Shown in pieces: positions 1 to 32,252 of a stretch of 32,252 nucleotides of DNA. The stretch spans positions 1 to 32,252 of the forward strand of contig JAABSP010000059.1 in the NCBI GenBank assembly GCA_011390345.1, read 5' to 3'. The stretch is from Desulfobacteraceae bacterium (GTDB taxonomy: Bacteria > Desulfobacterota > Desulfobacteria > Desulfobacterales > JAABSP01). Position numbers and translations under genes: made by a program. The first letter of the stretch is position 1, and the number at the start of each line of letters is the position of its first letter. Under the pieces are notes generated by a model. The model did no database searches. It was not told the origin of the DNA and was given only the letters and a program-made list of their open reading frames with translations.

Positions 1-57
1 TGCGATGCCGTTGCCCATCTGGCCGGCGCCGATAACGCCGAAGGTTTTGATCTCCAT
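1..57 (-). CDS. 3-hydroxyacyl-CoA (3-hydroxybutyryl-CoA) dehydrogenase, N-terminal fragment
   Basis: Only the first 19 codons are in the window. They read MEIKTFGVIGAGQMGNGIA, the N-terminal beta strand and glycine-rich GxGxMG loop of the Rossmann NAD-binding domain of 3-hydroxyacyl-CoA dehydrogenases of the Hbd/PaaH type. The ATG is preceded on the minus strand by an AAGGAG ribosome binding site at good spacing, which supports the start. It follows the thiolase gene in the same direction with a gap of about 45 bp, so the two are probably co-transcribed. The likely reaction is NAD-dependent oxidation of 3-hydroxybutyryl-CoA to acetoacetyl-CoA. The chain-length preference cannot be judged from this fragment. 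Confidence 0.8.
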   Translation of the reverse strand, partial: MEIKTFGVIGAGQMGNGIA

Positions 58-102
58 TACGCTTCTCCTTATAATTTTTGAATCTTTATCGATCTTGATC
101 TT

Positions 103-1278
103 TTATCGTTTGACGATCATTGCAACGGCCTCGCCGCCGCCGAGGCACAACGAGGCCAGGCCGGTCTTTCTGTCCTGTCGGATCATCTCATGCAGCAGCG
201 TCACCAGCAGCCGGCACCCGGATGCGCCGATGGGATGGCCCAAGGCCACAGAGCCGCCGTTGACGTTGACCTTGTTTGCATCCAGCTCCAGCTCTTTTAA
301 GATCGCAACGGTCGAGCCGGAAAAGGCTTCGTTGATCTCGTACAGATCCACATCCTCTTTGGTGATCCCCTCTTTCTCCAGACACTTGGGAACGGCCCAG
401 ATGGGCGCGACCAGCACATACTTCATGTCGATGCCGTAGGATGCCTGCGCGCCGATGGTCGCGAGGATCTTGCAATTAAGCGCTTCTGCCTTCTCCCGGG
501 ACATGACCACCACGGCAGATCCGCCGTCAGAGATGATGGAGGCGTTTCCGGCCGTGCCCACGCCGTCCGATTTGAATGCAGGCTTCATCTTGGCCATGGA
601 CTCATAGGAGGTCTCCCGCGCGCATTCGTCGGTGTTGAAGATGAGCGCGCCGCCCTTCCGCTGGGGGATTTCGATTGGCAGGATCTCCTTTTTGAACTTC
701 TCGGTGTTGATGGCCTCCACGGCCCTGCGGTAGGACTCGGCCGCGTACCGGTCCTGATCCTCCCGGGTTACGTTGTACTTTTCCGAGCAGAGTTCGTTGG
801 ACATCCCCATGTGAAAGTCGTTGACGATATCCCAGAGGCCGTCGTGGATCATGTGATCCTGTATCGTTCCGGGGCCCATCCGGTAGCCGAACCGGGCCTT
901 CTCCAGATAGTAGGGCGCAGCCGACATGTTCTCCATCCCGCCCGCCACAACAACCTCGGCATCGCCCAGTTGAACCGCCTGCGCGGCAAGCATCACGGCC
1001 TTGAGCGAAGATCCGCAGACCTTGTTCACGGTGATGCACTCGGCCTCCCAAGGGAGACCGGCCTTGACCGCTGCCTGCTTGGCCGGATTCTGGCCGTAGC
1101 CGCACGGGAGGACCTGGCCCATGATCACCTCATTTACGTCCTTGCCGTCGATACCGGCCCGCTCCACCGCGGCCGCGATCACTTTTCCGCCCAGATCGGT
1201 TGCGCCGATGCCGGCCAAGGTCCCGTTGAAGCTTCCCAGCGGCGTTCTCACCGCACTGACGATCACTGCTTCTTTCAT
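103..1278 (-). CDS. Acetyl-CoA acetyltransferase (thiolase)
   Basis: This 391-residue protein has the full length of a type II biosynthetic or degradative thiolase, which cleaves acetoacetyl-CoA to two acetyl-CoA or condenses them. The nucleophilic cysteine is C88 in VNKVCGSS. The NEAF motif, the GGSVALGHPIGASG block with the catalytic histidine, and the C-terminal CLGGGE motif with the second cysteine are all present. The ATG has an AAGGAG site just upstream on the minus strand. It lies between icmF, which ends about 50 bp upstream, and a 3-hydroxyacyl-CoA dehydrogenase. That arrangement fits the last steps of butyryl-CoA oxidation to acetyl-CoA. In an acid-degrading organism the degradative direction is more likely, but the sequence alone does not decide. 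Confidence 0.93.
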   Translation of the reverse strand: MKEAVIVSAVRTPLGSFNGTLAGIGATDLGGKVIAAAVERAGIDGKDVNEVIMGQVLPCGYGQNPAKQAAVKAGLPWEAECITVNKVCGSSLKAVMLAAQAVQLGDAEVVVAGGMENMSAAPYYLEKARFGYRMGPGTIQDHMIHDGLWDIVNDFHMGMSNELCSEKYNVTREDQDRYAAESYRRAVEAINTEKFKKEILPIEIPQRKGGALIFNTDECARETSYESMAKMKPAFKSDGVGTAGNASIISDGGSAVVVMSREKAEALNCKILATIGAQASYGIDMKYVLVAPIWAVPKCLEKEGITKEDVDLYEINEAFSGSTVAILKELELDANKVNVNGGSVALGHPIGASGCRLLVTLLHEMIRQDRKTGLASLCLGGGEAVAMIVKR

Positions 1279-1327
1279 ATCGTTATCTCCTTATAGGATA
1301 CTGTTTCGTTTTCACCGGAAAACCGCC

Positions 1328-4300
1328 TTACATATTCCGCCGGTACTGCCCGCCCACATCATAAAGCGCCTGGGTGATCTGCCCCATGCTGCAGTGCTTG
1401 ACCGTCTCCATCAGCTCTGCAAAGATGTTCTCCCCAGAAAGTGCCACCTTCTGAAGCCGCTCCAACGCGGCCCCCGCTTCATCCTTGTTCCGCTCCTTGA
1501 AAGACTCGAGCCGGTCGAGCTGGGACTGTTTCTCCTCTTCGGTGGCCCGGGAGAGTTCCACCGCGGAATCGCTCAGATCCATGTCGTCCGCGTCCGGGTC
1601 CCGGAAGGTGTTGACGCCGATCAGGGGCAGGTCACCGGTATGCTTCAGGGTCTCGTAGTAGATCGACTCCTCCTGGATCTTCCCCCGCTGGAATCCGGTC
1701 TCCATCGCGCCGAGCACGCCACCGCGCTCTGCGATCCGATCAAACTCCAGCAGCACGGCCTCTTCCACCAGATCCGTCAGCTCATCCACGATAAAGCTGC
1801 CCTGGAGCGGATTCTCGTTCTTGGACAGGCCCCACTCCCGGTTGATAATGAGCTGGATGGCAAGCGCCCTTCTCACCGACTCGCCGCTGGGGGTGGTGAT
1901 GGCCTCGTCAAAGGCATTGGTGTGGAGGCTGTTGCAGTTGTCATAGATCGCGCACAGCCCCTGGAGCGTGGTCCGGATATCGTTGAACTGGATATCCTGG
2001 CTGTGCAGGGATCTTCCCGAGGTCTGGATGTGGTATTTGAGCATCTGGGATCTCGGGGATGCGCCGTACTTGTCCCGCATGGCCACGGCCCAGATCCTTC
2101 TGGCCACCCGGCCGATCACCGTATATTCCGGGTCCATGCCGTTGGAGAAGAAGAAGGAGAGGTTGGGGCCGAAGCTGTCTATGTCCATGCCCCGGGACAG
2201 ATAGTACTCCACATATGTGAAGCCGTTGGACAGCGTCAGCGCCAACTGGGTGATCGGGTTGGCCCCGGCCTCTGCGATGTGGTATCCGGAGATGGAGACC
2301 GAATAGAAGTTTCTCACACTGTTCTCGATAAAGAACTGCTGGATGTCGCCCATCATCTTCAGCGCGAACTCGATAGAGAAGATGCAGGTGTTCTGGCCCT
2401 GATCCTCCTTCAGGATATCGGCCTGAACCGTTCCCCGGAGATTTTCAAAGACCATGTTCCGGATCTCGTCATACTCCTCGGGACGGGGCGCGCGGCCGTT
2501 CTTCTCCTGGAAGGCTTCGACCTGCTGGTCCATGGCCGTGTTGAAGAACATGGCCAGCATGATGGGCGCGGGGCCGTTGATGGTCATGGAGACCGATGTT
2601 GTTGGCGCGCAGAGTTCAAAGCCGCCGTAGAGAACCTTGACATCATCTAACGTACAGACGCTGACGCCCGATGTGCCGACCTTGCCGTAGATATCGGGCC
2701 GGATGTCCGGATCATAGCCGTAGAGCGTCACCGAGTCGAACGCGGTGGAGAGACGCTTGGCATCGGAATCGGCCGACAGCAGCTTGAAGCGCCGGTTGGT
2801 CCGGGCCGGATCTCCTTCGCCCGCGAACATCCGGGTCGGGTCCTCGCCCACCCGCTTCAGAGGGAAGACGCCCGCGGTATAGGGGAAGTATCCGGGCAGG
2901 TTCTCTCTTCTCAGCCATTGGAAGGTCTCGCCCGGGTCCTTGAATTTGGGCAGCGCGATCTTGGGGATCTTTTTGTGGGAGAGGGATTCTCTGTAAAGCG
3001 GAACCCGGATCTCCTTTCCCCGCACCTCATAGACCAGCTCATCGCCGGAATAGGCGGCCCGGGTCTTCTCCCAGCCCGCCATCAGCTTTCTCGTCTCCTC
3101 CTTCAAATCCTCTTCGGCCTTCTCGACTGCGCTTTTGAGCCGATCCAGAAGATCCTGCCCATCCCCCTCCAGATCCTGGCCCAGCGCGGCCGCGCTCTCC
3201 TTTAGATGCCAGACCCGGCGAATCCGGTCCGCCTCCTCGTCCGTCTCCTTGTGATACTTCCGGACCGCCTCGGAGATCTCGGCTAGATACCGCACCCGCT
3301 CCGGCGGGATGATGATGGTCTTGGAGGAGGAGATTCGGCTCTCGGGCCGGGGCAGGCTCGGCTCGAACCGGACCCCGGTCTTCTCTTCGATGGTCTCGAT
3401 CAGGCCGTGGTAGAGGGCCGTGACGCCGTCGTCATTGAACTTCGAGGCAATGGTTCCGAAGACCGGCATCTGATCCGGGCTCTTGTCCCAGAGCTGACGG
3501 TTCCGCTGCACCTGCTTCCGGACATCCCGGACCGCATCCTCGCCGCCCCGCTTTTCATACTTGTTGACCACGATCATGTCCGCAAAGTCGAGCATGTCGA
3601 TCTTTTCGAGCTGGGAGGCCGCGCCGAACTCGCTGGTCATGACGTACATGGAAAGATCGACAAAATCGACGATATGGGAATCTCCCTGGCCGATCCCCGC
3701 GGTCTCCGAGATGATCAGGTCGAAGCCCGCGGCCTTGAGCACCTCTACGGTCTCGCTCATCGATTCCGGGATCTCGGTGTGGGATCTCCGGGTGGCCACG
3801 GAGCGCATGTAGACCCGGGGACTGCCGATGGCGTTCATCCGAATCCGGTCCCCCAGAAGTGCCCCGCCGGTCTTTCTCCGGGAGGGGTCCGCGCTCACGA
3901 TGCCGATCCGGATGTCTTTGAGGTCATGGAGCAGCCGGAGGATCAGCTCGTCCGTAAGGGAGGATTTTCCCGCGCCGCCGGTTCCGGTGATGCCGAGCAC
4001 CGGGACCTTCCGGTCTCCGATCTTCCCCTGGATCTGTTCCCTCAGCTTTTCCGGATAGCCGTTCCCGCTGGTCTTGGCCCGCTCCACCGCGGTGATGAGA
4101 TTGGCCACCAGCAGCTTGTTGTCCGGGTTCAGCTCGGACAGATCCGGGGTCCCATCCTTCACGGTAGAGAAATCCATCCGCTCCATCATATGGTTGATAA
4201 TCCCCTGCAGCCCCATGCGCGCGCCGTCCTCCGGGGAGTAGATCTTGGTCACACCATATTTTTCCAGATCCCGGATCTCCTCGGAGACGATCACGCCGCC

Positions 4301-4606
4301 GCCGCCGCCGAAGATCTTGATATGATCGGCATTCTGCTCTCTCAGCAGGTCCACCATGTATTTGAAGAACTCGACATGGCCCCCCTGGTAGCTGGAAATC
4401 GCGATGCCTTGTGCATCCTCCTCCACGGCCGCGTCCACGATCTCGGCCACGGAACGGTTGTGGCCCAGGTGGATCACCTCCGCGCCCGTATCCTGAAGGA
4501 TGCGGCGCATGATGTTGATGGAGGCGTCATGCCCGTCAAAAAGCGATGTGGCAGTGACCACCCGAACCGGATTTTTCGGCTTGTATACCTCGACTTGAGC
4601 CGTCAT
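1328..4606 (-). CDS. icmF: Fused isobutyryl-CoA mutase (IcmF)
   Basis: This 1092-residue protein joins three parts. An N-terminal B12-binding domain (about 12-145) carries D24-x-H26, the lower-ligand histidine motif. A MeaB-type G-protein chaperone (about 200-420) has the P-loop GTGGAGKSS near 208-216 and ETAGIGQ near 301. The C-terminal part (about 540-1092) is the mutase TIM barrel. The barrel carries PYTAGVFP and [12 protein letters not shown], which are the IcmF forms and not the methylmalonyl-CoA mutase forms. The family catalyses adenosylcobalamin-dependent interconversion of isobutyryl-CoA and butyryl-CoA, and some members act on isovaleryl- or pivalyl-CoA. The guanine-specificity motif reads NKYE in place of the usual NKxD. 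AAGGAG precedes the ATG. The TetR gene lies about 100 bp upstream and thiolase follows, linking branched acids to beta-oxidation. No cobalamin riboswitch was recognised in the leader. Confidence 0.94.
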
Positions 4607-4710
4607 TTTCCCTCTCCTTGCGATGGTAAATTATCGTTTGTAAACAAGATATTATTTATCGAAACCCAATTTTTCCGATCTTTAGCTTTTTCATCTGTTC
4701 CGCTGTTCCG

Positions 4711-5385
4711 CTATTCTTCATCTGCTTCCTCGAACCGGCCCGCACCGTTCCCCCGCATCTGGCCCAGAATTACCTCGGTCTGGAGCCGGATATATTCGTC
4801 GATGCTGTAGTGCCTGGCCAGAAACCAGCGCCGGAAGGTCCACATGTGGCCCAGCACCGAGATGTTGTGGGCCATCAGCTCGACGGAGCGGCTGCTCATC
4901 TGGGGAAGATCCCCGGTTCCGGCCAGTCTGGCCAGTATCCCCACGAAGATCCCGGTCATCCGGATCTCGTTCTCCAGCACCTTTTTGCGCCACTGCTCCG
5001 GCAGGGACTGGGTCTCCTGGTAGATCAGCAGGATATGGTCGGCCATCCGGTGGCAGACGTGGAAATACTCCCGGATCACCTCGGCCAGCGCATCCCGGCC
5101 CTCGTTCACCCGGGAGAGGGCCTCCTCCACCCCCAGCTCCATCTCTTCATGGATCGCGTCACAGACCAGATACAAAATGTCCTCCTTGGAGGCCACATAC
5201 TCGTACAGAGACCCTATGGAGAAGCCCGCGGCCTTGGCGATCTGGCGGGTGGTGGTCTTGTGGAACCCCTTTTCGATGAAGAGCTGGACCGAGGCATCCA
5301 CGATCTGCCGGCGGCGGCGCTCCACCAGATCCGGGTTCTTGATCTGGGTCGGGATCTCTTTGGCGTTTGAAGAATGGTGGCTCAT
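4711..5385 (-). CDS. TetR/AcrR-family transcriptional regulator
   Basis: The 224-residue reading from the ATG at 5385 starts MSHHSSNAKEIPT. A longer reading from a GTG at 5463 is open but has no convincing ribosome site. The N-terminal helix-turn-helix is clear: RRRQIVDASVQLFIEKGF, then TTRQIAKAAGFSIGSLYEYV and SKEDILY. The C-terminal ligand domain resembles that of TetR regulators of fatty-acid degradation, which typically sense acyl-CoAs and repress. The gene is first in the minus-strand unit with icmF and thiolase. A palindrome at 5544-5563, about 160 bp upstream of the start, is a plausible autoregulatory operator. Similar sequences precede the acyl-CoA ligase at 17491. The effector is unknown. 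Confidence 0.88.
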   Translation of the reverse strand: MSHHSSNAKEIPTQIKNPDLVERRRRQIVDASVQLFIEKGFHKTTTRQIAKAAGFSIGSLYEYVASKEDILYLVCDAIHEEMELGVEEALSRVNEGRDALAEVIREYFHVCHRMADHILLIYQETQSLPEQWRKKVLENEIRMTGIFVGILARLAGTGDLPQMSSRSVELMAHNISVLGHMWTFRRWFLARHYSIDEYIRLQTEVILGQMRGNGAGRFEEADEE

Positions 5386-5543
5386 AAATTTATCGGGTGA
5401 TCCGTATCGTTTTAAAAGGGTCGTCTCTTTTGTCCGGTCCAAACCCGCGGGAGGGCCCTGCACCGCCGGCCCCGGAAGGGTTTAAAATCGACAACCCATT
5501 GGTTTTCATATATTTCATTCAATAATTCCACAGGGTCTACATA

Positions 5544-5563
5544 TTGAACGAGCGCTCAATCAA
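5544..5563. promoter_or_regulatory. Candidate TetR operator palindrome upstream of the TetR-icmF unit
   Basis: TTGAACGAGCGCTCAATCAA is an inverted repeat in which 8 of 10 positions of each arm pair around a perfect GAGCGCTC core. Its length and symmetry are typical of TetR-family operators, and it lies upstream of a TetR gene. A near copy of one face, TTGAGTGCTCGTT, and a second GAGCG/CGCTC palindrome occur upstream of the acyl-CoA ligase gene at 17491. Confidence 0.6.
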
Positions 5564-5761
5564 TTTTTGATGTACCATCCCCTGCCCCGATTTGTCAACT
5601 CTTTTCCAATCTTTTAAGTGAAAGTTAATTTTCTACTTGACCAATGTGCGAATATCTACTATTGAAAGCATAAGTTGAATGATATTCAGTTATTCAATAA
5701 AACTGTATGCAGTTAGAATCATGAAAGATATTGAAAATAAAGAAGATGTTCACCCCTATTG

Positions 5762-5775
5762 ACCGACCGGACGGT
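5762..5775. promoter_or_regulatory. Second palindrome (ACCGACCGGACGGT) upstream of the signalling-protein gene
   Basis: Each 7-bp arm matches in 6 positions. The sequence differs from the 5544 palindrome but has the form of operators bound by TetR-type repressors. It sits about 80 bp upstream of the start codon at 5857, where a repressor could block transcription. The binding protein is unknown. Confidence 0.35.
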
Positions 5776-5856
5776 AGATTGCAGATTTCGACGCCGAACC
5801 TCGCCCTTCGAGGCGCAAGGCATGATCACCAAGACCCGAGGCAGTAACCGCACCTG

Positions 5857-7788
5857 ATGCTTCCGGACCAGATCAAAACTGTCTTCATGAAGACCGATCC
5901 CTTCGAGCTTCTGCCCGATGAGAAGCTCGAAGAACTGAGCCGCAGGGCCGAGGTGAAGACCTACCCGGAAGGGACATACATCTTCCGCCAGGATAATCCG
6001 AGCCTCGATGTCCTCTTTGTCATCGCGTCGGGTCTGGCCGAGATCACCGTGACCAACGAGCGGGGGGTGGAATCGGTGGTGGGGGTCCGCCGTCCCTATG
6101 ATTTCTTCGGAGAGACCGTGGTGCTGAGTCGGCAGCGGTATCCCGGCTCGGTACGGGCCCGGGAGGCGCTGGTCTGCTGCCTCGTCAAAAGGACCGATCT
6201 GGAAGCGCTGATCTACAACAATCGCGACTTCTCCGGGTTTTTCAACGCGCTGCTGGCCGAACGGATGCGGCTGCTCTACACCGAGATCGTCGCGGAGCAG
6301 TCCTATGAGACCTATGCCTCTGTTCCCTCCCCCCGGTTTCACCAGCGGGTCAGCGAGGTGATGTCCCGGCCCGTGATCACCTGCCAGACATCCGATCCCG
6401 TGGTCCAAGCGGCCCGAAAAATGGCTGAAAAGGGAATCAGTGCGCTGCTGGTTCTCGGCCCGGACCACGCGCCGAGGGGAATCCTGACAGAAAAGGCCAT
6501 CACCCATCGGCTGGTCGCGGAAAGGCGTTTTCCCATCGAATCCTGTCGGGTCGAACAGATCATGAACAGCAACCTGGCCCAGATCCCGCCCCAGGCCTTT
6601 TTGGGACAGGGGCTGGCCACCATGATGCGCGAGGGAACCAAATACCTGATCGTTACCGAGCGGGAAGCGGTCATGGGAATCCTCACCCTTTTCGACCTGA
6701 TCAAGACCCCGGAGACCGGATCCCTGCTGCTGGCCCAGGAGATCGAATCCCGCCAGCGGATCGAGGACCTGGCCAAGATCGGCCGGCAGGTGGACCCACT
6801 GCTCAGCTCCCTGCTTGCGGAAAGGGCATCGGTTCGGGAGATCCTGGAGATCATGTCGGAGATCCACGAGCGGATGACCCGCGCGGTGATCCGCCTCTCC
6901 GAAGAGCGGATGAAGCGGGAGGTAGGCCCGCCGCCGACCGACTACTGCTGGATCAACATGGGCAGCGCGGCCCGCCACGAACAGACCCTGCGCACGGATC
7001 AGGACAACGCGATCATCTATGAAGATCCCCCCGAAGAGGAGGAAGCATCTGCAGATGGTTATTTTGAGCAGCTTGCGGAATATGCGGTGGAAGGGCTCTT
7101 CGCCTGCGGATTTGCCAAATGCCGGGGGGATGTCATGGCCACCAACCCAAAATGGCGCCGGTCCCTGAGTGCCTGGGTCGAAGCGATACAGACATGGACC
7201 CGTTCCTATGATCCGGAAGACACCCGCAACCTGACCATCCTCCTCGACTTCCGGCCCGTCTGGGGCAATATGACCCTGGCCACCCGCTTCTGGGAGGAGA
7301 TATTCTCGGCATTTCAGGCATCCCCAAGCGCGCGCCACATGCTGACCAAAGACGACCTCCAGTACAAGCTGCCGTTGAGCTTTCTCGGCTCCTTTGTCAC
7401 CGAAAAGAGCGAGCCCCACAAAAACGAGATCGATTTGAAGAAGTCGGGCAGCGCGCACATCGTCAACGGGGTCCGGATCTTCGCGCTGGAGAACCGGATC
7501 ACCGAGCCCTCGACTCTGGGCCGGCTGGACCAACTGGCCGGGATGGGCGCGATGGAGGCCGAGGATGCGGAACTCTTCGGCGCGAGCTTCGAGGCCATTA
7601 TGATGCTCCGGATTCGGGAGAACATGAAGAAGTTCGGCAACGATAAACCGGCTGACAATTATGTCGCGCCGGACCGGCTGAGCAAGCGGGAAAAGATGAT
7701 TTTAAAGGATGCGCTCTCCAGCGTGGGCCAGCTCCAGAAGCTGATCGAAAAGGAGTTTTCGGTTCCCTGGCTGCAGCACTATGTGTAA
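5857..7788 (+). CDS. cNMP-binding / CBS-pair / DUF294 nucleotidyltransferase-like signalling protein
   Basis: This 643-residue soluble protein has four parts. A cyclic-nucleotide-binding-like domain (about 12-130) includes FGETVVLS and YPGSVRA, which resemble the phosphate-binding cassette. A CBS pair (about 165-285) follows. The DUF294 nucleotidyltransferase-like domain (about 300-450) has GSAARHEQT near 369 and TDQDNA near 380, the GS and DxD-type signature of GlnD-like enzymes. The DUF294 C-terminal domain runs from about 480 to 625. The family is thought to sense nucleotides and often lies beside acetate or short-chain acid symporter and synthetase genes, as here. Only 51 bp separate it from the synthetase at 7840. 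A role in controlling transport or activation is inference, and the nucleotidyl acceptor is unknown. Confidence 0.88.
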   Translation: MLPDQIKTVFMKTDPFELLPDEKLEELSRRAEVKTYPEGTYIFRQDNPSLDVLFVIASGLAEITVTNERGVESVVGVRRPYDFFGETVVLSRQRYPGSVRAREALVCCLVKRTDLEALIYNNRDFSGFFNALLAERMRLLYTEIVAEQSYETYASVPSPRFHQRVSEVMSRPVITCQTSDPVVQAARKMAEKGISALLVLGPDHAPRGILTEKAITHRLVAERRFPIESCRVEQIMNSNLAQIPPQAFLGQGLATMMREGTKYLIVTEREAVMGILTLFDLIKTPETGSLLLAQEIESRQRIEDLAKIGRQVDPLLSSLLAERASVREILEIMSEIHERMTRAVIRLSEERMKREVGPPPTDYCWINMGSAARHEQTLRTDQDNAIIYEDPPEEEEASADGYFEQLAEYAVEGLFACGFAKCRGDVMATNPKWRRSLSAWVEAIQTWTRSYDPEDTRNLTILLDFRPVWGNMTLATRFWEEIFSAFQASPSARHMLTKDDLQYKLPLSFLGSFVTEKSEPHKNEIDLKKSGSAHIVNGVRIFALENRITEPSTLGRLDQLAGMGAMEAEDAELFGASFEAIMMLRIRENMKKFGNDKPADNYVAPDRLSKREKMILKDALSSVGQLQKLIEKEFSVPWLQHYV

Positions 7789-7839
7789 ATTGAAAAAAAT
7801 ATTGAAGCATAAAAAAGAGAAAGGAGCTGAAAAACGAAG

Positions 7840-9474
7840 ATGGATCTGACAACCCCCAACATGACCGACTACGAAAAGGAGTATGAAGCCTTTCAGTGGG
7901 AGGTTCCGGAATACTTCAACTTTGCCGGGGACATCATGGACAAGTGGGCACAGGACCCGGAAAAACTTGCCATGTGGTGGGTGGACGACGACGGCAACGA
8001 GGTGAAGAAGACCTTTGCCGATGTCTGCAAAGCCTCCCGGCAACTGGCCAATGTACTCAAATCCAGCGGCGTGCAGCAGAACGATGTGGTGATGGTGGTT
8101 CTGCCTCGGAATTACGAGTGGTGGGAGATTTTCACCGCCTGCATCCGGATGGGCGCGCTCATCGCCCCCGGCACCACCCAGCTCACGGCAAAGGATCTGG
8201 AGTATAGGGCCAACAGCGCAAAGGCCACAGCCATCATAACGAATCAGGAGATCGCTGCCAAATTCGATGAGGTCGCGGGCCGGTGTGCAACCGTCAAGAC
8301 CAAGATCGTCATCGCAGAGCCCCGGGACAGTTGGCTCCACTACACCGAAGCGGTGGAAAAGGCATCGGACGATTTTGAAACCGCAAAGACCAAGGCCGAC
8401 GACAACTGCCTGGTCTACTTCACCTCGGGAACCGTGGGAATGCCGAAGATGGCCCTCCACAGCCACGCCTCCTACCCCATCGGCCACAAGGTGACGGGAA
8501 AATACTGGCTCGACCTCAAGCCCGGGGATCTCCACTGGAACATCTCCGACACGGGCTGGGCCAAGGCCGCATGGAGTTCCTACTTCGGCCCCTGGAACCA
8601 GGGCGCTGCCCAGTTCATCCACCATACAAACCGGTTCGATCCGATCAAGACCTTGGAGCTGCTGGCCAAATATCCGGTAACGGTGATGTGCGGCGCGCCC
8701 ACCATCTACCGGATGCTGGTGCTCCAGGACCTGAGCCGCTTCAAGTTCCCCAGCCTCCGCCACTGCGTCGGCGCGGGGGAGCCCTTGAACCCTGAGATCA
8801 TCGAGGTCTGGAAAAAGTTCACCGGCTGCACCATCAGAGACGGCTACGGCCAGACCGAGACCGTGCTGCTCTGCGGCTCCTTCCCCTGCATCGAGCCCCG
8901 GTTCGGCTCTATGGGTAAACCGACGCCGGGATTCGATCTCAAGGTGATCGACGATGACGGGGATGTCCAGCCCCCCAACACCGAGGGCGACATCGCGGTG
9001 CGGGTGAAGCCGACCCGGCCCGTAGGACTTTTCAAGGAGTACTGGAAGGAGCCGGACCGAACCGCTTCGGTCTATCGGGGGGACTGGTACCTCACCGGAG
9101 ACCGGGCCTATGTGGATGATGACGGCTACTTCTGGTTTGTGGGCCGCGCGGACGATGTGATCCTCACCTCGGGATACCGGATCGGCCCCTTTGAGGTGGA
9201 GAGTGCGCTCATCGAGCATCCGGCCGTGGCCGAGTCTGCGGTGGTATCGAGTCCGGACGAGACCCGGGGAGAAGTGGTCAAGGCATTTGTCATTCTCGCA
9301 CCCGGGTACGCGGCCGGAGAGGATCTGCTCAAGGAACTCCAGGACCATGTGAAGAAGGTGACAGCGCCCTACAAATACCCGAGAAAGATCGATTTCGTCG
9401 AAGCGCTGCCCAAGACCATCTCCGGCAAGATCCGCCGGGTGGAACTGAGAAACAGGGAATGGGGTAAGGGGTAA
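7840..9474 (+). CDS. AMP-forming acyl-CoA synthetase, medium-chain (ACSM-like) type
   Basis: This 544-residue ANL-superfamily enzyme activates a carboxylic acid with ATP and CoA. Visible motifs are the phosphate loop YFTSGTVGMPK (about 193-203), GYGQTET, the TGDRAYVDDDGYFWFVGR block with the ATP-ribose aspartate, and PKTISGKIRR with the adenylation lysine at K530. The phosphate loop has TSGTVG where most ANL enzymes have TSGTTG, and the N-terminal YFNFAGD is typical of ACSM-like enzymes. Substrate could be a medium-chain fatty acid, a branched short-chain acid or an aromatic acid; sequence reading does not decide. AAGGAG precedes the ATG. It is followed by a small membrane protein and a sodium:solute symporter, suggesting that it activates what the symporter imports. 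Confidence 0.92.
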   Translation: MDLTTPNMTDYEKEYEAFQWEVPEYFNFAGDIMDKWAQDPEKLAMWWVDDDGNEVKKTFADVCKASRQLANVLKSSGVQQNDVVMVVLPRNYEWWEIFTACIRMGALIAPGTTQLTAKDLEYRANSAKATAIITNQEIAAKFDEVAGRCATVKTKIVIAEPRDSWLHYTEAVEKASDDFETAKTKADDNCLVYFTSGTVGMPKMALHSHASYPIGHKVTGKYWLDLKPGDLHWNISDTGWAKAAWSSYFGPWNQGAAQFIHHTNRFDPIKTLELLAKYPVTVMCGAPTIYRMLVLQDLSRFKFPSLRHCVGAGEPLNPEIIEVWKKFTGCTIRDGYGQTETVLLCGSFPCIEPRFGSMGKPTPGFDLKVIDDDGDVQPPNTEGDIAVRVKPTRPVGLFKEYWKEPDRTASVYRGDWYLTGDRAYVDDDGYFWFVGRADDVILTSGYRIGPFEVESALIEHPAVAESAVVSSPDETRGEVVKAFVILAPGYAAGEDLLKELQDHVKKVTAPYKYPRKIDFVEALPKTISGKIRRVELRNREWGKG

Positions 9475-9528
9475 GTGCAACTCTCCCGCCCCGGTTTTTT
9501 TACTGCAACGATTTAAGGAGGAAATGAA

Positions 9529-9765
9529 ATGTTTAAAGGCATGCCGAAGATTTTCTGGATCGGAATGGCGACCATGTACGGATGGTGTTTTCTCTTCATG
9601 TTTCTGGAGATGACCATCCAGGGCTTTCCGCTGATCCGGGTACTGGGAATCCCCTTCTGCTACATTTACAACTGGTTTCTGGGGCTCTGGGTCGTCAACA
9701 TCATCGTCTCTTTTCTCTATTTCAGCATGGAAGAGAAGCGCGAAGCCGGAAAACTCAACCAATAA
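9529..9765 (+). CDS. Small two-helix membrane protein preceding a sodium:solute symporter (DUF3311-like)
   Basis: This 78-residue protein has two hydrophobic segments, about 8-30 and 38-62, joined by a short loop containing GIPFCYIYNW. Small proteins of this layout (DUF485, DUF3311 and DUF4212 families) are commonly encoded directly before SSS-family symporters and are thought to be accessory subunits. The GIPFxYxYNW segment is closest in my reading to DUF3311. AAGGAGG precedes the ATG, and the symporter gene begins 12 bp after the stop, so the two are almost certainly translated from one message. Family assignment within this group is tentative. Confidence 0.75.
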   Translation: MFKGMPKIFWIGMATMYGWCFLFMFLEMTIQGFPLIRVLGIPFCYIYNWFLGLWVVNIIVSFLYFSMEEKREAGKLNQ

Positions 9766-9777
9766 GGAGGCATACAA

Positions 9778-11367
9778 ATGGAAGTAAACCCGATTGTCAT
9801 CATCGGTGCATTGATCTATTTCGGAATTCTCTTCTGGATCGGCTGGTCATCCCGGAAGGCGTCGCTGGATGCCTCCGACTTCTACGTCGCGGGCCGGAAG
9901 GTGGGCCCCTTTGTCAACGGCAGCGCGCTCGCGGCCACCTACTTCAGCCCCGCAAGCTTTCTGGGGCTGCCCGCGTTCATCTTCATCATCGGCTACCCCT
10001 TCTGGTGGGCACTAGTGGGAATCATCGGCGGTATGCCCATTGCAACGCTGCTGACCGCGGCTCCGCTGCGGAAGTATGCCCCTACCTCTTTTACAGACTA
10101 CTATGAGGACCGGTACGAGACCAAATGGATGCGGCTTGCGGCCGGAATCCCCACCATCATCGGCGGTTTTGCATACGTCATCCTCTCCCTCGTCGGCACT
10201 GCGCTCTTTATGCTGGCGATTTTGAAGATCAACTTCACTTTCTCGGTGATCCTGTCGGCAATTGTCGTCTTTGCCTACATCTACTACGGCGGAATGGTGG
10301 CCACCACCTTCTCCACCGCATTTCAGGGCATCACCATGACCATTGCATCGGTAGTTGCCGCGGCCTGGGTCATCGGCTACTATGGCGGGCTCAACGGACT
10401 CACAGACGCGATTTTGTCCAACAACCCCAACTTCTTCAATCCTCCCTATGCCAATGAGGTGGCTTCTCATAAGCTGGTCGGGATGTGGACCGGCGTGATC
10501 GGCTTCTTCTTTACCTGGCATTTCGGCTTTTCGGCTCTGCCCTACACTGTTGTCCGTTTCTTCACCACCCAGGATATCAAGGCCGCTCGGCGGAGCGTAT
10601 TCTGGGCAGTGGTCGTGGGCGGCGCGATGTACGCGGGTCTGGTCATCATCGGCAGCGGCGCGCGGGTGCTCATCGAGACCCTCCACCCGCTCATGCAGAT
10701 GGATACCATCGACAGCGCCCTCGGCGTCCTCTCACACATGAAGACCGAATACGGCGTGGCCGGGGCATCGGTGACAGATTATTCCATGATCGCGGCCATC
10801 GAGGCATTTCAACAGCCCTTCCTGCTGGCGATTCTCGCGGCCGGTGGTCTTGCCATCGCAATGGCGACTGCGGCCGGCTGGACAATGGTCTTGAACGTCC
10901 TGCTGGGACGGGATCTCATGGGCAAGGTCTTCGGCAGCCCCCTCCCCGAGGAGAAGCCGGTGCTCATCACCCGGATCATGACCGTCATCATCATAGTGAT
11001 CTGCATGCTCTTTGCCTTCAAACCGCCGGCACTGGTGCTCGACATCTCGGGCGCGGCCTTTATCGTGATCCTCTGCTCCTGCGGGCCTCCGCTGGTGCTG
11101 GGCATTTGGTGGGAGCGGGCCACCAAGGCTGCCGCGATGATCAACATCCTGGTGATGACCTTCCTCTCATGTTTCTCCTGGATGTATGCCAACACGGTCC
11201 ACGGATCGGCCCATCTCTTCTTTCTGAACAAGAACATCGTCACGCCGCACCAGTTCTACTGGGTCTTTGTGGGATTCTTCTTCTTCATCGTCCTGAGTCT
11301 TGTCACCAAGCCGTGCAGCGACGAAACCATCAAGAAATACTCCCTCGACCTCAGACCCGAAGCGTGA
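9778..11367 (+). CDS. Sodium:solute symporter (SSS family), probable monocarboxylate importer
   Basis: This 529-residue polytopic membrane protein has about 13 hydrophobic segments. The N-terminal FYVAGRKVGPFVNGSALAAT matches the first core segment of SSS transporters of the ActP, PutP and PanF group, followed by the TSFTDYYEDRY region. These proteins couple Na+ entry to solute uptake. A small membrane protein is encoded immediately upstream, and acyl-CoA synthetases lie on both sides. The imported solute is therefore most likely a carboxylate such as acetate, propionate, butyrate or a branched or aromatic acid. AAGGAGG lies just before the ATG. A terminator-like hairpin follows within 25 bp of the stop. 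Confidence 0.9.
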   Translation: MEVNPIVIIGALIYFGILFWIGWSSRKASLDASDFYVAGRKVGPFVNGSALAATYFSPASFLGLPAFIFIIGYPFWWALVGIIGGMPIATLLTAAPLRKYAPTSFTDYYEDRYETKWMRLAAGIPTIIGGFAYVILSLVGTALFMLAILKINFTFSVILSAIVVFAYIYYGGMVATTFSTAFQGITMTIASVVAAAWVIGYYGGLNGLTDAILSNNPNFFNPPYANEVASHKLVGMWTGVIGFFFTWHFGFSALPYTVVRFFTTQDIKAARRSVFWAVVVGGAMYAGLVIIGSGARVLIETLHPLMQMDTIDSALGVLSHMKTEYGVAGASVTDYSMIAAIEAFQQPFLLAILAAGGLAIAMATAAGWTMVLNVLLGRDLMGKVFGSPLPEEKPVLITRIMTVIIIVICMLFAFKPPALVLDISGAAFIVILCSCGPPLVLGIWWERATKAAAMINILVMTFLSCFSWMYANTVHGSAHLFFLNKNIVTPHQFYWVFVGFFFFIVLSLVTKPCSDETIKKYSLDLRPEA

Positions 11368-11390
11368 TATTGAAGTAAATAACAGAAATC

Positions 11391-11430
11391 TTCTGCCGGG
11401 CGGTTTTCCAATCGTCCGGCAGACCTTTTT
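11391..11430 (+). terminator. Terminator-like hairpin between the symporter and the second acyl-CoA synthetase
   Basis: A 12-bp stem (11391-11402 with 11413-11424; 10 of 12 positions pair) around CTGCCGG/CCGGCAG is followed by CTTTTT. Only about 27 bp separate it from the next start codon at 11458, so there is no room for a separate promoter downstream. It probably acts as a partial terminator or an mRNA-processing or stabilising hairpin inside the operon. Confidence 0.7.
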
Positions 11431-11457
11431 CTGAGAACCATAAAGGAGAATAATCTT

Positions 11458-13137
11458 ATGAATCTACCACAGTATGAAGTCGGCAAAACCACCATTGGTC
11501 AGCTTGTGGACCTGGTCGCAGAGCAGTTCGGCGACAGCAAGGCCTTGGAGTATCACAAGCTGGGCATCAGCTACAACTACAGAGAGTTCCGGGACGTCTG
11601 CAATCAGGTGGCCAGGGGATTCATGGCCCTCGGCATCGACAAGGGCGGACATATGGCCATGTGGGCCAACAATGCGCCCGAATGGGTGCTGACCCAGTTC
11701 AGCACCGGCAAGATGGGCGCGGTGCTGGTGACGGTGAACACCAACTACCGCTCCTTTGAGCTGGAATACCTGATGAAGCAGTCCGATTCCAGTACACTGC
11801 TGCTGATCGGCGGTGTGCGGGAGCCGGACGAGTATCTGAAGGTGGTCTACGATGTCTGCCCCGAATTGAAGGATGCCGAGCCCGGCAAGCTGGAATCGAA
11901 AAAGCTCCCCAATCTCAAAAACGTGATCTTTCTGGGTAAAGAGCGCCATCCCGGCATGTTTACCTGGGACGATGTCATGGCAATGGCCGACCAGGTGAGT
12001 GACGAGGAGCTGGCCGAGCGCCAGAAGAGCCTGGACCCGGACGATGTAATCAACATGCAGTACACCTCGGGAACCACGGGATTTCCCAAGGGCGTCATGC
12101 TCACCCACACCAACCTGATCGGCAACGCCAAGAGCCTCGGGGAGTGCATGAACCTCTCGGAAAAAGATACCATGTGCATTCCGGTTCCCTTCTTCCACTG
12201 CTTCGGCTGCGTGCTTGGGACCCTCACCTGCGTGGTTTCCGCGGCCGCGATGGCCCCGGTCGTGGCCTTCAAGCCCGTGGACGTGCTGGAGACTGTTGAA
12301 GCCTCTAAATGTACCGCGCTCCACGGCGTACCGACCATGTTCATCGCGGAACTGGAGGAGATGAAGAAGAAGAAGTATGACACCTCCCATCTCCGCACCG
12401 GGATCATGGCCGGCTCCCCCTGCCCCATCGAGGTGATGAAGCAGGTGGTCAACGACATGGGTGCCGGCGAGATGTGCATCACCTACGGCCAGACCGAGGC
12501 CTCGCCGGGGATCACCATGACCCGGACCTCCGACTCCCTGGAGCGGCGGGTCTCCACCGTGGGCAAAGCCCTGCCGAACGTAGAGGTGAAGATCGTATCC
12601 CCCGAGACCGGCGAGGAGGTCTCCAGAGGCACACAGGGCGAACTCTGCACCCGGGGCTACCATGTCATGAAGGGGTATTACAAGATGCCCGAGGCCACCG
12701 ACGCCGCTATCGACAAGGACGACTGGCTCCATACCGGGGATCTGGCCATCATGGATGAGGACGGCTACTGCAAGATCACGGGCCGGATCAAGGACATGAT
12801 CATCCGGGGCGGTGAGAACATCTACCCCAGAGAGATCGAGGAGTTCCTCTACACCCATCCCAAGATCAAGGATGTTCAGGTGGTGGGCATACCGAGCCGG
12901 AAATACGGCGAGGAGGTCGCGGCCTTTGTCCAGATCAAGGAGGGGGAGAGCGCCACGAACGAGGAGATGCGGGAGTACTGCAAGGAGAAGATCGCCTTTC
13001 ATAAGATCCCGGCCTTCTTCCTCTTTGTGGATGAGTATCCGACCACCGCGAGCGGAAAGATCCAGAAGTACAAGCTCAGGGAGCAGGCCACCAAGGAATT
13101 GCAGCGGGAAGAGGATGAAGGCATCCAGACCGCGTGA
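11458..13137 (+). CDS. AMP-forming fatty-acyl-CoA synthetase (ACSF2/FadD-like)
   Basis: This 559-residue ANL enzyme has the phosphate loop QYTSGTTGFPKG (about 201-212), YGQTEASP, the TGDLAIMDEDGY block, GGENIYPREIEE and the adenylation lysine K534 in ASGKIQK. The N-terminal pattern and the MLTHTN continuation resemble ACSF2-type medium- to long-chain acyl-CoA ligases. It differs clearly from the synthetase at 7840, so it is not a recent duplicate. AAGGAG precedes the ATG. It follows the symporter after an intercistronic hairpin and ends with a strong inverted repeat. Likely role: activation of a second acid class in the same degradation pathway. Confidence 0.91.
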   Translation: MNLPQYEVGKTTIGQLVDLVAEQFGDSKALEYHKLGISYNYREFRDVCNQVARGFMALGIDKGGHMAMWANNAPEWVLTQFSTGKMGAVLVTVNTNYRSFELEYLMKQSDSSTLLLIGGVREPDEYLKVVYDVCPELKDAEPGKLESKKLPNLKNVIFLGKERHPGMFTWDDVMAMADQVSDEELAERQKSLDPDDVINMQYTSGTTGFPKGVMLTHTNLIGNAKSLGECMNLSEKDTMCIPVPFFHCFGCVLGTLTCVVSAAAMAPVVAFKPVDVLETVEASKCTALHGVPTMFIAELEEMKKKKYDTSHLRTGIMAGSPCPIEVMKQVVNDMGAGEMCITYGQTEASPGITMTRTSDSLERRVSTVGKALPNVEVKIVSPETGEEVSRGTQGELCTRGYHVMKGYYKMPEATDAAIDKDDWLHTGDLAIMDEDGYCKITGRIKDMIIRGGENIYPREIEEFLYTHPKIKDVQVVGIPSRKYGEEVAAFVQIKEGESATNEEMREYCKEKIAFHKIPAFFLFVDEYPTTASGKIQKYKLREQATKELQREEDEGIQTA

Positions 13138-13149
13138 TGCAGCCTTTTT

Positions 13150-13177
13150 GATTCAGCCGGGGATTTCCGGCTGAATC
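13150..13177 (+). terminator. Perfect inverted repeat after the second acyl-CoA synthetase gene
   Basis: An 11-bp perfect stem (GATTCAGCCGG with CCGGCTGAATC) encloses a 6-base loop, 12 bp after the stop codon. The bases immediately downstream are C-rich, and a T-rich run only appears some 20 bases later. It is probably a terminator or 3' mRNA stabiliser that ends the 5857-13137 unit. Confidence 0.6.
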
Positions 13178-13228
13178 CCCCACCCTGCCCTTTGTTTTTC
13201 TGCTGATAAGGAACAGAAAGAGACATTG

Positions 13229-14242
13229 ATGACACTGATGCCCCCTGCCCCCTCCCATATCCGATCGAGACTTCGTTTTCCTCCGGGAGGGGATCGCGCG
13301 GCCGAAAACGGATTTCGGATCGTCACCGGCGCCATGATGGCCGCAATGGCCCGAAAGGATATTCATCTCTACGGCCATAGCCTGAAGGTGGCCGAATACG
13401 CTGCCATTGTCGGTAATGAAGTCGGCCTTCCCGAAAGTGAGATCGCAGCCCTATACTATGGAGGACTTCTCCACGACATTGGCAAGGTCGGTCTTCCTGC
13501 TGCGCTGCTTAAACAGTTGGGAAATCTGAATCGGGAGGAGTTCCTTCTCTTCAAACGACATCCGCTTCTGGGTAGCAATGTCTTGAAGCCGTTTCGCTTC
13601 TACGAAACCATTGCGCCCCTGGTGAGGGATCATCATGAGCGGCCAGACGGCTCCGGATATCCGGAACGGAAAAAGAAAAGAGCCATTCCGGCAGGAGCGA
13701 GGATCATCGCGATCTGCGACGCTTTCGATGCCATGATTTCCGAGCGGCCCAACCGTGATCCTATGAAAATTGCCGCGGCCGTGGCACAACTGCGGACCCA
13801 TGCGGGAACTTTATTCGATCACCATCTGGTCGATGCATTTGTGGCCATTTTGCGGAAAACGCCGGAGATCGCAGTTCCTTTCACCATAGCGGGAATGGGA
13901 AAATCTGAAAAGAAGGCAGAGAAAATATTGGCTTCACCGGAAAACCGTCAGATCATAACTGATGCGGGAATCCTCTACCCCCGGGAGGATGTCTGTGGGG
14001 CCATCGGCAGGCTGCGCCGGAATTTCGGGGTTCTCTATGACCGCAACTGCGTCAATGCGGTCATCAATGCGCTGCTGCACCACCCGGATGAGATTCTTCC
14101 CTTCCTGATGCCGGAAAATGAAATGAAAGAAGCGGATGACCTCGAGGAATTATCGGAGCTGACCTTCAGAGGGCAGCGCCGGAAACTGACGGCAAAGGGC
14201 AGAATCTGCATGGACCCGCCCTGCGGAATACTGCCCTCATAG
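13229..14242 (+). CDS. HD-GYP domain protein (probable c-di-GMP phosphodiesterase) with duplicated C-terminal module
   Basis: The 337-residue reading starts at the ATG at 13229; an in-frame TTG lies one codon earlier. The HD-GYP domain (about 35-215) is intact, with H50, HD at 82-83 plus K86, H111, HH at 135-136, and GSGYP at 141-145. These are the metal and c-di-GMP residues of the family. No receiver, PAS or membrane segment is visible, so the input signal is unclear. The segment 183-220 (LRTHAGTLFDHHLVDAF) is echoed at 257-293 (LRRNFGVLYDRNCVNAV), a diverged internal duplication of the helix that normally ends HD-GYP domains. The gene ends 9 bp before the stop of a convergent gene. Confidence 0.9.
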   Translation: MTLMPPAPSHIRSRLRFPPGGDRAAENGFRIVTGAMMAAMARKDIHLYGHSLKVAEYAAIVGNEVGLPESEIAALYYGGLLHDIGKVGLPAALLKQLGNLNREEFLLFKRHPLLGSNVLKPFRFYETIAPLVRDHHERPDGSGYPERKKKRAIPAGARIIAICDAFDAMISERPNRDPMKIAAAVAQLRTHAGTLFDHHLVDAFVAILRKTPEIAVPFTIAGMGKSEKKAEKILASPENRQIITDAGILYPREDVCGAIGRLRRNFGVLYDRNCVNAVINALLHHPDEILPFLMPENEMKEADDLEELSELTFRGQRRKLTAKGRICMDPPCGILPS

Positions 14243-14251
14243 GAAAAATAC

Positions 14252-15262
14252 TCAGGGGTCGACCCGCTCCACGATAAAATCTTCCGGTGCAAAAAACTGC
14301 TCCGGAATGTCGGGGTCGCCCGGGTCGTTTATGTCCTTTTTGTCCTTTGAGTCCTTTAACACTGCGCTTTTCAGCACCATGGTCTCGGTCTTGATCCGCT
14401 TTTTGACGGTCTTTTCCGCGTCGGTTCCCACATTGGAAACATAGATGGCATCCAACGTCAGCAGGTGCTTCACCGGATACCCTTTTGCCGTATCCAGTCT
14501 ATCCCGGATCGGGTCCAAAGAGCCTTTCCAGTATCTTAAAATCAGGTTCAATTTCCCCAGCCGCTGAGCATCCAGCCCGATCCTTTCTCCGAGCTTCCGG
14601 TGAAATTCATGGTACTGCTCCAGACCGGGAACCTCTTCGGAAACCCATACATCCTGAAAGACCTCTGTGATGCTCTGGGAATTCTTCTTCTTGTCGATGG
14701 TTTTCATCCGCAGCTCTGCCCGGATACGCCGGCAGGGGTAGCCCTCGATGGTCTCCGTTTCCGGAAAGACCTGCAGGATAAGTTCCGGTTCGGCCACCTC
14801 GTAGCGCTCTTTCAGGATCTCCTCCACGGTCTCCTGCTGTTTTTCGAGCTTGGGAATCCATGCGGTATCGGCCAGTTGGTCCAGGGGGTAGATCAGCACC
14901 TTGTTTCGGTACCAGTTGACCTCCCGGATCTGTTCTTCCTTTAAGAGAAACTGGGCCGTGAACCGCTCTTCTTTCACCTTGCCGAAGATCCGCTTCATCC
15001 AGCTTCCGGTGTAGCGGGTGGTGCGGTCCGTGTACATGGCGTCTTCGGTGTAGAGGATCTCGATGAGGGCCTGCTGTTCTCCTAAGAAGTATTCATCTAT
15101 GGTGTACTGGTGGACGTAGTGGACAGAATGGACAGAATGGACGTCGGCCGCGGCCGGAGAAATCCAGAAAACCATCCAGATCATGACCCAGGCCATCACC
15201 CCGATAATAATTTTGGTCATAACTTTGGTCATAATTCCGGCAGCCTTTCTTGAAAGCCTCAT
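14252..15262 (-). CDS. Exported protein of unknown function (possibly DUF4412/LolA-like fold)
   Basis: The start chosen is the ATG at 15262, whose ATGA overlaps the stop of the upstream small gene. This gives 336 residues. Residues about 10-33 form a hydrophobic signal or anchor segment ending near SPAAADV. The rest is a secreted domain with EGYPCRRIRAEL and DVWVSEEVPGLEQYHEF, a pattern seen in outer-membrane-lipoprotein-sorting-like and DUF4412-like proteins; the match is weak. The segment just after the signal is VHSVHSVHYVH and the C-terminal region reads KDSKDKKDINDPGDPD. Both are encoded by 9-bp phased repeats that also occur between genes. I do not recognise a specific function. Confidence 0.7.
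   Translation of the reverse strand: MRLSRKAAGIMTKVMTKIIIGVMAWVMIWMVFWISPAAADVHSVHSVHYVHQYTIDEYFLGEQQALIEILYTEDAMYTDRTTRYTGSWMKRIFGKVKEERFTAQFLLKEEQIREVNWYRNKVLIYPLDQLADTAWIPKLEKQQETVEEILKERYEVAEPELILQVFPETETIEGYPCRRIRAELRMKTIDKKKNSQSITEVFQDVWVSEEVPGLEQYHEFHRKLGERIGLDAQRLGKLNLILRYWKGSLDPIRDRLDTAKGYPVKHLLTLDAIYVSNVGTDAEKTVKKRIKTETMVLKSAVLKDSKDKKDINDPGDPDIPEQFFAPEDFIVERVDP
14315..14353. repeat. 9-bp phased GTC(C) repeat inside the 3' end of the exported-protein gene
   Basis: GTC begins at 14315, 14324, 14333, 14342 and 14351, exactly 9 bp apart; the last three units are GTCCTTT followed by two variable bases. On the coding strand this is an AAAGGAC-type repeat encoding KDSKDKKD. The same GTCC/GGAC phase recurs at 15112-15142 and 22939-22980. 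Confidence 0.7.
15112..15142. repeat. 9-bp phased GGAC repeat inside the 5' end of the exported-protein gene
   Basis: GGAC begins at 15112, 15121, 15130 and 15139; the unit is TGGACAGAA or TGGACGTAG. It encodes the VHSVHSVHYVH stretch right after the signal segment on the minus strand. Confidence 0.7.
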
Positions 15263-15498
15263 GCCCCGAGAACCTTCTGATGTAGATAGGAGAGGCCGAA
15301 CATGGTCAGCAGCGGAATTCCGATGCCGAAGAGATTGCCCCATAAGATACTCTTTCCCGGGTCGAAGCCGTAGGGTTTGGTAAAATAGAGAATAAAATTG
15401 ATCCCGACGCCGATGAGCAGATAGGTGATATACCACATCCGCTTCCGATTCTCCCATCGGATCAGGCGTGCTCTGGTCGCTTCATCAAGCTCTTTCAT
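15259..15498 (-). CDS. Small two-helix membrane protein, function unknown
   Basis: This 79-residue protein has a charged N-terminus (MKELDEATRARLIRWENRKR). Two hydrophobic segments follow, about 22-39 and 50-72, joined by a loop containing KPYGFDPGKS. The family is not recognised. A GGAG site precedes the ATG. Its TGA overlaps the ATG of the exported-protein gene by 4 bp (ATGA), so the two products are probably translationally coupled and may act together in the envelope. A 20-codon reading frame with a strong ribosome site overlaps its start. Confidence 0.75.
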   Translation of the reverse strand: MKELDEATRARLIRWENRKRMWYITYLLIGVGINFILYFTKPYGFDPGKSILWGNLFGIGIPLLTMFGLSYLHQKVLGA

Positions 15499-15547
15499 TC
15501 TTCTGACTCCGTACTTTTGAAATATATAGCAAACACTGGTTTTTCAT
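15485..15547 (-). CDS. Possible 20-residue leader peptide
   Basis: An ATG at 15547 is preceded by AAGGAG at ideal spacing and opens a 20-codon frame, MKNQCLLYISKVRSQKNERA. The frame ends 14 bp inside the next gene, which is in another frame. The strong ribosome site suggests it is translated and could couple translation to the small membrane protein at 15498. No similarity is recognised; it may be non-functional. Confidence 0.3.
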   Translation of the reverse strand: MKNQCLLYISKVRSQKNERA

Positions 15548-15602
15548 GGTCTTTCTCCTTAAAAAGAGCCTGAATTTCTATCACAGCTCTTTCCTCAGCG
15601 CA

Positions 15603-15659
15603 ATCGAAAAATAAAACGGGCCGGGGAATCGACAGGAAGCAGCGATCCCCCGGCCCGTT
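15603..15659 (-). terminator. Strong terminator for the DNase-fold protein gene
   Basis: A near-perfect 17-bp stem (15615-15631 with 15643-15659, built on AACGGGCCGGGG) has an 11-base loop. Read on the minus strand it is followed by TTTTATTTTT. It lies about 25 bp after the stop at 15685 and matches a classical intrinsic terminator in that direction. Confidence 0.88.
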
Positions 15660-15684
15660 CATTTCAGAACGATTCGAATCCGCG

Positions 15685-17127
15685 CTACCGGAAAAGCGCT
15701 CCGATAAAGCACTCATACCAGTCTTCATCGTCATCGCCGCCATCCACTGTATCGGTCATGGGCGGTGTGACGACAGGGTTGGCCGGATCATCGTGTCCCG
15801 TGTAGAAACTGGCCCAGAGAAGCGGATCATCTCCGATGGCATCGGCCAGTTCCGGGGCGATTTCCAGCCGCTCATCCCAGTCAAAGACCTCTTTCATATA
15901 GGTATAATCCTCCAGCGTCGTGGAGATGATCACATCATAGGTGCAGCCCGCGTCCGTATCGGCTGCATGATTGCTCACCAGCCAGTGGTATGCCGGCCCT
16001 TTCAAGGGTCCTGTGGCATTTGCCGGGCTGAAGTAGCCGCAATCTGCAGTAAGACTGCCGACAATCAGGAAATGACCGGCTTCGGGAAAGCGGTTCCGGG
16101 CATCATTGACCACTGCGGAGAGGGCGCTGATCTCGGAAAGGCCGGCCGCGGGATCGACATGGATATTGATCACCGTCAGGTCCAGATCGCCCCGAACCGA
16201 TGTGAAGCGCATCACCAGAGGCTCATGGGTGAAAAGGTCTTCAGTGTCCGAAAAGATATAGGGGTCCGGAACAACCGAGACACTGTCGGTCTGATAAAAG
16301 AAGGCATACCGGCGCTTCCGTGCTTCCGAACCATAAGCATGGGTCATCACCTGGCTGTAATCGTTGCCGTTAGCATCCATAAGCCGCTCCAGTTCGGCAG
16401 CCATCGTCTCTGCGGCCGGATCGATCTCCTGGAGGGCAATGATGCTGAACCGGCGAAGTATATCGGCAAGAAGGTTTACCGCGGCCGAATCGGCCGAAGG
16501 ATCGAAGCCGTTGAGATTGAAGGTGGCAAGGGTCAGGGTTTCGGGAATTTCACCGGGGCCGTAGGGGGACGGCGGAATGGTGGTGGTGGTTACGGGCGTA
16601 TAGAGGGTGGTGGAAGTGGTGGTTGTCGTGGTCGAGATTCCAAGGGTGGTGGAAGTGGTGGTGATGACAATGGGCGGAAGCGTTGTTGTCGTAGTGGTTG
16701 TGGTCGGAGCCGTTGTCGTCGTGGTCTCGTCCCCTTGGGTTGTGCTGGTACTCTCACCGGTTGTGGTGGTTTCCCCGCCGGTGGTTGTGGTGGTTGTATC
16801 TTCGGCGGTGGTGGTGGTCGTATCCGCTTCCGTGGTGGTGGTCGTGTCCGCTTCCGTGGTGGTGGTCGTGTCCGCTTCCGTTTCCGTGGTGGTCGTCGTG
16901 TCCGCTTCCGTGGTGGTCGTCGTGTCCGCTTCCGTGGTGGTCGTCGTGTCCGCTTCCGTGGTGGTCGTCGTGTCGGAAGTAGTGGTAGATGTCTCGGTTG
17001 TCGTCGTGGTGGTATCCTGCGCGCCTGCTGTCGGACAGATCAGCAAAAAGCCCAGAAAGAAAATCAGCACAAAACAGATTCCGATTCCCTTAATCCTCTT
17101 ACAGCGGATAACAGCAGCCTTTTCCAT
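15685..17127 (-). CDS. Secreted Thr-rich protein with a degenerate DNase I-like (endonuclease/exonuclease/phosphatase) domain
   Basis: This 480-residue protein starts with a signal peptide (about 1-36). A very Thr-rich segment follows (about 39-185), including six EADTTTTT-type units. A DNase I-fold domain covers about 196-445. Recognisable motifs are TFNLNGF (N204), LQEIDP (E234), RYAFFYQTD, INIHVDP (H323) and CTYD (D398). The motif usually written GDFNAD reads GSLTAD at 357-362, so the catalytic Asp and Asn are Ser and Thr. The final SDH motif appears as GHDDP. Catalysis is therefore doubtful, and a binding role is possible. GAGGGGGAGAG precedes the ATG. The Thr-rich segment is a likely extracellular linker. 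Confidence 0.85.
   Translation of the reverse strand: MEKAAVIRCKRIKGIGICFVLIFFLGFLLICPTAGAQDTTTTTTETSTTTSDTTTTTEADTTTTTEADTTTTTEADTTTTTETEADTTTTTEADTTTTTEADTTTTTAEDTTTTTTGGETTTTGESTSTTQGDETTTTTAPTTTTTTTTLPPIVITTTSTTLGISTTTTTTSTTLYTPVTTTTIPPSPYGPGEIPETLTLATFNLNGFDPSADSAAVNLLADILRRFSIIALQEIDPAAETMAAELERLMDANGNDYSQVMTHAYGSEARKRRYAFFYQTDSVSVVPDPYIFSDTEDLFTHEPLVMRFTSVRGDLDLTVINIHVDPAAGLSEISALSAVVNDARNRFPEAGHFLIVGSLTADCGYFSPANATGPLKGPAYHWLVSNHAADTDAGCTYDVIISTTLEDYTYMKEVFDWDERLEIAPELADAIGDDPLLWASFYTGHDDPANPVVTPPMTDTVDGGDDDEDWYECFIGALFR
16811..16975. repeat. 24-bp minisatellite encoding EADTTTTT units
   Basis: TCCGCTTCC (plus strand) recurs at 16823, 16847, 16871, 16901, 16925 and 16949. The spacing is 24, 24, 30, 24 and 24 bp; the 30 comes from a 6-bp insertion (TTTCCG). 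The array keeps the reading frame and is expected to vary in copy number between strains. Confidence 0.9.
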
Positions 17128-17332
17128 CTCTCCCCCTCGTCGCAGTGTTTGGTTTGGTCTAAATCAACAGCAAGGCTTTGCCGATTTTTTCTCATAATCA
17201 TCCTCAAATAATTTTGATATTTTACTATATCCGCGCTCCTTTTCAGAGTCAAGAAAAAGCGTGAGAGTTAGCCGTTTAAAAATCGTTTGACAAACTCAAT
17301 TTCTTTTGAATAGAATTGGCCGGTCGCAGAGA

Positions 17333-17350
17333 TTGAGTGCTCGTTATTCA
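17333..17350. promoter_or_regulatory. Candidate TetR site resembling the 5544 operator
   Basis: TTGAGTGCTCGTT at 17333-17345 matches the reverse complement of the 5544 palindrome (TTGAGCGCTCGTT) at 12 of 13 positions, then continues ATTCAA where the latter has CAA. It lies about 140 bp upstream of the acyl-CoA ligase start. Confidence 0.45.
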
Positions 17351-17372
17351 ATGAATTCCGTTTGTCCGATTT

Positions 17373-17390
17373 AACGAGCGTGCGCTCGGT
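17373..17390. promoter_or_regulatory. Candidate TetR operator palindrome upstream of acyl-CoA ligase
   Basis: AACGAGCGTGCGCTCGGT contains a perfect CGAGCG-TG-CGCTCG inverted repeat. It shares the AACGAGCG half-site with the palindrome at 5544-5563, but the half-sites are spaced 2 bp further apart. It lies about 100 bp upstream of the start codon. Confidence 0.55.
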
Positions 17391-17410
17391 AGGCTGTTTA
17401 TTCGGATGGG

Positions 17411-17450
17411 ATATTCTATAGATGCGATATTCTATACCGAATATTCTATA
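17411..17450. repeat. Three direct copies of ATATTCTATA in the leader of the acyl-CoA ligase gene
   Basis: Exact 10-bp copies begin at 17411, 17427 and 17441. They lie between the palindrome at 17373 and the start codon at 17491. They could be activator sites, overlapping promoter elements or a decayed short repeat. Confidence 0.7.
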
Positions 17451-17490
17451 ATTGTCCGACCCACTTAACGAACACCATTGAGGAGGAACT

Positions 17491-19101
17491 ATGGCTGACA
17501 AAAACGTCTGCTTCGATGTACTGACACCCGTTCATTTCGCGCGCAGGTCCGCGGAGGTCTTTCCGGAAAAAATTGCCGTGATCTACGGCGACAAGCGTTA
17601 CACCTATGCCGATTTCTATGCACGGGTCAACCGGCTGGCGAGCGCGCTGAAGAAGATCGGCATCCAGAAGGGCGACAAGGTGGCCTTTATCTGCCCCAAC
17701 ACGCCGTCCATGCTCGAGGCCCACTATGCCGTGCCGATGATCGGTGCTGCCCTGGTGAGCATCAACATCCGGCTCTCGTCCAATGAGGTGGCCTATATCA
17801 TCGACCATTCGGACGCGAAAGCGATCTTTGCCGACAATGAGTTTGCAAATCTTGTGACGCCGGTGACGGACAAACTCCCCAAGGTGAAGCACTACGTCAA
17901 TATCTGCGACATCTCCGATGAGAAGCCGCTGGAAGGCCCCGACTACGAGGCGTTCCTCGAGACCGGCTCTCCGGAGCCCGTGCCCGTGGAAGTGGATGAC
18001 GAGTATCAGGTGGCCACCATCAATTACACCTCCGGAACGACGGGCCGGCCCAAGGGCGTTATGTACCACCACCGGGGCGCGTACCTGAATGCGCTGGGGG
18101 AACAGCTCGAGTTCAACACCACCTCCCGCTCGATCTACCTCTGGACCCTGCCCATGTTCCACTGCAACGGCTGGTGCTTCACCTGGGGCATCACCGCGAT
18201 GGGCGCAACCCATGTCTGCCTGCGGAAGGTGGTTCCCGAGGAGATCTACAAGATCGTGGAAAAGGAGAACGTCACCCACCTCTGTGCCGCGCCGACCATC
18301 CTTATCGGGATGTCATCCTATGCGATAGATAACAAGATCCAGCTCAAAAAGCCGCTGGAGATCATGACCGCCGGCGCGCCCCCTGCGCCCACCGTGATCA
18401 AGAACATGGAGAGCGTCGGGGCCAACATCATCCAGACCTACGGATTGACCGAGGTCTTCGGCCCCCACAGCGTCTGCGCGTGGAAGTCCCAGTGGGACGA
18501 CCTGCCCCTGGACCAGCGCGCGGAGTTGAAGGCCCGTCAGGGGGTTCCCTTCATCGTGGCCATGTATATGGATGTGGTGGACCCCGAGACCATGGAGCCG
18601 GTTCCCAGAGACGGGAAGACCATCGGAGAGATCGTCATGCGGGGCAACAACGTGATGCTCGGCTACTATAAAGACGAGGCGGCCACGACCGAAGCCTTCA
18701 AGGGCGGCTGGTTCCACAGCGGAGACCTTGCCGTGATGCATCCGGACAACTACGCGCAGATCATGGACCGGAAAAAGGACATCATCATCTCCGGCGGCGA
18801 GAACATCTCCACGGTGGAGGTGGAAAACGTCATCTATCAGCATCCGGATGTGATGGAGGTGGCCGTGGTTCCGGTTCCAAACGAAAAGTGGGGCGAGGTT
18901 CCCAAGGCATTTGTGGTCCCCAAACCCGGAACGAACCCGACCGCAGAGGATATCATCGAGCACTGCAAGGCCAATCTTGCCCGATTCAAGGCGCCCAAGA
19001 CCGTGGAGTTCGGCGAGCTGCCCAAGACCGCCACCGGAAAGATCCAGAAGTTCAAGCTTAGGGACAAGGAGTGGCAGGGCCGGGAGCGGAAGGTGAATTA
19101 G
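17491..19101 (+). CDS. AMP-forming acyl-CoA synthetase (AlkK/DmdB-like)
   Basis: This 536-residue ANL enzyme is the third acyl-CoA ligase in the window. It has the phosphate loop NYTSGTTGRPKG (about 178-189), TYGLTEVFGP, the SGDLAVMHPDNY block, GGENISTVEVE and the adenylation lysine K517 in TATGKIQK. The N-terminal LTPVHFARRSAEVFPEKIA pattern is typical of AlkK-, DmdB- and AAE-type ligases acting on short- to medium-chain or substituted acids. GAGGAGG gives a strong ribosome site. It stands alone between its own regulatory region and a good terminator. The upstream sites resemble the operator of the TetR gene near icmF, suggesting one regulon. Confidence 0.92.
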   Translation: MADKNVCFDVLTPVHFARRSAEVFPEKIAVIYGDKRYTYADFYARVNRLASALKKIGIQKGDKVAFICPNTPSMLEAHYAVPMIGAALVSINIRLSSNEVAYIIDHSDAKAIFADNEFANLVTPVTDKLPKVKHYVNICDISDEKPLEGPDYEAFLETGSPEPVPVEVDDEYQVATINYTSGTTGRPKGVMYHHRGAYLNALGEQLEFNTTSRSIYLWTLPMFHCNGWCFTWGITAMGATHVCLRKVVPEEIYKIVEKENVTHLCAAPTILIGMSSYAIDNKIQLKKPLEIMTAGAPPAPTVIKNMESVGANIIQTYGLTEVFGPHSVCAWKSQWDDLPLDQRAELKARQGVPFIVAMYMDVVDPETMEPVPRDGKTIGEIVMRGNNVMLGYYKDEAATTEAFKGGWFHSGDLAVMHPDNYAQIMDRKKDIIISGGENISTVEVENVIYQHPDVMEVAVVPVPNEKWGEVPKAFVVPKPGTNPTAEDIIEHCKANLARFKAPKTVEFGELPKTATGKIQKFKLRDKEWQGRERKVN

Positions 19102-19148
19102 CCGGAACCCTTTTCTTTCGATAAAGAGAGCGCGTCCCAGCGCGATGT

Positions 19149-19198
19149 AAAAGCAGGGCATGCCCATGTTTGAAGATCGGGCGGCCCTGCTTTTTTTA
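19149..19198 (+). terminator. Intrinsic terminator after the third acyl-CoA synthetase
   Basis: AAAAGCAGGGC (19149-19159) pairs perfectly with GCCCTGCTTTT (19184-19194); an inner GCCC/GGGC pairing extends the stem. A seven-T run follows. It ends transcription of the ligase gene and precedes the NfeD operon. Confidence 0.88.
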
Positions 19199-19323
19199 TG
19201 CGCGGCTCTCCCCGCGAGGAGATGAAAAATGGCCGAAAAAGATTGACATCGACCCAAATTCAAAGCATAAAAAGAGCAGTCGAGAAACGTCCGCCCCTTC
19301 ACCCGGAGGATCATTGGCAGCCC

Positions 19324-20826
19324 ATGAACGCTTCATCCCGGAAAAAAAACCCTTTCAGCCTTCTTCTGATCCTGACGGCCATCCTCATATGGGCCTGGGC
19401 AGGTCTTCTTCACAGCCAGGAGACAGGTTCTTCCCGGCAGAAGGTCTATCTGGTTCCCGCGGCCGGCACCGTCGATCCGGGCATGGCTGCTTTCCTAGAA
19501 AGAGCCCTGACGGATACGGCAAAAGATCCTGACGCGCTGGTGATTCTCGATATGGACACCTTCGGGGGCCGGGTCGATTCGGCCTTCGAGATCGTGGATC
19601 ATGTCCTCAACATCCCCAAAGGCAAAACAATCGCCTATGTCTCCAAAAAGGCGATCTCCGCGGGCGCGCTCATCGCGCTGGCCTGCCGGGAGCTTGTGAT
19701 GCGGCCCCAGACCACCATCGGGGATGTCGCGCCCATTATCTACTCCAACGAAGGGCCCAAAATGATGGGGGAGAAGTTCCAGTCGCCCATTCGGGCAAAA
19801 TTCCGGTCACTGGCCAAGCGCAACGGCTATCCCGAGACCCTGACCGAGGCCATGGTCACGGCCGACATGACGGTCTATGAAGTGGTCATCGACGGAGAGA
19901 AGCAGTACATGGACAAAGTGACCTATGAGGATCTCCCGGAATCGGAAAAGGAGAAGATCACGACCAAGAGAACCGTGGTGGCCGAAGGGGAGCTTTTGAC
20001 CATGGACGATGTCGAGGCCCGGGAGCTGGGGTTTTCAAAGATGAGCGCAGATACCATCGAAGAGATGCTCTCCCGGATGGGGATCGAAGATTACGAGATC
20101 GTGAAGATCGAGGAGGTCTGGTCCGAAACCTTTGTCCGGCTAATCAACTCCATCGCGCCGATTCTGATGATGATCGGCCTTGCGGGCCTCTATATGGAGC
20201 TGCAGGCCCCCGGGTTCGGGCTGCCGGGGATCGTCGGGATCATCTGTCTGGGGCTGGTCTTCTTCAATCAGTATCTGGTGGGGCTGGCCAATTATACGGA
20301 GCTGATGCTGATCACATTGGGACTTCTCGCGATGGGATACGAGATATTCGTGCTGCCGGGCTTCGGCATTGCAGGCTTTACAGGCATTGGGCTCATCTCG
20401 ATCGGGATGATCCTCTCGTTTCAGGATTTTGTGCTGCCGGACCCGGAACTCCCCTGGCAGTTTGAGATCCTGGTACGAAACCTCACGCTGGTGCTCGGCT
20501 CCTTTGTGTCCGCATTTGTGGGATCACTCTTTGTTATGCGCTATGTCTTTCCCTCCCTCTCCGCGATCACGAAAGAAGGCCCCTATCTGGCCGCCAATCT
20601 CCGGACATCCAGGGCCGACTCCGAAGAGACGATTCTTGTCCGGATCGGAGATTCCGGAATGGCCGAAACCTTTCTGCGGCCTTCTGGAAAGGTGCGGGTG
20701 CGGGGGGAGACCGTGGACGCGATCTCCGAGGGGGAGTTCATCGAAAGGGGCAGTCCGATAAAAATTATCGCGCTGAAGGGAAACCGGGTGATCGTTGCCC
20801 CGGAGACGGAGGATCGCAATGGGTGA
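19324..20826 (+). CDS. NfeD-family membrane serine protease (ClpP-like domain plus NfeD domain)
   Basis: The chosen ATG at 19324 gives 500 residues starting MNASSRKKN and has GGAGG upstream. A longer reading back to 19198 would start inside the terminator. A signal or anchor segment (about 10-30) is followed by a ClpP-class protease domain (about 40-240). DTFGGRVDSA forms the oxyanion region, and the likely catalytic serine is in KAISAGALIA near 112. A cluster of four to five membrane helices (about 270-400) and a C-terminal NfeD OB-fold domain complete the long NfeD form. Long NfeD proteases in other organisms cleave hydrophobic ends of stomatin or flotillin partners. Here short nfeD and a flotillin gene follow, so a membrane-microdomain quality-control role is likely. 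Confidence 0.9.
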   Translation: MNASSRKKNPFSLLLILTAILIWAWAGLLHSQETGSSRQKVYLVPAAGTVDPGMAAFLERALTDTAKDPDALVILDMDTFGGRVDSAFEIVDHVLNIPKGKTIAYVSKKAISAGALIALACRELVMRPQTTIGDVAPIIYSNEGPKMMGEKFQSPIRAKFRSLAKRNGYPETLTEAMVTADMTVYEVVIDGEKQYMDKVTYEDLPESEKEKITTKRTVVAEGELLTMDDVEARELGFSKMSADTIEEMLSRMGIEDYEIVKIEEVWSETFVRLINSIAPILMMIGLAGLYMELQAPGFGLPGIVGIICLGLVFFNQYLVGLANYTELMLITLGLLAMGYEIFVLPGFGIAGFTGIGLISIGMILSFQDFVLPDPELPWQFEILVRNLTLVLGSFVSAFVGSLFVMRYVFPSLSAITKEGPYLAANLRTSRADSEETILVRIGDSGMAETFLRPSGKVRVRGETVDAISEGEFIERGSPIKIIALKGNRVIVAPETEDRNG

Positions 20827-21307
20827 TCTCCTTCTGGCCATCCTGCTGCAACTGGCCGGCGCTCTGGTGATCATTGCGGAGATATTCCTTCCCTCTGCCG
20901 GCATACTCACCGCGATCGCCCTGGCCTTTTTCGGCTACTCTCTCTATATCGTCTTCACGGAGATATCCACCTTTGCCGGCGCGATCTTCATAGCCGGGGA
21001 TGTCATCCTTCTCCCCCTTCTGATCCTGCTCTCGTTGAAAATGATCGCCCGCTCTCCTGCGACCTTGAAGACCAGCCTCTCCAGCATCAGCGGCGTCAGC
21101 TCCGAGTCTCCGGATCTGGTCAAATTTTTACAGATGGAAGGAAAAGCCCTGACCAACCTTCGCCCCTCTGGAATTGCGCTCATAGACGGCCGGCGGGTCG
21201 ATGTGACCACCCGGGGAGAGCTGATCGAAAAAGACGAAAATATCTATGTATCCAAGGTGACCGGCAACCAGATCATCGTCCGTCGGATCACCGACAAAGC
21301 TGTCTAA
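20819..21307 (+). CDS. Short NfeD-family membrane protein
   Basis: The ATG at 20819 has GGAGG just upstream and overlaps the end of the long NfeD gene by 8 bp, so translation is coupled. The 162-residue product has two to three membrane helices (about 4-75). The C-terminal OB-fold NfeD domain reads [21 protein letters not shown] and [11 protein letters not shown]-like ending [11 protein letters not shown]. It lacks the protease domain. Short NfeD proteins usually pair with flotillin-like proteins, and floA is the next gene, 56 bp downstream. Confidence 0.9.
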
Positions 21308-21363
21308 AAACGGATGAAAGCCGACAATATTTTTACCAATTTTCAACACCAGGGAGGCGCATC

Positions 21364-22347
21364 ATGGGATTTGAATTTTCCACCATTATTCTCATCATTA
21401 TCGTCGTTGCGGCAATCGTGCTGCTCTACTTTGTGGGATCGGCCGTATCACTCTGGATTCAGGCCCTTGTATCGGGCGCGCATGTCGGGATCATCAACAT
21501 CGTCTTTATGCGCTTTCGAAAGGTTCCGCCCAAGCTGATCGTGGAGTCGAAGATCATGGCCGCAAAGGCGGGGCTGGAGATATCCACCAATGATCTGGAA
21601 TCTCACTATCTGGCCGGCGGCGAGGTGCTGCGGGTGGTTCAGGCCCTGATCGCGGCCGACAAGGCCAACATCGACCTGAAGTTCAACCGAGCGGCCGCTA
21701 TCGACCTTGCGGGCCGTAACGTGCTCGAGGCCGTGCAGATGAGCGTCAACCCGAAGGTGATCGAGACCCCGCTGGTCGCGGCCATGGCCAAGGACGGCAT
21801 CCAGCTCAAGGCCGTCTCCAGAGTGACTGTTCGGGCAAACATCGACCGGCTGGTAGGCGGCGCGGGCGAGGAGACGATTCTGGCCCGGGTGGGAGAAGGC
21901 ATCGTCACCACCATCGGCTCGGCCGAATCCCACAAGAACGTCCTGGAGAACCCGGATCTGATCTCAAAAAGAGTCCTGGAAAAAGGCCTGGACGCGGGCA
22001 CGGCCTACGAGATCCTCTCCATCGACATAGCGGACGTCGATGTAGGAAAGAACATCGGCGCGGAGCTGGAGACGGACAGAGCCGAGGCCGACAAGAAGAT
22101 CGCGCAGGCCAAGGCCGAAGAGCGCAGAGCAATGGCCTTTGCAGCAGAGCAGGAGATGCGGGCCAAAGTAGTGGAGGCCGAGGCCCAGGTCCCCCTGGCC
22201 ATGGCCGAAGCCTTTCGCGCGGGCAATCTGGGAATCATGGACTATTACAAGATGAAAAACGTCATTGCTGACACCAAGATGAGAGACAAGATCGGCGGCG
22301 AGGAGGAGGAAGATACGAAATCCTCCCGAAAAGGTCCGGTGAGCTGA
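21364..22347 (+). CDS. floA: Flotillin-like protein FloA
   Basis: This 327-residue protein matches the UPF0365/FloA family in length and sequence throughout. It has one N-terminal membrane hairpin (about 5-28). A PHB/SPFH-like domain follows, containing [13 protein letters not shown] and [18 protein letters not shown] charged Ala/Glu-rich helical region (about 235-290, [19 protein letters not shown]) provides oligomerisation. FloA organises membrane microdomains in Bacillus and is commonly encoded with NfeD genes, as here. AGGGAGG precedes the ATG. A small membrane protein gene follows after about 50 bp. Confidence 0.95.
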
Positions 22348-22396
22348 AAAAAAGCATGATCACACCCAGAGCCTGTTTTAACAGAAGGGGAGAGAT

Positions 22397-22900
22397 ATGG
22401 AAATTCTGATCACCCTCATCGTGATTGCGATCATCTTCTGGAAGGTTTTTTCGGTCATCCGGAAAATCTTTGTGGGAAAATCGAAAGACGGAAAAGATAC
22501 CTCCATGGGTCAGGTGCTGCGGGATATCGGAGAGAAGATCAAAAAGGAGCTGGAGGCCCAGAAGGCCAAGACCGATCAACAGCAGCAGCAGGGCAGAGCC
22601 ACAGGCTGGGAGAATCTCTTCGATCCGGAAGAGATCCAAGCCGAAGAAGAAGAGATGGCAGAACTGGTTGAAATCTCCCCTGAAGCACCCCCCCCGCCGC
22701 CAGTTCCGGGCCCCGGGGTCCGGCGGCCCCCTCCCGAAAGACTCCGAACCCCGGGGCCCGAAGCCCCCCGTCCCCTTCCCGAGGAGACCGGGGGCCCCTG
22801 TCTCGAAGGGACCCATTCACCGGCGCCGGAGACCCTGCGGAAAATGATCGTCTGGTCCGAGATTCTGAGCCCGCCGGTGAGCCTCCGAGAGGACCGGTAA
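22397..22900 (+). CDS. Small anchored protein with Pro-rich region, FloA-associated, function unknown
   Basis: This 167-residue protein has an N-terminal membrane segment (about 3-20). A charged coiled-coil-like stretch follows (DIGEKIKKELEAQKAK), then Gln-rich and acidic segments. A Pro/Gly/Arg-rich region spans about 95-145. The C-terminal motif is RKMIVWSEILSPPVSLRE. The IVWSEILxPPxxLR ending is one I associate with small proteins encoded beside bacterial FloA/NfeD genes, which suggests a docking motif; this is from memory and inference. GGGGAG precedes the ATG. The DNA for the Pro-rich part is extremely GC-rich with many CCCC/GGGG runs and may be prone to slippage. Confidence 0.75.
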   Translation: MEILITLIVIAIIFWKVFSVIRKIFVGKSKDGKDTSMGQVLRDIGEKIKKELEAQKAKTDQQQQQGRATGWENLFDPEEIQAEEEEMAELVEISPEAPPPPPVPGPGVRRPPPERLRTPGPEAPRPLPEETGGPCLEGTHSPAPETLRKMIVWSEILSPPVSLREDR

Positions 22901-22912
22901 ATCTCTTTATCA

Positions 22913-22938
22913 GAGGGGGGAAAATAAAATCCCCCCTC
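22913..22938 (+). terminator. Hairpin at the end of the FloA operon
   Basis: GAGGGGGG and CCCCCCTC form a perfect 8-bp stem around the AT-only loop AAAATAAAAT, 12 bp after the last stop codon. No T run follows, so it is either a weak terminator or a 3' stabiliser. It runs directly into the 9-bp phased GTCC repeat. Confidence 0.5.
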
Positions 22939-22980
22939 GTCCATCCAGTCCATTCATCTCCATCCCGGTCCTTTTGGTCC
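22939..22980. repeat. Phased GTCC repeat between convergent genes
   Basis: GTCC begins at 22939, 22948, 22968 and 22977, with a degenerate CTCC at 22958, so the spacing is 9, 10, 10 and 9 bp. The bases after GTCC are mostly ATT, ATC or TTT. It has the same phase and core as the repeats at 14315 and 15112. Confidence 0.65.
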
Positions 22981-22989
22981 TTTCCCTTT

Positions 22990-23898
22990 TCAGGAAATCC
23001 CACTCAACAAAGAAAAAATCCGATCCTTGGCCCGCATCCCATCGATCCACTCTTCCGGCAGATCATCAATGCCCCAGTGCGCCGCAATGACCATTCCCAC
23101 CAGCGATCCCCGGGCCGCACTGTCCCCCCCGGCCATCACCGACTGCACCAGCGCCTCCTTCAAATCATCTTCATACTTTGCAATCAGATGCACCACCCCG
23201 GGAAACATCTCTCCGATATGGCAGCTCCTGCCGAAATCGCCGATGGTTTCCACCGTCTCCTTCTCGGCTGAGGCCAGCCCCTTCTGCACCCAGGCCGCCA
23301 TCGGAGATATCTCGAATTTCTCGGTCTCCAGGACCTTTTTCATCGCCTTCACAGGCGCAGTCCCCGACAAGACCTGCGCGGTCACCCGGGCAAAGAATTC
23401 AGCAGCATCGACAACCTCCTCGGTATTGTGGGTCATCGCGGTCTGTGCTCGAACCTTTTCCACAAGTCCTTCCACATCTTTATAATAGGCCCGAACCAGA
23501 GGCGCGATCCGAGACGCCCCGGCCAGATCATCCGAATCGGACCCGCGGTTTTCCGGCAGCTTCCCCTTTTTGTAGCTGGCCAGGGTCTTTCTGGTCGCGC
23601 CGTCCACATACCCGTCATAGTCGGCAAACATCTCCTGCCAGCGCCTTGAAAAGTCCTTCAAATCAAAGCTGTTCTGTTTGGAAACCGATTCAAGAAGCAG
23701 CAGCATCTGATCCCCGTAGTGGGTGAAATCCCCCTGCCGCCGCGCGGAATGGAAGGAATCGGGCTGCGGCGGAAGCAGGGATTCGACCCTGCCGAACTTC
23801 TCTTCGATCTTTTTCGGATTGTAGATCCAATGGACCCCCAATGCCAGCGAATCGGCAGCAAAGGCTGCGATCACGAGTCCATCCGCTTTCTCTTTCAT
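22990..23898 (-). CDS. ADP-ribosylglycohydrolase-family protein
   Basis: The ATG at 23898 has AGGAGG at ideal spacing and gives 302 residues starting MKEKADG. A longer reading to 24102 lacks such a site. The all-helical ARH fold is shown by the start AAFAADSLALGVHWIYNP, HYGDQMLLLLES at 60-71 in place of the usual TDDT motif, and GGDSAARGSLVGMVIAAHWG at 257-276 in place of GGDTDT. These forms resemble the divergent J1-crystallin-like branch of the family. Classical members remove ADP-ribose from proteins using two Mg2+. Because metal-ligand positions differ, the substrate and even activity are uncertain. It is divergent from rubrerythrin. Confidence 0.85.
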   Translation of the reverse strand: MKEKADGLVIAAFAADSLALGVHWIYNPKKIEEKFGRVESLLPPQPDSFHSARRQGDFTHYGDQMLLLLESVSKQNSFDLKDFSRRWQEMFADYDGYVDGATRKTLASYKKGKLPENRGSDSDDLAGASRIAPLVRAYYKDVEGLVEKVRAQTAMTHNTEEVVDAAEFFARVTAQVLSGTAPVKAMKKVLETEKFEISPMAAWVQKGLASAEKETVETIGDFGRSCHIGEMFPGVVHLIAKYEDDLKEALVQSVMAGGDSAARGSLVGMVIAAHWGIDDLPEEWIDGMRAKDRIFSLLSGIS

Positions 23899-24036
23899 GA
23901 AAAATACCTCCTGAACGGTTTTTGTTGCATTTGAAAAAATCGGAGATTTCTTTTTTCGATTATAGAAAATCGGGAAGGGTTTTGTACAGAAAATTCCAAG
24001 GAGAGCCGAAGCCCTTTTCTTCTCTGCTAAAAATCC

Positions 24037-24065
24037 TTGACCTTTATTCCCCTTACCATTAGAGT
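24037..24065 (+). promoter_or_regulatory. Candidate sigma-70-type promoter of the rubrerythrin gene
   Basis: TTGACC at 24037-24042, a 17-bp spacer and TAGAGT at 24060-24065 match the -35/-10 layout. They lie about 60 bp upstream of the start codon in the AT-rich region between divergent genes. Confidence 0.5.
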
Positions 24066-24122
24066 CTATTATCATGAACAGGGGAAATACGGCTGTAAAC
24101 AAGAGAAGAAAGGAGCGCAGGA

Positions 24123-24617
24123 ATGAGTAAGTCCGAAGAGTATCTTAAGGAAGCTTTTGCCGGGGAGTCCCAGGCCAACCGGAAGTATCTCGCGTTTGCC
24201 GAAAAGGCGGATCGTGAAGGATATGCACAGGCCGCCAAGCTCTTCAGAGCCGCCGCCATGGCCGAAACGGTCCATGCCCACGCCCATCTGCGGGCACTCA
24301 AAGGGGTGAATAGCACGGCAGAAAACCTCAAAGAGGCCGTCGGCGGAGAGACCCATGAGTTCAAGGAGATGTATCCGCCCATGATCGAAGCGGCCAAAGC
24401 CGAGGGGAACAAGGCTGCAGAGCGGAGCTTCGACTTTGCCAACCAGGTGGAAAAAGTCCACGCGGATCTCTACCAGAAAGCATTGGACAATCTTGACAAC
24501 ATGGAATCTGTAGACTACTACGTCTGCAATGTCTGCGGATATACCTGCGAAAATGAGGCCCCGGACAACTGCCCTGTCTGCAAGGCCAAAAAGTCGGCAT
24601 TTTCCAAGGTGGATTGA
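24123..24617 (+). CDS. Rubrerythrin
   Basis: This 164-residue protein has a ferritin-like di-iron four-helix domain (about 1-125). Its ligand motifs are GESQANRKY, AAAMAETVHAHAH, GGETHEF and VEKVHADLY. A C-terminal rubredoxin domain carries YVCNVCGY and NCPVCKAKKSAF (cysteines 135, 138, 150 and 153). Rubrerythrins reduce hydrogen peroxide in the cytoplasm of anaerobes using electrons from rubredoxin or NAD(P)H systems. AAGGAG precedes the ATG and a strong terminator follows, so it is monocistronic. Its presence supports an anaerobic host. Confidence 0.96.
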   Translation: MSKSEEYLKEAFAGESQANRKYLAFAEKADREGYAQAAKLFRAAAMAETVHAHAHLRALKGVNSTAENLKEAVGGETHEFKEMYPPMIEAAKAEGNKAAERSFDFANQVEKVHADLYQKALDNLDNMESVDYYVCNVCGYTCENEAPDNCPVCKAKKSAFSKVD

Positions 24618-24629
24618 CGATATTCACTC

Positions 24630-24670
24630 GCCCCCGGCCGGCAGACCTTCCACTGGCCGGGGGCCATTTT
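24630..24670 (+). terminator. Intrinsic terminator of the rubrerythrin gene
   Basis: GCCCCCGGCCGG pairs with CTGGCCGGGGGC (11 of 12 positions) around an 11-base loop and is followed by CATTTTAA. It starts 13 bp after the stop codon. Confidence 0.85.
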
Positions 24671-24686
24671 AAACGGAAAAAGAACC

Positions 24687-25133
24687 ATGAAAAAGATCCT
24701 CCTTTTGTCCTTGATCCTCCTGATTTCTGCAGTACCCGCGCTCTGCCAGGAGAATGACTACAAGGCCCCAAACGAAGTCAATTACGAAGAGTTTGAAATC
24801 CCGCCCGAACCCCTCTATGAGGAGCCGCTGCAGGACCTTGCAGCAGAAGACGAATACAATTATGGAGGGCAGGAGGATTGGGAAACAGATACCGGCGAGG
24901 TTCAGAAGCTGAGACCGGCAAAGGCTCCCACCAGAGTAAAACCGGCCCGTTCCGCCAATGACGGCGCCGAATCTCAGGATCTGGAGGATGAATATGCCGG
25001 CGAGGAAATATCCGAGTATGACGAGTACGACACGGGAGATGTTTCGGTCTATGGCGACACTGCAGATCCGAACAGCGAGCTGGAGGAGAGCCAGGAGATC
25101 GAGTCGGAAGAATTCTCCCCTGAACAGAATTAG
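24687..25133 (+). CDS. Secreted acidic protein of unknown function
   Basis: This 148-residue protein starts with a clear signal peptide (MKKILLLSLILLISAVPALC, about 1-20). The cysteine at its end is followed by Q and preceded by PAL, so it could be a lipobox-like site, although a plain signal peptidase I cut is equally possible. The mature part is very rich in Glu, Asp and Tyr (YEEFEIPPEPLYEEPL, SEYDEYDTGD) with one short basic patch (RPAKAPTRVKPARS) and is probably disordered. No family is recognised. It precedes the CydA-multihaem gene by 110 bp in the same direction and might be its partner in the periplasm, but only position supports this. Confidence 0.7.
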   Translation: MKKILLLSLILLISAVPALCQENDYKAPNEVNYEEFEIPPEPLYEEPLQDLAAEDEYNYGGQEDWETDTGEVQKLRPAKAPTRVKPARSANDGAESQDLEDEYAGEEISEYDEYDTGDVSVYGDTADPNSELEESQEIESEEFSPEQN

Positions 25134-25171
25134 AATCGAAATCGATCATCGTTAGAATAGCAACAGCAGAT

Positions 25172-25198
25172 ATCGGCGCTGATGATTGCAGCGCCGAT
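25172..25198 (+). terminator. Perfect 10-bp hairpin between the acidic protein and the CydA-multihaem gene
   Basis: ATCGGCGCTG pairs with CAGCGCCGAT around a 7-base loop. The following bases are TCATTCAA, not a T run. It lies about 40 bp after one stop codon and 45 bp before the next start, so it could be a weak terminator, an attenuator or an mRNA-stability element. Confidence 0.5.
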
Positions 25199-25243
25199 TC
25201 ATTCAAGAGCCAGATCAAAAGGCAGATCAAGAGGTAGAACCGG

Positions 25244-27949
25244 ATGAACGAACAGTGGCTGCTCCATTACCCGGTATGGGATCTCGATATCTTCGGCGGC
25301 GGTTTTCTCATCGCTCTCATTGCAACCATCCATGTCTATATCGCGCACTTTGCCGTGGGCGGCGGGCTTTTCCTCGTACTGACCGAGATCAAGGCCCGCC
25401 GGGAGAATGACCCGGCCGTCCTCGAGTATACCCGGAAGCACAGCGGCTTCTTTCTGCTGCTGACCATGGTCTTCGGCGCGCTGACCGGCGTCGGGATCTG
25501 GTTTATCATCTCCGTGGTCAGCCCTGCAGCCACCTCTGTTCTGATCCACCGCTTTGTCTTCGGCTGGGCCACGGAGTGGACATTCTTCGTTGCCGAGATC
25601 GCGGCACTCTTCGTCTATTACTACTATTTCAATAAAATGGCCCCAAAGCAGCACATCCGGGTGGGGTGGATCTACTTCACATTTGCCTGGCTGTCGCTCT
25701 TTACGGTCGCCGGCATCATCTCCTGGATGCTCACCCCGGGAGAATGGCTGGAAACCAAGAACTTCTGGCACGGCTTCTTCAACCCCAGCTTCTGGCCCTC
25801 GGTCTTCTTCAGAACATTTATCGCGTTCATGTTCGCGGGCCTTTTCGGCTATATCACCGCGCTTTTCTTAAAAGATGAGAAGACCCGGCAGAAGATGGTC
25901 CGGTACTGCTCCTGGTGGCTCATTCTCCCCCTTCCGCTGCTGCTCATGTCCGGGTGGTGGTATTTCATGACTCTGGATGATCCCATCCGGGCCATGATCC
26001 TGGGCCGCTCTCCGGAGATCCTCCCCTATTTCAAGGCATTTTTGTGGATCTCTCCGCTTCTCTTCATCATAGGCGTGATCATGGCCCTGCGCCTGCCGCT
26101 GATGCTCAAAAGGACAATCGCCTTTGCACTGATCTTCATCGGACTTGCCTATATGGGATCTTTTGAGTGGGTCCGGGAGGCGGGACGGCGGCCCTATATC
26201 ATCTACGGATACGCTTATTCCAACGGGGTCTTGGCCGAGGATATGGCGCAGATGAAAGAGCAGGGAATCCTCAAGTCGGCCCGGTGGACAGAATTCGACG
26301 AGGTGGCCAAAGGAGATCAGATCCGGGCCGGAAAGAGGCTTTACAACTTCATGTGCCTCCCCTGCCACTCGGTCGGCGGCATTATCAACGACATCCTGCC
26401 GGCCACGGAGAATTTCGACCTCTTCGGCATGGAGGCCATGCTCGACGGGATGGGCAAGATCAACGACTATATGCCCCCCTTTCCCGGCAATCGGGCCGAG
26501 CAAAAGGCCCTTGCCGCCTACATCGTCACAGGGCTTCACAAAAAACCGGCAGATCCCTCGATCCAGCCCACAGCGCCGCAGCAGCCGGAACCGATCGAGG
26601 TTCCGCCCTTCTTCGATTCCGACGAATACCTGCTGATGGCGTGGAGCACCAAAGGGATGCACATGCTCACGGACGCGGATGCCCGCCTCTCCCTGTCGCC
26701 GCCCGGAAACGACCTCTATGCCCAGCTCATCCGGCGAGGGGAGCTGCCGGAGCATGTGACGGACCGGGTGAAAATCAGCTACACCCTCGAGCCCGGCTTC
26801 CAAGATCCAGCGGCAAAGGTCGATTTCTGGAAATGGTCCGAACCGCTCACCGGCAAAGAAGTCCAAAAAAATACCGGCCTTTTCGGCAATCAGACCCAAG
26901 GGGAGATGACCTTTGACAATGACCGGTTTGCGTTCCGGGCAAAGGGGATTCCCGCAGTCCCCTACCCTTCCGGCAGCACCGGTAAAAATCTCTTCATCCC
27001 CTACCCAATCGCCACGGTCACGGCAACGGATGCGGAGACGGGCGAGGTTCTCGCGGTCACGAAGACCACCGCTCCGGTATCAACGGAGATGGGCTGCAAA
27101 AGCTGCCACGGCGGAAATTGGCGTGTGGCCGATATCGCGGGTATTTCACAGAAGACCGCAGATGATATCCTCGCGGTCCACGACCGGATGAACGGCACCG
27201 ACCTTTCGGCAAAGGCAGAAAACAACGAGCCGAGAACCTGCCAGCACTGCCACCGGGATGAAAATCTGGAAGAGCGAATGGGAGAGATCGCAGCAGAGGG
27301 AGAAATGGAGCTGCCGATGAACCTGTCGGCCGCGATCCACGGATTTCACGCCAACTACCTCACCGGAAGAGGGGACGATGCCTGCGGCGCCTGCCATCCC
27401 GGATCGCCCGAGACCTATACCGCAGGTTTCCGGGGCATCCACAGGGAGCTGTTCATGGGCTGCACCAACTGCCACGGCGCGATGGAGGATCACGCGCTGA
27501 GCCTTCTTCTGGCGGAAAAGAGTGCCGGAAAGAAGGGCGCGAAAAAGTTGATGGCGCACCTCTCCCCCAGAGGAGCCGATTCAACGGACCGCATCAAGCC
27601 CCGAAAGCCCTGGATCAACGAGCCGGACTGCCTCCACTGCCACGTCGATTTCGCTCCGCCCGAGACCGACATGGCCCCGCTGGATCAGCGAACCGCATCG
27701 ATGGATGACCTATTCCGGTTTCGAACCGATGCGGCCGGAATCATGTGTGCCGGATGCCACGGCAGCCCTCATGCAATCTATCCGGCCTCCAATCAGTTCG
27801 GCGGGGACAGCTTAGGACCCATCCAGTACCAGAAGAATCCCTATCCTATCGGAGCCAACCGGAATTGCCGGGTCTGCCATACCGTGGACATGGAGGAGGA
27901 GATTCATCACCCCAACTCTCTGACCGATTTCCGGAATGTGGTGCAGTAA
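25244..27949 (+). CDS. CydA-like (cytochrome bd-type) membrane module fused to an octahaem cytochrome c
   Basis: This 901-residue protein has two halves. Residues about 15-320 hold some eight to nine membrane helices resembling cytochrome bd subunit I: N-terminal H30 and H35 in IHVYIAHFAVGGG, ATEWTFFVAE near 109-118, and EAGRRPYIIYGY at 312-323, the counterpart of the ExGRQPW signature. Residues 350-901 are periplasmic with eight CXXCH sites, at 371, 618, 666, 714, 740, 796, 835 and 875. The first sits in a class I cytochrome c domain with a likely Met ligand in DYMPPFPG. No CydB gene is adjacent. A likely role is moving electrons between membrane quinol and periplasmic carriers, not reducing oxygen. 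Homologous CydA-haem c fusions are known in the bd superfamily, but this haem count looks unusual. Confidence 0.88.
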   Translation: MNEQWLLHYPVWDLDIFGGGFLIALIATIHVYIAHFAVGGGLFLVLTEIKARRENDPAVLEYTRKHSGFFLLLTMVFGALTGVGIWFIISVVSPAATSVLIHRFVFGWATEWTFFVAEIAALFVYYYYFNKMAPKQHIRVGWIYFTFAWLSLFTVAGIISWMLTPGEWLETKNFWHGFFNPSFWPSVFFRTFIAFMFAGLFGYITALFLKDEKTRQKMVRYCSWWLILPLPLLLMSGWWYFMTLDDPIRAMILGRSPEILPYFKAFLWISPLLFIIGVIMALRLPLMLKRTIAFALIFIGLAYMGSFEWVREAGRRPYIIYGYAYSNGVLAEDMAQMKEQGILKSARWTEFDEVAKGDQIRAGKRLYNFMCLPCHSVGGIINDILPATENFDLFGMEAMLDGMGKINDYMPPFPGNRAEQKALAAYIVTGLHKKPADPSIQPTAPQQPEPIEVPPFFDSDEYLLMAWSTKGMHMLTDADARLSLSPPGNDLYAQLIRRGELPEHVTDRVKISYTLEPGFQDPAAKVDFWKWSEPLTGKEVQKNTGLFGNQTQGEMTFDNDRFAFRAKGIPAVPYPSGSTGKNLFIPYPIATVTATDAETGEVLAVTKTTAPVSTEMGCKSCHGGNWRVADIAGISQKTADDILAVHDRMNGTDLSAKAENNEPRTCQHCHRDENLEERMGEIAAEGEMELPMNLSAAIHGFHANYLTGRGDDACGACHPGSPETYTAGFRGIHRELFMGCTNCHGAMEDHALSLLLAEKSAGKKGAKKLMAHLSPRGADSTDRIKPRKPWINEPDCLHCHVDFAPPETDMAPLDQRTASMDDLFRFRTDAAGIMCAGCHGSPHAIYPASNQFGGDSLGPIQYQKNPYPIGANRNCRVCHTVDMEEEIHHPNSLTDFRNVVQ

Positions 27950-27958
27950 AGGGAAAGC

Positions 27959-27977
27959 CGCGGCCTTTGAAGCCGCG
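27959..27977. terminator. Short hairpin between convergent genes
   Basis: CGCGGC and GCCGCG form a 6-bp stem around CTTTGAA, 9 bp after the cytochrome stop codon and about 30 bp from the protease stop. No T run is present. It is the only terminator candidate in this 60-bp gap. Confidence 0.35.
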
Positions 27978-27985
27978 CCGGCACC

Positions 27986-28013
27986 ATCTGAAAGACTATA
28001 TCTGAAAGACTAG
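27986..28013. repeat. 14-bp tandem duplication at the protease stop codon
   Basis: ATCTGAAAGACTAT is followed directly by ATCTGAAAGACTAG. The second copy supplies the TAG stop (minus strand, 28012-28010) of the trypsin-like gene. Confidence 0.75.
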
Positions 28014-29185
28014 GGCTTTCGAACCCCGGAGATCGTCTGCAGAATCCCGACCGCATCTCCGGCATCGATCTTTCCGTTTCGGGTGAAATCCCCGGCCGGC
28101 GGAATGTTCATTTGGCTGCTCAGATCGATCTGATCGCCGGAGCGGAAAAGGCTGATCTGTTTTGTAACCGTTATCAGCCCCGGAGCTTCGATCCGAATCG
28201 TATAGCTGCCCGGCGGAACATCCAGGGAAAAATTGCCGGCCGCATCGCTATAAGTCGTATCTCCGGTTTCCTGAACCGTAATCCTCGCATTGGCCACTCC
28301 CAAGCCCTCATGTCCGGCGAAGGCTGTGGTCAACTGTCCCCACAGGGCATCTTCTTTCATCAAAGAGGATTTGATGAAATCGACAAAATGGCCTGCCCGG
28401 GTATAGACGCCATAGAGATCAGGCAATGCACACCCCTCTCCCCAACTGACCATCCCGGCCAGTTTCCAGGAATCGCCTTCCCACAGAATCAGCGGCCCTC
28501 CGCTGTCTCCCACACAGGCATCCTTTCCGCCCTCGGGATATCCTGCGCAGACCATGGAATCGAAAATGGGATCATGGTAATAGAAGCTGTTATAGGTGTT
28601 GAAGGCTTCGTTGCAGGTCTCATTTGACACAACGGGCAGGGAGAGCTGTTGAAGCGTACTCGGATAGCTGTCCCGATCCGGATCGGTACTTCCCCAGCCC
28701 ATGGTGATGCCCGTCCTTCCGCTCAGAACCGCATCCGGAGAGATCAGGGGAAGAATTTGGGTGGAAACATCGGATTCCAGCTCCAGCAGCGCAATATCGG
28801 CATTGAGGGTATCAGGATCGTAATCCGGATGCATCATGACCTTTTTGACGCGGATCCGCTCTCCCGCATCGTTTTGAAGATCATGCACCCCGACCACCAC
28901 ATCGATGTCGCCAGCGGTTCTGTTCTCCGCACAATGTCCGGCCGTCACCACCCAGCCGGAATTGATCAGCGATCCGCCGCAGTAGTGGCCATAATAGATA
29001 TCCGACTGGCTGGCCCGGACCAGGGAGACCATCCAGGGCCATGCACCGGGCTCGGCCTCTGTACCCCCGATGATTCTCGGGCTGATTTGCGCGGATACCA
29101 CCGATACCGCACCGGGAATGATCAATAGAAGTAACAATCCGCAAAGGATTGACCATATAAGCATCTGTTTACAAATTGATTTCAT
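28010..29185 (-). CDS. Secreted trypsin-like serine protease with a beta-sandwich and a dockerin-like C-terminus
   Basis: The ATG at 29185 has AAGGAG upstream and gives 391 residues. A signal peptide covers about 1-33. A short propeptide ends in SPR, followed by the mature S1 start IIGG at 38. The triad is H84 (TAGHC), D130 (NADIALLEL) and S228 (GDSGGP). D222 in KDACVGDSGGP occupies the S1-pocket position of trypsin, predicting cleavage after Arg or Lys. Residues about 295-345 resemble a carboxypeptidase-regulatory-like beta-sandwich (YSDAAGNFSLDVPPGSYTI). The tail GDFTRNGKIDAGDAVGIL is a calcium-loop, dockerin-like half repeat. S1 trypsins are uncommon in anaerobic bacteria but recur in Desulfobacterota and Vibrio-like genomes. 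Confidence 0.9.
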   Translation of the reverse strand: MKSICKQMLIWSILCGLLLLLIIPGAVSVVSAQISPRIIGGTEAEPGAWPWMVSLVRASQSDIYYGHYCGGSLINSGWVVTAGHCAENRTAGDIDVVVGVHDLQNDAGERIRVKKVMMHPDYDPDTLNADIALLELESDVSTQILPLISPDAVLSGRTGITMGWGSTDPDRDSYPSTLQQLSLPVVSNETCNEAFNTYNSFYYHDPIFDSMVCAGYPEGGKDACVGDSGGPLILWEGDSWKLAGMVSWGEGCALPDLYGVYTRAGHFVDFIKSSLMKEDALWGQLTTAFAGHEGLGVANARITVQETGDTTYSDAAGNFSLDVPPGSYTIRIEAPGLITVTKQISLFRSGDQIDLSSQMNIPPAGDFTRNGKIDAGDAVGILQTISGVRKP

Positions 29186-29624
29186 GCGGTAACTCCTTGA
29201 TTGATTCAAAATCCTTCTCATCGAAACAGGCTTTTGGAGATTTCCTTTTTTCGATGGCGTTACTTTACATATACACGATTCTTCCGAAAAGAGACAGAAA
29301 TAGAGGAAGTATAATCATTCCTTCGACCTTTTGCCGCCGGTTTTTTAAAAACAGATATCGCCTGGCATCTCATATTGTGCCGTCACTCTCCTCTCTCAAG
29401 AGATTGGCGCCCTGAGCCTGGAGTTGTCCCGTCCTTAGAGAAGATCATTTGAAAGGGCTTGAGCCGATATCGAAAATGGGTTACAAGATTACAAGAAGAA
29501 GGATCTGTAAAAATCGGATGCGGGGACGAAAGAAGTCTTTCACTGTTGGAGCGGGAGGCCCGGAGGCAGAGGTATTCAGAGCCAAGGCAGCGAGGCATTT
29601 GAAGAAGATGGGGGTGAATTTGGG
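29186..29624. other. Intergenic region without a recognised gene
   Basis: No supported gene lies here. It contains GGAGATTTCCTTTTTTCGAT at 29236-29255, nearly identical to a sequence upstream of the ADP-ribosylglycohydrolase gene. A perfect TATAAT occurs at 29310-29315 on the plus strand without a good -35 box. The part from about 29540 to 29620 is purine-rich (GGCCCGGAGGCAGAGG-like) and resembles decayed repeat DNA; no intact frame is present. Confidence 0.5.
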
Positions 29625-30677
29625 ATGAATGAAAAAACCGAAAAGCTGCCCGATGATTATCCGGAATGGCTGAAACAGTTGAAGAGCCACATCAGTTCAG
29701 CAAAGACCAGATCCATCCGTTCTTTGAATCAGGATTTGATCCGTCTGTATTATCGGATCGGCGCGGAGATTCTGGATCGCAGGCGTCGGCAGGACTGGGG
29801 AACGAACGTCATCGGGCGTCTGGCGTCCGATCTGCGGGAAGCCTTTCCCGAAATGAGGGGGTTTTCCACGACCAATCTCAAATATATGCGCTCTTTTGCC
29901 GAGAATTGTCCCCATATGAAAATAGGTCAGCAGCCTGCTGACCAATTGCCCTGGTTCCACATTATCTGTCTGCTGACAAGGGTATCGGACCCGGTTGCAC
30001 GGGAGTGGTATGCGACTCGGGCGATCGAGGAGGGCTGGTCCCGGAGTACTCTGGAAGTTCAGATCAGGAATCAGCTTTATCTGCGACAGGGCGGAGCCGT
30101 CACGAACTTTGCCCGGCGGCTGCCGGAGCCGAACGGCCAACTGGCGCATCAGGCTTTGAAAGATCCCTATATTTTCGATTTTCTCGGCCTTGGCGATGAG
30201 GCGATGGAGCGGGAGATCGAGAATGCTCTGATCCGGCACATCACCCATTTTCTGCTGGAACTGGGGGCAGGGTTTGCATTCTTGGGGAGGCAGTACCGGC
30301 TGGAAGTTGGGGGTGATGAATTCTTTATCGACCTGCTCTTCTATCATACCCGGCTGAAGCGGTATGTGGTGATCGAACTCAAGGCAACGGCCTTCAAGCC
30401 GGAGCATGCGGGGCAGCTCAACTTTTACCTTTCCGCGGTGGATGCGCAGGTCAAAGCGCCCGATGATCAGCCGACCATCGGCCTGCTGCTGTGCAAGACC
30501 CGGAATCGGATTGTTGCCGAATATGCCCTTTCCGGTATCGACAAGCCCATCGGGGTGGCGGAATATCAACTGGTTCGATCTCTGCCGGAGCATTTGGATA
30601 CCAATCTGCCGAGCATCGAGGAACTGGAGAACGAGCTTTCTGCGAATCTGCCGGAGGGGGAGGATGAAGATGAGTAG
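29625..30677 (+). CDS. YhcG-family PD-(D/E)XK nuclease (DUF1016)
   Basis: This 350-residue protein has the two-domain layout of the YhcG family. The N-terminal DUF1016 domain (about 12-150) contains LYYRIGAEIL and GFSTTNLKYMRSF. A C-terminal PD-(D/E)XK nuclease domain (about 170-320) has catalytic residues D236 (FFIDLLFYH), E251 and K253 (VIELK), with QLNFYLSAVD following. The nuclease appears intact. The family is widespread, often lies near restriction or toxin-antitoxin genes and moves horizontally; its cellular role is poorly defined. Here it stands alone before a truncated antitoxin, in a stretch with no metabolic link to its neighbours, which hints at acquisition. The C-terminus is acidic (PEGEDEDE). 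Confidence 0.92.
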   Translation: MNEKTEKLPDDYPEWLKQLKSHISSAKTRSIRSLNQDLIRLYYRIGAEILDRRRRQDWGTNVIGRLASDLREAFPEMRGFSTTNLKYMRSFAENCPHMKIGQQPADQLPWFHIICLLTRVSDPVAREWYATRAIEEGWSRSTLEVQIRNQLYLRQGGAVTNFARRLPEPNGQLAHQALKDPYIFDFLGLGDEAMEREIENALIRHITHFLLELGAGFAFLGRQYRLEVGGDEFFIDLLFYHTRLKRYVVIELKATAFKPEHAGQLNFYLSAVDAQVKAPDDQPTIGLLLCKTRNRIVAEYALSGIDKPIGVAEYQLVRSLPEHLDTNLPSIEELENELSANLPEGEDEDE

Positions 30678-30744
30678 CGGAGCGGTATGGATCTGGTGGA
30701 TCAATCAAGCCAGATAAAAATTAAGGGTTGAGGAATTCGAAGCC

Positions 30745-30876
30745 ATGACGCAAATCGTTTTAGAAATCGGACATAATGCTATGTCAGCCTTACGCAAAGG
30801 ACCTGCTGAACTGGCTGAAGAGATCAAAACGGCAGCAGTTGTTCAGTGGTATACGGAATCGGCCTTTTTCTATTGA
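30745..30876 (+). pseudogene. Truncated UPF0175-family antitoxin remnant
   Basis: A 43-codon frame reads MTQIVLEIGHNAMSALRKGP, then AELAEEIKTAAVVQWYTESA, and stops. This matches the N-terminal half of UPF0175 proteins (about 80-90 residues), which share the pattern up to the KWY segment and then continue with a helix-turn-helix-like half that is missing here. No frame downstream restores it. GAGG lies 11 bp before the ATG. It lies about 70 bp after the nuclease gene. Most likely it is a decayed antitoxin; a functional short form cannot be excluded. Confidence 0.6.
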
Positions 30877-30973
30877 TTCATTCCCTGAATTATCCTATAA
30901 ATATTAGGAAGCAGGCAAGGGCCAAGGTACAGCCATAAACCCTGAAGAATAGCATCATATGGGAATATCGCAG

Positions 30974-32252
30974 ATGAAAACAGCCGCTCTCTCTTTTTTT
31001 TCAACACTTTGTATATTCCTCCTTCTCTTTTCCGGATGTATGTCAAAGCCGGACTACTCCTACGAATCGGTGCAGCGGGAGTATGCCGATACCCTCTGCA
31101 GAATCGCGCCCCTTGGGGAAAAAGATGCGGCAGTTGATACCTACATCATCAGGGGCCCCATCTCCCTTGCAAAGGCCATCGAGATCGCGCTTTCAAACAA
31201 TCCGGACAACCTGATGGCCGCGGCCCGGATCGAGCAGGCCGAGGCCGATATCGAGGCCGCGAATGCCTCGTTCTATCCGGGGCTCTCCTTTTTTACGGAA
31301 TACACCAAAGGGGATGCACCTTCGGCCTATCTCTTCAAGAAGATCGACCAGCGGGCACTTCCGCCGAATCTGAATTTCAACGATCCTGGAAAGTTTCAAA
31401 ACTTTGAATCGGGCGTTACTGCCCGGTACAACCTCTACAACGGGGGCCGGGATATTCTCCGTCGAAAAATGGCCGAGACAGGACTGACCGTCTCCCAACT
31501 GGATCGGCAATCGGTAGAGAACGCACTGGTGGCCTCGGTCATCTCGGCCTATTATAACACTTTGGCCGCGCAGGCATTCATCAAGATCGCGCAGGATTCC
31601 ATCACCACCGTGGATGCCCAGCTCCGGGTGATGCGGGTGCGCTTCGATGCCGGGGGCGCGCTGAAATCGGATCTCCTCTCCCTGGAAGTCCGCCTCGCGC
31701 AGGCAAAGGAGGAGGCCGTCAATAGCCGGAATCAGTGGCAGACCTCCCTGGCCGGGCTCGCCAACATCCTCGGCGCAAATCCGGAGCCGCGCCTCCGTCT
31801 GAAGGGAAGGCCCGATATCAAAGTTCCGATTCCCGAACATTACCTCGGCGGCGTGGCCTATGCCGTCATTCACCGGCCCGATCTGGAAAAGATCCGAAAA
31901 GAGGTTGTCCGCACCCGGATGTCCGTGGATATGGCCCGGGCCGGATACCTTCCCAAGGTCGATCTTCAGGGAAAATATTACCTGGATGACGAGGACATGG
32001 CCTATGAGCTGGACCGGGACAACTGGACCGTGGGCATGGTCTTCAACTGGGAGATCTTTACCGGGTTTTCCAGATCCGCACAGGTGAAAAAGTCCGAGGC
32101 CATGCTCGAAGAGATGCTCTCTGCGGACCGGAAGACGGCGCTTGGGGTCAAGCTCGATGTGAAAAGCGCCTATCTCAATCTGGAGGCGGCACAGGCGCGG
32201 CTTGCAGTGGCGCAAAAGAGCACGGTCGCGGCCGAGGAGTCCCTGGATCTGG
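30974..32252 (+). CDS. TolC-family outer-membrane efflux lipoprotein (3' end outside window)
   Basis: The frame opens at ATG 30974 and stays open to the window end (426 codons). The N-terminus is a lipoprotein signal, MKTAALSFFSTLCIFLLLFS then GC, with the lipobox LFSGC. The rest shows the TolC/OEP repeat pattern. SLAKAIEIALSNNPDNLMAA starts the first repeat, YNLYNGGR is the typical strand before a helix, and LRVMRVRFDAGGALKSDLLS forms the long coiled-coil helix. A second repeat starts near AYAVIHRPDLEKIRKE, followed by FNWEIFTGFSRSAQVKKSEA. TolC proteins form trimeric outer-membrane exit ducts. The inner-membrane and adaptor partners would be expected downstream, outside the window. Confidence 0.92.
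   Translation, partial: MKTAALSFFSTLCIFLLLFSGCMSKPDYSYESVQREYADTLCRIAPLGEKDAAVDTYIIRGPISLAKAIEIALSNNPDNLMAAARIEQAEADIEAANASFYPGLSFFTEYTKGDAPSAYLFKKIDQRALPPNLNFNDPGKFQNFESGVTARYNLYNGGRDILRRKMAETGLTVSQLDRQSVENALVASVISAYYNTLAAQAFIKIAQDSITTVDAQLRVMRVRFDAGGALKSDLLSLEVRLAQAKEEAVNSRNQWQTSLAGLANILGANPEPRLRLKGRPDIKVPIPEHYLGGVAYAVIHRPDLEKIRKEVVRTRMSVDMARAGYLPKVDLQGKYYLDDEDMAYELDRDNWTVGMVFNWEIFTGFSRSAQVKKSEAMLEEMLSADRKTALGVKLDVKSAYLNLEAAQARLAVAQKSTVAAEESLDL

Follow-up and report, generated by a model that had tools for sequence, protein, structure and literature searches.

The window considered here is the whole 32,252-nucleotide stretch of contig JAABSP010000059.1 from a Desulfobacteraceae genome (assembly GCA_011390345.1). 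On its forward strand, an open reading frame starting with ATG (25244..27949) encodes 901 amino acids plus a stop codon and combines a CydA-like membrane part with eight CXXCH motifs, as an earlier note on this DNA had claimed and as the length of the frame, the Pfam matches, the motif count and sequence shuffling confirm. The forward-strand gene can be divided into four parts. The membrane module (residues 1-315, 25244..26188) has about eight helices in the predicted model and matches the Pfam family Cyt_bd_oxida_I over residues 23-239 (E 5.8e-11). A mono-haem cytochrome c domain (residues 355-431, 26306..26536) carrying CLPCH at 371-375 was assigned from Pfam, the alignment and weak fold rows: it matches Cytochrome_CBB3 over residues 359-427 with 24.8 bits, below the cut-off of 27, and resembles the c domain of cd1 nitrite reductase at a Z of about 5.5. 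The secondary structure of the predicted model delimits a beta-rich stretch (residues 456-612, 26609..27079), and the remaining seven CXXCH motifs fall in a seven-haem part (residues 613-889, 27080..27910) that is MtrC/MtrF-II/IV- and c7-like, with Pfam matches to MtrC/MtrF domain II/IV (PF22113; residues 711-886, 46.6 bits against a cut-off of 30) and Cytochrome_C7 (residues 794-880). Against the OmcA/MtrC model TIGR03507 (NCBIfam) the protein reached 25.8 bits and missed the family cut-off of 209.3; only the domain model PF22113 passes. The motifs, from which the haem content is predicted, lie at residues 371, 618, 666, 714, 740, 796, 835 and 875; in 2000 shuffles of residues 331-901 the CXXCH count never rose above one (mean 0.0145). 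Sequence searches of the PDB with each half gave no useful match.

The neighbours are as the earlier note described them, an acidic, secreted-looking ORF of 148 amino acids upstream (24687..25133, forward strand) and a convergent gene downstream (28010-29221, reverse strand) for a secreted trypsin-family protease with a CarboxypepD_reg domain, whose C-terminal stretch we take to read like a dockerin repeat. The acidic ORF has no relative among the fetched loci besides itself and probably stands outside the fusion system. Further downstream lies a YhcG-type PDDEXK nuclease gene (DUF1016; 29625-30677, forward strand). A rubrerythrin gene assigned by Pfam (24123..24617, forward strand), which the earlier note does not mention, adds a context of oxygen and peroxide defence; it is the best rubrerythrin match of the genome, and a rubrerythrin gene adjoins the fusion also in all three same-family genomes searched (G001, G002 and G003; loci L019, L029 and L005).

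Matches to the fusion at E 1e-10 or better were found in 40 of 146 genomes, its own included, and 526 of 551 pattern-bearing stretches in a contig collection code for relatives; the best 80 of these 526, which overlap the genome-set loci (e.g., L034 and G116), are referred to below as the named loci. The eight haem motifs are complete in 27 of 30 genome-set loci (L004-L033; L019, L031 and L032 end at contig edges) and in 78 of the 80 named loci (L056 and L090 are truncated at contig ends), and the single-contig genomes G013, G116 and G118 also carry the fusion as one eight-haem frame. This recurrence rules out an assembly join of two genes, a possibility that the earlier note had raised and of which no sign was found across loci. 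The named carriers are mostly anaerobes and include Desulfonema magnum, three Desulfogranum species, Malonomonas rubra and many metagenome-assembled genomes named as Desulfobacterota groups; a few bear the names Bacteroidales, Spirochaetes, Krumholzibacteriia, Gemmatimonadales, Myxococcales and CSSED10-310. Among the 27 full-length rows M410 of the c domain is invariant and is likely, judging from the alignment, the axial methionine of the mono-haem domain. H646, H699, H702, H733 and H843 of the seven-haem part are invariant in the same rows, and H888/H889 are conserved except in one cut row (L011); these seven further histidines together with M410 would provide one candidate distal ligand per haem. 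Standalone nonahaem proteins of about 570 amino acids (L149-L151) match within fusion residues 455-891 at 31% identity, and an 857-amino-acid nine-haem protein with DUF4214 and TSP3 (L148) is also related to the seven-haem part. The standalone proteins (L148-L151) are a possible source of the haem part of the fusion.

Using an alignment of 39 true CydA, 44 long forms of the fusion type and 25 short forms, we compared the membrane core with that of bd oxidases; E. coli residue numbers were assigned by aligning the CydA of this genome with 6rko. We take H19, E99 and E445 to serve the two high-spin haems, H186 and M393 haem b558, and K252 and E257 the Q-loop. The H19, E99, E445 and R448 positions are kept in all long and all short forms, while that of E107 is kept in all 44 long and 23 of 25 short forms, with leucine in the other two. 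Their equivalents in the fusion are H30, E111, E312, R315 and E118, respectively; H35, considered as the H19 equivalent, was rejected, as the alignments place H30 there. The earlier note had reported an altered ExGRQPW motif, and the change is real, but the glutamate and arginine of the motif are retained as E312 and R315. The b558 histidine position, H186, is occupied by phenylalanine in 44 of 44 long forms (F189 in the fusion, next to R190, whose arginine is invariant across the long forms). The M393 column, which lies in a region where our two alignments differ, holds methionine in one of 44 long forms in the first alignment, where the fusion has W268, and in three of 44 in the second. The Q-loop columns K252 and E257 are empty in every long and short form and filled in 39 of 39 CydA, and all tested positions are present in 38-39 of the 39 true CydA rows. 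As for the haem b ligands, which the earlier note had suggested checking, the high-spin positions are kept in the long forms, whereas of those of b558 H186 is replaced and M393 is not conserved. Given the replaced b558 histidine, the unconserved methionine position and the missing Q-loop, the description of this part as a quinol module is unsupported. The invariance of the high-spin site residues alongside the loss of these features points instead to an O2 site that receives its electrons from the c haems.

The AlphaFold model of the fusion (pLDDT 80.6, pTM 0.78, 27 sequences) gave CydA chains as its best Foldseek matches (E 1.8e-7), and its membrane part superposed on CydA chains in VIA-align with Z 27.6-29.8 and rmsd 2.8-3.2 over 307-318 residues. 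Membrane subunits of alternative complex III and polysulfide reductase match the fold of both the fusion model and the model of the partner described below, at Z 15.8-18.3, well below the bd rows. From alignment and model together, the membrane part would be a bd core that lacks the quinol site. CydA has one helix more than the approximately eight of the fusion model, and the c-haem tail stands in place of its last helix. The CydA N-terminus is periplasmic; if the same is taken for the fusion, the c domain would exit on the periplasmic side, a direction toward which the loop charges lean weakly.

No cydB lies beside the fusion in the window, and the single cydB match in the genome adjoins its sole full-length cydA match, on contig C184, where an ordinary cydAB is present. 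The earlier note was right that CydB is missing next to the fusion, and its check for a cydB elsewhere in the genome finds one beside the true cydA; its emphasis on the absence was nevertheless misleading, since a dedicated partner with a CydA fold, encoded on a contig outside the stretch that the note covered, had been overlooked. This partner (A3-type) is a membrane protein of about 355 amino acids encoded upstream on the same strand in 65 of the 80 named loci, mostly at 0-300 bp or overlapping. Seven of the other 15 lack upstream sequence, and eight (L034, L036, L037, L039, L046, L048, L049 and L056), all within the 23 best matches to the query, show no partner within 1.7-6 kb upstream. None of 17 partner sequences matched Pfam better than E 0.065, which means that a Pfam-based annotation overlooks the second subunit. 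By profile comparison (hhalign) the partner is related to the N-terminal part of the fusion (96.6%, E 5.7e-10); hhalign against the genome's own CydA and CydB came back empty, and membership of either family by sequence was rejected. In the alignment with the fusion the partner keeps H31 (H19 position) and H188 (H186 position) and has lost the E99 and E107 positions. Its model (pLDDT 84.6) displays a CydA-type fold (VIA-align, Z 24.8-28.4), with subunit I as the best chain in all ten bd entries listed, and in Foldseek subunit II chains score about as high as subunit I.

The window's genome encodes the partner at C126:78004-79059 (E 1e-146). Across the 146 genomes, 31 of the 32 that carry the octahaem fusion have it, as do 3 of the 114 that do not (Fisher p 4e-27, relatedness ignored). 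This count leaves out eight of the 40 matching genomes: seven (G052, G056, G088, G100, G126, G127 and G134) with either a haem-part-only match or a short relative of 24-25% identity, and G058, whose two-haem 521-amino-acid form is not octahaem and has the partner adjacent (with G058 counted in, 32 of 33). Genomes cut at contig ends were retained (G001, G022, where most of the CydA part is missing, G029 and G079). The three genomes that have the partner but not the octahaem fusion are G058, G021 and G009, the match in G009 being a 52-position fragment with a stop. Fusion and partner are adjacent in 17 of 31 genomes and apart in 14, the window's genome included, where both contigs extend tens of kb upstream of the two genes. 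Separation is certain from a single contig in three of the 14 (G013, G116 and G118); for the other non-adjacent genomes, different contigs only suggest it. The two proteins would bind each other as subunits of one complex.

Genes for oxygen metabolism are found around the family as well. Among the 80 named loci, flavodiiron genes lie near seven, cydA/cydB near six and rubrerythrin near three, with any of these in 13 and none of the O2 genes searched in 67. Gene density predicts about 0.2, 0.2 and 0.6 loci, respectively, an expectation based on one genome with one flavodiiron, one cydAB and four rubrerythrin copies (Pfam matches in the window's genome number two for flavodiiron and six for rubrerythrin). 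The flanks are unequal in length and the loci related; as the neighbour genes come from related genomes, the counts are not independent. In the window's genome, the better of the two flavodiiron matches stops roughly 2 kb short of the partner gene. A gene for a HEAT-repeat protein (L144:7161-8003 and relatives) often precedes the partner gene near a flavodiiron gene: the two occur together in six of the 80 named loci, and 30 partner loci with 1.5 kb flanks hold the HEAT-repeat gene in 15 and the flavodiiron gene in nine. The HEAT-repeat gene is also found next to true cydA in several loci (L186, L187, L188 and L191).

With the membrane part as query, matches were found in 38 of 198 genomes of the phylum. 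They include the short forms of about 450 amino acids, a CydA-like part with one c haem, and the A3-type partner is adjacent in 20 of 22 short-form loci (L158, L165-L185; 22 of the 30 loci fetched). In a tree built with a quick method, with long branches and an unsure deep order, true CydA occupies one side of a branch with support 99, apart from the fusion and its relatives; the tree omits two of 44 long rows, 20 of 39 CydA rows, L216 and L222. The separate branch that the earlier note expected is borne out by the tree placement it had proposed as a check. A true bd oxidase working with CydB, the outcome that it had set against its own reading, was rejected from this placement, the lost quinol and b558 features and the lack of an adjacent cydB. 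The long forms, which span rows named as several phyla, need two changes on this tree, and a single origin is allowed. One short protein, L158:1501-2793 (431 amino acids, one haem), has a membrane part close to the long forms and apparently lost the seven-haem tail. Other arrangements exist among the relatives: an operon in L223, L224 and L265 encodes a di-haem cytochrome c, a CydA-like protein with one haem and a CydA-fold partner carrying two c haems, and in L215, L217-L221 and L226 a CydA-like protein of 613-728 amino acids with no c haem in its chain is followed by separate genes for two-haem and often one-haem cytochromes.

Considering the O2-reducing bd core, the eight c haems and the partner that is not CydB, electrons for O2 removal probably come from periplasmic cytochromes rather than quinol. 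We propose, with a probability of roughly 0.6, an O2 reductase of the bd superfamily that takes its electrons from cytochrome c and consists of two subunits, the fusion being the catalytic one; it would be akin to the families that Murali et al. in 2021 reportedly labelled OR-C. Electrons from a periplasmic multihaem pool would be taken up by the seven-haem part and handed to the mono-haem c domain, which emerges at the periplasmic face from the last membrane helix; from there they would reach paired high-spin haems around H30, E111 and E312, where O2 would be reduced to water with protons delivered via E118. The CydA-fold paralog (here C126:78004-79059) would replace CydB as second subunit. 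The electron direction, O2 as substrate and the proton path are deductions from the features described above. Such an enzyme could serve O2 removal or microaerobic respiration in anaerobes alongside ordinary cydAB, although the presence of ordinary cydAB in the genome also counts against it, as do the mostly anaerobic life of the named carriers, the separation of fusion and partner in 14 of 31 genomes and the ability of a bd-type site to bind NO too.

The opposite electron direction, from the membrane out into the haem chain, would make the fusion a menaquinol:cytochrome c oxidoreductase feeding extracellular electron transfer. A haem chain on a membrane module does resemble the inner-membrane quinol dehydrogenases of extracellular electron transfer, the haem part is MtrC/MtrF-like by Pfam, and the partner, through its H31 and H188, might bind haem b and quinol. 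The fusion itself has neither Q-loop nor b558 histidine, however, its O2-type site residues are invariant, and conduit families are absent from the 25 most frequent of 147 families (128 neighbour proteins, 43 loci). We consider this direction unlikely, and the quinol:cytochrome c or extracellular electron-transfer entry point that the earlier note had favoured is unsupported by the same observations.

A cytochrome c-fed enzyme could instead reduce NO or another small oxidant. An NnrU-like gene lies near 16 of the 80 named loci (one of these genes matches Pfam NnrU at E 3.4e-7), and flavodiiron proteins can be NO reductases. All 16 loci are nested within 19 that share an amidotransferase gene, and 12 of the 16 bear Desulfobulbaceae-type names, so that the association may be one lineage's gene order; moreover, the site carries the residues of O2-reducing CydA. 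We hold an oxidant other than O2 to be quite improbable. Least probable, and in our view very unlikely, is a non-catalytic electron wire or redox sensor with a relic CydA fold as membrane anchor. The loss of E107 in two of 25 short forms and in all eight members of a partner-less group (see below) would fit such a role, but the invariance of H19, E99, E107, E445 and R448 in all 44 long forms, with rows named as several phyla among them, is hard to explain without catalysis.

A cytochrome-c-fed O2 reductase would extend a class that has been predicted before. As described in excerpts of two reviews, Murali et al. (2021) distinguished three bd families, of which one has a quinol site and the rest are fed by cytochrome c or, possibly, a different donor, and every biochemically characterised bd enzyme is a quinol oxidase, the cytochrome-c-linked ones being only predicted (PMC8509429, PMC9266656). 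With CydAB, the quinol:O2 oxidoreductases such as E. coli bd-I and Geobacillus bd, the fusion shares the subunit I fold, the high-spin haem residues and the E107 position; it differs in the absent Q-loop and b558 histidine and in a partner that is a CydA-fold paralog with no Pfam match instead of a CydB-family protein. It has in common with the cytochrome-c-linked families, as far as the review descriptions go, two active-site haems, no quinol site and a c-type donor, a function that its own c haems would fulfil; what sets it apart from them, again on those descriptions, is eight haems in one chain. The bd-like TO complexes of Ca. Manganitrophaceae (PMC9040806), compared here by their description in part of that paper, are likewise non-canonical, bd-like and read as terminal oxidases with other donors, and are made of separate subunits. 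OmcA/MtrC-type cytochromes and the nonahaem proteins of about 570 amino acids are related to the seven-haem part, but only in the fusion is it joined to a bd core. No octahaem CydA fusion was found in the literature searched, which was covered in part and did not extend to the original 2021 family survey; since the reviews already propose cytochrome-c-linked families, it is the octahaem version and its CydA-like partner that are new as far as seen.

The partner-less relatives may bear on cable bacteria. Within the family of genome G231 (73 genomes), genera g251 and g252 have CydB in 0 of 13 genomes and a diverged relative of the membrane part in 13 of 13; the A3-type partner is absent in all 13. 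A few other genomes of that family are also without CydB, e.g., g243, which lacks the relative too. Eight fetched loci (L257-L264, from G384, G387, G388, G390, G391, G394, G395 and G396) encode CydA-like proteins of 407-421 amino acids with one c haem, or 560 amino acids and two haems in L264; H186 is kept and E107 is lost in 8 of 8. Genera g251 and g252 would be cable bacteria. Passages of published genome studies report a CydA homolog only, with no complete bd oxidase (PMC10030654, PMC12093952), bd genes absent in Ca. Electrothrix and Ca. Electronema (PMC6976610) and one species with CydBSA (PMC11247825). In those accounts (PMC10030654, PMC11247825, PMC12093952) the orphan homolog is, like the fusion, CydA-like and without CydB; the candidate protein found here differs from the fusion in its single c haem (two in one of eight), the missing A3-type partner, the retained H186 and the lost E107. 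The orphan CydA described in cable bacteria may be this cousin, which has one haem and lacks the partner.

The octahaem fusion family is widespread and little noticed in sulfate-reducing bacteria. The fusion and its partner offer a clear two-gene target in the cultured Desulfonema magnum, Desulfogranum species and Malonomonas rubra for a first test of a cytochrome-c-linked bd enzyme, and, if the proposed function is true, they would account for the removal of O2 by anaerobes at the expense of their periplasmic cytochromes' electrons. More tentatively, and we hold this broader view to be possible but doubtful, a quinol-free bd branch, built of a CydA core with c haems and a CydA-like second subunit or none, would wire the periplasmic multihaem pool of sulfate reducers to an O2 site, and its simplest, partner-less form would be the oxygen reductase that cable bacteria have seemed to lack; their orphan CydA has hitherto been read as an incomplete quinol oxidase. 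If true, it would provide a candidate explanation of O2 reduction in cable bacteria.
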